A program made the translations under genes and the position numbers. The notes below the pieces were generated by a model. The model did no database searches and was not told where the DNA came from. It saw only the letters and a program-made list of their open reading frames with translations. A stretch of 64,000 nt of DNA from Roseicyclus marinus (GTDB taxonomy: Bacteria > Pseudomonadota > Alphaproteobacteria > Rhodobacterales > Rhodobacteraceae), in the NCBI RefSeq assembly GCF_036322625.1, contig NZ_AP027266.1, forward strand, positions 313,001 to 377,000, written 5' to 3'. Positions 1-64,000 of the stretch are shown in pieces. Position 1 is the first letter of the stretch. The number at the start of each line of letters is the position of its first letter.

Positions 1-408
1 GAACAGCTCCATCCCGTCGGTGTTTTCCCCAAAGACGCGATCGGACATCTCGACCGAAACGCCGGTCTGCGGGTTCCAGGCATCCGCGGCATCCGGGAAC
101 AGCGGATCGCCCCAGCGCACGAGCGTTTTCCAGCTGTAGCCCTCGGGCACGTGCACGGTGTTGTCGGTCTGTGCCGCGATGGGGGTGAAGGGGAAGCGCG
201 AGGCGGGCTGCGCCATCGCGGTGGTGCCTTTCAGGAGGCCGGTGCCCATGACGGCGGCACCCGACCCGAAGGCGAGAACACCGCCCAGAAAACCACGGCG
301 CGAAATGGCGCGCTCGACCACGCGGTCGAAATCCTGAACCTCGGGGCGGGGGAAATTCAGCTCGTCCCACTCGTCGGCGGACAGATGCTTGGTGTCGGTA
401 TCTTTCAT
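1..408 (-). CDS. phoX: PhoX-family alkaline phosphatase (DUF839), N-terminal part only
   Basis: The reading frame starts at the ATG at 408 and runs off the left edge, leaving 136 N-terminal residues. It begins MKDTDTKHLSADEWDELN and has a twin-arginine signal, SRRGFLGG, followed by a hydrophobic stretch and an AMAQ-type cleavage site, so the protein is exported folded by the Tat system. The part after the signal (HVPEGYSWKTLVRWGDPLFP, then the GVSVEMSDRVFGENTDGMELF region) is typical of the DUF839/PhoX family, which are calcium- and iron-dependent phosphomonoesterases of the periplasm that release phosphate from organic esters. A degenerate Pho-box-like site lies upstream at 473-490 on the same strand, which fits control by PhoB, whose gene is also in this window. 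The catalytic C-terminal part lies outside the window. Confidence 0.85.
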   Translation of the reverse strand, partial: MKDTDTKHLSADEWDELNFPRPEVQDFDRVVERAISRRGFLGGVLAFGSGAAVMGTGLLKGTTAMAQPASRFPFTPIAAQTDNTVHVPEGYSWKTLVRWGDPLFPDAADAWNPQTGVSVEMSDRVFGENTDGMELF

Positions 409-472
409 GAGATGCATTCCCTGGCTTTGACTGGCAAGTCGTGGCTTGCAGGCCGGGATTAGGCATGGCTGC

Positions 473-490
473 GTAACGGTTTTGTGGCGG
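473..490 (-). promoter_or_regulatory. Candidate degenerate Pho box upstream of phoX
   Basis: Read on the minus strand the site is CCGCCAC-AAAA-CCGTTAC, two 7-mers 11 bp apart. They match the CTGTTAC-AAAA-CTGTTGA arrangement upstream of pstS in this window at 5-6 of 7 positions per half. PhoX genes are usual members of the Pho regulon, so the position fits, but the match is weak enough to be chance. Confidence 0.4.
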
Positions 491-667
491 CGCGCGGCCT
501 GTCCACAGGGATTGTCAAAACCTATCGGCCGGTGGGTGGGAAAGCTGTCAGAGTGAGGGATGACCTATTCGTGACGGGCTTCCCACTTGTCCACAGGGGC
601 GGAAGCGGCCAGTAATACCTTGGCTTTACGGGCCGATTCTGTCTGTCGGATCAAAGGAGGTGGGGTG

Positions 668-1294
668 ATGCTCACGCGCCGTCATTTCATCATCACAAGC
701 ACCGCGATGTTTTCGGGTGCCATTGCGGGCCCTGCGCTGGCGCAGGATTCCGTGGGCTTCGACGCGACGGTCACGCGGCCCGATCCCGATCCGAATGCCA
801 ACAATCCATGGGGTCTGCACCCGCGTTTCATGCCCACGCGCGTGCAGCACCGGGCCGGATTGCAGCCCGGCGATATCCATGTCGATGCGGTGGCGCGCTA
901 CCTGTATCACATCGGGACGGATGGCACGGCCATGCGCTACGGCGTGGCCATCGGGCGGCCGGGTCTCTACCAGCCGGGAACGTTCCGCATCGGGCGCAAG
1001 CAGGAATGGCCGTCCTGGACACCGACGGCGAACATGATCGCGCGTGAACCCCATGTCTACAGCCAGTTCGCGGGCGGTGTTCCGGGTGGCCCCGAGAACC
1101 CGCTGGGAGCGCGCGCCTTTTACCTCTACGAGGGCAACCGCGACACCTATCTGCGCATCCACGGCACGCCGCAGCCCTGGTCGATCGGCACCTCGGCCTC
1201 GTCGGGCTGCGTGCGGATGGTGAACGCGCATGTGATCGAGCTTTACGAGAACGTCGAGATCGGTTCGACGGCCTATCTCTATCCGCAGGCCTGA
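668..1294 (+). CDS. L,D-transpeptidase (YkuD/ErfK family), exported
   Basis: The ATG at 668 is preceded at ideal distance by AGGAGG (655-660); a GTG three bases earlier is the only near alternative. The protein has 208 residues with an N-terminal TRRHFIITS signal of twin-arginine type and cleavage near ALAQ (residues 22-26). The YkuD catalytic signature is present: HG at 166-167, then SASSGCVRM with the nucleophile Cys181. Such enzymes make 3-3 peptidoglycan cross-links or attach proteins to the wall in the periplasm. The gene stands alone, divergent from phoX and convergent with the peroxiredoxin, with a shared terminator between them. The exact cross-linking role cannot be read from sequence. 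Confidence 0.9.
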   Translation: MLTRRHFIITSTAMFSGAIAGPALAQDSVGFDATVTRPDPDPNANNPWGLHPRFMPTRVQHRAGLQPGDIHVDAVARYLYHIGTDGTAMRYGVAIGRPGLYQPGTFRIGRKQEWPSWTPTANMIAREPHVYSQFAGGVPGGPENPLGARAFYLYEGNRDTYLRIHGTPQPWSIGTSASSGCVRMVNAHVIELYENVEIGSTAYLYPQA

Positions 1295-1315
1295 CGAAAC
1301 CCGTCGCGCCCATGA

Positions 1316-1343
1316 AAAAGGCCCCCGTTTTCGGGGGCCTTTT
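1316..1343. terminator. Bidirectional intrinsic terminator
   Basis: A perfect 12-bp stem, AAAAGGCCCCCG (1316-1327) and CGGGGGCCTTTT (1332-1343), with a TTTT loop. The A-run on one side and T-run on the other let it serve both the transpeptidase gene and the convergent peroxiredoxin gene. Confidence 0.9.
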
Positions 1344-1363
1344 CCTGTTCGGGGCGGCCGGGG

Positions 1364-2017
1364 TCAGGCCGGCATCTTGACCGTGCGCAGGTAGGGCAGT
1401 TTGACATCCACCTCGCCGAATTTCGCGCGCGCGGCTTCGGTGTCGAGCGACAGGGCGACGATCACGTCCTGCCCGTGGACCCAGTTGGCGGGCGTCGCGA
1501 TGGGCTTGCCCCACGTGGCCTGCAGCGCGTCGAGGGCGCGCAGCACCTCGGCGAAATTGCGACCGACCGACATCGGGTAGGTCAGCATCAGCTGCACCTT
1601 GTGATCGGGCGACACGATGTAGACCACGCGGACCGACGCGCTGTCGGCGGCGGTGCGGCCATCGGGCAGGTAGGCATCGGCGGGCAGCATGTCGAGCGCC
1701 TTGGACACGGCGAGGCTGTCATCGGCGATGATCGGGAAACCGGCCTTGGCGCCCGAGGTCGCCTCGATATCCGATTTCCATTTCACATGCTCTTCGGCCT
1801 TGTCCACGGACAGGCCGATCACCTTGGTCTTGCGCTTGGCCCATTCGTCGGCCAGCTGCGCGACCGCGCCGAATTCCGTGGTGCAGACCGGCGTGAAATC
1901 CTTGGGATGCGAGAACAGGATCAGCCAGCTGTCGCCTTGGAACTCATGCAGCGAAAAGCTGCCCTGATCGGTGTCGACCGCAAGGTCGGGAAAGGTGTCG
2001 TTGATGCGCAGGCCCAT
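1364..2017 (-). CDS. 1-Cys peroxiredoxin (Prx6 type)
   Basis: 217 residues, the normal size for the Prx6 group. The peroxidatic motif is DFTPVCTTE with Cys45, and the long C-terminal domain (about 155-217, with WVHGQDVIVAL) is that of 1-Cys peroxiredoxins rather than AhpC. The enzyme reduces hydrogen peroxide and alkyl hydroperoxides in the cytoplasm. The ATG at 2017 is followed by MGLRINDTFPDL, the usual start of the family, and CAGGAGG lies just upstream on the minus strand. It is monocistronic and diverges from the aldehyde dehydrogenase gene across a 247-bp gap. No OxyR-like site is obvious next to it. Confidence 0.93.
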   Translation of the reverse strand: MGLRINDTFPDLAVDTDQGSFSLHEFQGDSWLILFSHPKDFTPVCTTEFGAVAQLADEWAKRKTKVIGLSVDKAEEHVKWKSDIEATSGAKAGFPIIADDSLAVSKALDMLPADAYLPDGRTAADSASVRVVYIVSPDHKVQLMLTYPMSVGRNFAEVLRALDALQATWGKPIATPANWVHGQDVIVALSLDTEAARAKFGEVDVKLPYLRTVKMPA

Positions 2018-2264
2018 GCTGGGGACCTCCTGATTTGATTTGCGTTGTCAACTCATATAGGCATTCGGCAGGGTGATTTCACCGTGGAAATCGCCGCAGC
2101 TGCGAAAGAAGGACGGGCATTTTCCCCTGCTGCTGCAAGACTGCCGGATGTTCGGCCATGACGGTGCGGATGGGATGGTCGTTTGCGTTCGCCGTGCTGT
2201 CGCGGACCCGCCTTGAAGCCCGGCGCAGGGGATGACAGGCTGCGCCCCAACATGGGAGACGATC

Positions 2265-3698
2265 ATGCAACACAGCCGCCAATTCTACATCAACGGGCGC
2301 TGGGTGGACCCCGCAACGCCGCGTGACCTGCCCGTCATCGACCCTTCGACCGAGGAGGTCTGCGCCACGATCTCGCTCGGCGATCAGGCCGATACAGATG
2401 CCGCCGTCGCCGCCGCGCGCGCCGCGTTCGACGCTTGGGCCGCCACCCCCATCCCCGAACGGATCGCGGCGCTCGAGCGGCTGTTGGCCGCCTATACCGC
2501 GCGGGCCGAGGATATGGCGCAAGCCATCAGCGCCGAGATGGGTGCCCCCATCGATTGGTCGCGCCAGCAGCAGGTGACATCGGGCGATTGGCATTTCGAA
2601 GGCTTCATCGCCGCCGCCAAGGAGATGGAATGGGATCGCCCGCTGGGGCCGCAATCGCCGGGCGAGCGGATTTTCCATGAACCCATCGGGGTCGTGGCGC
2701 TGATCACGCCGTGGAATTGGCCGATGAACCAGATCGCGCTCAAGGTCGCGCCGGCGCTTCTGGCGGGCTGCACGATGGTTCTGAAACCGTCCGAGGTCGC
2801 GCCGCTGTCGGGTCTCGTCTTTGCCGAGATCGTGGATGCAGCGGGCCTGCCGCCGGGTGTGTTCAACATGGTCAATGGCGACGGGCCGGGCGTGGGCAGC
2901 CAGCTGTCCGCCCACGCGGATGTCGACATGGTGAGCTTTACCGGGTCGACGCGGGCGGGGCGGCTGATCTCGATCGCGGCTGCCGACACGATCAAGCGCG
3001 TCAGCCTGGAACTGGGCGGCAAGGGGGCGAACATCATCTTTGCCGATGCCGATGAAAAGGCCGTCAAGCGCGGCGCGATGCGGTGTTTCGGCAATTCGGG
3101 CCAATCGTGCAACGCGCCGACCCGGATGCTGGTGCAGCGCGAACGCTATGACGAAGCGGTCGAGATCGCGGCCAAGGTAGCCGAGGAGACGCCGGTCATC
3201 CCTGCGGCCCAAGAAGGGCGCGGGATCGGGCCCGTTGTGTCCGAGGTGCAATTCGACAAGATCCAGGCGCTGATCCAGACCGGCATCGACGAAGGCGCGC
3301 GGCTGGTTGCGGGCGGAACCGGGCGGCCCGGTCATCTGAACCGGGGCTTTTTCGTGCGGCCCACGGTCTTTGCCGATGTGACGCCCGACATGACGATCTA
3401 CCGCGAGGAAATCTTTGGCCCCGTTCTGTCGATCATCCCCTTCGACACCGAAGAGGATGCGGTGCGCATGGCCAATGACACGGTCTATGGCCTGACCAAC
3501 TATATCCAGACGACCGACAAGGATCGGCTGCGCCGCGTGGCGCGGCGGCTGAGGTCGGGGATGGTGGAATGCAACGGCAAGGGCTTTGGCAAGGGCTCGC
3601 CCTTTGGCGGGTTCAAGCAATCGGGCAATGGCCGCGAAGGCGGGGTCTGGGGCATCCACGAATTCCTCGAGGTCAAGGCCGTCAGCGACTGGGACTGA
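2265..3698 (+). CDS. NAD(P)-dependent aldehyde dehydrogenase
   Basis: The ATG at 2265 follows GGGAGAC; an earlier in-frame ATG at 2232 lacks a ribosome site and would add residues unlike the family. 477 residues with the ALDH superfamily signatures: WNWP at 151-154, FTGSTRAG in the cofactor region, LELGGKG with catalytic Glu249, and GNSGQSCNAPTR with nucleophile Cys282. It oxidises an aldehyde to the acid with NAD(P). The substrate is not evident; the sequence resembles the general aldehyde dehydrogenases often called DhaS or AldA-like rather than BADH or MMSDH. It stands alone, and a GC-rich hairpin follows it. Confidence 0.9.
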   Translation: MQHSRQFYINGRWVDPATPRDLPVIDPSTEEVCATISLGDQADTDAAVAAARAAFDAWAATPIPERIAALERLLAAYTARAEDMAQAISAEMGAPIDWSRQQQVTSGDWHFEGFIAAAKEMEWDRPLGPQSPGERIFHEPIGVVALITPWNWPMNQIALKVAPALLAGCTMVLKPSEVAPLSGLVFAEIVDAAGLPPGVFNMVNGDGPGVGSQLSAHADVDMVSFTGSTRAGRLISIAAADTIKRVSLELGGKGANIIFADADEKAVKRGAMRCFGNSGQSCNAPTRMLVQRERYDEAVEIAAKVAEETPVIPAAQEGRGIGPVVSEVQFDKIQALIQTGIDEGARLVAGGTGRPGHLNRGFFVRPTVFADVTPDMTIYREEIFGPVLSIIPFDTEEDAVRMANDTVYGLTNYIQTTDKDRLRRVARRLRSGMVECNGKGFGKGSPFGGFKQSGNGREGGVWGIHEFLEVKAVSDWD

Positions 3699-3704
3699 TC
3701 CCTG

Positions 3705-3731
3705 CCGCGCCGTGGTTTTGCTGCGGCGCGG
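3705..3731 (+). terminator. Hairpin after the aldehyde dehydrogenase gene
   Basis: Perfect 8-bp stem CCGCGCCG / CGGCGCGG with an 11-base loop, starting 7 bases after the stop codon. There is no real T-run, so termination is plausible but not certain. Confidence 0.5.
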
Positions 3732-3797
3732 AACTTTGTCGTGGTCCTGTCGCGCAAACCGCCTATCTCCGTCCAAGACGGAAGAAGGAAGCGCGGC

Positions 3798-4589
3798 ATG
3801 GGCCCGATTGTCTTGATCCTTGGCAGCGGTCCGGCTGCCGTGGCCGTAAAGAGTTGGGATCGTTCGGTTTTCGATCATGTTGTCGCGATCAACAACGCCT
3901 GGCGGCTGCGGCCTGACTGGGATGTGTCGATCCACCCCGAGGATTTCCCGGTCGAACATCGCCCGCCCGGTCTTTTGGCCGGCCAGCGCCGGATCGAGGC
4001 GCGGGATTACGTGCCGGTGCAAAACGCCTATGGCGGGTTCGTCTATGCAGGCGGCACGATGGCCTTTACCGCCGGATACTGGGCGCTGGGGGCGCTCAAG
4101 CCCCGCGTGATGGCGTTTTTCGGCTGCGACATGGTCTATGCCGCGACGGGGCGCACGCATTTCTACGGAACGGGTACTGCCGATCCGCTGCGCGAGGACA
4201 TCACGCTCCAGAGCCTCGAGGCCAAGGCTGCGCGGCTGCAGCTTCTGGCGGCGGAACAGGGTTGCGCCTGCGTGAACCTGTCGTGGCAGGACAGCCGTTT
4301 GGTGTTTCCGCGCGCCACGCTCGACGATCTGGCCGAGGCGCTGCCGGTGGACATCGACGCTGGCCACATGGCTGCGGCCAGGGCGCGCGAGGCGGAACTG
4401 GGCTACATGGTCCCGTCGGGTCGCTATTGGGCAGAGGCCGACAGGTTCGACGCACAGGCTCTGGCCGATCTGGATGCGCTGTGGCTATCGGCGCAGCGCG
4501 CGTCGGTCAGAACGGAACGGATGCGCGAAACAGCATCCCTTGCCCGCCGTCCGGGTGCCGCAGTTTCAGGCTTTCGGCGTGGAGCATGA
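3798..4589 (+). CDS. Conserved protein of unknown function with a nucleotide-binding-like N-terminus
   Basis: The ATG at 3798 is preceded by GAAGAAGGAAG and gives 263 residues. It opens with VLILGSGPAA, then VAINNAWRLRPDWDVSIHPEDF and later YAGGTMAFTAGYWAL and VMAFFGCDMVY. The GSGP start followed by an INNAW motif resembles uncharacterised proteins related to DUF115 and cell-surface glycosyltransferase-like families, but I cannot name an activity. No signal peptide or membrane segment is visible, so it is probably cytoplasmic. Its last 83 bp overlap the 3' end of the convergent pseudouridine synthase gene; the last 25-30 residues are therefore encoded opposite conserved coding sequence and may be dispensable. 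Confidence 0.7.
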   Translation: MGPIVLILGSGPAAVAVKSWDRSVFDHVVAINNAWRLRPDWDVSIHPEDFPVEHRPPGLLAGQRRIEARDYVPVQNAYGGFVYAGGTMAFTAGYWALGALKPRVMAFFGCDMVYAATGRTHFYGTGTADPLREDITLQSLEAKAARLQLLAAEQGCACVNLSWQDSRLVFPRATLDDLAEALPVDIDAGHMAAARAREAELGYMVPSGRYWAEADRFDAQALADLDALWLSAQRASVRTERMRETASLARRPGAAVSGFRRGA

Positions 4590-5175
4590 GGCGCGGATAG
4601 TCGCGCGCAGCCCCCGTCGCGTAGAACGGGTCACCCAGGATCGGGTGGCCCAGTTCCAGCATATGGACCCGCAATTGATGTGAGCGCCCCGTCTTGGGGT
4701 AAAGCCGCATCCGCGTGGTGCCGTCCTCGATGCGGATGCGCCGCCAGTCGGTCACTGCAGGGCGCCCGTTTTCATGGTCGACATGCTGGCGCGGGCGGTT
4801 CGGCCAATCCACGCAAAGCGGCAGATCGATCGTGCCTTCGGCCTCGGCCACCTCGCCCCAGACGCGGGCGGCATAGACCTTTTTCGTCTGCCGCGTCTCG
4901 AATTGCTGGCCCAGATGGCGTTGGGCATGGGGCGTCAGGGCAAAGACCATGATGCCCGATGTGTCCATGTCCAGACGATGCACCAGAAGCGCCGTGGGAA
5001 AGGCCGCCTGCACCCGCGCGAGCAGGCAATCGGACAGGTGATCGCCCCGCCCCGGCACCGACAAGAGACCCGCAGGCTTGTTCACGATGACGATCTGGTC
5101 ATCGGCATGCACGATGTCGAGCGGCGCGTCGGGCGGCCGGTAGTCAAAGGCCGGATTGGGCGCGGCCTCGGTCAA
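4507..5175 (-). CDS. RluA-family RNA pseudouridine synthase
   Basis: 222 residues with the RluA catalytic motif HRLDMDTSG (catalytic Asp69), the KPAGLLSVPG strand and the C-terminal LYPKTGRSHQLRVHM motif. It isomerises specific uridines in rRNA or tRNA to pseudouridine. It lacks an S4 domain, which puts it nearer RluA or TruC than RluC or RluD; the target base is not predictable. The start appears to be a TTG at 5175 overlapping the TGA of the upstream DUF1244 gene (CATTGA on the minus strand), as expected for translational coupling, and no suitable ATG follows closely. Last gene of a three-gene minus-strand operon. Confidence 0.88.
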   Translation of the reverse strand: MTEAAPNPAFDYRPPDAPLDIVHADDQIVIVNKPAGLLSVPGRGDHLSDCLLARVQAAFPTALLVHRLDMDTSGIMVFALTPHAQRHLGQQFETRQTKKVYAARVWGEVAEAEGTIDLPLCVDWPNRPRQHVDHENGRPAVTDWRRIRIEDGTTRMRLYPKTGRSHQLRVHMLELGHPILGDPFYATGAARDYPRLMLHAESLKLRHPDGGQGMLFRASVPF

Positions 5176-5468
5176 TGGCCGGGGTTCGACTTGGAAAAGG
5201 CGTCTTTCTGCGCCTCGGTCGCCTCGGTCTGGTGCAGCGCTTTCCAGTCGTCATAGGGCATGCCGTAGACGATGGTGCGCGCGGTTTCCTTGTCCATCTC
5301 GATCCCGCGTTCGCTCGCGGCTTCCTGGTACCAGCGCGACAGGCAGTTGCGGCAGAACCCGGCCATGTTCATCAGGTCGATGTTCTGCACATCCGTGCGC
5401 TCGTTCATGTGCTGCAGGAGGCGGCGAAAGGCTGCGGCCTCGAGCTCGGTACGGGTCTGGTCATCCAT
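5172..5468 (-). CDS. DUF1244 domain protein
   Basis: 98 residues from the ATG at 5468, preceded by GGAGG on the minus strand. The sequence RRLLQHMNERTDVQNIDLMN then MAGFCRNCLSRWYQEAA matches the DUF1244 family, small cytoplasmic proteins common in Alphaproteobacteria. The FCRNC pair could bind a metal, but function is unknown. It lies 22 bp after the N-formylglutamate amidohydrolase gene and overlaps the start of the pseudouridine synthase gene, so the three are probably cotranscribed. Confidence 0.85.
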   Translation of the reverse strand: MDDQTRTELEAAAFRRLLQHMNERTDVQNIDLMNMAGFCRNCLSRWYQEAASERGIEMDKETARTIVYGMPYDDWKALHQTEATEAQKDAFSKSNPGH

Positions 5469-5490
5469 GGCAAATCCTCCGGCGGTTTTC

Positions 5491-6228
5491 TCAGACCTCG
5501 GCATTCTTCAGCGCCGCGTCAAGCAGGGGCGCAAGCCTTTCGCCCCAAGCGGCCTGTTGGGCGGGCGTCGCGATCAGGTCGTTGCGGATTTCCACCAGCA
5601 CATGCAACCGCCCCGGCTGGACCGCATGCCGGTCGAGCGCATCGCCGGGCAGATGGCCGGAATAGGGTTCGTTGTCGCCCACGCACAGATCGGGTTCGGC
5701 GCGCAGGCGGGCGATCAGCGGATAGGCCAGCCGCGTGTCGCCCGCATAGAGCACACCGACATGCCATGGCCGAAGCGGGCGGCCCACGAATTGCGGCGTG
5801 AAGGAATGGATCGAGACGATCACGGGATCGTCGCGGCCCTCGATCAGTGCGCCAAGCGCGCGGTGATAGGGGCGGTGGAACAGATCGAGCCTGCGGTCGA
5901 TTTCGGCCGCATCGGCATGGCGGTTGGCGGGGATGATCGAGCCGTCGTAGATTTTCATGCAGAGCGTCGGATCATCCTCGCCCCGGTTCGGATCGATCAC
6001 GAGGCGCGAGAATTCCGACAGGATCACGGGGGCATCCAGCATTTCGGCCAGCCGGAGCGATACGCCCGCCGCGCCCACGTCATAGGCGATGTGGCGGTTC
6101 ATGTCCTCGGGCGGCAATCCCAGATCGCCCCCCGCAACCTCGGGCGGGACGTGGTTGGAGGCATGGTCGCAGGTCACCACCCAGCGCCCGCGCCTGTCCG
6201 CGCCCTCGATCCTGAAAGCCTGTGTCAT
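5491..6228 (-). CDS. N-formylglutamate amidohydrolase family protein
   Basis: 245 residues from the ATG at 6228 (MTQAFRIEGADRRG); an upstream in-frame ATG at 6339 would add 37 residues of low-complexity sequence and sits in the pyk promoter region. Family motifs include VTCDHASNHVPPE near the N-terminus, DVGAAGVSLRLAE, SRLVIDPNR and HSFTP, all typical of the N-formylglutamate deformylase (HutG-like) fold, a zinc-dependent amidohydrolase. In histidine catabolism such enzymes make glutamate and formate, but no hut genes are nearby, so the physiological substrate here is open. First gene of the operon with DUF1244 and rluA, divergent from pyk. Confidence 0.85.
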   Translation of the reverse strand: MTQAFRIEGADRRGRWVVTCDHASNHVPPEVAGGDLGLPPEDMNRHIAYDVGAAGVSLRLAEMLDAPVILSEFSRLVIDPNRGEDDPTLCMKIYDGSIIPANRHADAAEIDRRLDLFHRPYHRALGALIEGRDDPVIVSIHSFTPQFVGRPLRPWHVGVLYAGDTRLAYPLIARLRAEPDLCVGDNEPYSGHLPGDALDRHAVQPGRLHVLVEIRNDLIATPAQQAAWGERLAPLLDAALKNAEV

Positions 6229-6443
6229 CGGGTCGTTACCTTGTCGGAGTGCAACGGGGGCGGGCATAGGCGCTTTGCCCCCGCGACGCCAGAGGGCAGC
6301 CTGTCCAAGCCGGTTGTCGGGCGCTGGGAATTGCGCCATAGAGCATGTAGAACAGGGCTGTTTGCGCTAACATCGCGTGAGCGGCCAGCCGGTCGGGCCC
6401 ATAACCGGGCCCTGTCCGGGCAGAGGGAACAGGGGAACACGCA

Positions 6444-7892
6444 ATGAAACGCGACCGCAACGTCAAGATCGTGGCCACGCTGGGCCCCGCCTCGGACGGC
6501 GAGCACATGATCCGCAAGCTCTACGAGGCTGGCGCCGATGTGTTCCGCCTGAACATGTCGCACGGCGGCCATGACGAGATCCGCGCCCGCCATGCCGCCA
6601 TCCGCAAGGTCGAGCGCGAGATGGGCCGCCCCATTGCCATCCTTGCCGATCTTCAGGGGCCGAAGCTGCGCTGCGGTGTCTTTGCCGAGGACGAGGGGCA
6701 TGTGCTGCGCAACGGGGCGTCCTTTCGCTTCGATCTCGACCCGACGCCGGGGACGGACAAGCGTGTGAACCTGCCCCATCCCGAGATTTTCGCGGCCCTC
6801 GAACCAGGGTCCCGCCTGTTGGTCAATGACGGCAAGGTGCGGCTGCGCGTCGATGATTGCGGCCCCGATTTCGCCGATTGCACGGTGATCGCGGGTGGCC
6901 CGGTGTCGAACCGCAAGGGCGTGAACGTGCCTGACGTGGTCCTGCCGCTGGCAGCCCTGTCGGAAAAGGATCGCGCCGATCTGGAGTTTGTCTGCGAATT
7001 GGGTGTCGATTGGCTGGCGCTGTCCTTTGTCCAGCGTGCCGCCGACGTGCACGAGGCGCGTGACCTGGCCAAGGGGCGGGCCGCGATCCTGTCCAAGATC
7101 GAGAAACCGGCGGCTGTCACGGCCTTTGAGGAAATCCTCGCCGCCTCGGACGGGATCATGGTGGCGCGCGGCGATCTGGGCGTGGAATTGCCGGTTCATG
7201 CCGTCCCCCCGATCCAGAAGCGGCTGGTGCGCAAATGCCGGTCGGCGGCCAAGCCCGTGATCGTGGCGACCCAGATGCTGGAATCCATGATCGAAAGCCC
7301 GATGCCCACCCGCGCCGAAGTGTCCGACGTGGCCACCGCGCTGTACGAAGGGGCCGATGCCGTGATGCTGTCCGCGGAATCGGCGGCGGGCAGCTACCCG
7401 GTCGAGGCGGTGCAGACCATGCACAATGTCGCGCTCGAGGTCGAAAGCGACCCGAATTTCCACACGATCATGGCCGCCTCGCGGCAGGTCACGCGCTCTT
7501 CGACGGCGGATGCCATTGTCGCGGCCGCGCGCGAGATCGCGGAAACCGTGGATATCAAGGCGATCTGCTGCTTCACCCAATCGGGCGGCACGGCCTCGCT
7601 CGTGGCGCGGGAACGGCCGCGGGTTCCGATCCTTGCGCTGACGCCGGTGATCTCGGTGGCGCGGCGGATGTGCCTGACCTGGGGCTGCCAGTGCTACATC
7701 ACGGGCGAGTTGACGCGGTTCAAGGGCGCGGTGGTGTCGGCGGCGCGGACCGCGCGCGATGGCGGCTACGCGACCGAAGAGGATCAGATCATCGTCACCG
7801 CGGGCGTGCCCTTCAACGTGCAGGGGTCGACCAACATCCTGCGCGTGGCCCCCTGCGCCGAGCGCCTGATCTACGCCACCGATCCGGAATGA
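6444..7892 (+). CDS. pyk: Pyruvate kinase
   Basis: 482 residues, the usual length. It starts MKRDRNVKIVATLGPAS and carries the family signatures FRLNMSHG, LADLQGPKLR, ILSKIEKPAAV (catalytic Lys), MVARGDLGVELP (Mg2+ site) and VATQMLESM. It converts phosphoenolpyruvate and ADP to pyruvate and ATP, the last step of glycolysis and of the Entner-Doudoroff route. The ATG at 6444 is 20 bp after AGAGGGAACAGG. A small secreted-protein gene overlaps its stop by ATGA. The 215-bp gap upstream is a divergent promoter region and contains a GC-rich inverted repeat (CGGGGGC / GCCCCCG at about 6249-6278). Confidence 0.97.
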   Translation: MKRDRNVKIVATLGPASDGEHMIRKLYEAGADVFRLNMSHGGHDEIRARHAAIRKVEREMGRPIAILADLQGPKLRCGVFAEDEGHVLRNGASFRFDLDPTPGTDKRVNLPHPEIFAALEPGSRLLVNDGKVRLRVDDCGPDFADCTVIAGGPVSNRKGVNVPDVVLPLAALSEKDRADLEFVCELGVDWLALSFVQRAADVHEARDLAKGRAAILSKIEKPAAVTAFEEILAASDGIMVARGDLGVELPVHAVPPIQKRLVRKCRSAAKPVIVATQMLESMIESPMPTRAEVSDVATALYEGADAVMLSAESAAGSYPVEAVQTMHNVALEVESDPNFHTIMAASRQVTRSSTADAIVAAAREIAETVDIKAICCFTQSGGTASLVARERPRVPILALTPVISVARRMCLTWGCQCYITGELTRFKGAVVSAARTARDGGYATEEDQIIVTAGVPFNVQGSTNILRVAPCAERLIYATDPE

Positions 7893-8419
7893 TCCGCGCG
7901 CTGGCGCTGGCGCTGCTGTTGGCCGGACCGGCGGCAGCGCATGTGCTGGACGGGCAGATCACAGAACAGGACGGCGCGGGGCGGTTCGTCTTGCTGGACG
8001 AGCCGCCGCTGGCCGTGGGGCAGGATATCTTCGACAGTCCCGATCTGATCGCCTTTGACGAGGCTCAGGGCGTGATCCTGCCCGCCATGCTGCGGCTGGA
8101 TCTGGGCGGGCCGATCCCTACGGGGACGGTCGCGGCCTTTCATTCACTGGTCTTTGACGGCACGGGCGGGCGGCAGCGCGGTTGGGTCCTGTTCGATGGG
8201 CCCATCCTGGGCGTGGCGATCCTGCCCGACACCCTGGCCGCGACGGATGCGCTGGCCGGGGGTGTGACGCTGTTTCTGGGCCACGAGATGCGGGGGTTGG
8301 AGCGGGGCGACCGCGCCTGGATCGATGCGGATGATCCCCGGCGGCTTTGGGTCGATTGGGCGGGATCATCGCCCGGTGACCAGTTGCGGGTGGTGACCGG
8401 GGCTTTGCCGCTTATGTAA
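7889..8419 (+). CDS. Hypothetical exported protein
   Basis: 176 residues starting at an ATG that overlaps the pyk stop codon (ATGA at 7889-7892), which suggests translational coupling. The N-terminus MIRALALALLLAGPAAAHVL is a clear signal peptide with an AAA-type cleavage site, so the product is probably periplasmic. The mature part contains no motif I recognise; it includes two LDEPP / DSPDLIAFDE acidic stretches and an LFLGHEMRGL segment. No functional call is possible. The close link to pyk is odd for an exported protein and may reflect shared expression only. Confidence 0.7.
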   Translation: MIRALALALLLAGPAAAHVLDGQITEQDGAGRFVLLDEPPLAVGQDIFDSPDLIAFDEAQGVILPAMLRLDLGGPIPTGTVAAFHSLVFDGTGGRQRGWVLFDGPILGVAILPDTLAATDALAGGVTLFLGHEMRGLERGDRAWIDADDPRRLWVDWAGSSPGDQLRVVTGALPLM

Positions 8420-8457
8420 TCTGGTGTTGTCCCGGGCTTTGGCGCATAGGTTTTGTC

Positions 8458-8688
8458 ATGCAGATCGACCCCGATATCGTGATCGTCCTTGCCACGCTGG
8501 TCAGCATGCTGGCTCTCTCCTCGCTCGTCGCGGGATGGGTCGATGGGCGCTTGTCGCGCCGGGGCCTTTTGTCGTTGGGCATCGGTCTGGGCCTCTTGGG
8601 ATGGGTGCATCTGGCGCTGCGCGAGGGCGGGCTGACGCTTCGTTCCATTCCCGATGCCTTCATCCATGTCGTGGCTATGGTTCTTTGA
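8458..8688 (+). CDS. Small membrane protein, unknown function
   Basis: 76 residues with two predicted membrane helices: VIVLATLVSMLALSSLVAGW (about 8-27) and LLSLGIGLGLLGWVHLAL (about 37-54), joined by a short basic loop DGRLSRRG. It lies between the pyk operon and rpmI-rplT on the same strand. I do not recognise the family. Coding status rests on codon usage and the hydrophobic pattern; the upstream ribosome site is weak. Confidence 0.6.
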   Translation: MQIDPDIVIVLATLVSMLALSSLVAGWVDGRLSRRGLLSLGIGLGLLGWVHLALREGGLTLRSIPDAFIHVVAMVL

Positions 8689-8810
8689 GGTAGCGGGACC
8701 TCTGGACAGAGGGCGGCAATGGCTGTAAGCGACGCGCTCCAACGGTGCGGCCGGCCAACAACGGCATGCCGAGTCGCGCCCGAACGCTCTCTAGAAGACA
8801 GGAGACGAAA

Positions 8811-9011
8811 ATGCCGAAGATGAAGACGAAATCGAGCGCCAAGAAGCGCTTCAAGGTGACCGGCACCGGCAAGGTGGTGGCGGGCCAGGCCGGCAAGCGG
8901 CACGGGATGATCAAGCGGACGACCAAGTTCATCCGCTCGGCACGGGGGACGACGACGCTGTCCGCACCCGACGCCAAGATCGTCAAGACCTACATGCCCT
9001 ACGACCGCTGA
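8811..9011 (+). CDS. rpmI: 50S ribosomal protein L35
   Basis: 66 residues starting [20 protein letters not shown] and ending [10 protein letters not shown], the standard L35 pattern with strongly basic composition. The ATG at 8811 follows GGAGACG. Part of the large ribosomal subunit. It is followed 12 bp later by rplT, the universal pairing; infC, which precedes rpmI in many bacteria, is not here. The 122-bp leader between the small membrane protein gene and rpmI holds no further gene that I can see. Confidence 0.98.
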
Positions 9012-9023
9012 GGAGGCCGCACA

Positions 9024-9383
9024 ATGTCCCGCACCAAAGGTGGAACCGTCACGCATCGCCGTCACAAGAAAGTTCTTGACGCGGCAAAGGGTTACTATGG
9101 CGCCCGCTCGCGCAGCTTCAAGACCGCGACGCAGGCCGTCGACAAGGCCAACCAATACGCGACCCGCGACCGCAAGGTCCGCAAGCGGCAGTTCCGCGCG
9201 CTCTGGATCCAGCGGATCAATGCCGCTGTCCGCGCGTTTGACGCCGACATGACCTATTCGCGTTTCATCAACGGCCTGGCGCTTGCCGGGATCGAAGTTG
9301 ACCGCAAGGTTCTGGCCGATCTGGCCGTGCACGAGCCCGAAGCTTTCGGCGCCATCGTCGCACAGGCGCGCGCCGCTCTCTGA
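9024..9383 (+). CDS. rplT: 50S ribosomal protein L20
   Basis: 119 residues, [21 protein letters not shown], then [15 protein letters not shown] and the [11 protein letters not shown] and YSRFINGL motifs of L20. It is needed for early assembly of the 50S subunit, and in some bacteria it also represses its own operon by binding the mRNA. The ribosome site AGGAGG lies 8 bp before the ATG. A strong terminator follows. Confidence 0.98.
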
Positions 9384-9406
9384 GCCGCGGCCATCGAGAA
9401 AAAAGG

Positions 9407-9439
9407 ACGGGCTGCCATTTGGCAGCCCGTTTTTCTTTT
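9407..9439 (+). terminator. Intrinsic terminator of rpmI-rplT
   Basis: Perfect 10-bp stem ACGGGCTGCC / GGCAGCCCGT with an ATTT loop, followed by TTTTCTTTT. It starts 24 bases after the rplT stop. The A-run on the other side may let it also serve the convergent lipoprotein gene. Confidence 0.93.
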
Positions 9440-9478
9440 GGAAACAGGATTTTGAGGGATCGCGACGATCCCATTCCA

Positions 9479-9847
9479 TCACAGGGAAACGGTCACGGTG
9501 TAGTTGTTTCCGGTGAAGGTATTGCGGAACACCAATTGGTTCTGGCCTGCGGTCACGGTTCCACGGGACCCGGCGACGTTCACGTAACGCAACCCCCCAC
9601 CGCTGCGCGACAGCCGCCCATCCGTGATGGTGGTGCCGTCGCTGTCCCATGTGTAGCTGCCATCGGCGGCGACCGTCACGCGCATCGGCCGGGTCGAGCC
9701 GTCGGCGCGCACTTGTTGCCCGGTATAGGTGCCCGCAAGATCGGCGAAGCTGGCGGCGCTTTCGGCTGTTGAGGTGGTTTGCTGGCAGCCCGCAATGAGG
9801 ATCGGCATCGCGGCAAGGCTGAGGCCAAGGAATGTGCGTCGGTACAT
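9479..9847 (-). CDS. Small lipoprotein, unknown function
   Basis: 122 residues: MYRRTFLGLSLAAMPILIAGC is a lipoprotein signal with the lipobox LIAGC, so Cys21 would be lipidated. The mature part has short beta-type repeats (GTYTGQQVRADG, TVAADGSYTWDSDGTTITDG) and ends TVTVSL, suggesting a small beta-sandwich or lipocalin-like domain. No family name is supported. It is transcribed toward the rplT terminator and preceded by AGGAGAT on the minus strand. Confidence 0.75.
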   Translation of the reverse strand: MYRRTFLGLSLAAMPILIAGCQQTTSTAESAASFADLAGTYTGQQVRADGSTRPMRVTVAADGSYTWDSDGTTITDGRLSRSGGGLRYVNVAGSRGTVTAGQNQLVFRNTFTGNNYTVTVSL

Positions 9848-10217
9848 CGTAATCTCCTATACTCGCATGAAAGACCGGAAGCCTAGGACAGGCGATGGCC
9901 TGCGACAAGCTTTTTGGCCGTGATAAGATTGGCTATGTCAATTTGATGAAGGTGCCATGACACGGGCGGTGGGTCGTGGGGTTGCCCCTGCCAATGGTTT
10001 GCCCGGCGGGGGTTTTCGTTGCGAAAGGGTTAAGATCCGGGCGACTTTCTTGACGGATCCTTGACGAGAGGTTGCCGAAACCTTGCCAAAGGGGGGAGTT
10101 GCGCGCGGTTCCGGCCGGGCCCCCGGGGGGCGCCGTCATCGCCGCCGCGCTCTGCCTTGCAATCGTGGGGTTTGGTGATAGGTCAGGGCGCGGATTGGAC
10201 GGGCAAGGGGCCGGAGC
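9848..10217. other. Intergenic region upstream of pheS, no gene seen
   Basis: 370 bp without a convincing gene. It should hold the divergent promoters of the lipoprotein gene and pheS. Visible features are TTGACG at about 10051, the TTGACGAGAGGTT element at 10061-10073 that recurs elsewhere in the window, and a GC-rich near-palindrome around CCCCCGGGGG near 10120-10130. No Phe-rich leader peptide was found. Confidence 0.6.
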
Positions 10218-11288
10218 ATGAACCTCGATCAGCTGAAATCGGATTGGCTGGGGCGCATCGCCGCCGCGACGGACGAGGGCGCGCTGGAAGAGCTGCGCGT
10301 CGCGGCGCTCGGCAAGAAGGGCGAGATCAGCCTCAAGATGCGCGACCTGGGCGGCATGTCCCCCGAGGAGCGGCAGGTGGCGGGCCCCGCGCTCAACGCG
10401 CTGAAGGACGAGGTGACGACCGCCATCGCCGCCAAGAAGGTCGCGCTGGGCGATGCGGCGCTGGACGAGCGGCTGAAAGCCGAATGGCTGGACGTGACGC
10501 TGCCCGCGCGGCATCGGCGGGTCGGCACGATCCACCCCGTGTCCCAGGTGACCGAAGAGGTCACGGCGATTTTCGCCGATATGGGCTTTGCCGTGGCCGA
10601 AGGGCCGCAGATCGAGACGGATTGGTACAATTTCGACGCGCTGAACATTCCGGGCCACCATCCCGCGCGCGCCGAGATGGATACGTTCTACACCCATCGC
10701 GCCGAGGGCGATGACCGCCCGCCGCATGTGCTGCGCACGCATACGAGCCCCGTGCAGATCCGGCACATGGAGGCGCATGGCGCGCCCGTGCGCGTGATCG
10801 CGCCGGGCCGCGTCTATCGCGCGGATTACGACCAGACGCATACGCCGATGTTCCACCAGGTCGAGGGGCTGGCGATCGACCGCGATATCTCCATGGCCAA
10901 TCTGAAATGGGTGCTGGAGGAGTTTTTCAGCGCCTATTTCGGCACGAAGGTCCGCACGCGGTTCCGCGCCTCGCATTTCCCCTTCACCGAGCCCTCGGCC
11001 GAGGTCGACATCCAGTGTTCGTGGGAAGGCGGCACCGTCAAGGTCGGCGAAGGGTCCGATTGGCTGGAGGTTCTGGGATCGGGGATGGTGCATCCCAAGG
11101 TCTTGCAGGCGGGCGGGATCGATCCGGCGGAGTGGCAGGGTTTCGCATTCGGCATGGGGATCGACCGGATCGCGATGCTGAAATACGGGATCCCGGATCT
11201 GCGGGCGTTCTTTGATTCAGACCTGCGGTGGCTGAGGCATTACGGGTTTGCCGCGTTGCAGGTGCCGGCGGTGCATTCGGGAGTGTGA
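10218..11288 (+). CDS. pheS: Phenylalanyl-tRNA synthetase alpha subunit
   Basis: 356 residues. The N-terminal coiled-coil part (1-90) is followed by the class II catalytic core, with [13 protein letters not shown] and [19 protein letters not shown] (motif 2) and [22 protein letters not shown] (motif 3). It charges tRNA-Phe together with the beta subunit PheT in an alpha2-beta2 enzyme. Unusually there is no pheT downstream; a repeat cluster and an antiporter gene follow, so pheT must lie outside the window. The ATG at 10218 is preceded by GGGGCCGGAGC. Confidence 0.97.
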
Positions 11289-11294
11289 CCCGTC

Positions 11295-11377
11295 GGGTGG
11301 GCAATGTGCCCACCATTGCCGGTGATGGGATCTGCGTGGTGGGTTTCACCCACCCTACGGGTTTTCGGTGGTGCGCC
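11295..11377 (+). repeat. Palindromic intergenic repeat, copy 1
   Basis: 83-bp unit repeated at 11445-11527 with one mismatch. It contains two perfect small hairpins, GGTGGGC-AATGT-GCCCACC and GGTGGGT-TTC-ACCCACC. It starts 6 bp after the pheS stop. Confidence 0.9.
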
Positions 11378-11444
11378 GTGACAGGCACACCCTACCCAAG
11401 GGAGGGATGGGATGCGGTGGATGTCCTGCTGGCGGTGATCGGTG

Positions 11445-11527
11445 GGGTGGGCAATGTGCCCACCATTGCCGTTGATGGGATCTGCGTGGTGGGTTTCACC
11501 CACCCTACGGGTTTTCGGTGGTGCGCC
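11445..11527 (+). repeat. Palindromic intergenic repeat, copy 2
   Basis: Second 83-bp copy, exactly 150 bp after the first and identical except for G to T at 11472. It has the same two hairpins and runs straight into the inverted repeat at 11521-11576. Confidence 0.9.
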
Positions 11528-11576
11528 TGAAGGCACACCCTACCGAGCGGTGTGTAGGGTGTGCCTTCAGGCGCAC
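11521..11576. repeat. 23-bp perfect inverted repeat
   Basis: The arms at 11521-11543 and 11554-11576 (core AAGGCACACCCTAC / GTAGGGTGTGCCTT) are perfectly complementary with a 10-base spacer. On RNA this is a strong hairpin without a T-run. A diverged relative of one arm occurs after copy 1 at about 11378-11395. Open frames through the region are translated repeat, not genes. Confidence 0.9.
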
Positions 11577-11686
11577 CTTGCGTCCCATCAACCGACCGGG
11601 GGTGCGGCGGATGCTCTGCTGGCGGGGGCATGGCGAATGCGGTTAACGTCGCCAATGACACCGACCCGGACGACAGGAGCCGCCCC

Positions 11687-13414
11687 ATGACCGCCGCCAT
11701 CGAGGGGTATCTGTTCTACGAGATTGCCGCCTTGTTGGTTCTGGCGGCGGGGGCTGGATTCATCGGCCTGATGCTGCGCCAACCCCTGATCGTGAGCTTC
11801 ATCGCGGTGGGCATCATCGCGGGGCCATCGGTGCTGGATATCGCGCAATCGGATGCGCAGATCGACCTCTTGGCCGAGCTGGGCATCGCGCTGTTGCTGT
11901 TCCTGGTGGGGTTGAAGCTCGACTTCAACCTTGTGCGCACGCTGGGGCCGGTCGCGCTGATCGCGGGCACGGCGCAGGTGCTGTTGACGGGGGCGATCGG
12001 CTACGGGCTTGCGCTCGCCTTGGGCGTCGATGCGGGGACGGCGGTCTATGTCGCGGTCGCGCTGACGTTTTCGTCCACGATCATCATCGTCAAGCTCTTG
12101 TCGGACAAGCGCGAGATCGACGCGCTGCATGGGCGGATGGCGCTGGGCATCCTGATCGTGCAGGACGTGGTGGTCGTCATCGCCATGATCGTCCTGTCGG
12201 CCATCGCGGTCGGTGGTGCGGCTGCCGAGGGCGGCGGTGCCCTGGGCGAGGTGCTGAAGGTCCTGGGCTATGGCGCGGCGATGCTGGTCTTTGTCGTCGT
12301 CTTCATCCGCTATGTCGCCGATCCCCTGGTCGAGCGGTTGTCGGAAGCGCCCGAATTGCTCGTGTCCTTTGCCATCGGTTGGGCCGCGCTGCTGGCCGCT
12401 GTTGGCCATTACCTTGGGCTGGGCAAGGAACTGGGCGGGTTGCTGGCGGGTGTCTCCCTGGCCTCCACCGCCTACCGGGAGGCGATTTCGGGGCGTTTGG
12501 CGAGCCTGCGGGATTTCCTGCTCCTGTTCTTCTTCATCGCGCTGGGCGTGTCGCTGGACCTGTCGGTGCTGGGGGCGAGCATCGGGGCGGCGCTGGTCCT
12601 GTCGGTCTTCGTGCTGGTGGGAAAGCCGTTGATCGTGATGGGGGTGTTGCGGGTTCTGGGCTATCGCAAGCGGACCGGGTTTCTGGCCGGTGTGACGCTG
12701 GCGCAGATTTCGGAGTTTTCGCTGATCTTCATGGCGATGGGCGTGGGCATCGGGCATCTGGACGAGGAGGCGCTGGGGCTGGTGACGCTTGTGGGGCTGA
12801 TCACCATCGCGGTCTCGACCTACATGATCACCTTTTCCAACCGGCTTTACGCGATTTGCGAGCCTGCCTTGCGCCTGTTCGACAAGCGGGGGGGCGAGGC
12901 CGGGGATCAGGGGGAGGCGGCGGGCAAACGGCCCCATGATGTCGTGATCTTCGGGCTGGGGCGCTATGGTCTGGGCATCGCGCTGGCGCTGAGGGACAGC
13001 GGCAAGCGGGTGCTGGGGGTGGATTTCAGCCCCGAGGCGGTAAGGGCCGCACGGGCGCGCGGGTTCGATGCCGTTTTCGGCGATGCGACCGATCCCGAAT
13101 TCCTGTCGCATCTGCCCTTGCAGGGGGCCGAATGGCTGGTGATGGCCGTGCCCGAGCATGACATCGGGCTGACGCATGAGGACCCGCGTCTGGCGCTGTT
13201 GGGCGCGGCAAGGGACCTGGGGTTCCGGGGCAAGCTGGCGGTGGCCGCGCAACGGGAACAGACGGCGGCGCGGCTGGCGGAGGCGCGGGCCGACCTGGTG
13301 CTGATGCCCTATCGCGACGCGGCCTTTGCCGCGGCGGGCATGATCGCGGGCAAGACGGAGGCGCCCGTGGCGGTGGCCGCCGACCCGGAGGGGCAGAAGG
13401 ATCTGCCCGTCTGA
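11687..13414 (+). CDS. Monovalent cation:proton antiporter with RCK domain (KefB/KefC type)
   Basis: 575 residues from the ATG at 11687, which has AGGAG 7 bp upstream; a longer in-frame extension runs into the repeat cluster and is rejected. About 12-13 membrane helices form the Na+/H+-exchanger domain (to about residue 390), including the GIALLLFLVGLKLDF and FSSTIIIVKLLSDKREID segments. A cytoplasmic Rossmann RCK/TrkA-N domain follows, with GLGRYGLGIALALRDSGKRV. Such proteins exchange K+ or Na+ for protons across the inner membrane and are gated by nucleotide or glutathione binding. Which ion is carried is not evident. It stands alone; hairpins follow. Confidence 0.9.
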   Translation: MTAAIEGYLFYEIAALLVLAAGAGFIGLMLRQPLIVSFIAVGIIAGPSVLDIAQSDAQIDLLAELGIALLLFLVGLKLDFNLVRTLGPVALIAGTAQVLLTGAIGYGLALALGVDAGTAVYVAVALTFSSTIIIVKLLSDKREIDALHGRMALGILIVQDVVVVIAMIVLSAIAVGGAAAEGGGALGEVLKVLGYGAAMLVFVVVFIRYVADPLVERLSEAPELLVSFAIGWAALLAAVGHYLGLGKELGGLLAGVSLASTAYREAISGRLASLRDFLLLFFFIALGVSLDLSVLGASIGAALVLSVFVLVGKPLIVMGVLRVLGYRKRTGFLAGVTLAQISEFSLIFMAMGVGIGHLDEEALGLVTLVGLITIAVSTYMITFSNRLYAICEPALRLFDKRGGEAGDQGEAAGKRPHDVVIFGLGRYGLGIALALRDSGKRVLGVDFSPEAVRAARARGFDAVFGDATDPEFLSHLPLQGAEWLVMAVPEHDIGLTHEDPRLALLGAARDLGFRGKLAVAAQREQTAARLAEARADLVLMPYRDAAFAAAGMIAGKTEAPVAVAADPEGQKDLPV

Positions 13415-13439
13415 GGCCAGGGGATAGGCTCAGGAGATT

Positions 13440-13516
13440 CTCGGGCCGCGCGCCCGAGGCCCGGGGCAATTCCGCCGCACAATGCGTCAGAGGCCCCCGC
13501 AAAGCGCCGCTTTTTT
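13440..13516 (+). terminator. Hairpins downstream of the antiporter gene
   Basis: Two structures: CTCGGGC / GCCCGAG (13440-13458), and a short stem AAAGC-GCC-GCTTT ending in a T6 run (13501-13516). Together they probably end the antiporter transcript ahead of the riboswitch-controlled operon. Confidence 0.55.
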
Positions 13517-13597
13517 GCGCGAAAGCTGCGGCGGGCGGGCTTTGCGAGGGCCGGATTTTGACAGCGGCGCGGTCCGGCCCCGATGCTGGAAGGGCAG

Positions 13598-13705
13598 GGC
13601 ATTTAGGGTTCCGGCGCGCCGAAAGGTGCGGGTCAGGTCCGAGAAATGCCGCCGCGCGGGCCAAATCCCCCGCGGTACACGGCGGGACAAAATCCCGGGA
13701 GAGCA
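13598..13705 (+). ncRNA. Guanidine-I riboswitch (ykkC type)
   Basis: The conserved ykkC blocks occur in order: TTAGGGTTCCG (13603-13613), then CAGGTCCGAGAAA (13634-13646), then ACACGGCGGGACAAAA (13677-13692) and TCCCGGGAGAG. P1 is perfect: GGCATTT (13598-13604) with AAATGCC (13644-13650). Inside it a stem CGCGCC / GGTGCG is capped by a GAAA loop. A further stem CCGCG / CGCGG precedes the ACACGG block, and CGGGA / TCCCG flank the CAAAA loop. This aptamer class binds guanidinium and turns on guanidine export or degradation genes. The match is by eye to the known consensus; a covariance-model score was not computed. Confidence 0.9.
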
Positions 13706-13746
13706 CTGCGCCAAGATCAGGTTCGGCCGCTCCCTGAACATATTCC

Positions 13747-13783
13747 CCGGTCGGACATTTGGACATTCGCATCCGATCGGAGG
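13747..13783 (+). promoter_or_regulatory. Candidate expression platform masking the ribosome site
   Basis: CCGGTCGGA (13747-13755) can pair with TCCGATCGG (13772-13780), 9 bp with one G-U. With A81 bulged, the CC at 13745-13746 can also pair with GG at 13782-13783, so the GGAGG ribosome site (13779-13783) of the first operon gene is hidden. This suggests translational control downstream of the guanidine aptamer. Inference from pairing only. Confidence 0.5.
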
Positions 13784-13791
13784 AACCGACG

Positions 13792-14856
13792 ATGACCAGA
13801 CTTGCCCTAGCCACCACCACAGCACTGACGCTCGCCTTGTCGCCCGGATGGGCCGTTGCGCAGGAGCGGACGGAGTTTCGCGTCGCATGGTCGATCTACG
13901 TGGGCTGGATGCCCTGGGGCTACCTGGAGGAGAGCGGCATCATGGATGCCTGGGCCGAGCGCTACGGGATCGATGTCGAGATCGTGCAGATCAACGATTA
14001 CGTGGAATCGATCAACCTGTATACGGCGGGCGAATTCGACGGGGTGTCGGCCACCAACATGGATACGCTGTCGATCCCGGCGGGGTCGGGGGTGGATACG
14101 ACCGCGTTGATCGTGGGGGATTTCTCGAACGGGAATGACGCCGTGATCCTGAAGGGGGAGGGCGGATTGGCCGATCTGGCCGGGATGCCCGTGAACCTGG
14201 TGGAATTGTCGGTGTCCCATTACCTGCTTGCGCGCGCGCTGGAGAGCGTGGGGTTGGAGGAGCGCGACCTGGCGGGTGTCATCAACACCTCGGATGCCGA
14301 CATGATCGCGGCCTTCCAGACGGAGGATGTGCAGGCGGTGGTGACGTGGAACCCGCTGGTGTCCACGATCGCGGAAAGCCCTGAGGCCAATATCCTGTTC
14401 ACCTCGGCCGATATTCCGGGCGAGATCATCGACATGATGGTGGTCAACACCGAGGTGCTGGAGGCCAACCCCGATTTCGGCCGCGCGCTGGTGGGGGCCT
14501 GGTACGAGCTGATGGCGATCATGGCCTCCGACACGCCCGAGGGGATCGCGGCGCGCACGGCAATGGCCGAGGCGTCGGGTACGGATCTGGCGGGATATGA
14601 GGCGCAGCTGGCCTCGACCCAGATGTTCTGGGAGGCGGCGGATGCGGTGGCCTTTGTCCAGAGCCCGGAATTGCCCGAGACGATGGTGAGTGTCGCCGAA
14701 TTCCTGTTCGAGCGCGGCATCCTGGGCGAGGGCGCGCCGAGCGCGGATTTCGTGGGCATCGAATATCCGGGCGGCGTGGTGACGGGCGATCCGGGCAATA
14801 TCCGGCTGCGGTTCGATCCGAGCTACATGCAGATGGCCGCCGACGGGGCGCTGTAA
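13792..14856 (+). CDS. ABC transporter periplasmic binding protein, guanidine/urea-carboxylase-type
   Basis: 354 residues from the ATG at 13792 (GGAGG 8 bp before it). Residues 1-24 form a signal peptide (LALSPGWAVAQ), so the protein is periplasmic. The mature sequence (FRVAWSIYVGWMPWGYLEESG, then NDYVESINLYTAGEFDGVSATNMDTLSIPAGSGVDTTAL in two halves) belongs to the NMT1/SsuA-like binding-protein group described next to urea carboxylase genes, now linked to guanidine. It is the first gene after a guanidine-I riboswitch and is followed by the permease and ATPase, so guanidine is the best guess for its ligand. The ligand itself is inferred, not shown. Confidence 0.85.
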   Translation: MTRLALATTTALTLALSPGWAVAQERTEFRVAWSIYVGWMPWGYLEESGIMDAWAERYGIDVEIVQINDYVESINLYTAGEFDGVSATNMDTLSIPAGSGVDTTALIVGDFSNGNDAVILKGEGGLADLAGMPVNLVELSVSHYLLARALESVGLEERDLAGVINTSDADMIAAFQTEDVQAVVTWNPLVSTIAESPEANILFTSADIPGEIIDMMVVNTEVLEANPDFGRALVGAWYELMAIMASDTPEGIAARTAMAEASGTDLAGYEAQLASTQMFWEAADAVAFVQSPELPETMVSVAEFLFERGILGEGAPSADFVGIEYPGGVVTGDPGNIRLRFDPSYMQMAADGAL

Positions 14857-14883
14857 CGGCGGCGCGCGCGGGAGCGGCGGATC

Positions 14884-15696
14884 ATGCGGTGGATCAACCG
14901 GCATCCGGGGCCCGCGGGGCGGGTGGCGCTTGTCGCCTTGCCCTTTGTCCTTGTGGGGCTGGCCTATGCCGCGGCATCGGCGGCGCGGTTGGCGGAAAAC
15001 CCGCAAGACCGCATCTTGCCGTCTTTCGAGACGCTGGGGGCGACCGCCTGGCGGCTGTTGACGGAAGAGGACCGCCGGTCGGGCGAGATCCTGTTCTGGG
15101 GTGATACGCTGTCGAGCCTGTCGCTGTTGGGCGCAGGCGTCGGCATCGCGGCGCTGATCGGTCTGTGCCTTGGCCTTGCCATCGGACTGGTGCCGGTGGT
15201 GCGGACGGGGTTGCAGGGCTTTGTCGCGGTTCTGTCGATGATCCCGCCCCTGGCGCTGCTGCCGATCCTGTTCATCACGCTGGGGGTGGGGGATGCGGCC
15301 AAGATCGCGCTGATTGCCATCGGCATCACGCCCTTTTTGATCCGCGACCTGTCGGCGCGCACGCTGGAATTGCCGCAAGAGCAATTGGTGAAGGCGCAGA
15401 CACTGGGGGCCAGCACGTTGGCCATCGCGGTATCGGTGGCGCTGCCCCAGATCATGCCGCGCCTGATTGGGGCGGTCAGGCTGTCGCTCGGGCCCGCGTG
15501 GCTGTTTTTGATCGCGGCGGAGGCGGTCGCGTCGGAAGCGGGGCTGGGATACCGGATCTTCCTGGTGCGGCGGTTTCTCGCGATGGATGTGATCCTGACC
15601 TATGTGGCGTGGATCACGGTTTTGGCTTTCCTGATCGACTGGGCGCTGATGCGGCTGTCGCGCTGGGCCTATCCTTGGGCGGAGGCGCGGGGATGA
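14884..15696 (+). CDS. ABC transporter permease, guanidine/urea-carboxylase-type
   Basis: 270 residues with about six membrane helices and the EAA loop LEQEQ-like LPQEQLVKAQTLGAS typical of the SsuC/TauC/NrtB permease group. N-terminal basic residues (MRWINRHPG) precede helix 1. It forms the channel of the importer with the binding protein 27 bp upstream and the ATPase whose start overlaps its stop (ATGA at 15693-15696). Inner membrane. Its expression should follow the riboswitch upstream of the operon. Confidence 0.87.
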   Translation: MRWINRHPGPAGRVALVALPFVLVGLAYAAASAARLAENPQDRILPSFETLGATAWRLLTEEDRRSGEILFWGDTLSSLSLLGAGVGIAALIGLCLGLAIGLVPVVRTGLQGFVAVLSMIPPLALLPILFITLGVGDAAKIALIAIGITPFLIRDLSARTLELPQEQLVKAQTLGASTLAIAVSVALPQIMPRLIGAVRLSLGPAWLFLIAAEAVASEAGLGYRIFLVRRFLAMDVILTYVAWITVLAFLIDWALMRLSRWAYPWAEARG

Positions 15697-16499
15697 GCCT
15701 GGTCGAGGTCAGGGACATTTTCCAGAGCTACGGGGCGCGGCCGATCCTCGAGCGGGTGAACCTGAGCGTGGGCGAGGGGGAATTCATCTCGATCGTCGGC
15801 GCGTCGGGCTGCGGCAAGTCCACCTTCCTGCGGCTTTTGCTGGATCAGGAGCGGCCCACGCGCGGGCAGATCACGGTGGATGGCGCGCCCCTGAAGGGGG
15901 AGCCGGACCGGTCGCGGGGCATCGTGTTCCAGCGCTATTCGGTGTTTCCGCATCTGAGCGTGCGGGACAATATCGTCGCCGCCGAAGGGTTGCAGCGGCC
16001 CTTGGGGCGGCTTTTCGGGCAAGCCCTCAGCGCCGCGCGCAGGCGGGCGGATGCGGTGCTGGAGCGGATCGGGTTGGCGCATGTGGCGGGGCAATACCCG
16101 GCGGCGCTGTCGGGGGGCATGCAGCAGCGGCTGGCCATCGCGCAGGCATTGGCCGCCAAGCCGCGTATCTTGCTGCTCGACGAGCCATTCGGCGCGCTTG
16201 ATCCCGGCACGCGGGAGCAGATGCACCGATTTCTGCTCGATCTGCGGGGCGAGGTGCGGATGACCGTCTTCATGGTCACCCATGATCTGCGCGAGGCCTT
16301 CAAGCTGGGCGACCGGGTCGTGGTTTTCGACAAGACCCGCTGGGACCCGCATGACCCCACAGCCTTTGGCGCGACGATCACCTACGATTTCGACGCGCGC
16401 AACGGCGGCATCCCCTATCAACTGAAAGAGGACCAAGATGTATTTCCTGACCCCGCGCCGCAGCCGGTCGCATCATCCGGGCAACAGGCCCGACCGTGA
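15693..16499 (+). CDS. ABC transporter ATPase, guanidine/urea-carboxylase-type
   Basis: 268 residues. Walker A is GASGCGKS, the Q-loop FQRYSVFPHLS, the signature LSGGMQQRL, Walker B ILLLDEPFGALD and the switch VTHD. It energises the guanidine-type importer. The usable start is the ATG at 15693, overlapping the permease stop. Its C-terminus (ATITYDFDARNGGIPYQLKED and on) is longer than in SsuB/TauB and is characteristic of the urea-carboxylase-region ATPases; the last 62 bp are also the first 62 bp of the hydrolase gene in another frame. Confidence 0.88.
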   Translation: MSLVEVRDIFQSYGARPILERVNLSVGEGEFISIVGASGCGKSTFLRLLLDQERPTRGQITVDGAPLKGEPDRSRGIVFQRYSVFPHLSVRDNIVAAEGLQRPLGRLFGQALSAARRRADAVLERIGLAHVAGQYPAALSGGMQQRLAIAQALAAKPRILLLDEPFGALDPGTREQMHRFLLDLRGEVRMTVFMVTHDLREAFKLGDRVVVFDKTRWDPHDPTAFGATITYDFDARNGGIPYQLKEDQDVFPDPAPQPVASSGQQARP

Positions 16500-17682
16500 C
16501 CGCCGGGCGCATCACCCCGACCTGACCAAACTGCTGGGGTGGAAGGCGATGCGCGCGGAGGCCGATATTCCCGGCACGCGCTGGGACGAGGAACGGCGCT
16601 GGGCGCTGAGGATGGGGCTGACCGGGGCGGACAGTATCGAGGACAAGTCGATCCCCACCTTTGCGCGGGGGGAGCTGCCGCATTACGCGGGCATAAACAC
16701 CTTTCTGAAAGCGCCCTATGCCGAGGATGTGCTGGAGGTTCAGCATTACGATGCCACGGTTCTGGGCATCCCCTTCGACGGCGGTACGACCTATCGCCCA
16801 GGCACGAGGTTCGGGCCGCAGGGCGTGCGCAAGATCAGCGCGCTTTACACGCCCTACAATTACGAGATGGGCGTCGATCTGCGCGAACAGATGACGCTGT
16901 GCGATGCGGGCGACGTGTTCACCATTCCCGCCAATCTTGAAAAGTCTTTCGACCAGATCAGCCGGGCGGTGAGCCACGTGTTCAGTTCCGGCAGCTTCCC
17001 GGTGATGATCGGGGGGGATCATTCCATCGGCTTTCCCTGCGTGCGGGGCATCGCGGAATGCACGTCGAAAAAGATCGGGATCGTGCATTTCGACCGTCAT
17101 GCCGACATCCAGGAGAAGGATCTGGACGAGCGGATGCACACGACACCGTGGTTCCATTCGACGCTGTTGCCCAATGTGCCGGCCAAGAACCTTGTCCAGA
17201 TCGGGATCGGCGGCTGGCAGGTGCCGCGCGAGGCGGTGAAGGTCGCCCGCGAGCGGGAGACCAACATCATCACCATGTCGGACATGGAGAAGATGGGCGT
17301 GGACAAGACCGCCGAGATGGCGCTGGAGATGGCATGGGACGGGGTGGACATGGTCTACATGTCGTTCGACATCGACAGCATCGATTGCGGGTTCGTGCCC
17401 GGCACGGGCTGGCCGGAACCGGGCGGTTTCCTGCCGCGCGAGGCGCTGGCGCTGGCATCGAAAGTCGCGGCGGAGGGTCTGTGCGGGATGGAGCTGGTCG
17501 AGGTGTCGCCGCCCTATGACACGAGCGACATCACCGCGCTGATGGGGACGCGGGTCATCGTGGATGTGCTGGGCAGCATGGTGGCCCATGGCAAGATGGG
17601 CGCGCACAAGCGCCATATCGACAAGCCCGTCAGCATCCCGCATGGCGCATTCGAGGGGCGGAGGTGGTCCAATGCCCCATGA
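16438..17682 (+). CDS. gdmH: Guanidine hydrolase-like ureohydrolase (GdmH type)
   Basis: 414 residues of the arginase/agmatinase superfamily with a long N-terminal extension (1-105) not found in ordinary agmatinases. Metal ligands are visible: GGDHS (His195), HFDRHAD (Asp219, His221, Asp223) and SFDIDSID (Asp311, Asp313). The Arg in FDRHAD in place of the usual Ala, and the GTGWPEPGG motif, match what I recall of the nickel-dependent guanidine hydrolase GdmH of Synechocystis; the extension is also shared. The reaction would give urea and ammonia. The riboswitch and transporter upstream support this. The ATG at 16438 has AGAGGA before it and overlaps the ATPase gene by 62 bp. Substrate and metal are inferred; agmatine or guanidino acids are the alternatives. 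Confidence 0.82.
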   Translation: MYFLTPRRSRSHHPGNRPDRDRRAHHPDLTKLLGWKAMRAEADIPGTRWDEERRWALRMGLTGADSIEDKSIPTFARGELPHYAGINTFLKAPYAEDVLEVQHYDATVLGIPFDGGTTYRPGTRFGPQGVRKISALYTPYNYEMGVDLREQMTLCDAGDVFTIPANLEKSFDQISRAVSHVFSSGSFPVMIGGDHSIGFPCVRGIAECTSKKIGIVHFDRHADIQEKDLDERMHTTPWFHSTLLPNVPAKNLVQIGIGGWQVPREAVKVARERETNIITMSDMEKMGVDKTAEMALEMAWDGVDMVYMSFDIDSIDCGFVPGTGWPEPGGFLPREALALASKVAAEGLCGMELVEVSPPYDTSDITALMGTRVIVDVLGSMVAHGKMGAHKRHIDKPVSIPHGAFEGRRWSNAP

Positions 17683-18133
17683 CCATCACGACCATCATCA
17701 CCACCACGGGCATGGGCATAGTCATGGGCATAGTCATGGGCATGGGCACAACCACGCCCATGCCGATCACCTGCATTCGCATCTGACCCCCGAGGATGCG
17801 GCGGCCGATCTGCAGGTTCTGACCGCGCAATTCATCGACGGCTTCGTCAATGCCCGCGACAAGGCCGCCTATCTGCGGCTGGCGGGCGTGCCGCTGGAAC
17901 GGCCCGGCAAGGCGGGGCGGGGGGCGCTGAAGCTGGTGGATGTGGAGCTGAGGACCGAATGGCAGGTCGGCACGGCCTCGCCGTCCTTCGGGTCGCGCGA
18001 GTTGAGCTATCTGCCCTTTCCGGGGGAGATGATCCGCGAGCGGACCAACATGGCGCTGGTCTATGTCTCGATGGAGGAAAAGGACCTGCTCGATATCCGC
18101 GATTTCCTGTCGGGGCGGATGGCGGAGGGTTAG
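17672..18133 (+). CDS. His-rich protein, candidate nickel-delivery factor
   Basis: 153 residues starting at an ATG (GGAGGTGG upstream) that overlaps the hydrolase stop by 11 bp. The first 38 residues contain 20 histidines, mostly as HG, HS and HD repeats and one run of five. The rest (38-153) is a compact domain, with EDAAADLQVLTAQFIDGFVN and SFGSRELSYLPFPGEMIRER, that I do not recognise; it has no Cys. No signal peptide, so it is cytoplasmic. His-rich tails are used by HypB, UreE, CooJ and similar proteins to hold Ni2+, and known guanidine hydrolases need HypA/HypB-like nickel chaperones. Neither type is here, so this protein may do the job. Functional role is inference. Confidence 0.8.
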   Translation: MPHDHHDHHHHHGHGHSHGHSHGHGHNHAHADHLHSHLTPEDAAADLQVLTAQFIDGFVNARDKAAYLRLAGVPLERPGKAGRGALKLVDVELRTEWQVGTASPSFGSRELSYLPFPGEMIRERTNMALVYVSMEEKDLLDIRDFLSGRMAEG

Positions 18134-18245
18134 CGCGCCCTTGCCGTCGTCGGTTGCGCGGGGGGCGCAATCGGCGGCTTGTGGATTTTCCCCGCCTCGG
18201 ACAGAGTTTGACCCAGCACGGGCGAGCCAGGGGAGGGGCGAGGTC

Positions 18246-19391
18246 GTGGGGTTGGAGTATTCGCATAACGCGTGGCTTGTCCTTGCGTCTTTCGCCATCG
18301 CGTTGATGGCTGGTTTCACGGGCCTGTCGATGGCGCGCGGCCTGTCGCGTGTGCCCGAGGGGCAGCGCAAGCTGCGGGTCGCCATGTCGGCCATCGTGCT
18401 GGGCGGCGGCATCTGGTCGATGCATTTCGTGGCGATGCTGGGCCTGCAGCTGCCGATCCCGTTTTTCTACGATCCGCTGATCACGCTGATTTCGGCGCTG
18501 TTGGGCATCCTGGTGGTGGGGCTGGCGCTGATCGTGCTGCATTTCCGCCGCCGCACGCCTGCCCGGATCACGGCGGCGGGGGTGATCCTGGGCGTGGGGA
18601 TCCTGGGGATGCATTACACCGGCATGGCGGGGATGCAGGCCTGTCGCGCGGCCTATACGCCGGGGGGGCTGGTTCTGGCGGGGGCGATTTCGCTGGTCCT
18701 GTCGACGCTGGCGGTCTGGATCGCCTATTGGGACCGGACGCGGCGCAACGTGCTGATGGGGACGGTCTGTTTCGCTGTCGCGGTCGTGGCGCTGCATTTC
18801 ATCGCGGTGGGGACCACGCAATTCTTCGAGACGGACCTGTCGGGGTTCGATCTGATCCTGGGCAACGAAGCCCTGGCGATGGTGGTGACGCTGGCGGCGT
18901 TCGGGATCTGCGGGGCGTTTTTGCTGGCGGGGGCGACGTTCTTTCCCGAGGGGGAGGCGGTGGCGGCGGCCCTGCCCGAGGCGCCGATGCCCGAGCGGGT
19001 GGGCGCGGATGCGGAGCCGGTGGTGGTCGCGGCGAAACCGGTCGAGCCCGCGCGGGGGTTCCAGCCCATCCCCTACGAGCGGGAGGGGCGGGTGCTGTTC
19101 GCGGACCCTGCGGGGGTCGCGGCGATCAGGGCGGAGGGGCATTACACGATTCTCTATCGCGGCGAGGAGCGGGCGCTGTGCCCGTGGTCGATCTCGGAGG
19201 CGGAAAAGCGGCTGGAGGGGACCGATTTCCTGCGGGTGCATCGCAGTTACCTGATCAATCCGGCGCATGTGACCGGGTTCGAGCGGCGCAAGGACACGGG
19301 CGTCGTGTTCTTTGACGGGGTCGCGTCGCTGGGCAAGGTTCCGGTGAGCCGGTCGCGCCTGACCGAGGTCCGTGAGGTGCTGGGACTGTAG
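18246..19391 (+). CDS. coxC: MHYT-LytTR membrane regulator, CoxC-like
   Basis: 381 residues from a GTG at 18246 with GGGAGG 9 bp upstream; earlier in-frame starts reach back into the His-rich gene. Seven membrane helices carry MHYT-type motifs MHFVAM, MHYTGM and LHFIAV, thought to bind a metal (Cu) and sense a diatomic gas. A linker (about 235-280) leads to a C-terminal LytTR DNA-binding domain (HYTILYRGEERALCPWSISEAEKRL, then FLRVHRSYLINP). CoxC and CoxH of carboxydotrophic bacteria have this architecture. It lies just before coxM, and a direct repeat of LytTR type fills the gap, so it probably controls the cox operon in response to CO or redox state. Confidence 0.88.
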   Translation: MGLEYSHNAWLVLASFAIALMAGFTGLSMARGLSRVPEGQRKLRVAMSAIVLGGGIWSMHFVAMLGLQLPIPFFYDPLITLISALLGILVVGLALIVLHFRRRTPARITAAGVILGVGILGMHYTGMAGMQACRAAYTPGGLVLAGAISLVLSTLAVWIAYWDRTRRNVLMGTVCFAVAVVALHFIAVGTTQFFETDLSGFDLILGNEALAMVVTLAAFGICGAFLLAGATFFPEGEAVAAALPEAPMPERVGADAEPVVVAAKPVEPARGFQPIPYEREGRVLFADPAGVAAIRAEGHYTILYRGEERALCPWSISEAEKRLEGTDFLRVHRSYLINPAHVTGFERRKDTGVVFFDGVASLGKVPVSRSRLTEVREVLGL

Positions 19392-19392
19392 G

Positions 19393-19426
19393 TTTCGCAG
19401 TTCGTGCGGGCATTTCGCAGTTCGTG
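19393..19426 (+). promoter_or_regulatory. LytTR-type direct repeat upstream of coxM
   Basis: TTTCGCAGTTCGTG occurs at 19393-19406 and again at 19413-19426, 20 bp apart, so the two copies lie on one face of the helix. The core GCAGTTCGT fits 8 of 9 positions of the LytTR consensus [TA][AC][CA]GTTN[AG][TG]. It starts 2 bp after the coxC stop and about 100 bp before coxM. Likely binding site for CoxC or a paralogue. Confidence 0.7.
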
Positions 19427-19525
19427 AACCGCGCATCCCGCGTCGTTCATTTCCCGCTTTTGGGGCGGGATGGCGGGTCTACACCTTCCCGGGGTGCGTC
19501 AATAGCGCGCACGAGGGAGGAAAAC

Positions 19526-20380
19526 ATGATACCTGCACGGTTCGAGTACCATCGACCGGCAGACGTGGCGTCGGCGCTTGCGCTCCTGTCGGAGCATGGC
19601 GACGAGGCACGCGTTCTGGCCGGTGGCCACAGCCTGATCCCGATGATGAAGCTGCGGATGGCCGCGGTTTCGCATCTGATCGATCTTCAGGACATCAAGG
19701 ACCTGTCCGGCATCCGCATCGAGGGCGGGCGCGTCACCATCGGGGCGATGACGACCCAGCACGAGCTGATCGAGAATGCCGCGCTGGCCGAGGCAGCCCC
19801 CATCCTGCGCGAGGCGGCGTTGCAGATCGCCGATCCGCAGGTGCGCTACATGGGCACGGTGGGCGGCAATGTCGCCAATGGCGATCCGGGCAACGACATG
19901 CCGGGGTTGATGCAATGCCTGGGTGCGGTGCTGCATCTGACCGGGCCCGAGGGCAGCCGCGAGGTCGCGGCCCGCGACTATTACGAGGCGGCCTACATGA
20001 CCGCGCGGGAGGATGACGAGATCCTGACCGCCATTTCCTTTGACGCGCCCATGGGCGGCTACGCCTACGAAAAGCAGAAGCGCAAGATCGGCGATTACGC
20101 GACCGCCGCCTGTGCCGCGCTGGTGACGATGGAGGGCGGGCGCTGCACCGCGGCCTCGATCGCGATGACCAATCTGAGCGACACGCCGATCTGGTCGGAA
20201 GAGGCAGGCGCAGCGCTGATCGGCACGTCTTGCGACAAGGCGGCGGTGGATGCCGCCGTGGCTGCGGCCAGTGCCGCGATCAACCCGACCGAGGACAATC
20301 GCGGCCCGGTCGATTTCAAGCGGCATGTCGCCGCCGTCATCATCCGCCGCGCCATCGAGCGCGCCGTATCGCGCGCCTGA
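19526..20380 (+). CDS. coxM: Carbon monoxide dehydrogenase medium subunit (FAD)
   Basis: 284 residues from the ATG at 19526, preceded by GGGAGG. The FAD-binding motifs of the CoxM family are present: VLAGGHSLIPMMKLR (32-46 region) and the IGAMTTQHEL and GGNVANGDPGNDMPG segments. It passes electrons from the iron-sulfur subunit to the quinone pool through FAD. The start at 19424 seen in the longer frame would read through the operator region and is rejected. First structural gene of the cox operon, 15 bp before coxS. Confidence 0.96.
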   Translation: MIPARFEYHRPADVASALALLSEHGDEARVLAGGHSLIPMMKLRMAAVSHLIDLQDIKDLSGIRIEGGRVTIGAMTTQHELIENAALAEAAPILREAALQIADPQVRYMGTVGGNVANGDPGNDMPGLMQCLGAVLHLTGPEGSREVAARDYYEAAYMTAREDDEILTAISFDAPMGGYAYEKQKRKIGDYATAACAALVTMEGGRCTAASIAMTNLSDTPIWSEEAGAALIGTSCDKAAVDAAVAAASAAINPTEDNRGPVDFKRHVAAVIIRRAIERAVSRA

Positions 20381-20395
20381 AGGGGAGGGCAAGCC

Positions 20396-20883
<488 letters not shown>

Positions 20884-20887
<4 letters not shown>

Positions 20888-23307
20888 CCGACCAGACCCC
20901 GATCAGCCGCGAGGACCGCGTCGAGAAGCTCAAGGGCGTGGGTTCGCAGCGCAAGCGCGTGGAGGATGCGCGCTTTACCCAGGGCAAGGGCAATTATGTC
21001 GATGACATCAAGCTGCCCGGCATGCTGTTCGGCGATTTCGTCCGCAGCCCCTATGCCCATGCGCGGATCAAGGCGATCCATACCGAGGAGGCGTTGAAGG
21101 TTCCGGGCGTTCTGGCCGTTCTGACGGCGGCCGATCTTGCGCCGCTCGGCCTGCACTGGATGCCGACGCTTGCGGGCGACAAGCAGATGGTGCTGGCCGA
21201 TGGCAAGGTTCTGTACCAGGGGCAGGAGGTCGCCTTTGTCGTGGCGACCGACCGTTATGCCGCCGCCGACGGGATCGAGGCCGTCGAGGTGGATTACGAG
21301 GAACTGCCGGTGGTCGTGGACCCGTTCAAGGCGCTGGCGCCCGATGCGCCCGTCCTGCGCGAGGACCTGGAAGGCAAGATGACCGGGGCCCATGGGCCGC
21401 GCAAGCATCACAACCATATCTTCACCTGGGAACAGGGCGACAAGGACGCGACCGAGGCGGTGTTGGCCGGCGCGGACGTGGTGGCCGAAGAGATGGTCTA
21501 TTACCACCGCACCCATCCCTGCCCGCTGGAGCCCTGCGGCTGTGTCGCGAGCATGGACAAGGTGAACGGCAAGCTGACGCTTTACGGCACGTTCCAGGCA
21601 CCCCATGCGATCCGCACGGTCGTGTCGCTGATCTCGGGGATCGAAGAGCACAACATCCGCGTCATCAGCCCCGATATCGGTGGCGGTTTCGGCAACAAGG
21701 TCGGGGCCTATCCGGGCTATGTCTGTTCGGTCGTGGCCTCCATCGTCACCGGCAAGCCGGTGAAATGGGTCGAGGACCGGATGGACAACCTGATGACCAC
21801 GGCCTTTGCCCGCGATTACTGGATGAAGGGCAAGATCGCGGCCACCAAGGAGGGCAAGATCACAGGGCTTTGGTGCCATGTGACGGCGGACCATGGCGGC
21901 TTTGATGCCTGTGCCGACCCGACCAAGTTCCCCGCCGGGTTCTTCAACATCTGCACCGGGTCCTATGACATCCCGACCGCCTATCTGGCTGTCGATGGGG
22001 TCTATACCAACAAGGCACCGGGCGGCGTGGCCTATCGCTGTTCGTTCCGCGTGACGGAAGCGGCCTATTTCATCGAGCGCATGATCGAGATCCTGGCCAT
22101 CGAGCTGGACATGGACGCGGCCGAGCTGCGGCGGATCAACTTCATCCGGGCGGACCAGTTCCCCTATCACTCGGCGCTGGGCTGGGAATACGACAGCGGC
22201 GATTACCACACGGCCTGGGACAAGGCGCTGAAGGCGGTCGATTACGAGGGGCTGCGCAAGGAGCAGGCCGAGCGCGTCGAAGCCTTCAAGCGGGGTGAGA
22301 CGCGCAAGCTGCTGGGGATCGGTCTGACCCATTTCACGGAGATCGTGGGGGCCGGGCCGGTCAAGAATTGCGATATCCTTGGGCTGGGGATGTTCGACAG
22401 CTGCGAGATCCGCATCCATCCCACCGGATCGGCCATCGCGCGGTTGGGGACCATCAGCCAGGGCCAGGGGCATGCGACGACATTCGCCCAGATCCTTGCG
22501 ACCGAGATCGGCCTGCCCGCGGATTCGATCACGGTCGAGGAGGGCGACACCGATACCGCGCCCTATGGTCTGGGCACCTATGGCTCGCGGTCTACCCCGG
22601 TTGCGGGGGCGGCCACGGCCATGGCGGGCCGCAAGATCCGCGCCAAGGCGCAGATGATCGCGGCCTACCTGCTCGAGGTCCATGACGACGATCTGGAATG
22701 GGATGTCGACCGTTTCGTGGTCAAGGGCGCGCCCGAGCGCTTCAAGACCATGAAGGAGATCGCCTTTGCCTCCTACAACCAGGCCATTCCAGGGCTGGAG
22801 CCGGGGCTTGAGGCGGTCAGCTATTACGACCCGCCGAACATGACCTATCCCTTCGGGGCCTATATCTGCGTGATGGAGATCGACGTGGATACGGGCGTGC
22901 ACGAGATCCGGCAATTCTATGCGCTGGATGATTGCGGCACCCGGATCAACCCGATGATCATCGAGGGGCAGGTGCATGGCGGTCTGACCGAGGCGCTGGC
23001 CATCGCGATGGGCCAGGAGATCGCCTATGACGAGCTGGGCAACGTCAAGACCGGCACGTTGATGGATTTCTTCGTGCCGACGGCCTGGGAAACGCCCCAT
23101 TACACGACCGATCACACCACGACGCCGTCACCCCATCACCCGATCGGGGCCAAGGGCGTGGGCGAAAGCCCGAACGTGGGCGGCGTGCCGGCGTTTTCGA
23201 ATGCGGTCCATGATGCTTTCCGCGCCTTTGGGCTGCGGCAGAGCCACATGCCGCATGACCATTGGCGGATCTGGAAGATCGCCAACGGTTTGGGCCTGCA
23301 TGGGTGA
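20884..23307 (+). CDS. coxL: Carbon monoxide dehydrogenase large subunit, form I
   Basis: 807 residues, close to the 809 of Oligotropha CoxL. It carries the form I active-site loop AYRCSFR with Cys386, which binds the Cu of the Mo-S-Cu centre; form II enzymes have a different loop. Other molybdenum-hydroxylase motifs are GGGFGNK and the C-terminal [10 protein letters not shown] with the catalytic Glu. The enzyme oxidises CO with water to CO2, two protons and two electrons. This makes CO oxidation capacity likely rather than a general xanthine-oxidase-like activity. Starts at the ATG overlapping coxS. Confidence 0.97.
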
Positions 23308-23397
23308 CGCGGGGGTGGGGTAGAACCCCACCCCACGCCCCATCCCATGCGCGAAAAGGCAGGGCGGCCATCGCCCTGCCCATCCCAGAGGGATCTC

Positions 23398-24267
23398 ATG
23401 AAAGATTGGCAGAGCCTCCGTTCCGATCTGGCCCGTCAGGGCTATGTCGCGCCGCCCGATCTGGCGATGGCGCTGGCGCTGGCCGTGGCGCTGGGCCGTC
23501 CCCTGCTGCTGGAGGGCGCTGCAGGTGTCGGCAAGACGGAGGTCGCCCGCGCGCTGGCCATGGCGCGGGACACGAGGCTGATCCGGCTGCAATGCTACGA
23601 GGGGCTCGATGCGAGCCACGCCATCTACGAATGGAATTACCAGCGCCAATTGCTGGCGATCCGCGCCAGTGCCGAGACGGGCCGCGCGGTCGAGGCGCGG
23701 ATATTCTCGGAGGATTACCTGCTGAAGCGGCCGCTTCTGGAGGCGATCACGCAAGATGTGCCGCCCGTACTCTTGATCGACGAGATCGACCGGGCGGACG
23801 AGGAATTCGAGGCCTATCTGCTGGAGGTCCTGTCGGATTTCCAGATCACCATTCCCGAGCTGGGGACCATCGCCGCCACGGCACGGCCCATCGTGATCCT
23901 GACGGCGAACGGGACGCGCGATCTGTCGGATGCGTTGCGGCGGCGCTGTCTGTATGCGCATGTCGATTACCCCGACCGCGCGACCGAGATTGCCATCCTT
24001 GCCGCCCGTTGCCCCGAGATCGAGGCGCGGCTGGCGGGGCAGATCGTGGGCTTCGTGCAGGCGGTGCGGCGCGAAGAACTGGAGAAGAAGCCGGGCATCG
24101 CCGAGATGCTGGATTTCGCCGCGGCCCTGGCGGGGTTGGGGGTCAATGACCTGAGTGATGATCCCGCGATCCTGCAGGCGAGCCTTGCCACGCTCCTCAA
24201 GACGCAGCGCGACAGGGCGGGGTTCACGACCGAGGTGGCGCAACGTCTGGCGGGGGTGGCGGCGTGA
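23398..24267 (+). CDS. coxD: CoxD, MoxR-type AAA+ ATPase for CODH maturation
   Basis: 289 residues. Walker A is GAAGVGKTE, Walker B LLIDEIDRADEEFE and sensor 1 ILTANGTRDLSDALRRR, all of the MoxR AAA+ group. CoxD is needed for sulfuration and copper insertion at the CODH active site. The ATG at 23398 follows AGAGGGATCTC. The 90-bp gap after coxL holds a GC-rich inverted repeat (GTGGGGT and ACCCCAC near 23316-23332), perhaps a processing or attenuation site. CoxE overlaps its stop by GTGA. Confidence 0.93.
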   Translation: MKDWQSLRSDLARQGYVAPPDLAMALALAVALGRPLLLEGAAGVGKTEVARALAMARDTRLIRLQCYEGLDASHAIYEWNYQRQLLAIRASAETGRAVEARIFSEDYLLKRPLLEAITQDVPPVLLIDEIDRADEEFEAYLLEVLSDFQITIPELGTIAATARPIVILTANGTRDLSDALRRRCLYAHVDYPDRATEIAILAARCPEIEARLAGQIVGFVQAVRREELEKKPGIAEMLDFAAALAGLGVNDLSDDPAILQASLATLLKTQRDRAGFTTEVAQRLAGVAA

Positions 24268-25445
24268 GCCGGGTCACGAAATTCGCGACGCGTGATGCGG
24301 GGCCTGCGGCGCGGGTGGCGGGCTTTGTCGCGCATCTGCGGGGCAATGGATTGCGCCTGGGCGTGGGCGAGGCGGAAACGGCCCTGGCAGCACTTGCGCA
24401 GGTTCGTGCCACCGACCCGGCCGAGGCGCGGATGGCGCTGCGCGCGGTCTGCACCGGATCGGCGGATGAGGCGCGGCGGTTCGACGAGATGTTCGACGCC
24501 TATTGGCTGAACGGGGGGCGGGTGGCCAGCCGCATGGCCCCGGGCGGGGAGGCCAACCTGTCCCATACGCGCAGCAGCAACGTGGCAGATGGGCCGGAGG
24601 CGGCAGGGGCGGGCGAAAAGCATGCCCCCGACGGCAGCGACGAGGGGCAGGCCGAGGGCGGCGGCGAGGGGCGGTTGGTCGCCACCCGGGTCGACAGCCT
24701 GATGAAAAAGGACCTGCGCGACATCGTGGGCCGCGCCGATATCGCGGAGGCTGAACGGGTGGCCGAGGCGCTGGGCCGCGCGCTGAAGGATCGGCGGTCG
24801 CGGCGGCGGCGGGCGGCGCGCAAGGGGGCGCAGATCGACCTGCGCCGCGCGTTGCGCCAAAGCCTTGCCACGGGGGGCGAGCCCTTGCGCCTGCCGCGCC
24901 GGGCGCGGCCGGACCGACCTGTCCGTATCGCGGCATTGTGCGATGTGTCGGGGTCGATGGTGGCCTATGCGCGGCCCTTTCTGGCGTTCCTTGTCGGTTT
25001 GATGCGCCATGACGCGACGGCGGATGCCTATCTGTTTCACACGCGGTTGGTGCGGATCACGGACGCGATGCGCGACCCCGACCCGATGCGGACGCTGAAC
25101 CGGTTGACGCTGTTGTCCGACGGCTTCGGGGGCGGATCGAAGATCGGCGAGAACCTGGGCCGGTTCGCCCGGACCTATGCGCGCCGTTTCGTCGATGGGC
25201 GGAGCGTCGTGTTCATCTTGTCGGATGGCTATGACACGGGCCGGGGCGAGGGGATCGGTGAGGCGCTGGCCGATCTGCGCCGCCGGGGGTGCCGGATCGT
25301 CTGGCTGAACCCGCTTGCTGGTTGGGCCGATTACGCGCCCGTCGCGCGCGGCATGGCGGCGGCCCTGCCCCATCTCGACGCATTTCACCCTGCCAACACG
25401 CTGGAGCGCATCGCCGCGCTGGCCGAGGAGCTTGACCGGAAATGA
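24264..25445 (+). CDS. coxE: CoxE, von Willebrand factor A domain protein
   Basis: 393 residues starting at a GTG that overlaps the coxD stop (GTGA). The C-terminal half is a VWA (MIDAS) domain: CDVSGSM near residue 230, then LLSDGFGGGSKIGENL and FILSDGYDTG. The middle (105-210) is acidic then basic (KDRRSRRRRAARKGAQ). In CODH maturation CoxE works with the AAA+ protein CoxD in a MoxR-VWA chaperone pair. Cytoplasmic, possibly membrane-bound. Confidence 0.92.
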   Translation: MSRVTKFATRDAGPAARVAGFVAHLRGNGLRLGVGEAETALAALAQVRATDPAEARMALRAVCTGSADEARRFDEMFDAYWLNGGRVASRMAPGGEANLSHTRSSNVADGPEAAGAGEKHAPDGSDEGQAEGGGEGRLVATRVDSLMKKDLRDIVGRADIAEAERVAEALGRALKDRRSRRRRAARKGAQIDLRRALRQSLATGGEPLRLPRRARPDRPVRIAALCDVSGSMVAYARPFLAFLVGLMRHDATADAYLFHTRLVRITDAMRDPDPMRTLNRLTLLSDGFGGGSKIGENLGRFARTYARRFVDGRSVVFILSDGYDTGRGEGIGEALADLRRRGCRIVWLNPLAGWADYAPVARGMAAALPHLDAFHPANTLERIAALAEELDRK

Positions 25446-26212
25446 AGATGGCCCCACCCGACATGGATGCGCTGGACGAAACCCGCCGCCGGTTGCGCGC
25501 CGATGGCACACCGCATGCGATCGCGACCGTGGTGCGCACGCGCGATGCCACATCGGCCAAGGCGGGCGCCAAGGCCATCGTGTCCGCCGAGGGCGAGATC
25601 CTGGAGGGGTGGGTCGGTGGCGGCTGCGCGCGGGGGGCCATCGGGCGCGCGGCGCGCAAGGCCATCGAGCGCAACGAGCCCGTGCTGGTGGCGCTGCGCC
25701 CGGACGAGCGTCTGGCCGCCGAAGGGGTGGAGCCCTGCGAGGTGCGCGACGGCATGGTCTATGAACGCAACGGCTGCGCCAGCAAGGGGTCGCTGGATAT
25801 CTACGTGGAACCTTTCGTGCCCTCGCCCGATCTGGTCGTGATGGGCGATGGTCCGGTGGCGCGCGCGCTGTCGGGTCTGGCGCGGGGGTTCGATTTCCGC
25901 GTGGCGGGCGATCTGCCCGAGGGGGACGGGGCGCGCGCGCTTTATGTCGTGGTCGCAACCCAGGGCCGTGGCGATGCATTGGCGCTTGGCCGGGCGCTGG
26001 CGAGTTCTGCGGGTTTTGTCGCCTTTGTCGGAAGCCCGAAGAAGGCCGCGACGCTCAAGGCCAAGCTTGCCGCCGAGGGGGCGGAGGCGGGCGCGCTGGA
26101 TCGGCTGGTCGCGCCTGCGGGTCTGAACATCGGGGCTGCGACGCCCGAGGAAATCGCGCTGTCGATCCTGGCCCAGATCGTCGCGCGCCGCCGGATGGGG
26201 CAGGAGCCATGA
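25442..26212 (+). CDS. coxF: CoxF, XdhC-family maturation factor
   Basis: 256 residues with XdhC/CoxI signatures: TVVRTRDATSAKAGAKAIVSAEGEILEGW-like N-terminal domain with GGGC(A), and a C-terminal Rossmann-type domain (VVMGDGPVARALSGLA, then AFVGSPKKAATLKAKL). XdhC-type proteins hold the molybdenum cofactor and help its sulfuration before insertion. The start overlaps the coxE stop (ATGA), and the stop overlaps the start of a 42-codon frame. Confidence 0.92.
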   Translation: MKMAPPDMDALDETRRRLRADGTPHAIATVVRTRDATSAKAGAKAIVSAEGEILEGWVGGGCARGAIGRAARKAIERNEPVLVALRPDERLAAEGVEPCEVRDGMVYERNGCASKGSLDIYVEPFVPSPDLVVMGDGPVARALSGLARGFDFRVAGDLPEGDGARALYVVVATQGRGDALALGRALASSAGFVAFVGSPKKAATLKAKLAAEGAEAGALDRLVAPAGLNIGAATPEEIALSILAQIVARRRMGQEP

Positions 26213-26337
26213 GCGAGGCACCGCCCCCCGAGGCCGCTGCCCCCGACCGCAAGGCGGGCATTCTGGCCCGGCTTTTCCCACCCCTGACCCCTGCGCAGGC
26301 CGAGGCGCTGGCGCGGATCAGGTTTCCCTGCTGCTAG
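26209..26337 (+). CDS. 42-residue protein of the cox operon, unknown
   Basis: The ATG overlaps the coxF stop (ATGA at 26209-26212), CAGGAG lies just upstream, and the TAG comes 14 bp before coxG. The product starts MSEAPPPEAAAPDRKAG, has a short amphipathic helix-like part, and ends in RIRFPCC, with a terminal vicinal Cys pair. The tight packing between coxF and coxG makes translation likely. A CC terminus could bind copper or another soft metal, which the CODH active site needs, but that is speculation. I do not recognise a family. Confidence 0.65.
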   Translation: MSEAPPPEAAAPDRKAGILARLFPPLTPAQAEALARIRFPCC

Positions 26338-26351
26338 AGAGGACAAGAACC

Positions 26352-26807
26352 ATGGAACTTTCCGATACGATCGTCATCCCCGCGCCGCGCGAGCGTGTCT
26401 ATGCGGCGCTGAACGATCCCGAGATCCTGCGCCAGTGCATTCCCGGCTGCGAGGAGCTGATCCTGCATTCGCCGACCGAGATGGAAGCCAAGGTGGTGCT
26501 CAAGATCGGGCCGGTGAAGGCGCGGTTCGGGGGCAAGGTGACGCTCGACGTGGCGGGCGCGCCGGAGCGGTTTTCGTTGACGGGCGAGGGCAATGGCGGC
26601 ACGGCCGGTTTCGCCAAGGGCGGGGCCGATGTGACCCTGACCGAGGAGAATGGGGTGACGACGCTGAGCTATGCGGCCAAGGCCGAGATCGGCGGCAAGC
26701 TGGCGCAGCTGGGCAGCCGTTTGGTGCAAAGCACGGCACGCAAGCTGTCGGCCACGTTCTTCGAGAAATTCGCGGCGACATTCGAGGCGTCGGACGCGGC
26801 GGCCTGA
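26352..26807 (+). CDS. coxG: CoxG, SRPBCC-type protein
   Basis: 151 residues, START/Bet v1-like fold: MELSDTIVIPAPRERVYAALNDPEIL, CIPGCEEL, then GTAGFAKGGADVTL. CoxG family proteins (PF06240) are encoded with aerobic CODH; recent work in mycobacteria ties them to delivering menaquinone or anchoring CODH to the membrane. This copy lacks the long C-terminal extension seen in some. RBS AGAGGACAAG upstream. Last gene of the cox run; a convergent gene ends 15 bp beyond. Confidence 0.92.
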   Translation: MELSDTIVIPAPRERVYAALNDPEILRQCIPGCEELILHSPTEMEAKVVLKIGPVKARFGGKVTLDVAGAPERFSLTGEGNGGTAGFAKGGADVTLTEENGVTTLSYAAKAEIGGKLAQLGSRLVQSTARKLSATFFEKFAATFEASDAAA

Positions 26808-26822
26808 GCCACCGCGCCTGTT

Positions 26823-29078
26823 TCAGGCGAAGGCGAGGGCGAGGATATCTTCGGCCTCGTCATCGGGCATGAGCTGGGCCGGGTCGATGGAAAAGAGGCT
26901 CAGGATCTTGTGCAGGAAGCCGTCATCCTCGGCCGCTGGCTGTGGTGCGGGGGCGGGCAGGGACAGGAGCGAGACCGGGGCGGGTTCGGCCATGGGCAGG
27001 GTCATGTCGGGTGCCGGTTCGGGTTGAAGCGGTTCGGCGGGAAAGACCGGGTTCAGTTGGTCGACGGTCGGGTTTTCGACCCCGTGCAGGACGATCCCGC
27101 CCAGCGAGCGGTCGACGGCCCCATCCGCCCCGGTAAAGCGGATCAGCGTCGAGGGAACATCATCGCTGAGATAGGGCACGAAGCGGAGCGCATCGGGGCC
27201 GGTGAAGGCGGGGTGATCGAAGACGAGGCTGTCGGTGCCGATCTCGAAATCGAGGATCACGTCGAAACCCCGGCCCGGATGGGAATGCACGAAGACGTCG
27301 TGCCCTTCGCCGCCGATCAGCGTGTCATTGCCCGCGCCGCCGATAAGCGTGTCGCGGCCATGGCCGCCATCGAGCCAGTCGGCACCGCGTCCGGCATCAA
27401 GCCTGTCATGGCCCAGATCGCCCTGGAGCGTATCGGCCCCCTGGCCCCCGAAAAGCGTGTCCTTTCCGCTGCCGCCCCGCAGGAGGTCATCGCCCGATGT
27501 GCCCGCGAGCCGGTCATCGGTGTCGCTGCCGCGCAGCCTGTTTCCCGGCAGATCGTCCTGGGCGGAGGGTTCGGCGGGAAGCGCCGTGGCGAGCAGGCCG
27601 GGGGCGGCGGTGGCGAGGGCCGGTTCGGCGTCGGGAAAGCGGTCGAAGCGGAGCTGGACCACCTCGTAGGGTTGGAGGTCAAGTTCGACGATGGCGCTGT
27701 CGCCATGGGTGATCGGCGCGACCTCGGTCACGATGGCATCGCGCAGGTTGCCCCCGGTTTCGGCGGGACGGATCGAGATGGCGCGCAATGTGTCGAATTC
27801 GGTCACGAAATCGGACAGATCGGCCCGGATCGTCATCGGCTGATCCGACCGCGAGGAGAGGAACACGAGATGTTCGCCGCCGGTATTCTCGAAAAGCGTC
27901 ACCTCGACATCATTGTCGGCCCCGCCGGCTGCGGGGGACATCGTCCAGCTTCCCGTCACCAGTTCGTGGCCGGGCAGGGTCTGGCGCAGGAGGTCCAGCA
28001 TCGCGGCGCGCGTCGTGTTGGTGGCGATGTCGAGGCCATGGACCTGGGTGGTTGCGATGTCCTCGTCGCGGAAGAGATAGGCGTTCTGGGTGTTGTGGGA
28101 CAGGGGCCAGGCAAAGGCTTGGTCCACGCCCGCATCGATCATGTTTTCCACATGTTCGAGCAGGTAGGAGGCGCCGTGGATGCCGATGTCGACACGATCA
28201 TCCCCCAGCGCGATGTTGCGGTTGATGTTGTATTCGCCGACCCGCTGGATCAGGTCGCGACCGGCCCATGTCTCCCAGGCGTGGGCGGTGCCGTGCAGGG
28301 TCTGTTCCAGCCCGCGATCCTCGGCAAAAAGGCCGCTGTCGTTTTCGAACCCGTCGGTTTCGGGGTCGCGCCAGTAGCTGTTGCGGATGATCCCGTCGAT
28401 GGCATCGCGCGCGCCCTCGGTCTGGTCGACGCCGCGCTGGATCCGGGCATTGGCGGCATCGGGGTTGTTGCCGAAGGCCCCGCGCAGGTTGCCCGCCGCC
28501 TGCAGGTAGATGTCGGCATCCGTGCCCGCCGTCTCGAAACCGCTGGAAAGCGCTGCGGCGACCTGTCCGGCCTTGTGGCTATAGTCGAATTCGAGGCTGG
28601 CGTCCCGGGCAAGGCGACCGCCCCAGTATTCGTTGCCCAGTTCGTAGCCACCGACCACGCCGGGAAACCGGGCTTCGACGGCGATGGCGAAATCCCGGAC
28701 CTGGGACAGGAATTCGGCACGGCTGAAGCCGTCGGGCGTGTCCACGGGAAGGACCATGTCGACCGAGAGCCCATGGGTTTGCGCGAAATCGAGCATGTTC
28801 ACGATGTTGGGGGCAAGCGCACCGTCAGGCAGCAATCCGGCCGAGAAGACGAGATCGGTTTCCCCGCCCGGAAAGCGGATTGTAGCGATGTCGAAATGCG
28901 CGAGCGCGGATTGAACCGCCTCGGTCGGCGTGCCGAGCGCGGTGTCGGCGCTGTCGGAAAACCACGGTCTGCCGGTGTTGGAGGATTGCACGACATTGGT
29001 CTGGAACAGCGCGGCGGACACGGTGTCGCCACTTGCGACCCATGACGTGAGGTCGAGAAACCGGAGCATGTCACCCAT
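26823..29078 (-). CDS. RTX-repeat secreted protein with clan-A glycosidase-like domain
   Basis: 751 residues. Residues 1-430 look like a TIM-barrel glycoside hydrolase: [18 protein letters not shown] with candidate acid/base Glu150, and VGEYNINR with candidate nucleophile Glu282. A beta-sandwich-like part follows, then RTX nonapeptide repeats (about 520-610; [22 protein letters not shown] and similar), which bind calcium outside the cell. No N-terminal signal; the C-terminal part should be the type I secretion signal. No T1SS genes are in the window. It probably acts on extracellular polysaccharide; substrate unknown. ATG at 29078, with another at 29069. Confidence 0.8.
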
Positions 29079-29164
29079 GGCGTTACCCTTCTGGCAAGCG
29101 GAAGAACCGGGCGGTCCCGTGGGCCGGACCGGTCACGGGGGGCGAAGTGCAAAGGCTGTGCCAA

Positions 29165-29207
29165 GGGTTTGGGGCTGGGGTTTGGGGCCGGGGTTTGGGG
29201 CCGGGGG
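29165..29207 (+). repeat. 13-bp G-rich tandem repeat with G-quadruplex potential
   Basis: Three units of GGGTTTGGGGCYG (29165-29177, 29178-29190, 29191-29203) followed by GGGG. It gives seven G-runs of three or more within 43 bp. It lies in the gap between the divergent RTX gene and mtnA, about 60 bp before the mtnA start. Confidence 0.9.
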
Positions 29208-29269
29208 TCTATTCAAGCCGGGGGCCGGACCTGCTAGGGTCGGGCGGTGACGTGCGGAAAGGAATTGCG

Positions 29270-30373
29270 ATGAAGGTCAACGGCATTCCCTATCGGTCGA
29301 TCTGGCTTGATCCCGATGGGCGGACGGTGCGGATCATCGACCAGACGCGGTTGCCGCATGACTTCCCCGTGGTGGGTTTGCGGACGATGCAAGAGGCCGC
29401 GACGGCGATCCGCGACATGTGGGTGCGCGGTGCGCCGCTGATCGGGGCTACGGCGGCTTATGGTATCGCGCTGCAGATGGTCGAGGATGCGTCGGATGGG
29501 GCGCTGGACCATGCCTGCGCGGTGCTGCATGCGACGCGGCCGACCGCGATCAACCTGCGCTGGGCGCTGGACGACATGCGCGCGGTGCTGGCCCCCTTGC
29601 CGCCCGGTGAGCGGCGCGCGGCGGCCTTTGCCCGCGCGGCGGCGATCTGCGACGAGGATGTGGAGATCAACCGCCGGATCGGGGAACATGGCGTGGCCCT
29701 GATCGAGGCGATCGCGGCCCGCAAACCGGGGCCGGTCAACATCCTGACCCATTGCAATGCGGGCTGGCTTGCGACGGTCGACTGGGGCACCGCGACCTCG
29801 CCCATCTACCAGGCGGTGGAACGGGGGATCGAGGTGCATGTCTGGGTGGATGAAACCCGCCCCCGCAACCAGGGCGCGCATCTGACATCCTGGGAAATGG
29901 CGAGCCATGGCATTCCCCATCACCTGATCGTGGACAATGCGGGCGGGCATCTGATGCAGCATGGCCAGGTCGATCTGTGCATCGTGGGCACCGACCGGAC
30001 CACGGCGCGCGGCGATGTGTGCAACAAGATCGGCACCTATCTGAAGGCGCTGGCGGCCCATGACAACGGCGTGCCGTTCTATGTCGCGCTGCCTTCGCCC
30101 ACCATCGACTGGCGGGTGCAGGACGGGGTCGCCGAAATCCCCATCGAGGAACGCAGCGCCGAGGAAGTGACGCAGGTCTGGGGCCGCGATGCGCAGGGGC
30201 AGGTGCGGCAGGTGCGGATCGCGCCCGAGGCGACGCCGGGGGCGAACCCCGCCTTTGACGTCACGCCCGCGCGGCTGGTGACGGGGCTGATCACGGAACG
30301 CGGCATCGCGCCCGCCAGTGCCGAGGGGCTGGCGGCGATGTTCCCCGAACATGCGGCACGGGCTGCGGAATGA
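29270..30373 (+). CDS. mtnA: S-methyl-5-thioribose-1-phosphate isomerase
   Basis: 367 residues from the ATG at 29270 with GGAAAGGAA upstream; the longer frame from 29147 runs through the G-rich repeat and is rejected. Family motifs: [27 protein letters not shown] (catalytic Cys) and [19 protein letters not shown] (catalytic Asp). It converts methylthioribose-1-phosphate (or 5-deoxyribose-1-phosphate) to the ribulose form. An aldolase gene overlaps its stop by ATGA, which points to the DHAP shunt rather than the full methionine salvage pathway. The kinase or phosphorylase that makes its substrate is not in the window. Confidence 0.95.
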
Positions 30374-31026
30374 CCGAGGACAGCCTGCGCGCCGAACTGG
30401 TCGAGCGTTGCCGCGAGCTGGACGCGCGGGGGCTGAACCGGGGTGCATCCGGCAATCTGTCGGCGCGCTGGGGCGAGGTGATGCTGATCACGCCATCGGC
30501 GGTGGCCTATGGCGACCTGCGTCCCGAGATGATCGCGCGGATGCCGCTTGCGGGGGATGGCACGTGGGAGGGTCCGCTCAAACCCTCGTCCGAATGGCGG
30601 TTTCACCGCGACATCCTGCGCGCCCGGCCCGAGGTGGGGGCGGTGGTGCATACCCATGCCACCTATTCCACGATCCTGGCTATTGCGCGCCGCTCGATCC
30701 CCGCGATCCACTACATGATCGCGGCCTTCGGGGCTTCGGAAATCCCCTGCTGCGATTACGCGCGCTACGGCACGGCGGAATTGAGCGAGGCGATCTTGCG
30801 CGTGCTGGGGAGGCTGAATGGCTGCCTGATGGCCAATCACGGGATGCTGACGGTCGGTCCTGACCTGACGCGGGCGACATGGCTTGCCTTCGAGCTCGAA
30901 GCACTGGCGCAGCAATATTGGCATGTCCTGCAGATCGGCGGTGGCCATGTCCTGCCGGAGGCGGAGATCGCCGAGGTGGCGCGCGATTTCGCCAGCTACG
31001 GTGTTCAGGCGCGCAAGGCCGATTAG
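30370..31026 (+). CDS. Class II aldolase, likely for methylthioribulose-1-phosphate
   Basis: 218 residues of the fuculose-phosphate aldolase/adducin family. Zinc ligands are in HTHATYS and NHGML, the acid in SSEWRFH. Starts [14 protein letters not shown] with an ATG overlapping the mtnA stop. Alone it would be called FucA-like; coupled to mtnA it most likely is the Ald2 enzyme of the DHAP shunt, splitting methylthioribulose-1-phosphate to dihydroxyacetone phosphate and (methylthio)acetaldehyde, or doing the same with 5-deoxyribulose-1-phosphate. The family is sure; the substrate rests on context. Confidence 0.88.
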
Positions 31027-31127
31027 GTCGGAGTTTCCCGAAAACAGCTCCTGTGCGCCGTCGCACGGGACCGGGTGCGTTTTTTGGCCTATGTTCGGGT
31101 TTGCAAGGAATGACAGGAGGCGGCCCG

Positions 31128-31724
31128 ATGTCCGACACGGAATTGAGAAAGATACAGACACAGGGCGTGCATCACATCACGCTGAACGGGGCGGATCGGC
31201 AGACCTCCATCGACTTCTGGGAGGGGGTGCTGGGCATGCCCTTCGTCTTTGATCAGCCCAATCTCGACAATCCGGGCGAGGGGCATCTGTATTTCGATCC
31301 GGGCGACGGGCGGCTGATCACGATCTTTACCAACGAGGCGCGCAAGCCCACGGGCAAGCCCGTGCCCGAGGCGGTGGGGTCGCTGCATCATCTGGCGCTC
31401 AACGTCAGCCAGGCGACATTCTGGCAGGTGGCGGCGCGGCTGGATGCGCGGGGCGTGAAACATTCGGGGCCGGTGGACCGGGGTTTCATGGATTCGATCT
31501 ATTTCCGCGATCCGCTGGGCCTGCGGATCGAGCTGGCGAGCTACCGGTTCGAACCGCCCGAAGGGTGCCGCCATGCCGATGTGATGCTGGAGGCGCACAA
31601 GATCCGGGTGGCGCGCGGCGATCACCACATCGACAAGGTGCATCTGGCCGATGCGATCGAGGCGCTGGTCGAACGCGGGCAAAGATCGCTGTCGCAGGAC
31701 CGGGGCGCGCGCAAGGGCTGGTGA
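31128..31724 (+). CDS. VOC (glyoxalase/dioxygenase fold) protein
   Basis: 198 residues from the ATG at 31128 (AGGAGG 7 bp before). Two VOC modules: HHITLNGADRQTSIDFW with LGMPFVF, and LHHLALNVSQATFWQ with DPLGLRIELASY; the His, His, Glu set can bind Fe or Mn. The C-terminal part (145-198) is family-specific and basic. Resembles ring-cleaving dioxygenases of the YkcA type by layout, but substrate is unknown. Separate transcription unit or weakly linked to the aldolase, 101 bp upstream. Confidence 0.8.
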   Translation: MSDTELRKIQTQGVHHITLNGADRQTSIDFWEGVLGMPFVFDQPNLDNPGEGHLYFDPGDGRLITIFTNEARKPTGKPVPEAVGSLHHLALNVSQATFWQVAARLDARGVKHSGPVDRGFMDSIYFRDPLGLRIELASYRFEPPEGCRHADVMLEAHKIRVARGDHHIDKVHLADAIEALVERGQRSLSQDRGARKGW

Positions 31725-31752
31725 CGGGCCCTGCGATTTCGTCTCGACAAAA

Positions 31753-31776
31753 CCGGATTTTTGGTTATTTTTGCGC
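31753..31776 (-). promoter_or_regulatory. Operator-like element before arsR, copy 1
   Basis: Read on the minus strand this 24-bp sequence matches the element at 32117-32140 at 19 of 24 positions, with shared blocks GCGCAAA, AACCA and CCGG. It ends directly before the ATG of the ArsR gene and includes the dyad AAAACC-n8-GGTT. Probable ArsR binding site for autorepression. Confidence 0.6.
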
Positions 31777-31777
31777 C

Positions 31778-32095
31778 ATGACCGAGATCCAGCACCAGAC
31801 CCGCGCGCTTGCCGCCCTTGGCCATGAGGCCCGGCTGTCGATCTTTCGCCTTTTGGTGAAGGCGGGAGAGGCGGGTTTGCGCGTGGGCGATATCGCCGAG
31901 CATCTGGGGCTGGCCCCCTCGACGCTGGCGCATCACCTGTCGGTTCTGGTCGATGCGGGCCTTGTCTTGCAGGACAAGCGGGGGCGCGAGGTGTTCAACC
32001 ATGTCGATTACGCGGCGATGCGGCGGGTCGTGTCCTTTCTGACGGCGGAATGCTGTGTCGGTGTCACGCTCGACCGCGCGGAGGATGCGGCATGA
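31778..32095 (+). CDS. arsR: ArsR-family metal(loid)-responsive repressor
   Basis: 105 residues from the ATG at 31778. Winged helix-turn-helix: ALAALGHEARLSIFRLLV, VGDIAEHLGLAPSTLAHHLSVL. Toward the C-terminus it has a vicinal Cys pair, ECCVGV (Cys92-Cys93), a plausible As(III) or other soft-metal sensing site. Such repressors leave DNA when the metal binds. The next gene is a permease of the family that contains ArsP. An operator-like 24-bp element flanks the gene on both sides. No strong ribosome site is visible, so the mRNA may be nearly leaderless. Confidence 0.88.
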   Translation: MTEIQHQTRALAALGHEARLSIFRLLVKAGEAGLRVGDIAEHLGLAPSTLAHHLSVLVDAGLVLQDKRGREVFNHVDYAAMRRVVSFLTAECCVGVTLDRAEDAA

Positions 32096-32116
32096 TCCGC
32101 GACCGCGGTTTTTTTC

Positions 32117-32140
32117 GCGCAAATGCAACCATAAAACCGG
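32117..32140 (+). promoter_or_regulatory. Operator-like element between arsR and permease, copy 2
   Basis: Second copy, in opposite orientation to copy 1, 11 bp before the permease ATG. It shares GCGCAAA-n3-AACCA and the CCGG end. Suggests a separate, ArsR-controlled promoter for the permease. Confidence 0.6.
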
Positions 32141-32150
32141 AGATATCGCG

Positions 32151-33200
32151 ATGACGGATGTCAGCCTTCCCCGTGCAGGGTTTCGGGCGGCCCTGGGTCA
32201 GATCTGGCGGGGGCAGCGTGTCTGGTTGGCGTCTTGCCTGATCTTGCTGGCGCTTGCCGTTTTCGATCCGGGGCAGGCGTGGGAGAGCGCGGGTTTCGCG
32301 GGCGATGCGCTGATGCGCACCGCGCCCTACCTGGTTCTGTCCATCGCCATCGCGGCATGGGCGGGGGCGACGGGGGCGGACAACCTGATCGCGCGGGCCT
32401 TTACCGGGGCGCCGATCCTGATGATCGGCCTTGCGGCGCTGGCGGGCGGGATATCGCCCTTTTGCTCCTGCGGGGTGATCCCGCTGATCGCGGCGCTGTT
32501 GGCGATGGGGGTGCCGCTGTCGGCGGTGATGGCGTTCTGGCTGGCCTCCCCGATCATGGACCCGTCCATGTTCGTGCTGACGGCGGGTGTGCTGGACCTG
32601 GAATTCGCGGTGGCCAAGACGGTCACGGCCATCGGGCTGGGTGTATTCGGGGGCGCGGTCGTGCATGTGCTGGCGCGGGGCGGCGCGCTGTCGGACCCGC
32701 TGCGGGAGGGGGTCGGCAATGGCGGCTGCGGCGGGGCCCGGGTGCGCGCGCCCAAGCCCGTGGTCTGGCGGTTCTGGACCGAGGCGGAGCGCCGCACGAA
32801 ATTCGGCAAGACGGCGGCCAGCACCACGGTCTTTCTGGCCAAGTGGCTGACGCTGGCCTTTCTGCTCGAAAGCCTGATGTTGGCATGGGTGCCCGCCGAA
32901 ACCGTCACCGCCCTGCTGGGCGGCACGGGGGTGATGCCGATCCTGACGGCGACACTGGTGGGGGTTCCGGCCTATCTCAACGGCTATGCCGCCCTGCCGC
33001 TGGTGGGCGGATTGATCGATCAGGGCATGGCACCGGGGGCCGGCATGGCCTTTCTGGTGGCGGGGGGTGTCACATCGATTCCCGCCGCCATGGCGGTTTG
33101 GGCGCTGGCGCGGCCACAGGTCTTTGCGATCTACATCCTTTTGTCCCTGAGCGGGGCCTTTGCGGCGGGTCTTTTGTTCCAGATCTGGGTTTCGATCTAG
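32151..33200 (+). CDS. COG0701 permease, ArsP-like metal(loid) efflux candidate
   Basis: 349 residues with about eight to ten membrane helices. It has the family motif GGISPFCSCGVIPLIAALL with a CxC pair in a helix, and ASPIMDPSMF. A middle loop carries another Cys (GNGGCGGARVR). Family members include ArsP, which exports trivalent organoarsenicals, and other thiol-metal exporters. With an ArsR repressor directly upstream, metalloid or soft-metal efflux is likely; which one is open. Inner membrane. Confidence 0.83.
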   Translation: MTDVSLPRAGFRAALGQIWRGQRVWLASCLILLALAVFDPGQAWESAGFAGDALMRTAPYLVLSIAIAAWAGATGADNLIARAFTGAPILMIGLAALAGGISPFCSCGVIPLIAALLAMGVPLSAVMAFWLASPIMDPSMFVLTAGVLDLEFAVAKTVTAIGLGVFGGAVVHVLARGGALSDPLREGVGNGGCGGARVRAPKPVVWRFWTEAERRTKFGKTAASTTVFLAKWLTLAFLLESLMLAWVPAETVTALLGGTGVMPILTATLVGVPAYLNGYAALPLVGGLIDQGMAPGAGMAFLVAGGVTSIPAAMAVWALARPQVFAIYILLSLSGAFAAGLLFQIWVSI

Positions 33201-33287
33201 GTCCGCGCCGCGCGCAAAGTCAGAAAATATGCAATTGAAACAGTTTCTTGCGCAGTCCCTTCGGGGGCTGGGTCGATGCCCTGTGCA

Positions 33288-33327
33288 TTGTCACAAACCT
33301 GTTACAAAACTGTTGAATAAGCGTCAC
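33288..33327 (+). promoter_or_regulatory. Tandem Pho boxes upstream of pstS
   Basis: Four 7-mers spaced 11 bp apart: TTGTCAC-AAAC, CTGTTAC-AAAA, CTGTTGA-ATAA, GCGTCAC. This is the PhoB binding layout. It lies about 60 bp before the pstS start and should drive pstSCAB-phoUB under phosphate starvation. Confidence 0.88.
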
Positions 33328-33389
33328 CGAACACGACTAGGCAGCGGGTCAAGGACGGTTGCCGTCCGGAACAGATATCAGGAGAAGTC

Positions 33390-34439
33390 ATGTCTCACCT
33401 CAAGCTTTCCACGGCTGTCATCGCGGTTCTCGCGGTTTCCGCTGTCGCCGCTTCGGCCCAGACGCGCAGCAACGTTCAGGTCGCCGGTTCCTCGACCGTG
33501 CTGCCCTATGCCAACATCGTCGCCGAAGCCTTCGGCGCGGAAACCGACTTCGCGACCCCCGTCGTTGAAGGTGGCGGTTCCTCGACCGGCCGTCGCATGC
33601 TGTGCGAAGGCGTCGGCGAAGGCACGATCGACATCGCCAACTCGTCCTCGCTGATGAGCGCGACCGAGCGCGAAACCTGCATGGCCGCAGGCGTCACGCC
33701 GATCGAAGTGCGCTTTGGCTATGACGGCATCGTCTTTGCCTCGGACATCAACGGCCCCTCCTTCGCGTTCGAGCCGATCCACTGGCACATCGCGCTGGCC
33801 GCCGAGCATTTCATCGATGGCGCGCTGGTTCCCAACACGCTGACCACCTGGGCCGAAGTGGCCGCCGTCGCCCAGTCGCTGGGTGTCGCAGGCGACCTGC
33901 CCGACCAGGAAATCAACGCCTTCATCCCCGGCACCAACCACGGCACCCGCGAAGTCTTTGACGAGCGCGTTCTGCTGGACGGCTGCGAGCAGGGCGGCTT
34001 CTTTGACGCGATGATCGCGGCTGGCGTCGACGAAGACACCGCCGAGGAAGCCTGCATGGCTGTCCGCACCGATGGCCGTTCGGTCGACATCGAAGGCGAT
34101 TACACCCAGACGCTGGCCAACCTCGACTCGACCCCCACGGGCGTCGGCGTCTTCGGCCTGTCCTTCTACGAGAACAACACCGACCGTCTGCAGGTTGCGA
34201 CCATGTCCGGCGTCACCCCCTCGACCGAGACCATCTCGGTGGGTGAATACCCGGTGTCGCGTCCGCTCCAGTTCTACGTGAAGCAGGAGCATATCGGCGT
34301 GATCCCCGGCCTGCTGGAATTCGTCGAATTCTTCATCTCGGACGAGATCGCAGGCCCCGGCGGCCCGCTGTCCGAATACGGCCTGGTGCCCGACCCGGCG
34401 CTGGCGGAAACGCAGGCGATGGTCGCAGCGCTGCGCTGA
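33390..34439 (+). CDS. pstS: Phosphate-binding protein PstS
   Basis: 349 residues with a signal peptide (LKLSTAVIAVLAVSAVAASAQ) and mature start near TRSNVQVAGSSTVLPYA. Phosphate-binding motifs are AGSSTVLPY, GGGSSTGRR and ANSSS, and GTNHGTREVF. It belongs to the longer alphaproteobacterial PstS type. It binds phosphate in the periplasm and hands it to PstCA. Codon usage is more C-ending than in neighbouring genes, in keeping with high expression. The RBS AGGAGAAG is strong. Controlled by the Pho boxes upstream; a hairpin follows. Confidence 0.96.
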   Translation: MSHLKLSTAVIAVLAVSAVAASAQTRSNVQVAGSSTVLPYANIVAEAFGAETDFATPVVEGGGSSTGRRMLCEGVGEGTIDIANSSSLMSATERETCMAAGVTPIEVRFGYDGIVFASDINGPSFAFEPIHWHIALAAEHFIDGALVPNTLTTWAEVAAVAQSLGVAGDLPDQEINAFIPGTNHGTREVFDERVLLDGCEQGGFFDAMIAAGVDEDTAEEACMAVRTDGRSVDIEGDYTQTLANLDSTPTGVGVFGLSFYENNTDRLQVATMSGVTPSTETISVGEYPVSRPLQFYVKQEHIGVIPGLLEFVEFFISDEIAGPGGPLSEYGLVPDPALAETQAMVAALR

Positions 34440-34461
34440 ACCGAGCTTGATCCAGACGACC

Positions 34462-34489
34462 GGGCGGCCCCTGACAACGGGGGCCGCCC
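34462..34489 (+). terminator. Intercistronic hairpin after pstS
   Basis: Perfect 10-bp GC stem GGGCGGCCCC / GGGGCCGCCC with a short loop and no T-run. Between pstS and pstC it may stabilise the pstS mRNA and lower downstream expression, giving the usual excess of binding protein. Confidence 0.7.
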
Positions 34490-34540
34490 ATCCCACCTGA
34501 GGGCGGATCTGTCGCCCGATACGAGATCGAAAGTCTTCCG

Positions 34541-36109
34541 ATGGGCGCTGTGCTGACCTTTCCCCTGGTTCTGCTGATCGTGACGGCGCTGGCCGTTGCG
34601 GGCTACATCCTCGGACGCGGACGGGCCGCGCGCATCGCCGCCGCCGCCCCGCGCACGCTGCATTCGCGCCCCAATCAGCACGGCTGGCACGTGGTGTTCG
34701 CCACGGCGGCCCCGGCGCTGATCTTCATCATGGTCTGGGCATTCGGCTCGGGCGTGGTGTCCAACATCTATGTCGGCAATGTCATTCCGGACGACCTGGT
34801 CGATGTGCAGGTTCCCTTTCAGCAACGCGAAGGCCTGACCGACCGCGAGATCGAGATCCGCGAAGACGTGCTGCGCACGCAGTTCGTGGCCTCGGTCAAG
34901 GGGCTGGCTGTGGCCATTGACGGCTATATCGCCAACGGCAATGCGACCGAGGCGGATATCGAGCGGTGGCGCGCCGATCTTGCGCCCCTGCAGGAGCGGC
35001 TGCGCGCCGACGGTCAGGTCGTGGGCGCGAGCATCACGCAAGGTATGCTGACGGTTGCGCAGGATTTGCGCGGCTTCAACCGCGCCATTGCCACCATCGG
35101 GCCCATCGCCGCGCTGGCGCTGGCGCTGATCGGTTTCGGCCTGTCGCTGCGTGCCATTTCCGCCGAGTTCCGTGCCCGCATCGCGGTCGAGCGCTGGATC
35201 CTCGGCTTTCTTGTCTTTGCCTCGACCATGGCGATCCTGACCACCATCGCCATCCTGTCGGCTATCACCGTCCCCTCGATCACTTTTTTCCGGGAATACG
35301 GGCTGTTCAATTTCCTGTTCGGCATGGCCTGGGCGCCTGCGGGCGACGTTGTCGGCATTCCGGAAGGGCGCGACGGGGCCTACGAATCCGTTCTGGGCTT
35401 TTTGCCGCTGATCTGGGGCACGCTCTACATCTCGCTGGTCGCGCTTCTGGTGGCGGTGCCGCTGGGATTGCTGGCGGCGGTCTACCTGTCGGAATTCGCG
35501 TCGAAATGGGTCCGCGCCTGGGTCAAGCCCGCGCTCGAGATCCTCGCGGGCGTGCCGACCATCGTCTATGGTATCTTTGCGCTGATCACGATCGGCCCCT
35601 TCCTTCAGGCGGTCGTGGGCGCGACGGTCATGCCCAATACCGTGTCGGTCATGACGGCGGGTGTGGTGATGGGCATGATGCTGGTGCCCTTTGTCTCGTC
35701 CCTGTCCGATGACGTGATCAACGCCGTGCCGCAGGCGATGCGCGATGGCTCGCTGGGGCTGGGGGCCACGCAGGCCGAAACGGTGACCAAGGTGATCCTG
35801 CCCGCAGCCCTGCCCGGTATCGTCGGCGCGGTTGTTCTGGCCGCGTCGCGTGCCATCGGCGAGACGATGATCGTGGTTCTGGCCGCAGGCGCGCTGTCGA
35901 ATGTGCAGGGGCTGGAGCCCAACCCCTTTGGTGCGGTCGTCACGGTCACGACGCGGATCGTCGCGGTTCTGACCGGCGAAGGGTCGGGCTTTGACTCCAT
36001 CGACGTGCTGGCGGTCTTTGCGCTCGCCTTCACGCTGTTCTTCATCACGCTGGGCCTGAACCTTGTCGCCCAGCGCATGGTCGCCAAATACCGGGAGCAG
36101 TACGACTGA
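34541..36109 (+). CDS. pstC: Phosphate ABC transporter permease PstC, long form
   Basis: 522 residues, much longer than the ~320 of E. coli PstC. The N-terminal 210 residues have extra helices and a periplasmic region (FQQREGLTDREIEIREDVLRT divided among helices). The C-terminal half holds the normal permease domain with VYLSEFASKWVRAWVKPALE and the EAA-type loop MRDGSLGLGATQAETVTKV. Forms the channel with PstA. The start lacks a strong ribosome site; translation may depend on the pstS hairpin region. Its stop overlaps the pstA start (TGATG). Confidence 0.93.
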   Translation: MGAVLTFPLVLLIVTALAVAGYILGRGRAARIAAAAPRTLHSRPNQHGWHVVFATAAPALIFIMVWAFGSGVVSNIYVGNVIPDDLVDVQVPFQQREGLTDREIEIREDVLRTQFVASVKGLAVAIDGYIANGNATEADIERWRADLAPLQERLRADGQVVGASITQGMLTVAQDLRGFNRAIATIGPIAALALALIGFGLSLRAISAEFRARIAVERWILGFLVFASTMAILTTIAILSAITVPSITFFREYGLFNFLFGMAWAPAGDVVGIPEGRDGAYESVLGFLPLIWGTLYISLVALLVAVPLGLLAAVYLSEFASKWVRAWVKPALEILAGVPTIVYGIFALITIGPFLQAVVGATVMPNTVSVMTAGVVMGMMLVPFVSSLSDDVINAVPQAMRDGSLGLGATQAETVTKVILPAALPGIVGAVVLAASRAIGETMIVVLAAGALSNVQGLEPNPFGAVVTVTTRIVAVLTGEGSGFDSIDVLAVFALAFTLFFITLGLNLVAQRMVAKYREQYD

Positions 36110-37848
36110 TGTCCGACGCCAGCCTGTCCGGGGCCAAGCCTGCGCCCAAATCCTCGTTGCTGACGCAATCGGCGCTGGTGCGCAAACGCCACCGTGCGGG
36201 CGCGACCCTGCGCTGGCTGGGGCTGGGCGCGATTTCCGTGGTCCTGTTCTTCCTGGCGGTTCTGCTATGGTCCATCGTGTCGCGCGGTGTGCCGGCGCTG
36301 TTCCAGTACCAGGCGCAGATCGAGCTGTATTACGATCCCGCGATCCTGAACCCCGATGGCGGTCCGGTCGACCCGGAAGAGATCGGGGGCATCAACCTGC
36401 GGACCGGGTTCGAGCGGGGGATCTTCACCAATTCGCTGCGGATGACGCTGGAAAACGCAGGTATAGACATCGAAGGCACGGTGGAACGCCGCTGGGTGGT
36501 CGAGGCGCTGAACGCGCTTGATGCCGTGGGTCTGACCGGCGGGGCCGAGGTGATCGCGGGCGCAGGCGCGCCGGGTGATGCGGCGCGCGTTCTGGGGCAG
36601 GCGGGCAGCGCCTTGCGGGCTGCGGCCAGCGCCTTGGGCGGGGATGACGCGGCGGCGGCGGAGGCTGCGCGCGACACGGCCGCCGAGGCGCTTGGCACGG
36701 CGGGCTTTGCGCAAGCGGCCGAGGTCGTGGCCGCCATCGACGCGGCGGGCGGGGCCGATGCTGTCGCGGCGCTGAACGCGACGGGCTATCAGCAGGCGCT
36801 GCTGGATGCGGCGGGCGCGTTGCGCCAGCCCGGCGAATTCGACGATGCGGCGCTGTCTTCGCTGATCTACGCCACCAACCGCCGCGATGTGCGTGACCGC
36901 CTGGTCGAAAACCCCGATCTGGTCGGCACGACCGAATCCGTGGGCGTGCCCATCGACATCGCCGTCACACGCTACCTGTCGGGCGAATTGACCGGGATCG
37001 GCACGGCGCAGATGCCGCCCGGTTTCGACATCGGACAACTGGCGCTGGTCGATGCGATGGAAGATGCGGGCCTGATCGACAACGCCTTTCGCTGGCATTT
37101 CTTCATCAATCCCTATTCGCAAAGCGGCGAGATCGCGGGGATCGGTCCGGCGCTGATGGGGTCGGCCTACATGATGCTGGTCGTTCTGGTCTTCTCGCTG
37201 ATCTTCGGGGTCGCGGCCTCGATCTATCTCGAGGAATTCGCGCCGAAGAACAAATTCACCGATTTCATCGAGATCAATATCGCCAACCTTGCCGCCGTGC
37301 CGTCGATCGTTTTCGGTATCCTTGGCGCGGCGATCCTGTTCACGCTGATGGACCTCGGCTTTGGCAATTCGATCCGGGGCACGGCGCTCTTGGGCGGGAT
37401 CGTCCTGTCGCTGATGACGCTGCCCACGATCGTGATCGCCACACGCGCGGCGCTGAAGGCCGTGCCGCCCTCGATCCGGGATGCGGCGCTGGGCGTGGGT
37501 GCGTCCAAGGTGCAGATGGTGTTCCACCACAAGCTGCCGCTGGCCGCCCCCGGCATCCTGACCGGCACGATCATCGGCATCGCGCAAGCATTGGGTGAAA
37601 CCGCGCCGCTTCTGCTGATCGGCCTGTCGGTGTCGACCGGTGCGGCGCTGTTGTCCTCGCCCTTCTCGGGCGGCCTGCTGGAGCAGGCGCAGTCGATGCC
37701 GACCGTGGTCTATCTTTTCGCCCAGAACCAGGACGCGCCGGTGCGCGAGGGCCTCGCGCAATCCGCGATCCTGGTGATGTTGCTTTTGCTCTTTGCCCTG
37801 AACATCCTTGCGATCCTCCTGCGGCGCAAGTTCGAGCGGAGGTGGTAA
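36109..37848 (+). CDS. pstA: Phosphate ABC transporter permease PstA, long form
   Basis: 579 residues, about twice the E. coli length. After one N-terminal helix ([24 protein letters not shown]) there is a periplasmic insertion of roughly 270 residues, rich in Ala (about 110-240; [20 protein letters not shown]). Then comes the standard permease domain ([44 protein letters not shown] loop). Long PstA with an N-terminal DUF3333-type part is common in Alphaproteobacteria; the role of the Ala-rich insertion is unknown. Starts at the ATG overlapping the pstC stop. Confidence 0.92.
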
Positions 37849-37868
37849 AGCCGATGGAGGATGCCAAC

Positions 37869-38666
37869 ATGAACGACATGCGGATGACGGAGCGCGGCGT
37901 GAATACCAAGGACATCAAGATCGAGGCCCGCAAGGTGCAGGTCTTTTACGGCGCGAACCACGCCATCAAGGACGTGGATGTCGATATCGAGGACAAGACC
38001 GTCACCGCCTTCATCGGGCCGTCGGGCTGCGGGAAATCCACCTTTCTGCGCTGTCTGAACCGGATGAACGACACGATCGACATCTGCCGGGTCGAGGGGG
38101 ATATCATCCTCGACGGCGAGGATATCTACGACAAGCGCGTCGACCCGGTGCAGCTGCGCGCCAAGGTTGGCATGGTGTTCCAGAAGCCCAACCCGTTCCC
38201 CAAGTCGATCTATGACAACGTGGCCTATGGCCCCAAGATCCACGGCCTGTCGCGCAACAAGGCGGAGCTGGACGAGATCGTCGAAAGCTCGCTGCGGCGC
38301 GCGGCGCTGTGGAACGAGGTGAAGGATCGTCTGGATGCGCCGGGCACCGGCCTGTCGGGCGGTCAGCAGCAGCGCCTGTGCATCGCGCGCGCGGTGGCCA
38401 CCAGCCCCGAGGTCTTGTTGATGGACGAACCCTGTTCCGCGCTCGATCCGATCGCGACGGCGCAGGTCGAGGAATTGATCGACGAATTGCGGCAGAGCTA
38501 TTCGGTGGTGATCGTGACCCATTCGATGCAGCAGGCCGCCCGCGTCAGCCAGAAGACCGCGTTCTTCCATCTCGGGAACCTCGTGGAATTCGGCGAAACC
38601 TCCAAGATCTTCACCAATCCCGAGGATCCGAGGACCGAAAGCTACATCACCGGCCGGATCGGCTGA
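37869..38666 (+). CDS. pstB: Phosphate ABC transporter ATPase PstB
   Basis: 265 residues from the ATG at 37869, which has GGAGGA at the best distance; an ATG at 37854 and a GTG at 37842 are in frame alternatives. Walker A GPSGCGKS, signature LSGGQQQRL, Walker [14 protein letters not shown] and the VTHS switch are all present, with the PstB-type [17 protein letters not shown]-loop. It powers phosphate import and, with PhoU, takes part in phosphate signalling to PhoR. Confidence 0.96.
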
Positions 38667-38690
38667 GGCAGTAAGAACAGGGCAGGTATC

Positions 38691-39407
38691 ATGGCGCATT
38701 CCGAACATATCGTTTCCGGCTTCGACCGCGATCTGGAGGGGATCCAGGCGCAGATCATGCGCATGGGTGGCCTGGTCGAGGAAGCCATCGCCAAGGCGAC
38801 CGAGGCGCTGGAAACCCGCGACCTGGAGCTGGCGCGCGCCGTCCGCGCGGGCGACAGGGCCATCGACGCGCTGGACGAAAGCGTCAACGACGAGGCCGCG
38901 CGCATCATCGCGCAGCGCCAGCCCATCGCGTCGGACCTGCGCACCGTGCTGACCGTGTTCCGCGTGTCGACGAACCTCGAACGGATCGGGGATTACGCCA
39001 AGAACATCGCCAAGCGCACCGAGACGATCATCGACCAGCCCCCGGTCAACGGCACGGGCGCCTCGTTGCGGCGGATGGCGCGGCAGGTCGAGCTGATGCT
39101 CAAGGACGTGCTCGACGCCTATATCCAGCGCGACGTGGCGCTGGCCGCCGATGTGCGCGCCCGCGACATCGACGTGGACCAGATGTATTCGGCGCTGTTC
39201 CGCGAATACCTGACCTTCATGATGGAGGATCCGCGCAACATCACCACCTGCATGCACCTGCATTTCATGGCCAAGAACATCGAGCGCATGGGCGACCACG
39301 TGACCTCGATCGCCGAGCAGGTGATCTACCTGGTGACCGGCGACATGCCCGAGGATGACCGCCCCAAGCAGGATCGCACCGCGCATGACGCGGGCGAGCC
39401 CAAGTAA
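38691..39407 (+). CDS. phoU: Phosphate signalling protein PhoU
   Basis: 238 residues, two three-helix PhoU repeats with the metal motif-like DEAARIIAQRQPIASDLR and the second-half MEDPRNITTCMHLHFMAKNIERMGDHV. It links the phosphate transporter to the PhoR-PhoB system and represses the Pho regulon when phosphate is ample. It lies 24 bp after pstB and 11 bp before phoB. phoR is not in the window. Confidence 0.96.
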   Translation: MAHSEHIVSGFDRDLEGIQAQIMRMGGLVEEAIAKATEALETRDLELARAVRAGDRAIDALDESVNDEAARIIAQRQPIASDLRTVLTVFRVSTNLERIGDYAKNIAKRTETIIDQPPVNGTGASLRRMARQVELMLKDVLDAYIQRDVALAADVRARDIDVDQMYSALFREYLTFMMEDPRNITTCMHLHFMAKNIERMGDHVTSIAEQVIYLVTGDMPEDDRPKQDRTAHDAGEPK

Positions 39408-39418
39408 GGAGCGGGGCG

Positions 39419-40105
39419 ATGGCTGGCGAACCGCTGGTGCTTGTGGTCGAGGATGAACCGGCGCAGCGCGAGGTGCTGGCCTATAACATCCAGGCCGAAG
39501 GGTTCCAGGTGATGACCGCCGAAGCGGGCGACATCGCGCTGGAAATGGTGCGCGAGACGCCGCCCGACGTGATCGTGCTGGACTGGATGTTGCCGCATGT
39601 CTCGGGGATCGAAGTGTGCCGCCAGCTCAAGATGGGCACGGACACCGCGCGCATCCCGATCATCATGCTCTCGGCCCGGTCCGAAGAGGTGGACAAGATT
39701 CGGGGTCTGGAAACGGGCGCGGATGATTACGTGACCAAGCCCTATTCGGTGGCGGAATTGCTGGCGCGGCTGCGCACGCAATTGCGCCGGGTGCGGCCCG
39801 CGACCGTGGGCGAAAGGCTGGAATTCGAGGATATCCTGATCGATCTGGCCGAGCACCGCGTCTATCGCAACAAGGAACAATTGAGCCTCGGGCCGACCGA
39901 ATTCCGCCTGCTCACGGCCTTCATGGAACGCCCCGGAAGGGTCTGGAGCCGCGAGCAATTGCTCGACCGGGTCTGGGGGCGGGACATCTATGTCGACAGC
40001 CGGACGGTGGATGTGCATGTCGGCCGGCTGCGCAAGGCGTTGAAGGCAGGCGATCACGGCGACCCGATCCGCACGGTGCGCGGCGCGGGTTACGCGCTGG
40101 GGTGA
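39419..40105 (+). CDS. phoB: Phosphate response regulator PhoB
   Basis: 228 residues. Receiver domain with the acidic pocket Glu11-Asp12, phosphoacceptor Asp55 (VIVLDWMLP) and VTKPYS lysine. OmpR-type winged helix C-terminus (LSLGPTEFRLLTAFMERPGRVWSR part, then SRTVDVHVGRLRKAL). Activates Pho regulon promoters through boxes like that before pstS. Start codon follows GGAGCGGGGCG. The next gene overlaps its stop by GTGA. Confidence 0.96.
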   Translation: MAGEPLVLVVEDEPAQREVLAYNIQAEGFQVMTAEAGDIALEMVRETPPDVIVLDWMLPHVSGIEVCRQLKMGTDTARIPIIMLSARSEEVDKIRGLETGADDYVTKPYSVAELLARLRTQLRRVRPATVGERLEFEDILIDLAEHRVYRNKEQLSLGPTEFRLLTAFMERPGRVWSREQLLDRVWGRDIYVDSRTVDVHVGRLRKALKAGDHGDPIRTVRGAGYALG

Positions 40106-40833
40106 CCGGGGCCGCCGTGCTGCCGGAAACGGGCGATATCCTGCATCTGGCCGAACCCCTGAAGGGCGTTGCCGATCTGGGCGACCCTGGGGTCGCGCTG
40201 TTCCTGTCCGGGGCGGGCGACAGGCTGGCGCATCTGGTGCGCTCTGACGGGCAGGCGGCGCTGGTGGAGGCCGTGGCCGAAACCCGGCCCGATTACGTGT
40301 TGATCGGCGGTCTGCCCGACCCGGCCCTGTTCGAGCGGCTCTGCGCGGTGATGCGGAGCGCCACGCTGGGGGTGATCGTTCTGGGCAGGGATGGATTGCC
40401 CGATGGCGTGCAGGACATGACGCCCACACGGATCGAGCTTGCACCGCTGGACCCTGCCTGCGGGTTGAACGGCTTTACCCTGCATCTGCGCGCGTTGATG
40501 CGGCGCTGCCGCCCGGTGGCGCTGGCCGGGCGGCGCTGGGTGGGCGGCATCGTGCTGGACGAGGCGGGGTTGACCCTGTCGGACGGGACGGGCCAGGCGA
40601 CCCTGTCGCTCGAGGATATGCGGCTTATCGGGCCCTTGTTCGATGCGCCCGGCAAGGTCTGGTCGCGCGAGGCGCTGCTCGGGATGGCCTATGGCGCGCA
40701 AACGATGAACGGGTTGCGGACGGTCGATGTGAAGCTGAACCGGGCCAGGCGGCGGTTGCGCGCGGCGCTGGGGCAGGATCCGGTGCGCAGCGTCAGGGGC
40801 GAGGGCTATATCCTTGATCCTGCAACAGGTTGA
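40102..40833 (+). CDS. PhoB-like winged-helix protein with degenerate receiver
   Basis: 243 residues starting at a GTG that overlaps the phoB stop. The C-terminal ~95 residues are an OmpR/PhoB winged helix (LSLEDMRLIGPLFDAPGKVWSR part, then NGLRTVDVKLNRARRRLRAALG). The N-terminal 120 residues have receiver-like length and strand pattern, but no recognisable acidic pocket or phosphoacceptor: the equivalent strand reads PDYVLIGGLPDPALF. It may be a phoB duplicate whose receiver lost phosphorylation. Translational coupling to phoB suggests a linked role, perhaps modulating PhoB by dimerisation. I know no name for it. Confidence 0.75.
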   Translation: MTGAAVLPETGDILHLAEPLKGVADLGDPGVALFLSGAGDRLAHLVRSDGQAALVEAVAETRPDYVLIGGLPDPALFERLCAVMRSATLGVIVLGRDGLPDGVQDMTPTRIELAPLDPACGLNGFTLHLRALMRRCRPVALAGRRWVGGIVLDEAGLTLSDGTGQATLSLEDMRLIGPLFDAPGKVWSREALLGMAYGAQTMNGLRTVDVKLNRARRRLRAALGQDPVRSVRGEGYILDPATG

Positions 40834-40884
40834 CCCGCGCCCCGGCGCGCGTCATCCCTGAGGCCATCGCCGAGGAGGGCCAAG

Positions 40885-41814
40885 ATGCAGACCGAGCATG
40901 CCACCACCCATGACGCGCTGGAAGATCCGCGCAATGCCGACATCCTGATCTACGTCAACGGCGCGCTGAAGCCGCGGGCCGAGGCGACCGTGTCGGTCTA
41001 TGACAGCGGGTTCCTGTTGGGCGACGGCATGTGGGAGGGGATGCGGCTTTACGACGGGGTCTGGGCCTTTTTCGAAGAGCACATGGATCGCTTTTTCGAC
41101 AGCTGCAAGGCGGTCGGTCTGGACGTGGGGACGGACCGTCAGGGGATCTTCGAGGCGCTGGAAAAAACGCGTCTTGCCAATGGGATGGTCACGGATGTGC
41201 ATTGCCGCATGATGCTGACGCGGGGGGTGAAGGTGCGCCCCTTCCAGCATCCGTCGCTGTCGCGCTCGGGGCCGACGCTGGTGATCATCATGGAACATTC
41301 CAAGCCCGTGGACCGCTTGGCGAGCGCGGGCATAAGGCTGGCCACCGTCCCGCAGGTGCGCGGTTTGCCGATGAGCCAGGATGCGAAATACAACAGCCAT
41401 TCCAAGCTGAACTGCGTTCTGGCCTGTCTTCAGGCGGAACAGGCGGGCGCGGACGAGGCGCTGATGCTGGACCCGCATGGGTTCGTGAACACGACGAATG
41501 CCTGCAATTTCTTCATCGTGCGGCGGGGGGAGGTTTGGACCTCCACGGGCGATTACTGCATGAATGGCGTCACGCGGCAGAAGGTGATCGACCTGTGCCG
41601 GGCCGATGGCATTCCGGTCTTCGAAAAGAACTTTTCGCTTTTCGAGGTCGCGGGTGCGGAGGAGGCATTTCTGACCGGAACCTTCGGCGCGCAGACGCCG
41701 GTGGCCGCGATCGACGGCAAGCCCGTGGGCGACGGATCGCGGCCGGTGACGGCGCGGATACAGGCGCTCTACAAGCGGGCTTTGGCCGAGTATGTCGCCG
41801 CCAAACAGGGTTAA
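40885..41814 (+). CDS. Class IV PLP aminotransferase (D-amino acid/branched-chain type)
   Basis: 309 residues. Class IV pattern: VSVYDSGFLLGDGMWEGMRLYDG, then KYNSHSKLNCVLACLQAEQAGADEALMLD with Lys as the PLP anchor region (SHSKLN), and FVNTTNACNFFIVRRGEVWT. The fold covers branched-chain aminotransferase, D-alanine aminotransferase and aminodeoxychorismate lyase; the substrate cannot be fixed here. It starts at 40885 after GAGGAGGGCC. It stands between the Pho locus and the palindrome array. Confidence 0.87.
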   Translation: MQTEHATTHDALEDPRNADILIYVNGALKPRAEATVSVYDSGFLLGDGMWEGMRLYDGVWAFFEEHMDRFFDSCKAVGLDVGTDRQGIFEALEKTRLANGMVTDVHCRMMLTRGVKVRPFQHPSLSRSGPTLVIIMEHSKPVDRLASAGIRLATVPQVRGLPMSQDAKYNSHSKLNCVLACLQAEQAGADEALMLDPHGFVNTTNACNFFIVRRGEVWTSTGDYCMNGVTRQKVIDLCRADGIPVFEKNFSLFEVAGAEEAFLTGTFGAQTPVAAIDGKPVGDGSRPVTARIQALYKRALAEYVAAKQG

Positions 41815-41935
41815 CGCGCGGTCACAGGTATGACGGCGGGGTTAAGACGACTCGCGCGATCTTGACGAAAGGTTGAGAGCGGGGCGTGTGGCGCGGATTT
41901 TTTCTTGGTGATGCCGGGTCAGCACAGCGCGGGGG

Positions 41936-42028
41936 CGTTTTCCTCGAGGAAAACGGGTGGGAAAACCCGGGTTTTCCCGGACGGAAATCTGGAGATTTCC
42001 GGGACGCAAAACTGCAGTTTTGCGTCCC
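41936..42028. repeat. Array of four consecutive palindromes
   Basis: Four dyads, each with its own sequence, follow one another: a perfect 20-bp palindrome at 41936-41955 (CGTTTTCCTC and its complement), a perfect 20-bp one at 41959-41978 (GGGAAAACCC and its complement), CGGAAATCT-GG-AGATTTCCG at 41982-42001, and a perfect 28-bp one at 42001-42028 (arm GGGACGCAAAACTG). It fills the gap between two convergent genes and ends 3 bp before the molybdoenzyme stop. Confidence 0.95.
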
Positions 42029-42031
42029 CCC

Positions 42032-44296
42032 TTACAGGCGTTCCACCTCGACCAGGGCGGAATGGGCGCTGGTGCCTTGGCCCAGCCGCGAGGTGCCCAC
42101 GTCGCGGGTGAGCACATTGGGATTGCCGTTGGCGTCCATGTTCTGGCCCGGTCCGCCGACCCATGCGCCGGTGGGCAGCGCCACGACGCCTTGCACGATG
42201 TCGCCCGTCACCCGCGCCCGCGCGCGAACCGCGCCGCGGGCGTTGAAGACGCGGACCAAATCGCCGCTGGCGATGCCGCGCTGGTTTGCGTCTTGTTCAT
42301 GTAGAAGAATGGTCTCGGGCCGCGCGCCGTCGACATCGGCGAGTGCTGCTTCGAGTTGGGAATGGAGCTTGTCGCCCGGCTGGGGCGAGACGAGGTGGAG
42401 GGGCGTGGCCTGCGTGGCCGCGCCCGGCCACTCAGTGGGGGGCAGCCAGACCGGGTGGCCGGGGCAATCGGGATAGCCGAAGCTGTCGATCCGTTCCGAG
42501 AAGATCTCGATCTTGCCCGATGGCGTCTTGAGCGGCGCGCCCGTCGGATCGGCGCGGAAGCGGCGCAGGATCGGTTTGGGCTGTTCGTCGGTCGCAAGCT
42601 CGAGCTTGACCCAGTTGCGCGCGCGAAGCTCGTCGAGCGTCGGCACGTCGATGCCGGCGGCGCGGCCCCGGTCCATGAGCCCGGCATAGAGATGGGCGAT
42701 CCATGCGGCGGGATCGCGGCCTTCGGTGAAGGTCTGGCCTACGCCGAGGCGGTCGGCCAGTCCCGAAAAGATCGCGTAATCGTCGCGCGCCTCGCCCACG
42801 GGCGGGATCAGCTGCGGCATGTGAAAGAGGTAGTCGTCGAGCGGCGAGCGTCCGATATCCTCGCGCTCGTAGGGGGTGGTGGCGGGAAAGACGATATCGG
42901 CGCGCTGGGCGGTGGGCGTCCACCAGGGTTCGTTGACGATGATCGTTTCGGGGCGCAGCCAGGCCTGGTGCAGGCGGTTGAGATCCTGATGGTGGTGGAA
43001 CGGGTTGCCCCCCGCCCAATAGACCAGCCGGATATCGGGATAGAGGCGGCGTTCGCCGTTGAAATCATAGGGCGCGCCGGGATTGAGCAGCATGTCGGCC
43101 ACGCGGGCCACCGGGATCACGTCGGGCACGGGGTTCTGGCCCTGCGGCAGGGTCATGCCGCCGATGGGTTTGAAATCCTTGCCGATGCCGCCGATCGCCC
43201 CGTAGCCATAGCCGACCCCGCCACCGGGCAGGCCGATCTGGCCCAGCATCGCGGCGAGGGTGGCGGACATCCAATAGGGCTGTTCGCCATGTTCCTGTCG
43301 CTGGAGCGACCATGCGACGGTGATCAGCGTGCGGGTCGTGGCCATGCGGCGGGCGAGGCTGCGCACCTTTTTCGGGCTGACGCCCGTCAGCGGCGCGGCC
43401 CATTCGGGGGATTTGGGACTGCCGTCATCCTCGCCCATCAGATAGGGGCGGAAGCGGTCCCAGCCGGTCGTGTAGCGGTCGAGGAAGGCGTGATCGGTCA
43501 GCCCCTCCTCCTCGAGCACATGGGCGAGCGCCAGCATCAGCGCGGTGTCCGAGCCCGGGCGGCAGGGGAGCCAGTCGCAGCCGTCGGGCGCATCGCTCCG
43601 CTGGGGGCCGATGTTGATGCGCGTCATGCCGGTTTGCGCGAAGCGGTCGAACCAACCGGCGGTCTGGTGTTCGGTGATGCCGCCCATGGAGACCATGAAA
43701 TTCTTGGGGTTGATGCCGCCGAACATGACCAGCGTCTCGGTATGGGCGGCGATGGTGGCGTAGCTGTCTTGCACCTCGTAGGTCAGCGTCAGGAAATTCT
43801 CGCCGAAGACATGGGGCATGATCGATTGCGCGCAGCCGGTGGAATAGCTGCCGAAGCTTGCCACATAGCCGCCGATGCAATTGAGGAAGCGATGCACCTG
43901 CCCCTGTGCATGGTGGAAGCGCCCGGCCGAGGCCCAGCCGTAGGAGCCGCCGTAGATGGCGCCATTGCCATGGGTCTTGCGCACCCGGTCGAGTTCCTGG
44001 GCCGCGATGTCGAGCGCCTCGTCCCAAGGGGGGGTGACGTAATCGCCATCGCCCCGGCCCGACCGGTCGCGGCTGGCAAGCCATGCGCGGCGGATGGAGG
44101 GGCGGGCGACGCGGGAGGCATGATGGACGGCGGCGGGCAGGATCGCGGGGATCGCGGGCGGGGCCGGATCGGGGGCGAAGGGGCGGGTTTCGACGATGCG
44201 CCCGCCCTCTGTCACCACTTCGAAGGCGCCCCAATGGCTGGAGGTCACGCGGGTCTGGCGGGCGGTGTCGTCCATGAGGCGTCTCTCTGGTGTCAT
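42032..44296 (-). CDS. Molybdopterin oxidoreductase, biotin/methionine sulfoxide reductase-like
   Basis: 754 residues of the DMSO reductase family. No Tat signal and no N-terminal iron-sulfur Cys set, as in cytoplasmic BisC and in DorA/TorA catalytic domains. The Mo ligand is the Ser in GSYSTGCAQ (about Ser152), and the GGSYGWASAGRFHHA and GGNPFHHHQDLN motifs are those of BisC/TorA/DorA. It likely reduces S- or N-oxides such as biotin or methionine sulfoxide in the cytoplasm. The ATG at 44275 is an alternative start. Diverges from the gap gene; its 3' end abuts the palindrome array. Confidence 0.88.
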   Translation of the reverse strand: MTPERRLMDDTARQTRVTSSHWGAFEVVTEGGRIVETRPFAPDPAPPAIPAILPAAVHHASRVARPSIRRAWLASRDRSGRGDGDYVTPPWDEALDIAAQELDRVRKTHGNGAIYGGSYGWASAGRFHHAQGQVHRFLNCIGGYVASFGSYSTGCAQSIMPHVFGENFLTLTYEVQDSYATIAAHTETLVMFGGINPKNFMVSMGGITEHQTAGWFDRFAQTGMTRINIGPQRSDAPDGCDWLPCRPGSDTALMLALAHVLEEEGLTDHAFLDRYTTGWDRFRPYLMGEDDGSPKSPEWAAPLTGVSPKKVRSLARRMATTRTLITVAWSLQRQEHGEQPYWMSATLAAMLGQIGLPGGGVGYGYGAIGGIGKDFKPIGGMTLPQGQNPVPDVIPVARVADMLLNPGAPYDFNGERRLYPDIRLVYWAGGNPFHHHQDLNRLHQAWLRPETIIVNEPWWTPTAQRADIVFPATTPYEREDIGRSPLDDYLFHMPQLIPPVGEARDDYAIFSGLADRLGVGQTFTEGRDPAAWIAHLYAGLMDRGRAAGIDVPTLDELRARNWVKLELATDEQPKPILRRFRADPTGAPLKTPSGKIEIFSERIDSFGYPDCPGHPVWLPPTEWPGAATQATPLHLVSPQPGDKLHSQLEAALADVDGARPETILLHEQDANQRGIASGDLVRVFNARGAVRARARVTGDIVQGVVALPTGAWVGGPGQNMDANGNPNVLTRDVGTSRLGQGTSAHSALVEVERL

Positions 44297-44394
44297 CTGC
44301 CGTCTCTATAGCGGGGCCCGGCGCGCTGCGGGAGGGGGGCCTTGCGCCTGCCTTTTGGCAGGGGCATCACTTGGGCCTTAACGGGGGACAGGCA

Positions 44395-45387
44395 ATGACC
44401 ATCAAGGTGGCAATCAACGGGTTCGGGCGCATCGGGCGGTCGGTGCTGCGGGCCTGGCTCAAGGGCGGCTGGCCCGAGATCGAGATCGTGGCGTTGAACG
44501 ATATCGCGCCGCTCGGGACCTGTGCGCATCTGTTCCAGTATGACAGCGTTTTCGGGCCCTGGCCCGAAGAGGTGAGCGCGGGCGAGGGCGTCTTGCGCGT
44601 GGGGGGGCGTGTGCTGCCCTTTACGCAGGTGCCGGATCTGGCGCTGTTGGACCTGTCGGGCGTCGACGTGGTGATGGAATGCACGGGCCTGGCGCGCACG
44701 CGCAGTTTCGCGGAAGCGGGGCTTGATGCCGGGGCGGCGCGGGTTCTGGTCTCAGGCCCGTCGCCGGAGGCGGATGTGACGGTGGTTCTGGGGGCCAATG
44801 ACGCGGCGCTGGGGGCGGAGCACCGGATCGTGTCGAATGCATCGTGCACCACCAATGCGGTGGCGCCGCTCGCCGCGATGATCGACGCGGAATGGGGGCT
44901 GGAAAGCGCGCTGATGACCACGGTGCATTGCTATACCGGCAGCCAGCCGACGGTCGATCAGCCGATGGGCGAGGATTTCGCGAGAAGCCGGGCCGCCGCC
45001 CTGTCGATGGTGCCCACGACGACGAGTGCCGCCGTGCTGGTCGATGCGGTGCTGCCGCATCTGGCGGGACGGATCACGGGGTCGGCGGTCAGGGTGCCTG
45101 TCGCCTCGGTGTCTTGTGTGGATCTGGCGGTGATCACGCAGGCAAGGCCGCAAGCCGAGGAGGCGGTGGCGTTTTTCCGCGAAAGGGCGGGGCGGTTGGT
45201 GGGGTTCACCGACAAGGTGCTGGTGTCGACCGATCTGCGAGCAAGGCCGGAATCGGTCATCGTGCAGGGGCCCGAGATCAAGCGCGCCAAGGGCGGCATG
45301 CTGCGCGTCTTTGGCTGGTATGACAATGAATGGGGCTTTTCGTGCAGGATGCTCGATCTGGCCCGCAAGATGGGAGCGATGGGATGA
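44395..45387 (+). CDS. gap: Glyceraldehyde-3-phosphate dehydrogenase-like protein
   Basis: 330 residues. NAD-binding start VAINGFGRIGRSVLRAW, catalytic SNASCTTN with Cys151, and TTVHCYTGSQ with the His partner. C-terminal WYDNEWGFSCRM is standard. It oxidises glyceraldehyde-3-phosphate to 1,3-bisphosphoglycerate, or possibly acts on erythrose-4-phosphate. Its neighbours are not pgk or other glycolytic genes but an aldehyde dehydrogenase overlapping its stop by ATGA, so it may be a second, specialised GAPDH. ATG at 44395; the frame upstream overlaps the divergent gene's promoter. Confidence 0.9.
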   Translation: MTIKVAINGFGRIGRSVLRAWLKGGWPEIEIVALNDIAPLGTCAHLFQYDSVFGPWPEEVSAGEGVLRVGGRVLPFTQVPDLALLDLSGVDVVMECTGLARTRSFAEAGLDAGAARVLVSGPSPEADVTVVLGANDAALGAEHRIVSNASCTTNAVAPLAAMIDAEWGLESALMTTVHCYTGSQPTVDQPMGEDFARSRAAALSMVPTTTSAAVLVDAVLPHLAGRITGSAVRVPVASVSCVDLAVITQARPQAEEAVAFFRERAGRLVGFTDKVLVSTDLRARPESVIVQGPEIKRAKGGMLRVFGWYDNEWGFSCRMLDLARKMGAMG

Positions 45388-46832
45388 GCGATTGGCAGAG
45401 CTGGCAGCGCGAGGCGAATTATGTCGGCGGCGCGTGGATCGGGGCCGATGATGGCCGGACGATCGATGTGACGAACCCGGCCACGGGCGAGGTGATCGGC
45501 ACCGTCCCCGCTGCGGGCGCGGCGGAAACGCATCGCGCCATCGACGCGGCGGCGGCGGCCTTTGCCGGGTTCGCGGCAATGGACCTGATGGGGCGCGTGG
45601 GGCTTTTGTGGAAGCTGCATGATGCGCTGATGGACAACCATGCCGCGCTGGCGGAATTGCTGACCGTCGAGATGGGCAAGCCGCTGGCCGAGGCCAAGGG
45701 CGAGATCGCCATCGGGGCGCAATACGTGCGCTGGTATGCCGAGGAAGTGCGCCGGTCCAAGGGCGAGATCGTGCCGGCGGGCGTGAACGGGCGGCGCATC
45801 CTTGTGACCAAGCATCCGGTGGGCGTGGTCGGCATGATCACGCCGTGGAATTTCCCGTCGTCGATGCTGGCGCGCAAGATCGCGCCGGCGCTGGCGGCGG
45901 GCTGCCCCATCGTTGCCAAGCCCGCCACGGCGACGCCCTATAGCGGGCTGGCCTGGGCGGCGCTGGCCGAGGAGGTGGGCTATCCGGCGGGCGTGGTCAA
46001 CGTGGTGACGGGATCTGCGCGCGCCATCGCGGGCGCGATGATGGAACGCTCCGAGGTGCGGAAAGTGACCTTCACCGGGTCGACCGAGGTGGGCAAGGAG
46101 CTGATCCGGGCCTCGGCCGATACGGTCAAGAAGGTCTCGATGGAGCTGGGGGGGAATGCGCCCTTCATCGTGTTCGACGATGCCGATCTGGATGCGGCGG
46201 TCGAGGGGGCCATCGTGTCGAAATACCGCAATTCGGGGCAGACCTGTGTCTGTGCGAACCGGATCTACGTGCAGGCGGGGGTGCATGACGCCTTTGTCGA
46301 GAAGCTGGTGGAAAAGACCCGCGCGTTGAAGGTGGGCGATGGGCGCGAGGCGGGCGTGGCGCAGGGCCCGCTGATCGACCTGGCCGCCGTGGCCAAGGTC
46401 GAGGAATTGCTCGACGACGCCAAGGGCAAGGGCGCGACCGTGGTCCTGGGCGGGTCGCGGCACCAGTTGGGCGGCACGTTCTTTCAGCCGACGATCCTGA
46501 CGGGGGCGACGCGCGACATGGCCTTCGCGCGCGAAGAGATCTTTGGCCCGCTGGCCCCGGTGTTCCGGTTCGAGACCGAGGAAGAGGCGGTGGAGATGGC
46601 CAATGCCACGGAATTCGGTCTGGCGTCTTATGTCTATACACGCGACCTGGGCCGGGCGTTCCGGATGAACACGGGCCTGCAATACGGGATGATCGGGATC
46701 AATTCGGGCCTGATCACCACGGTCGAGGCACCCTTTGGCGGGGTGAAGGAAAGCGGCATGGGCAAGGAAGGCGGGAGCCAGGGCTTGGAGGATTACCTCG
46801 ATACGAAATACGTGTGTATCGACGGGATCTGA
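45384..46832 (+). CDS. gabD: NAD(P)-dependent aldehyde dehydrogenase, succinate-semialdehyde type
   Basis: 482 residues, as GabD. Motifs: ITPWNFPSSMLARKIAPALAAG part, FTGSTEVGK, MELGGNAPF with catalytic Glu254, and NSGQTCVCANR with nucleophile Cys288 and the adjacent Cys290 typical of GabD. The family oxidises succinate semialdehyde to succinate, but related enzymes use glutarate semialdehyde or glycolaldehyde. No gabT is nearby. Overlaps the gap-like gene by ATGA, so the pair is cotranscribed. Confidence 0.87.
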   Translation: MSDWQSWQREANYVGGAWIGADDGRTIDVTNPATGEVIGTVPAAGAAETHRAIDAAAAAFAGFAAMDLMGRVGLLWKLHDALMDNHAALAELLTVEMGKPLAEAKGEIAIGAQYVRWYAEEVRRSKGEIVPAGVNGRRILVTKHPVGVVGMITPWNFPSSMLARKIAPALAAGCPIVAKPATATPYSGLAWAALAEEVGYPAGVVNVVTGSARAIAGAMMERSEVRKVTFTGSTEVGKELIRASADTVKKVSMELGGNAPFIVFDDADLDAAVEGAIVSKYRNSGQTCVCANRIYVQAGVHDAFVEKLVEKTRALKVGDGREAGVAQGPLIDLAAVAKVEELLDDAKGKGATVVLGGSRHQLGGTFFQPTILTGATRDMAFAREEIFGPLAPVFRFETEEEAVEMANATEFGLASYVYTRDLGRAFRMNTGLQYGMIGINSGLITTVEAPFGGVKESGMGKEGGSQGLEDYLDTKYVCIDGI

Positions 46833-46867
46833 TCCCGGCCTCGGCTTTCGTGGTTGGCTGCGGGAGC

Positions 46868-46918
46868 CTCCCCTTTCGGCGGCAAAGCCGCCTGTCGGGC
46901 AGCGGGCGGGAGTTTTTT
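46868..46918 (+). terminator. Terminator after the gap-gabD pair
   Basis: Outer stem CTCCC (46868-46872) / GGGAG (46908-46912) enclosing a perfect inner hairpin GGCGGC-AAA-GCCGCC (46878-46892), followed by TTTTTT. It lies 36 bp after the stop. A GTTAACCTTGATGAAGGGTT dyad follows at 46945-46964. Confidence 0.75.
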
Positions 46919-47010
46919 GGCCAAGATGAAGGGGGGCGCCGCGCGTTAACCTTGATGAAGGGTTACGGGGGCCGCGTTGCACGGGTGCGTGGTGGCCTGC
47001 GGTGGGGCCG

Positions 47011-47700
47011 TCATGCGCCGTAGGTGAGGCCGTCCCCGATCATGCGCAGCGTCTGGCGGGCGATGGCGCGGCCCTCGGCATCATGGGCGGTGCGGGTGAG
47101 CACGAGAAGCGCCGTGTAGCGGTCGCAGGAGAGCGCGACGCTGTCCGTCATGCTGGTGATGGTCGCCGAGAGGCTTTCGGTGAGGGCGGCGGGCGCGAGG
47201 CCTGCTGCCGCCAGGAGATCGGCGAGATCGATCGCCGCATCCTCGGGGAGGGCGGGGATCAGCGCCTCGGGCAGGGTGATCTCGTCGAGGGCTGCGCGGA
47301 TGCCGTCGCGGCGGAGCGTTCTTTCGAGGGTGGAGAGGCGGGCCGCGCCGAAGAGATCGGCTTCCTCGGGCGTGGCGCCACGGGTGCTGGCGCGGGCGCG
47401 GTGGAGGGTGAAGGCGGGGGGCTGGCCTGCCCCGTCGAGGAGGCGGGCGGGCGGGGTGGCCACTGGCGGGGCGGGTTTGGCTGCAGGGTCGGCCACGCGC
47501 GTGCCGCGCCCCGGTTTGCGGTCGAGAAGCCCCATGCCCTCAAGCGTGATGAGCGCGCGGCGCATCGTGCCCTGGCTCACGCCGAATTCCGCGGCCAGCC
47601 CGAATTCATTGGGCAGGCGCATGCCGATGGGCCAGTCGCCGCTTTCGATGCGGCGGATCATTTCCGTCTCGGTCGTCTTGTAGAGCGGTTTGCGGGCCAT
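47011..47700 (-). CDS. GntR-family regulator with UTRA domain (HutC-like)
   Basis: 229 residues from the ATG at 47700 (MARKPLYKTTETEMIRRIESGDW); an ATG at 47730 is a possible alternative. N-terminal winged helix with LPNEFGLAAEFGVSQGTMRRALITLEG split over the recognition helices. C-terminal UTRA-like ligand domain (about 95-229). Members sense small metabolites such as urocanate, sugars or phosphonates. It follows the exonuclease-fusion gene on the same strand after a 50-bp gap and may regulate that run of genes. Confidence 0.85.
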   Translation of the reverse strand: MARKPLYKTTETEMIRRIESGDWPIGMRLPNEFGLAAEFGVSQGTMRRALITLEGMGLLDRKPGRGTRVADPAAKPAPPVATPPARLLDGAGQPPAFTLHRARASTRGATPEEADLFGAARLSTLERTLRRDGIRAALDEITLPEALIPALPEDAAIDLADLLAAAGLAPAALTESLSATITSMTDSVALSCDRYTALLVLTRTAHDAEGRAIARQTLRMIGDGLTYGA

Positions 47701-47750
47701 CTTGGTCACTGTCCCCTTTTCATCGGGCATGGCCCGGTTTGGCCGGGCGG

Positions 47751-49754
47751 TCAATTCAGATGCTCGATCAGGCGGCTGTGGCGGTCGAAGGCGCGGATGA
47801 GTGCCCCAAGATTGGGCAGCTCTGCCGCTTCCAGCATCGGGATCATCTTGCGGAAGGCCTCGGCCGTGCCGATGGCATCGCCGATGGCGGTGTGCCGGTC
47901 GGCCTCGGGGATCTGGATGTGGAGCCGGGCGCAGAGCGCGTCGAGCGTGTGTTCGGCGGATTGGCCGTAGAGGATCGCGGAACAGAGCACGGTGTCGAGG
48001 ATCGGCTGGTCGAAGCGCTGGCCGATCTCGGTCTCGCGGCGGCGCAGGAAGCTCATGTCGAAGGGTGCGTTATGGGCGACGAGCACGCTGCCTGCGGCGA
48101 AGGTGTGGAAGCGGGCGAGGGCCTCGGCCACGGGGGCGGCATCCGTGACCATCTCGTTGGTGATGTGATGGACGGCGGTGGAGGCGGCGGGGATGCGGCG
48201 GCCCGGGTTGACGAGCATGTCGAAGCGTTCGCCCGGAACGATCTTGCCGTTGACGAGGCGCACGGCGGCGATCTGGCAGATCTCGTCGACCTGCGGATTG
48301 AGGCCGGTGGTTTCGGTGTCGAAGATGACGAAGCTGAGGGATTTGAGCGCGGCTGCGGCGAGATCGTCGGGGATGTCGGCGTTCAGGAGGTCGAAATCGT
48401 AGAGCACGCTGCGCGAGGGGCCCATGGCGCGGGGTGCGGCGAGCGGCAGCGTGAGGCGGAGCGCGTGGCGACCGGGGCCTGCGGGTTCGGCGGTGAGGGC
48501 GGTGCCGTGGCTCAGCAGCACATCGGCCCCGGTGAAGCCCGTGAGGCCGGGGGAAAGCGGGGTGGCGAGCCAGCGCGCGGGATCGGCAGGGGCGGGGCTT
48601 GCCGCTTCGAGGCTGAGGATTGCCGTGTCGGGCGTGGTGGACGCGAGCGTGAGGGCGAGATCCTTGGCCCCCGTGGCGGTCCAGTCCAGCGCGAGGCGTT
48701 CGAGAAGCCGGGTGATGGCGAAGCCGTCGCAGCGCAGGAGGGTCGTGTCGAGATCGGGGGCGAGGGGCGTGCCCTGTGCCGCGAGCCGGGCGGTGAGCGC
48801 CGCGCCGAGATCGGTGGCGGCGAGGCGTTCCATCGGCCACCATTGGGTGTCGGTGGCGATCTTGCGGGGGGTGATGCGGGCGACAAGGGCCGTGAGGGCG
48901 GTTTTCGCGGATCCGTCAGGCAGGTCGGGCAGGGCGTCGGTGACGCCCTCCAGCATGTCGGTCAGAAGATGGGCGCGTTCGGCCTGAAGCTTGAGGTCGG
49001 CGCTGACGTCGCGGAGCGTCAGGATATAGCCCGGGCCGTCGGTTTCCTGTCCCTCGAGGCGGAGGAGGCGCAGGCGCGCCTCGAGCAGGCGGGCGTCAGT
49101 GCGGGTGGTCACGAGGATATCGGTGCCTTCGTCCGGCGAGGTGCTGGCGCGGAGGCGCTCATAGGCCTGCCGGATCGGGCCCATGCGCAGGAGGCCCGCG
49201 ACCGGGCGGCCGAGCCCCAGCGCCTCGGAGGTGCCGAGAATGTCGCGGCACTGGCCGTTGTAGAGCGCGATGGCGTGTTGGGGCGTGCAGAAGAGGACGC
49301 CATCGGGCATTTCGGCCAGGAGCGTTTCGAGCCGGGTCTTTTCGGTGGTCAGCCGCGCGGTTTCGCGGCCCACGGCCAGCGCCATGGCGTTGCGGGTTTC
49401 GGTCAGGTTGGTGGTGACGGCATTGGCGGCGGGGGCGAGATCGCCGAGGTAGCGGGCGACATCCTGATCGATGCCCTGGTCGACATCGGCATGAGCGCGG
49501 GCGCGCAGATCGGCGGCCAGCCGTTCCACGGGGCGGGCGACATGTTCGTCGAAGAGCACCCAGATCCAGGTCGTCAGGCCGAAGATGGCGAGGACGGCGA
49601 CAAGGCCCGAGATGATGAAGGCGCTGAGGGCATGGGCTTCGCCCAGCCGTATGTAGCCGATGACGAGGCCCGTCACGACGAGGGCGGAGCCGCCGAGCGC
49701 GATCAGGGCGAAGAACAGGAAGATGCGCAGGCGCAGGGATAGCCGGGTGAACAT
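47751..49754 (-). CDS. Membrane sensor-like protein fused to a DnaQ-type 3'-5' exonuclease
   Basis: 667 residues. Two N-terminal membrane helices (about 9-34 and 42-68), a HAMP-like linker, a PAS-like domain (about 135-250, LLAEMPDGVLFCTPQHAIALYNG), and a region shaped like a histidine kinase core without a clear H-box or ATP motifs (about 255-440). It ends in a full DEDDh exonuclease: DTETTG (Asp479, Glu481), HNAPFD (Asp566) and HTAIGD (His621, Asp626). The same gene type travels with DUF294/CBS proteins and DUF4212 symporters in other Proteobacteria. What a membrane-bound exonuclease signals to is unknown. Confidence 0.85.
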   Translation of the reverse strand: MFTRLSLRLRIFLFFALIALGGSALVVTGLVIGYIRLGEAHALSAFIISGLVAVLAIFGLTTWIWVLFDEHVARPVERLAADLRARAHADVDQGIDQDVARYLGDLAPAANAVTTNLTETRNAMALAVGRETARLTTEKTRLETLLAEMPDGVLFCTPQHAIALYNGQCRDILGTSEALGLGRPVAGLLRMGPIRQAYERLRASTSPDEGTDILVTTRTDARLLEARLRLLRLEGQETDGPGYILTLRDVSADLKLQAERAHLLTDMLEGVTDALPDLPDGSAKTALTALVARITPRKIATDTQWWPMERLAATDLGAALTARLAAQGTPLAPDLDTTLLRCDGFAITRLLERLALDWTATGAKDLALTLASTTPDTAILSLEAASPAPADPARWLATPLSPGLTGFTGADVLLSHGTALTAEPAGPGRHALRLTLPLAAPRAMGPSRSVLYDFDLLNADIPDDLAAAALKSLSFVIFDTETTGLNPQVDEICQIAAVRLVNGKIVPGERFDMLVNPGRRIPAASTAVHHITNEMVTDAAPVAEALARFHTFAAGSVLVAHNAPFDMSFLRRRETEIGQRFDQPILDTVLCSAILYGQSAEHTLDALCARLHIQIPEADRHTAIGDAIGTAEAFRKMIPMLEAAELPNLGALIRAFDRHSRLIEHLN

Positions 49755-49838
49755 GGGTTTGGGGCCTCCTCCTTGCCCCGGTCTGGTGCCTTTGGCCCGG
49801 CGGTTCGCGCGACGCCCGGTTGTGGCGGGGTCTGGGTG

Positions 49839-50372
49839 TCAGCCGGTTGCGGTCTCCCCTCCGCAGACGGCGGTGACGATCGGGTCGGTGGGGCCGGTTT
49901 CGCGCCAGGCGGCATTGATGGGCGCGCCTGCCGCGTCGAATTCGGTGGAGGGGTCAAGATCGGCCCAGCGGGCATTGGCGCAATCGACGAGCGCGGGGCG
50001 GATGACCTGGGGCTGCCAGCGTTCCTGGATGCGCAATTGCACGACGGTGATGCCGGAGCCGGGGGCGGTTTGAGCATTTTCGGAGGGGGCGAAGCTGATG
50101 TAGCCGCGCACCCATGGGCGGATCATGGTCCAGGGTTGGTACCAGGCCTGCTGTTCGCGGGTCGAGATGATCACCAGATCCTCGGGCATGGTGGCGCGGG
50201 TGCCGTCCTGCCAGCTGTATTCGAGAGACACGGTTGCGGCGAGCATGGCGAGGCCCGCGCAGACGGGGATGATGCCCTTGGGCAGGCGCTGGCGCGTGAG
50301 ATGGCGCAGGACGAGGCCGATCCCGGCTCCGGCGAAGCCTGCGAAAATGGCGGTGACGAGGGACCAGAACAT
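49839..50372 (-). CDS. Hypothetical membrane-anchored protein
   Basis: 177 residues with two N-terminal membrane helices (about 3-22 and 33-50; the second is IIPVCAGLAMLAATVSLEY). The rest is probably periplasmic (EQQAWYQPWTMIRPWVRGYISF, then CANARWADLDPSTEF). No known motif is evident. It sits between the cNMP/CBS protein (16 bp upstream) and the sensor-exonuclease gene (84 bp downstream) on the same strand and is probably part of that module. Confidence 0.72.
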   Translation of the reverse strand: MFWSLVTAIFAGFAGAGIGLVLRHLTRQRLPKGIIPVCAGLAMLAATVSLEYSWQDGTRATMPEDLVIISTREQQAWYQPWTMIRPWVRGYISFAPSENAQTAPGSGITVVQLRIQERWQPQVIRPALVDCANARWADLDPSTEFDAAGAPINAAWRETGPTDPIVTAVCGGETATG

Positions 50373-50388
50373 GGGTTTGGGGTCACTT

Positions 50389-52209
50389 TCAGTTGAGGTA
50401 GCCGCGGCCTGAGCCTGCGGCGTTCTGCATGGTCTTGATCACGACGAAAGCGTCGCGCAGGTGGCTGCGTTCGAAGTCGCTGAGATCGGCGGGAGGCATG
50501 AAATTGTCGGGTTTTTCGCCACGCTTGATCTGGGCAGCCTGATGCGCCAGCCGGGTGTCGGCGATCATGTCGTAGGCGTCAAGCAGATCGCGCCCGCCCG
50601 AGGGAGAGACGGCGCGCGCCTCGATGGCGGCGAGAATGCGGGCGCGGGTGTTGGTCTGGGTCAGTTGACCGGTCAGCGCGTAGATGCGGCCCAGATCGAC
50701 GACGGGCACGACGCCCGCATGCTTGAGGTCGATCGTGTTCTTGTGTTCGCCCGAGCGTGCGGTGGCGAAGCCCCGGAACAGGCCCAAGGGCGGGTGGTGC
50801 TTGAGCGAGTTCGAGACCATGTGGGCCACGAAGATCGAGTTCTTGGCGGCCTGTGCCAGGGTTTCGGACTGGAGATCGGAAAAGAGATCGGTGGTGCCGC
50901 CGATGGGGCGCAGGTCGAACATGACGGAGGCGAGCATCTGCGCCTCGGTGTCGGGTTTGTTGATCCAGCCGCGGAAATACTGCCGCCAGACCCGGAGCGG
51001 TTGGCGCCATTTGATGTTGGTCGCCATCATGTCGCCGGGGCAGTAGAAATAGCCCGCCTCGTTCAGGCCGTCCGAGACGAATTGCGCCAGCGCGGCGAAA
51101 TAGGCGTCATCGGGGGGTGTCACGGCATCGTCGAGGATGAGGCAATTGTCCTGATCGGAGACGCCCGTCTGTTCCTGCCGCCCCTGCGATCCGCAGGCGA
51201 GCCAGAGATAGGGCACGGGCGGCGGGCCCAGTTTCGCCTCGGCCAAGGCCAGAAGGCGGCGGGTCGCGGCATCGCCGATATCGGTGATCAGGCGGGTGAC
51301 GGTCTGGTGGGGGTTTTGCGCGCCCACAAGCTGCACCAGCAATTCGGGGATGCGGGCGACGATGCGGGCCAGCGTGGCGCTGTCGGGGGCTGTGGCGATC
51401 TCGCGGATGAGGGCGGCGGAGGAGGTGGCCTGGAACCGGGTCAGGTCGGTCTGGGTCAGGATGCCGACAAGCTTGCCGCCTTCGGTCACGGGCATGTGGG
51501 TGATGCCGCGTTCGACCATGGCGTGCAGCACATCGGCCACCAGCGCGCTGGGGGGCAGGCTGAGGGGATCGGGGGTCATGACCTGCGCTACGGGGGTTTC
51601 GGGGGCGCGCCCCTCGGCCACGGCGCGGGCGGTGATGTCGCCGGTGGTCAGGATGCCGCGCGCGGCCCCGTCCACGGTGGCGATGATGCAGGACACGCCC
51701 AAGGCGCGCATCTGGCGCGCGGCCTCGATCAGGGGGGTGTCGGGGGCGCAGGTCAGCGGATGTTTCGTCATCAGCTCGGACAGGGCCATCGTGGTGATGT
51801 CCTGCCTGCGGGCGGCGGTGGGCCGTGTGCGGTCGAAGAAGCGCAGCACGCGGGGATGGGTGGCCACCAGCGCCTTGAACACCGGGGCGGCGATGGTCAG
51901 CAGCACGCTGTCCTCGGTCGCGGTGGCTGTGACGGGGGCGATGCCGTCGCGCATCAGGCCGCGTTCGCCGAAGGAATTGCGTGGTCCGAGGATGGACAGA
52001 AGGTCGCCGCCTTCGTCGCTGATCTCGATCCGGCCGGACAGGATCAGGCACAGATGGGTGACGGGCTGGCCGATGCGGTAGACCGTTTCGCCGGCGGCGA
52101 CGGCCTGCTTGCCGGATTGGGCGGCGAGGTCGGCGCGTTCCTCGGGGGTCAGCAGATCATAGGGATGCGTCTGGGCCAGGATGGCGGCGATGTCGGTCGT
52201 CATGGGCAT
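50389..52209 (-). CDS. cNMP-binding/CBS-pair/DUF294 nucleotidyltransferase protein
   Basis: 606 residues in four parts: cyclic-nucleotide-binding domain (about 10-125; FGERGLM loop), a CBS pair (about 140-262), a GlnD-like DUF294 nucleotidyltransferase (about 290-400) with CGSQGRQEQ and Asp352/Asp354 as in active NTases, and DUF294_C (about 440-606). No membrane segment. By analogy with GlnD it may uridylylate or adenylylate a partner in response to cNMP or adenylates; the target is unknown. It follows the symporter gene after two hairpins. Two ATGs (52209, 52203) can serve as start. Confidence 0.88.
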   Translation of the reverse strand: MPMTTDIAAILAQTHPYDLLTPEERADLAAQSGKQAVAAGETVYRIGQPVTHLCLILSGRIEISDEGGDLLSILGPRNSFGERGLMRDGIAPVTATATEDSVLLTIAAPVFKALVATHPRVLRFFDRTRPTAARRQDITTMALSELMTKHPLTCAPDTPLIEAARQMRALGVSCIIATVDGAARGILTTGDITARAVAEGRAPETPVAQVMTPDPLSLPPSALVADVLHAMVERGITHMPVTEGGKLVGILTQTDLTRFQATSSAALIREIATAPDSATLARIVARIPELLVQLVGAQNPHQTVTRLITDIGDAATRRLLALAEAKLGPPPVPYLWLACGSQGRQEQTGVSDQDNCLILDDAVTPPDDAYFAALAQFVSDGLNEAGYFYCPGDMMATNIKWRQPLRVWRQYFRGWINKPDTEAQMLASVMFDLRPIGGTTDLFSDLQSETLAQAAKNSIFVAHMVSNSLKHHPPLGLFRGFATARSGEHKNTIDLKHAGVVPVVDLGRIYALTGQLTQTNTRARILAAIEARAVSPSGGRDLLDAYDMIADTRLAHQAAQIKRGEKPDNFMPPADLSDFERSHLRDAFVVIKTMQNAAGSGRGYLN

Positions 52210-52233
52210 GGGACGAACCCCCCGAAAAGGAAA

Positions 52234-52300
52234 CGGCGCACCCCGAAGGGTCGGGATGCGCCGCCGTCTTGGCCAGAGCCCGCTTTGTCGCAGGCTCTGG
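52234..52300 (-). terminator. Two hairpins between symporter and DUF294 genes
   Basis: On the minus strand the symporter stop is followed by an 8-bp stem CCAGAGCC / GGCTCTGG (52273-52300), then a 13-bp stem with one G-U pair (52234-52263, core CGGCGCA / TGCGCCG). No T-run. They may mark partial termination or mRNA processing so the symporter is made in excess over the signalling proteins. Confidence 0.6.
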
Positions 52301-52314
52301 ATCAGGCTTTCGCC

Positions 52315-54111
52315 TTACTTGTTGATCGCAGCGCCAGCGCCGCGCGGAATGCGAACGCTTTCCACGAGGTCCTGGATGTGCTGCGGCGGAGCTGCCGTCA
52401 TGCTGGACACGACATAGGCCACACCGAAGTTGATCAGAGCACCGATCGGCCCGAAGTGGGTCGGCGGGATGCCCAGGATCCAGTTGTCGGCATTGTTCGC
52501 CAGCATGTTGGTGCCGGGGATGAAGAACCAGCCGAGGTAGGTGAAGAGGTAGAGACAGGTCACTGCGAGACCTGCAATCATCCCCCAGGTGGCGCCTTCG
52601 GCGTTCATCCGCTTGGAGAAGATGCCCATCATCAGGGTCGGGAACAGCGTTGCCGCCGCCAGACCGAAGGCAAGTGCCACTACCTGTGCCGCGAAGCCCG
52701 GCGGGTTCAGACCCAGGTAGGTTGCCAGCACGATCGCGCCCGCCATCGAGACACGGGCTGCCAGAAGCTCGCCCTTTTCCGAGATGTTGGGGTTGATCAC
52801 CGACTTGATGAGGTCGTGGCTGACCGCCGAGGAGATGGCGAGCAGCAGACCTGCGGCGGTGGAGAGTGCCGCCGCGATGCCGCCTGCAGCGATCAGAGCG
52901 ATCACCCAGCCCGGCAGGTTGGCGATTTCCGGGTTGGCCAGAACCAGGATGTCCCGGTTGAAGTTGGTCAACTCGTTGCCGGCCCAGCCGCGTGCGGCTG
53001 CGATGTCGGCCATGCCGGCACCGTTTTCGTTGTAGTACTGGATCAGGCCGTCGCCGTTCTTGTCTTCCCAGCCCAGAAGGCCGGTGGCTTGCCAGGTGAG
53101 CATCCAGTTGTAGGCGGGATCGGTCTGGATCGTCTCGATGGACACCGCGTCACCCTCGACGCCCTGGGGCCAGAACTGGGTGGTGATGTTGAGACGTGCC
53201 ATCGCGCCCACGGCCGGAGCCGTCAGGTAGAGCAGCGCGATGAAGACCAGTGCCCAGCCTGCCGACCAACGCGCGTCTGCCACCTTGGGAACGGTGAAGA
53301 AGCGGATGATCACGTGCGGCAGACCGGCGGTACCGATCATCAGCGAGAGGGTGAACAGAGCCATCAGCCAGGGCGTGTTGCCCGAGGTGTATTCGTTGAA
53401 GCCGAGGTCGGTCAGAAGACCGTTCAGCGTCACGAGCAGCGGCTGGCCCGCACCGGCCTGACCTTCGGCCATGGTGCCGAACAGGCCCAGACCCGGGATC
53501 GGGTTGCCGGTCAGTTGCAGCGAAATGAAGACCGCCGGGATGGTGTAGGCGATGATCAGAACGATGTACTGTGCCACCTGGGTGTAGGTGATGCCCTTCA
53601 TCCCGCCGAGAACGGCGTAGACGAAAACCACGCCCGAAGCGGTGATCAGGCCGGTGGTCGAGCTGACCTCGAGGAAGCGCGAGAAGGCCACGCCAGCCCC
53701 GGTCATCTGCCCGATCACGTAGGTCACCGAGATCACGATGAGGCAGATCACGGCCACGACGCGCGCGGCGTTGGAGTAATAGCGGTCACCCACGAATTCC
53801 GGCACGGTGTATTTGCCGAACTTGCGCAGGTAGGGTGCCAGCAGCATCGCCATCAGCACGTAGCCACCCGTCCAGCCCATGAGGAAGGTCGAGTTGGAGT
53901 AGCCGACGAAGGCGATGAGGCCCGCCATCGAGATGAAGGAGGCCGCCGACATCCAGTCGGCCGCGGTTGCCATGCCGTTGACGACGGGGTTCACACCCCG
54001 GCCTGCGGCATAGAATTCCGACGTGGAGCCCGCGCGGGCCCAGATCGCGATCCCGAAGTAGAGCGCAAAGGACGCGCCCACGACGAGGAAATTGAGTGTT
54101 GTCTGATCCAT
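52315..54111 (-). CDS. Sodium:solute symporter, ActP/VC_2705-type large subunit
   Basis: 598 residues, about 13 membrane helices, SSS family: AAGRGVNPVVNGMATAADWMSAASF split at the first helices and YTQVAQYIVLIIAYTIPA. Belongs to the group paired with a small DUF4212 subunit. Related ActP carries acetate and other short acids with Na+. A periplasmic-loop insertion has an EF-hand-like motif DKNGDGLI (residues 350-357), unusual in a symporter. Codon usage is strongly C-ending and suggests high expression. Small subunit 15 bp upstream, adk and acsA before it: acetate uptake is likely. Confidence 0.88.
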   Translation of the reverse strand: MDQTTLNFLVVGASFALYFGIAIWARAGSTSEFYAAGRGVNPVVNGMATAADWMSAASFISMAGLIAFVGYSNSTFLMGWTGGYVLMAMLLAPYLRKFGKYTVPEFVGDRYYSNAARVVAVICLIVISVTYVIGQMTGAGVAFSRFLEVSSTTGLITASGVVFVYAVLGGMKGITYTQVAQYIVLIIAYTIPAVFISLQLTGNPIPGLGLFGTMAEGQAGAGQPLLVTLNGLLTDLGFNEYTSGNTPWLMALFTLSLMIGTAGLPHVIIRFFTVPKVADARWSAGWALVFIALLYLTAPAVGAMARLNITTQFWPQGVEGDAVSIETIQTDPAYNWMLTWQATGLLGWEDKNGDGLIQYYNENGAGMADIAAARGWAGNELTNFNRDILVLANPEIANLPGWVIALIAAGGIAAALSTAAGLLLAISSAVSHDLIKSVINPNISEKGELLAARVSMAGAIVLATYLGLNPPGFAAQVVALAFGLAAATLFPTLMMGIFSKRMNAEGATWGMIAGLAVTCLYLFTYLGWFFIPGTNMLANNADNWILGIPPTHFGPIGALINFGVAYVVSSMTAAPPQHIQDLVESVRIPRGAGAAINK

Positions 54112-54126
54112 GGTCCGGTCCGCCCC

Positions 54127-54387
54127 TTATTCTTCGTCCACGCCATGTTCCTTGTCGAGCTTGTTCATACGCCAGGCGTAGAAGAAGATCAGGACGAGGA
54201 AGACGAGGATCGATCCCTGCTGGGCAAACCAGAAGCCCAGGTCCGTGCCGCCCACCGCGATGCCGCTGATCAGCGGACGCAGCAGGATCGCAAGGCCGTA
54301 CGAACACAATGCCCAGATCACGAGACAGATCGTGACCAGGCGCAGGTTCGCGGCCCAGTATGCGTTGTTATCCGGCTTGTTAGCCAT
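54127..54387 (-). CDS. DUF4212 symporter small subunit
   Basis: 86 residues with two membrane helices (about 17-40 and 52-75; GSILVFLVLIFFYAWRMNKLD), matching the DUF4212 family. It always accompanies the SSS-type symporter that follows 15 bp later. Acidic C-terminus (KEHGVDEE). Ribosome site GGGAG on the minus strand. About 97 bp separate it from adk upstream, where a promoter may lie. Confidence 0.9.
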   Translation of the reverse strand: MANKPDNNAYWAANLRLVTICLVIWALCSYGLAILLRPLISGIAVGGTDLGFWFAQQGSILVFLVLIFFYAWRMNKLDKEHGVDEE

Positions 54388-54484
54388 TGCTTACTCCCTT
54401 CGAAGGTTCCTGCCGACCGGTCCCTCCTTGGCCCGGCAGACACGTCATCACCGGCGAGGGTCTGTCCCCGCCGGCGAATTTCTT

Positions 54485-55174
54485 TCAGGCGGTCGTGAGG
54501 TTTCCCACGATCGCGGCCAGCCCTTGGCGCACCACCTCGATCTCGGCCATGGCGTCGATCTCGGTCAGGGTGCCGCGGGCGGCGTAATAGTCGATGAGCG
54601 GCGCGGTATCGGCGTGGTAGGCGTTGAGCCGCGTCCGCACCGTTTCGGCATTGTCATCGGGGCGGCGCTTCATCTGCGTGCCGCCGCATTTGTCGCAAGC
54701 GCCCGCCGCGGCGGGTTGCTTGAATTGGTCGTGATAGCCTTCGCCGCAGGAGGCGCAGGTGTAGCGGCCCGAGACGCGGCCCACCATCGCCTCGTCATCG
54801 ACGACGAGGCTGATGACGGCGTCGATCTGCTGGCCGCGCGCGCCCATCAGATCGTCGAGCGCCGCAGCCTGACCGGCGGTGCGGGGAAACCCGTCGAGGA
54901 TGATCCCCGCCGCCACATCGGGTTCGGCCAGCCGTTCGCGCAGCACGTTGAGGACGATGGCATCGCTGACAAGCTCGCCGCGTTCCATCACGGCCTTGGC
55001 GGCGAGACCGGCTTCGGTGCCCGCAGCGACGGCCCCCCGCAGGAGGTCGCCGGTCGAGAGCTGCACGAGGCCGAAGGCATCTTGCAGCATCCGCGCCTGC
55101 GTGCCCTTGCCCGCGCCCGGAGGCCCGAGCAGGATCAGGTTCACGGGGCGGGTGCGCGTGGCGGCGTCGGTCAT
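54485..55174 (-). CDS. adk: Adenylate kinase
   Basis: 229 residues from the ATG at 55174; a GTG at 55186 overlapping the acsA stop is a possible alternative. P-loop GPPGAGKGTQA, DGFPRT and a long LID with a zinc-type Cys set (CASC and CDKC). It converts AMP and ATP to two ADP. It lies 8 bp after acsA, whose product makes AMP from ATP during acetate activation, so the pairing is metabolically sensible. This may be a second adk besides the one usually found in the ribosomal-protein operon. Confidence 0.93.
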   Translation of the reverse strand: MTDAATRTRPVNLILLGPPGAGKGTQARMLQDAFGLVQLSTGDLLRGAVAAGTEAGLAAKAVMERGELVSDAIVLNVLRERLAEPDVAAGIILDGFPRTAGQAAALDDLMGARGQQIDAVISLVVDDEAMVGRVSGRYTCASCGEGYHDQFKQPAAAGACDKCGGTQMKRRPDDNAETVRTRLNAYHADTAPLIDYYAARGTLTEIDAMAEIEVVRQGLAAIVGNLTTA

Positions 55175-55182
55175 CGCGGCGC

Positions 55183-57126
55183 TCACTGCTTGGCCCGGTT
55201 GGCGATCAGCTCATCGACCACCGACGGATCGGCGAGGGTGGAGGTGTCGCCAAGGCTGCCGAAATCATTCTCGGCGATCTTGCGCAGGATGCGGCGCATG
55301 ATCTTGCCCGAGCGGGTCTTGGGCAGGCCGGGGGCCCATTGGATGACATCGGGCTTGGCGATCGGGCCGATTTCCTCGCGGACCCAGTCGGAGAGCTTTT
55401 TCTTGAGCTCGTCGGTGGGGGTCTCGTCGGCCATGAGGGTCACGTAGCAATAGATGCCCTGGCCCTTGATCGGATGCGGGTAGCCGACCACGGCGGCCTC
55501 GGACACGGCTTCGTGGGCGACGAGCGCGCTTTCGACCTCGGCGGTGCCCATGCGGTGGCCCGAGACGTTGATCACGTCATCGACGCGGCCGGTGATCCAG
55601 TAATCGCCATCCGCATCGCGGCGGCAGCCGTCGCCGGAGAAATAGTAGCCCTTGTAGTCGGAGAAATAGGTTTTCACGAAGCGGTCGTGATCGCCCCAGA
55701 CGGTGCGCATCTGGCCCGGCCAGCTGTCGGCCAGAACCAGCACGCCCTCGACGCCATTGCCCTCGATCACCTCGCCGGAGGTGGGTTCGAGCACGAGCGG
55801 CTTGACCCCGAAGAAGGGCTTTTGAGCGGCACCCGGTTTCAGCTCATGCGCTCCGGGCAGCGGCGTCATCATGTGGCCGCCGGTTTCGGTCTGCCACCAG
55901 GTGTCGACGATGGGGCAGCGGCCCTTGCCGACATGGGTGTTGTACCAGTTCCACGCCTCGGGGTTGATCGGTTCGCCGACCGAGCCCAGCAGTTTCAGCG
56001 AGGAAAGGTCGTATTTGTTCACGTAATCCGGCCCCTTGCCCATCAGGGCGCGGATCGCGGTGGGGGCGGTGTAGAACTGGTTGACCTTGTGCTTTTCGCA
56101 CACGGCCCAGAAGCGGCCGGCATCGGGATAGGTCGGCACGCCCTCGAACATGAGCGTGATCGCGCCGTTTGCCAGCGGACCATAGACGATGTAGCTGTGG
56201 CCGGTCACCCAACCCACGTCGGCGGTGCACCAGAAGATATCGCCGTCCTTGTAGTCGAAGGTCATCTGGTGGGTCAGCGAGGCATAGACCAGGTAGCCGC
56301 CGGTGGTGTGGACCACGCCCTTGGGCTGGCCGGTGGAGCCGGAGGTGTAGAGGATGAACAGCGGATCTTCGGCGTTCATTTCCTCGGGCGGGCAATCGGA
56401 AGAGACGCGGGCGGCGATATCGTCGTACCACACGTCGCGATCCTGGACCCAGGCGACCTGCTGGCCGGTGCGCTTGACGACAAGGCACTTGGCGTCATGG
56501 GTGACATGCAGCATGGCCTTGTTGACGTTGTCCTTGAGCTCGGTCACGCGGCCACCGCGCGGGGCGCCGTCGGAGGTGATGACGAGCTTGGCCTCGCAGC
56601 CGTTCATGCGCGCGGCGAGCGCGTCGGGCGAGAAGCCCGCGAAGACGATGGAATGGACCGCGCCGATCCGCGCGCAGGCGAGCATCGCATAGGCGGCTTC
56701 GGGGATCATCGGCAGGTAGATGACGACGCGGTCGCCCTTCCGGACGCCCAGTTCCTTGAGCACATTGGCGAAGCGGCCGACGTTTTCTGCCAGCTGGTTG
56801 TAGGTGATGTGCTGCGCCGGATCGGTCGGCTCATCAGGTTCGAAGATGATCGCGGTCTGGTCGCCGCGGGTGGCGAGATGGCGGTCGATGCAATTGGCGG
56901 CGACGTTCAGGGTGCCGTCCTCATACCACTTGATGTGGACATCGCCGGGCCCGAAGGAGGTGTTCTTGACCTTGGTGTAGGGCTTGATCCAGTCGATCCG
57001 CTTGCCCTGTTCACCCCAGAAGGCATCGGGGTCGGCGATGGATGCGGCATACATCTGGTCGTAGCGGGCGGCATCGACATGCGCATCGGGCAGAAGGCTG
57101 GGGCGGGTCTGGGTATCGGTGGTCAA
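55183..57126 (-). CDS. acsA: Acetyl-CoA synthetase (AMP-forming)
   Basis: 647 residues. AMP-binding motif [11 protein letters not shown], the [10 protein letters not shown] core, and the C-terminal [11 protein letters not shown] with the lysine that is acetylated in other Acs proteins. Makes acetyl-CoA from acetate, ATP and CoA. The likely start is the TTG at 57126 with AGGGAGAGAG before it; another TTG at 57144 is in frame, and no ATG is close. Acs, adk and the symporter genes form one acetate-use unit. The 461-bp gap upstream probably holds its promoter. Confidence 0.95.
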
Positions 57127-57587
57127 GGTCTCTCTCTCCCTCAAGGTTACGCCTGGCAGGCGCAGGTCGAACAGGCAGCGACGGCCCTGGCACGGAACCG
57201 ATGCGCGGTCTGCGGGATCGGGGCGCCATGTTCGACGCCCTGCGATCCTGTTGCCCCGGACGGGGCGATGTTCAGATGGTCAGCCTCCCCAACCTAACGG
57301 CCAATGTGCGGTGGCAACTTAGGGTCGGTCCTCGTGTTCCTTCCGACCCCTGTGCACGGTCCGCGACGACCGCCACATCCCCGAAGGCCACTGTCAAGCG
57401 CGACCCACGAGAATGTGAGGAAAAGATGACAGGTCACTGTCGAATCCAGAACATCTGACTGAGCGGCAAGCATTTTCTTGTAAAGTCCTTGCTCGACGCG
57501 GCGCAGAAAAAGTAAATAAATTTTCAGATCACGAAAAATTTAACTATTTTCAACACCTTGTCCGCGGGACCGTGTGTTCGCGCCCGA
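57127..57587. other. Intergenic region upstream of acsA, no gene seen
   Basis: 461 bp between the acsA start and the 3' end of a LysR gene. It holds inverted repeats GACAG-GTCA-CTGTC (57428-57441) and AAATTTT-n10-AAAATTT (57518-57541); the latter lies in a strikingly AT-rich stretch (57470-57560). Probably acsA regulatory DNA; the AT-rich part may also end the LysR transcript's 3' region. No coding frame convinced me. Confidence 0.6.
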
Positions 57588-58580
57588 TCAGGATGTGGCG
57601 GGATCGGCGTCGATGGCCCGCAGAACCCGGAAACTTTCGGTCAGCCAGGGCATCCGTTCGCGTCCGGGGCTGGCGAAACGATCCTCGATCAGGTCGCGGG
57701 CGCGTGCGGCGATCTGGGCGGGGATCGGGCCGCTCCAGTCCGTGGTGGCATAAAGCACGATCCGGCGTGACATCGGTTGGCCGGGCAGGGGATGGGCATC
57801 GATGCCGCCCGCGAACCTTCCTGCCCGCAACAGGCTGAGCGGGGTGGTGATGGTCCAGCCGGTGCCCCCGGCGACAAGCGCGCTGATCGACTGGTTGCTG
57901 TCCATCTCGAAGCGGTTGGGCAGGCTGAGGCCGGTCGCGGCAAGGTAGCGTTCGATCTGCTGGCCCATGACCTGGTCGGGGTCGCGGCGCAGGAAGGTCA
58001 GGCTGCGCAACGCGGCGAGCCCGCCGGCCACATCGGTGCCCTTGGGGACGGCAAGGATATAGGGGTCGTCGATCAGCGGATGGGTGAGGCTGCCGGCGGG
58101 GCTGGGGCTGCCCGCCGCGCAGATCGCGATATCAAGCTCGCGCCGCGCGATCTGGGCGTGGAGCGCGTGGCTGGCCCCGGTGACGAGCCGGAAGGCGCAT
58201 TGCGTCATCGCCTCGGCCAGATCGGTGGCGAGCTGGGGCGTCACCTCGTTCTCGAAATCCTCGATCACGCCCAAGGACAGCGCCGACAGGTCGGCAAGGT
58301 CGAGCATCGCAAGCCCGCGCTGTCCCGCGCGCAGGGCCTGAAGCGCGGTTTCGGCCCGTTCGAGGAACAGGCGGCCCGCCGGGGTGAGGACCATGGGCCT
58401 GCGGGAATGGTCGACCAGTTCGACGCCGAGCGTCAGGCTGAGGTTGCGCAATTGCTGGGAGACGGCTGGCGCGCTGAGGCCCAGCCGTTCGGCGGTTTCG
58501 GCCACCGAGCCGGTGCGCGCGAGGGTCTCGAAGACTTCGAGCCCCCGCAATGTCAGGCCTTTGGGAAGGGTCTCGGGCAT
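57588..58580 (-). CDS. LysR-family transcriptional regulator
   Basis: 330 residues. HTH at 10-70 (LRGLEVFETLARTGSVAETAERLGLS part, QQLRNLSLTLGVELVDHS), then an effector domain (about 95-310). It is transcribed toward the acsA promoter. The sequence does not group with a named regulator that I can recognise. It might regulate acsA or a gene elsewhere. It starts with ATG at 58580. Confidence 0.85.
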   Translation of the reverse strand: MPETLPKGLTLRGLEVFETLARTGSVAETAERLGLSAPAVSQQLRNLSLTLGVELVDHSRRPMVLTPAGRLFLERAETALQALRAGQRGLAMLDLADLSALSLGVIEDFENEVTPQLATDLAEAMTQCAFRLVTGASHALHAQIARRELDIAICAAGSPSPAGSLTHPLIDDPYILAVPKGTDVAGGLAALRSLTFLRRDPDQVMGQQIERYLAATGLSLPNRFEMDSNQSISALVAGGTGWTITTPLSLLRAGRFAGGIDAHPLPGQPMSRRIVLYATTDWSGPIPAQIAARARDLIEDRFASPGRERMPWLTESFRVLRAIDADPATS

Positions 58581-58665
58581 GTCAGGCTGTCACGATCCGT
58601 TCCGCGTGATCCGCGATCATGGCCGCAGTCTCGCCCCCGCGCCGGGGGGCGTCAATGGCGCAAGA

Positions 58666-59604
58666 TCAGCCTTCGATCACCAGTTGCGGGAAACGGCGCG
58701 CGGTGTCGCGCATCGCGGCGGCCAGGCGTTCATAGGCCGGACCCGCCCCCGAGGCGGAGCGCCAGACAAGACCCACGGACCGGGCAAAACGCCGTCCCCG
58801 GAAGGGGCGGATCGCCACGTCGCGCGCGCGGCCCTCGATCTCGCTTTCGACATAGAGCGCGGGCAGGAAGGTGAGGCCCATGTTCATCGCCACCATCTGG
58901 CGCAGGGCATCGAGCGAGGTGCCTTCGTATTCGCGCGACAGATCGGCCCCGGTTTCGGCGCAGACCGCCGAGATCAGGTCATAGAGCGCATAGGCGGGCG
59001 AGAGTGACAGGATCGTCTGGTGGGTCAGATCCTCGTTCGTCAACATCTCGCGCGCGGCGAGTGGATGGCCGTTGGGCATGGCCACGGAAAGGGGTTCGCG
59101 GAACAGCCGGGCGGTCGAGAGGGTCGCGCCCGAGACGGGCAGCTGCGTCAGGATCAGGTCGTGGACGCCGTCGTGCAATTCGCGCAACAGGTCGCGCGGT
59201 GTCGCCTCGCGGATGTAGAGCCGCAGATCGGGGTTGGTTTCGCGCAGGTCGCCCACGACATGGGGCATGAGATAGGGGCCGAGCGTGACCGAGGTGCCCA
59301 GCCGGATCGTGCCGCCAAGCCCCGATTTCAGCGTGACCGACAGGTCGAGGATGCCCTGGGTCGCATCGAGGATTTCGCGCGCGCGGCGGGCGACCTCGCG
59401 CCCTGCGAGCGTGAGGCGCACCGGTCCGCGCCCGCGTTCCACGAGCGTCAGGCCAAGCGCGTCTTCGAGCGTCTTGATCTGCACAGACAGCGAGGGTTGC
59501 GAGATGCCGCAGCTTTCGGCGGCCTCGCGGAAATGCTGCGTTTCCTCGAGCGCGAGGAGATAGCGCATCTGGCGCAGCGTGATGGGAGGAGCGGAAATGG
59601 CCAT
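58666..59604 (-). CDS. OxyR-like LysR regulator, paralogue A
   Basis: 312 residues from the ATG at 59604; a TTG at 59628 would add eight residues. HTH: LRQMRYLLALEETQHFREAA then CGISQPSLSVQIKTLEDALG. The effector domain has one Cys (VCAETGADLS, near residue 185-190) but not the two-Cys pair of E. coli OxyR. Close in sequence and length to the next LysR gene downstream in coordinate (59859-60779). A dyad TTTCC-AATC-GGAAA (59622-59635) lies just upstream and may be its own operator. Confidence 0.85.
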   Translation of the reverse strand: MAISAPPITLRQMRYLLALEETQHFREAAESCGISQPSLSVQIKTLEDALGLTLVERGRGPVRLTLAGREVARRAREILDATQGILDLSVTLKSGLGGTIRLGTSVTLGPYLMPHVVGDLRETNPDLRLYIREATPRDLLRELHDGVHDLILTQLPVSGATLSTARLFREPLSVAMPNGHPLAAREMLTNEDLTHQTILSLSPAYALYDLISAVCAETGADLSREYEGTSLDALRQMVAMNMGLTFLPALYVESEIEGRARDVAIRPFRGRRFARSVGLVWRSASGAGPAYERLAAAMRDTARRFPQLVIEG

Positions 59605-59796
59605 GGCGAGGACGATAGGTTTTTCCAATCGGAAATCAATAGCGTTCGCCCTTCAAACTATGGTGCCAGCGCGCTACCTCTCACCCAGCCAAGCAATTGG
59701 TGTGGTGGAGCGTGGGCACGCACGCGCCACGACAGGAGGTCTTGCCAAGCTGGCGGTTGTCCCTTCCAGCGTTCACGGACGAGGCAAACCTCCCCT

Positions 59797-59845
59797 CCGG
59801 GTGCATCGCGGCGGTCCCTGCCGTCAACCGTTGCGATGCACCCGG
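59797..59845. terminator. Long hairpin between two LysR genes
   Basis: A perfect 13-bp stem CCGGGTGCATCGC / GCGATGCACCCGG with a 23-base loop that has a smaller GC stem. It lies 14 bp beyond the 3' end of the LysR gene at 59859. No T-run on that strand; on the plus strand it is followed by CTTCTTTC. Could be a terminator or RNA processing site. Confidence 0.6.
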
Positions 59846-59858
59846 GTCTTCTTTCGCT

Positions 59859-60779
59859 TCAGTCGACAACGGTGACTTCGGGCGCGGTCTTGCGCAGGAT
59901 GCCGCGCAGGATCTGGGCCAGTTCGGCATATTCCGCCGCCCGTGCCGCGCGCGCCCGCCAGACCATGCCGACGGTGCGGAACGGCTGCGGGCCCGAGAGC
60001 GGGCGCGCGGTCACGAGGCGGTTCGGCTGCACCTCGGAACGGACGTAAAGGGCAGGCAGAAGCGACAGGCCAAGCCCCATCCCCACCATCTGGCGGATCG
60101 TGTCGAGCGAGGTCGCGCCGTAGTCGAGGCTGATCTGCGCACCGGTCGCGGCGCAGATCTGGCTGACCTGTTCGTGAAGCTTGTGGCCGGGTTCGAGCGA
60201 CAGGATCGTTTCGCCGCGCAACCGGTCGCGCGGGATCGCCTGCAGCTGCGCCAAGGGGTGATCATTGGCCGCCACCGCCAGAAGCGGTTCGCGGAACAGC
60301 CGCGCGGTATCCAGATCGCCGCCGCGCACGGGCAGCGGGATGAACAGGAGGTCAAGGCCCCCCTCGTCCAGCCGGGTCATGAGATCGCTGGCGATGCCCT
60401 CGCGCACATAAAGGCGCAGATCGGGGTGGGCGGCATGCAGGTCGGGGATGACGAGCGGCAGGAAATAGGAGCCGAGCGAGGCCACGACGCCCACCCGGAT
60501 CGTGCCGCCGAGCGGTTGGCGCCCGCGGCCTGCCAATTCGGTGATTTCCTCGACCTCGCGCAGGATGCGGCGGGCGCGCACCGCGATCTCGTGACCTTCG
60601 GGGGTCATCACGACCCGCGCGCGCGAGCGTTCGACCAGTTGCAGGCCCAGTTTCGTCTCGAGCGCGGCAAGCTGCGCCGAAAGCGTGGGTTGGGTCACAT
60701 GGGCGCGGTCGGCGGCCCGCCCGAAATGCAGGGTTTCGTCGATGAGCGCGAGGTAGCGGAGTTGCTGAAGCGTCGGCAT
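59859..60779 (-). CDS. OxyR-like LysR regulator, paralogue B
   Basis: 306 residues from the ATG at 60779 (MPTLQQLRYLALIDETLHF). The frame stays open for 107 more codons upstream, but that part is low complexity, lies opposite the stress-protein gene and crosses the promoter. HTH: FGRAADRAHVTQPTLSAQLAALE across the recognition helix. One Cys is visible near residue 195 (QICAATGAQISLDYGATSLD region, as in paralogue A). It likely senses oxidative or related stress. An OxyR-like half-box lies 12 bp upstream. Confidence 0.87.
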   Translation of the reverse strand: MPTLQQLRYLALIDETLHFGRAADRAHVTQPTLSAQLAALETKLGLQLVERSRARVVMTPEGHEIAVRARRILREVEEITELAGRGRQPLGGTIRVGVVASLGSYFLPLVIPDLHAAHPDLRLYVREGIASDLMTRLDEGGLDLLFIPLPVRGGDLDTARLFREPLLAVAANDHPLAQLQAIPRDRLRGETILSLEPGHKLHEQVSQICAATGAQISLDYGATSLDTIRQMVGMGLGLSLLPALYVRSEVQPNRLVTARPLSGPQPFRTVGMVWRARAARAAEYAELAQILRGILRKTAPEVTVVD

Positions 60780-60790
60780 GGGGATCTGAT

Positions 60791-60805
60791 ATAGATGATT
60801 TCTAT
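60791..60805. promoter_or_regulatory. OxyR/LysR-type dyad between divergent genes
   Basis: ATAG-ATGATTT-CTAT, the half-site pattern ATAG-n7-CTAT of OxyR operators. It is 12 bp before the LysR paralogue B start and about 80 bp before the divergent stress-protein gene, so the regulator may control both. Confidence 0.65.
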
Positions 60806-60883
60806 GAAAAGCCAGTTTCGTTTCGATTGGACCTATGACGCATCGCACCCTAGCTGGTGTCCCGCGAATGGGGTTCGGGGGCC

Positions 60884-61564
60884 ATGCAGCGGTTCGGGTC
60901 GGTTCTGGCGGTCTTGGGCGATGGGGATGCGCCGGGCGCAATCTGCGCCTTGGCGACCGATGTCGCGCGTGCGGACAGGGCGGCGCTGACCTTTGTCGAC
61001 GTGATCGCGGATGCGGCGGTTCCAGACAGCAAGATCGCGGCGCGCCGGGACGGTCTGGCCGAGGCGGTGGCTGCGGCGGATGTCGTGGGGATCGCGGCAT
61101 CGGAGGCCTTGCTGCACGGCGACCCGGCGGTCGAGGTGATCCGGATGGTCCTGCGCGAAGGGCATGATCTGGTGCTGGTGGGCGAAGGGTCGGGGGCCGA
61201 GACGGTTGCGCGGCTTTTGGCCGATTGCCCCTGCCCCGTCTGGCGGGTGGGGCAGGGCCGACCCGCAGGCGTGGTGGCGCTCATGCCCGAGGGGGACGGG
61301 CCGGAGGCGGCAGGTGTGACGCGCATGGCCGAAGCGCTGGCGCGCGTTTTGGGCGGGGTGGCACCGGCCATCGCCAGGGGCGATGCCGAGGTCCGTGTGA
61401 CGGCGCAGGAGGTTCTGGTCGGCCTGGCGCATGAGGTCGCGCGGGCTGGCGCGGCATCGGTGCTGGCGATCAAGCCCGAGGGTTTCGTGTCGCCCGTCAC
61501 GCTGGAGGCGGCACCGCAGGACAAGGACGCGCGCATCGCCGTGCGCGGCAAAGCGAAAGGGTAG
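60884..61564 (+). CDS. Universal stress protein-like protein
   Basis: 226 residues from the ATG at 60884 (GGGG upstream). The first half has the Usp pattern: FGSVLAVLGDGDAPGAI, ALTFVDVIAD, then HDLVLVGEGSGAETVARLLADCPCPVWRVG in the second part. It is longer than single-domain UspA, and the second half seems to be a diverged second module (VVALMPEGDGPEAAG). Cytoplasmic. It lies 6 bp before the mrpA-like gene, so it is probably cotranscribed with the antiporter; a role in salt or pH stress is possible. Confidence 0.75.
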   Translation: MQRFGSVLAVLGDGDAPGAICALATDVARADRAALTFVDVIADAAVPDSKIAARRDGLAEAVAAADVVGIAASEALLHGDPAVEVIRMVLREGHDLVLVGEGSGAETVARLLADCPCPVWRVGQGRPAGVVALMPEGDGPEAAGVTRMAEALARVLGGVAPAIARGDAEVRVTAQEVLVGLAHEVARAGAASVLAIKPEGFVSPVTLEAAPQDKDARIAVRGKAKG

Positions 61565-61570
61565 GGACAG

Positions 61571-63877
61571 GTGGCGAAATCAGGGGCAGAGGTGGCGCGC
61601 GTCTATGGCGGGCCTTCGGGCTGGATCTCGGTTGCGATCCCGGCGGCGATCTTCGTCTGGATGCTGCAATACACGGGCGCGGTGGCCGCGGGCCAGCCGG
61701 TGCTTTTGGGCGTGGATTGGGTGCCGTCAATGGACATCCGCCTGTCGGTGCTGATCGACGGTCTGAGCCTGACCTTTGCGCTTCTGATCTCGGGGATCGG
61801 GACGCTGGTGACGCTCTATTCCACCAAGTACCTGGGCAATCACCCGGAATATCCGCGTTTCGTGCTGTTCTTGATGCTGTTCATGGTGGGCATGCTGGGG
61901 CTGGTGCTGTCGGACAACCTGATCGCGCTCTTCGTGTTCTGGGAGATCACGACGATCTCGTCCTACCTGCTGATCGGCTTTTCCTCGGACGAGGCGAAAT
62001 CGCGGCGGTCCGCGCTTCAGGCGCTCTTGGTCACGGGGACGGGGGGATTGGCGTTCCTGGCGGGGATCATCCTGCTTGGCACTGTCGCGGGGTCCTTCGA
62101 GCTGTCCGTGGTGCTGGGGCAGGGTGATCTGATCCGGGCGCATCCGCTGTATCCTGCGATCCTGATCCTGTTCCTTGCGGGCGCCTTCACCAAATCGGCG
62201 CAGTTTCCGTTCCATTTCTGGCTGCCCAATGCCATGGCGGCACCCACGCCCGTGTCGGCCTATCTGCATTCGGCGACCATGGTGAAGGGCGGCGTCTACC
62301 TGATGGCGCGGATGAACCCGGCGCTTGGCGGGACCGATGCGTGGTTCTGGGCGCTGGTGATCGCGGGTGGGTTCACCACCGTTTTCGCGAGCGTGCTGGC
62401 GATCCGGCAGACGGATATCAAGCAGGTGCTGGCCTATACGACGCTGATGGCGCTGGGCGCGCTGACGCTGTTCATCGGGGCGGGGACTGCTGCGGCGATC
62501 ACGGGGATGATGGCCTTCCTTGTCGTCCATTCGCTCTACAAGGCGGCCTTGTTCCTGATGATCGGGATCGTGGATCACGAGACCGGGACACGCGATGTGG
62601 ACACGCTGCGCGGTCTGGGGCGCAAGATGCCGCTGACCTTCCTTGGGGGGGCGATTGCCGCGCTGTCGATGGCGGGTATCCCGCCGCTGGTGGGCTTCAT
62701 CGGCAAGGAATTTCTCTACAAGGCGGGTCTGGACATGGACCGCGCGACGCTGTGGATCACCGGCACGATCTTTGCCGCATCGGCGCTGATGTTCGTGGCG
62801 GCGGGAATCTCGGTTCTGCGGCCCTTTACGGGCAAGCTGGCACCCACGCCCCAGACCCCGCATGAGGGGCCGTGGGCGATGTGGATCGGGCCGCTTTTGC
62901 TGGGCAGCCTGTCGCTTGGGTTCGGGCTGTTCCCCGACACGCTGGAGGCCTGGTTCGTGGCCCCCGGCACCTGGGCCGTCTATGGCGATTACGGCTATGC
63001 GGTCGACCTCTACCTGTTCCGGGAGGTGAACGCCGCCTTCCTGCTGTCCTTGGCGACATTCGCCACCGGTGCCGTGCTTTACGCGATCCATCGTCCGCTG
63101 CGCGGATGGCTGGGCCGGGTGTTCGAGGCCAATCCGATCAAGTTCGATCCGGGTTGGGACCGGGTGCTGGACGGTTTGAAGGCCTTGGCCGGGTGGCAGA
63201 CGCGCCTCCTGCAATCGGGGGTGTTGCAGCGCTATATCTTCACCGTTTTCCTGACGCTGGCGGTAGGCATCGGGGCCACGATCTGGGCCAAGGATGCGAT
63301 GGATTTCCGCATCGATTGGGTGGGCGCGGTCGATGGCTTGCAGTTCAAGCATTGGGCGGTCGTCGTCTTTGTCACGGCAGGTGCGATCCTGACCGCGATC
63401 ACGTCGAGCCGGATGACCGCCATCGCCGCGCTGGGCGTGGTGGGGATCGGGGTTGCGCTGATCTTCATCATCTTCAGCGCGCCCGATGTGGCCATCACGC
63501 AATTGCTGGTCGAGGTGCTGGTCGTCGTGCTGGTCGCCGTCGCCATGCTGAAGCTGCCGCAGCTGGGGCTGGCGCGCGACCGCAAGCGGCGGCCTGTTCA
63601 TGCGGCACTCGCGGGTGTCATCGGCGTCTTGGTGACGATGGTGATGATCGGCGTGGTGCAGGGCGATATCGACCGCCGCCTGACCGATTTCTTCGAGGTC
63701 GCAAGCTGGCCCGAAGCCTATGGGCGCAACATCGTCAACGTCATCCTGGTCGATTTCCGCGCCATCGACACATTCGGCGAGATCGCCGTGGTCGTGATCG
63801 CGGCGCTGGCGGCCTACGCGCTGTTGCGCGGCACCCGCTATGACCGAACCGAGGACAAGCCGGAGGACCGGACATGA
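61571..63877 (+). CDS. mrpA: Mrp/Mnh Na+/H+ antiporter subunit A
   Basis: 768 residues from a GTG at 61571 with AGGGACAG upstream. Many membrane helices; the NuoL/ND5-like core ([35 protein letters not shown], then [20 protein letters not shown]) is followed by the MrpA-specific C-terminal part with a DUF4040-type segment ([20 protein letters not shown]) and an MbhE-like end. Main subunit of the multi-subunit cation/proton antiporter. The next gene, mrpB, overlaps its stop by ATGA. Confidence 0.93.
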
Positions 63878-64000
63878 TGAATTCAATCATCCTCAATGCC
63901 GCGACGCGGCTGGTCGTGGCGCTTTTGTTGCTGTTCTCGGTCTTCATGCTGCTCAGGGGCCATAACCTGCCGGGGGGCGGGTTCATCGGCGGTCTGATCG
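63874..64000 (+). CDS. mrpB: Mrp/Mnh antiporter subunit B, start only
   Basis: Begins at the ATG overlapping the mrpA stop and runs off the right edge. The 42 visible residues, [18 protein letters not shown] and then [21 protein letters not shown], match the MnhB family start, with a membrane helix and the conserved GHNLPGGGF motif. A second ATG at 63877 could also be the start. Confidence 0.92.

Follow-up and report, generated by a model that had tools for sequence, protein, structure and literature searches.

Within the 64 kb stretch of DNA analysed here (the window), a riboswitch aptamer stands ahead of five intact open reading frames, all on one strand. The features of the locus are the following.

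13592..13703, + strand: guanidine-I (ykkC) riboswitch aptamer (RF00442, full match over model positions 1-107, 80.3 bits, E 1.1e-12)
13792..14856, + strand: ABC transporter substrate-binding protein of TIGR03427 type, predicted guanidine binder (527.9 bits)
14884..15696, + strand: ABC transporter permease (PF00528, 60 bits, cut-off 26.4)
15693..16499, + strand: ABC transporter ATPase (PF00005, 122.2 bits, cut-off 25)
16438..17682, + strand: predicted GdmH-type nickel guanidinase (scores against solved structure chains, tree position, active-site Trp)
17672..18133, + strand: His-rich partner protein of an unnamed family, with a predicted role in supplying nickel to the guanidinase (co-occurrence and adjacency with gdmH)
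17672..17782, + strand: the partner's N-terminal His-rich tail, residues 1-37 (sequence; pLDDT below 50 at residues 25-37)
17783..18130, + strand: conserved partner core, residues 38-153 (the core alone finds the family; pLDDT block means of 80-95 over residues 41-150)

The original prediction had described a ykkC-type aptamer followed by genes for a binding protein, a permease, an ATPase, an arginase-family enzyme and a His-rich protein, all overlapping or closely spaced. This gene order holds at the positions listed, down to the His-rich protein at 17672-18133, and the permease and ATPase genes overlap by 4 nt, the ATPase and enzyme genes by 62 nt and the enzyme and His-rich protein genes by 11 nt. 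The aptamer is borne out as well: a covariance search with RF00442 returned a significant, full-length match whose score lies well above the gathering score of 63 bits, and no other Rfam match in the 64 kb window exceeds its gathering score. The riboswitch and the five genes likely form one operon, whose expression would be turned on when guanidinium binds the aptamer, as is expected of this Rfam family. The binding protein clears the equivalog cut-off (333.9 bits) of TIGR03427, a family of putative urea/guanidine ABC transporters, and is the only match to that family in the genome. Judging from the families to which they belong, the binding protein, permease and ATPase probably bring guanidine into the cell.

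Guanidinases have been recognised only recently, and the enzyme of the locus is very probably one of them. Against solved chains it scores 551 bits with the Synechocystis guanidinase (7esr/7oi1) and 540 bits with that of Nitrospira inopinata (9fek); the next-best chain is proclavaminate amidinohydrolase at 175 bits, and all others score at or below this value. The Trp of its GTGWPEPGG motif (residue 325) aligns with a Trp in both solved guanidinases, at 307 and 315 of the Synechocystis and N. inopinata chain records, and the three other chains shown have Thr there. Allowing for a two-residue offset, these positions are taken as Trp305 and Trp313, the residue that, according to the accessible text of PMC11410670, either opens or obstructs access to the active site. 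The enzyme has both the FDRHAD motif and the long N-terminal extension that had been noticed from the sequence. Three of four aligned relatives share this extension (RRxHHPD), which supports the start at 16438; one annotated relative (L136) has a later gene start. GGDH, FDRH and SFD-D, which we take to be the metal-ligand motifs of the arginase family, occur in all three aligned guanidinases (SFDID, with SFDVD in N. inopinata). A tree of 102 rows, built without the fragments L019 and L021, places the enzyme beside Synechocystis GdmH (95/91). On the far side of a branch of 7.8 (100/100) lie guanidinobutyrase, guanidinopropionase, proclavaminate amidinohydrolase and, from the enzyme's own genome, two distant ureohydrolase ORFs; because of long branches, the order among these outside rows is unsure. 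The enzyme thus falls with GdmH and apart from guanidinobutyrase, as had been anticipated, agmatinase being assessed by NCBIfam cut-offs, since the tree holds no characterised agmatinase.

From its clade and its active-site Trp, the enzyme would hydrolyse guanidine to urea and ammonium. What becomes of the urea? The original prediction saw no genes of the urea carboxylase pathway, and a genome-wide search agrees: no urea carboxylase match lies over the cut-off, and the 12 pieces below it each span at most 442 of 1201 positions. The genome does encode a urease alpha subunit (945 bits), beside which stand genes judged by eye to be ureE, ureF and ureG, the UreE-like ORF having a His-rich end. With urease genes present urea could be used, and the route from guanidine through urea to ammonia is complete on paper; the urease, encoded elsewhere in the genome, would split the urea, with flux along this route expected from the gene content. 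Guanidine uptake and hydrolysis, the core of the original reading, is supported, both the uptake and the catalysis being predicted from sequence.

What is most unusual about the locus is the partner, which the original prediction named in its heading without assigning it a role. It is 153 residues long with its His-rich tail at the start, and it matches no family in Pfam or NCBIfam (0 Pfam families at E 1); Pfam likewise gives no assignment to HypA. When 56 of its relatives were scanned one by one, Pfam returned weak, scattered matches, the best of them to ZrgA at E 0.017, and a comparison of the predicted core structure with PDB chains gave no convincing fold match. The family itself appears large. 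Searches with the partner sequence and with a profile of 56 partner sequences gave 1514 protein matches at E 0.001 or better and 2653 matches, respectively, part of which perhaps arose through the tail, which was included in both queries. Where the 120 matches listed per search have a source name, the name reads "hypothetical" or "uncharacterised". At least seven His are present in the tail of 27 of 29 partners (with starts chosen by script), and two distant partners are nearly tail-less (L015 with four His and L017 with one), so that a tail is not needed in every case. The invariant residues of the core (F54, D63, A71, L88, P104, Y113 and P117) include no His or Cys and form no obvious set of metal ligands.

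Across genomes the partner follows the enzyme closely. In a family sample of 149 genomes, searched with an enzyme threshold of E 1e-60 and with the partner core alone, the same 20 genomes, each of a different genus, hold both proteins. In 19 of these the two genes share a contig and are no more than about 0.65 kb apart; in the twentieth (G385) each is at the edge of a separate contig. A single partner copy, a broken remnant in genome G125, was seen without an enzyme match. A class-wide sample of 289 genomes contains the partner in 8 and the enzyme in 10: all seven enzymes of at least 74% identity, the window's included, have an adjoining partner, and three enzymes of 53-59% identity have none. 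We also compared 96 enzymes, drawn from 7 plasmid loci, 9 class-search loci and the best 80 loci of a genome-contig scan, which is neither complete nor even and in which the first row of the query was a Thr-type enzyme (L020); enzymes of the Thr/Ser type were counted apart from guanidinases. The partner lies downstream of gdmH, at most 298 nt away, in 29 of the 96 (20 among the best 80 loci of the scan, 3 among the 7 on plasmids and 6 among the 9 from the class search), and each of these 29 enzymes has the active-site Trp. In a plasmid collection, all three partner records have gdmH beside them; this search lacks the sensitivity to pick up the distant type and missed four S. fredii plasmids on which the enzyme is encoded. 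Together with the window, the 29 partner loci make up a single clade (30 of 30 tree rows; 100/97), whose named hosts belong to the Alphaproteobacteria (Ancylobacter, Sinorhizobium, Bradyrhizobium, Roseibium, Stappia, Labrenzia, Bauldia and relatives). Among enzymes without the partner, five from Gammaproteobacteria or Acidithiobacillus come closest (72-74% identity). From this clade and these neighbours, it looks like the partner was gained once at the base of the alphaproteobacterial guanidinases and was not lost within the sample.

The riboswitch, too, is linked to gdmH. Of 46 partner genomes, 42 have an RF00442 match upstream of gdmH and on its strand (22 of 26 in one genome set and 20 of 20 genome-contig loci), and 40 of these 42 riboswitches exceed the gathering score. 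In the remaining four no riboswitch was detected upstream of gdmH, three having no match and one a match on another contig under stricter filters. All five gamma-type loci also have RF00442 upstream, one of them below the gathering score. The arrangement is beyond chance, given that enzyme and partner occupy the same 20 of 149 family genomes and that the riboswitch precedes gdmH in nearly all partner genomes. In eight loci, from Ancylobacter and other Xanthobacteraceae, the riboswitch is only 167-198 nt before the gdmH match, too close for transporter genes to fit between them, and the partner is still downstream. Riboswitch, gdmH and partner therefore form a minimal unit there, and it is these loci that argue most strongly for a partner serving the enzyme and not the transporter.

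Which need of the enzyme could such a partner meet? The accessible text of PMC12186494 states that Synechocystis GdmH requires Ni2+-delivery proteins encoded in its own operon, and that of PMC8390497 names hypA and hypB in gdmH operons. In the single-contig genome of the window, HypA (PF01155) has no match; in a control, the same family gave matches in 7 of 14 genomes, four of them over the cut-off. A search for the cobW/HypB/UreG family found three places in the genome, the small one of which is interpreted as UreG on account of its ureE and ureF neighbours. HypA was searched in 79 genomes, those of 50 of the best 80 loci and 29 others. No match over the cut-off was obtained in 25 of 46 partner genomes (17 of 26 and 8 of 20, drafts included), and in the other 21 HypA is either on a different contig or over 250 kb away from gdmH. 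Nor did motif and BLAST searches find HypA- or HypB-like genes around the partner loci, in flanks that reach about 7 kb on each side for 22 of the 29, less on one side for L131 and 1.5 kb for the six class loci. At two loci (L081 and L089), a HypA gene, recognised also by Pfam, and a HypB-like gene lie directly downstream of gdmH, and at L058 hypA and a hypB-like gene lie upstream of a Thr/Ser-type enzyme; partner and hypA-hypB were not seen together at any locus surveyed. The slot behind gdmH is taken by hypA-hypB in some lineages and by the partner in another. Partner-less enzymes make up 34 of the 63 of Trp type, and just two of these 34 adjoin hypA and a hypB-like gene. This leaves 32 of 63 with neither nearby (L098 and L104 being incomplete downstream), so that most partner-less enzymes of Trp type seem to manage without a neighbouring loader. 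Four of the loader-less enzymes, from Verrucomicrobiota, themselves have a His-rich stretch ahead of their aligned region, their starts being provisional.

Based on these observations, we propose that the partner acts in nickel supply to GdmH. The His-rich tail would collect Ni2+, and the folded core would dock on unloaded GdmH and hand the metal over, thereby doing the same job as the hypA/hypB-type proteins of Synechocystis. The nickel-delivery proteins of Synechocystis are named GhaA and GhaB. The pattern of the loader slot, the His tail and the need of the enzyme class for nickel make this the most likely role, which we regard as slightly more probable than its opposite; the nearly tail-less L015 and L017, the ligand-free core, the many enzymes without a neighbouring loader and the chance that UreE and UreG could serve keep it close to an even balance. 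For the locus as a whole the best explanation, held with moderate confidence, is a riboswitch-headed operon for guanidine uptake and hydrolysis whose last gene supplies nickel. The wider claim, that the partner represents a new family of nickel metallochaperones, its His-rich tail joined to a fold that yielded no relatives in the comparisons, and that it took over from HypA and HypB in a single event in alphaproteobacterial guanidinase operons and has been kept since, is tentative and somewhat less likely to be right than wrong.

Other explanations begin with the enzyme itself. Pfam puts it in the arginase family and related records are named agmatinase family protein, which would suit an ordinary agmatinase or guanidinobutyrase with a secondary link to the riboswitch. 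This is highly improbable, as the enzyme stays under both NCBIfam agmatinase cut-offs (170.7 versus 174.3 bits and 206.7 versus 302 bits), the tree and the Trp group it with guanidinases, and the riboswitch recurs upstream across the partner genomes. More weight attaches to the idea that the partner stores or buffers nickel and is not a dedicated loader, the enzyme being loaded spontaneously or by UreE and UreG. The genome has a urease alpha gene and genes reading as a His-ended UreE, UreF and UreG; in the part of PMC11410670 that is accessible, the N. inopinata guanidinase takes up nickel without a known chaperone; and about half of the Trp-type loci have neither partner nor hypA-hypB beside gdmH. 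A general store, however, needs no such strict linkage to gdmH, the conserved folded core suggests a specific contact, and the one enzyme-less partner copy is broken. We consider a store rather unlikely.

A role outside metal supply, as a stabilising or regulatory subunit of GdmH whose His tail is incidental, would account for L015 and L017, which keep the core and nearly lose the tail, and for invariant core residues that comprise neither His nor Cys. Against it, the tail is His-rich in nearly all partners, and the studied members of the enzyme class are nickel-dependent (PMC12186494 and PMC11410670, in their accessible text); moreover, the N. inopinata guanidinase is described as working as a homohexamer (PMC11410670, accessible text). 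Such an accessory role is unlikely in our estimation.

What are the implications of a nickel-supplying partner? The accessible text of PMC11410670 states that nickel loading of the N. inopinata guanidinase is unclear, and the present locus gives a concrete candidate gene for guanidinase nickel loading, which could offer a way to fully loaded guanidinase. A nickel role would also propose a function for a large protein family without a Pfam entry, allowing that some of its 1514 matches were perhaps found through the tail. If true, a new metallochaperone family would explain, for this alphaproteobacterial clade, how guanidinase obtains nickel without HypA and HypB. The nickel proteins UreE and HypB resemble the partner in having a His-rich end on a folded domain, although the partner differs from them in having no Pfam match, and fold comparison gave no convincing one.

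A riboswitch-controlled guanidinase operon with an ABC transporter is a known type. In Synechocystis PCC 6803 the operon (Sll1077, nickel-delivery genes and sll1080-1082) shares with the window a guanidine-I riboswitch, an SsuA-type ABC transporter and GdmH in one operon (accessible text of PMC8390497 and PMC12186494); the operon of the window, in contrast, lacks HypA and HypB, in a genome without a HypA match, and has the His-rich, Pfam-less protein after gdmH instead. The operons of the metformin hydrolases MefH/DmgH, which include hypA, hypB and hupE, likewise combine a nickel ureohydrolase with dedicated nickel accessory genes, but their enzymes have two subunits and another substrate, and HypA and HypB stand there in place of a His-rich partner (PMC11399263, accessible text). 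Nitrospira inopinata has, like the window, a riboswitch-controlled guanidinase with an N-terminal extension, an active-site Trp and no nickel-chaperone neighbours, but an APC permease in place of the ABC transporter; the accessible text of the same source (PMC11410670) makes no mention of a His-rich partner for this guanidinase. Nor does a His-rich partner appear in the accessible text of PMC12186494, PMC8390497 or PMC11399263, and an earlier mention is possible elsewhere. Set beside these systems, the apparent novelty of the locus is its His-rich partner.

A group of ureohydrolases in other genomes carries Thr or Ser at the position of the active-site Trp of GdmH-type guanidinases. These enzymes, whose hosts are mostly Proteobacteria, form a single clade of 19 rows in the enzyme tree:

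Enzyme ORFs of loci L020, L050-L066 and L078: Thr/Ser-type ureohydrolase group, 19 rows

They contain a His-rich insertion, for example HHDHSHMHDVGLDNC, located between TTPW and NLVQ, and none is accompanied by a gene for the His-rich partner protein that follows gdmH in the window. The guanidine-I riboswitch (RF00442) was matched in four of the 14 genomes searched that harbor such enzymes, and in none of the 14 did the 12 kb preceding the enzyme gene hold a match on that gene's strand. At L064 the enzyme gene is followed by a putative HupE/UreJ-like nickel transporter gene, read by eye. The group may possibly consist of nickel enzymes that have their own His segment built in and act on a different substrate.

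A His-rich stretch is also present in Trp-type relatives from Verrucomicrobiota:

Enzyme ORFs of L082, L088, L104 and L111: Trp-type guanidinase relatives, Verrucomicrobiota

Here 40 residues with 9-11 His precede or open the aligned part, the ORF starts being provisional.

Among homologues of the partner itself, the core is retained in two despite a near-absent His tail, and a third locus holds a remnant:

L015 2694-3050: partner homologue, tail nearly gone (4 His in tail)
L017 2672-3004: partner homologue, tail nearly gone (1 His in tail)
L007 1501-1767: broken partner core remnant, 60% identity, internal stop

The remnant adjoins an FtsX-type permease-like gene (read by eye), and its genome yielded no guanidinase match.

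Two further features were recorded in the window:

19424-23307: three ORFs, putative carbon-monoxide-dehydrogenase-type medium, small and large subunits, read by eye
11285-11377 and 11435-11527: paired 93-nt repeat copies, 96% identity, 150 nt apart

Read by eye, the gene on one side of the repeat pair is pheS-like and that on the other encodes a Kef-like antiporter; the pair itself appears to be an intergenic repeat element.
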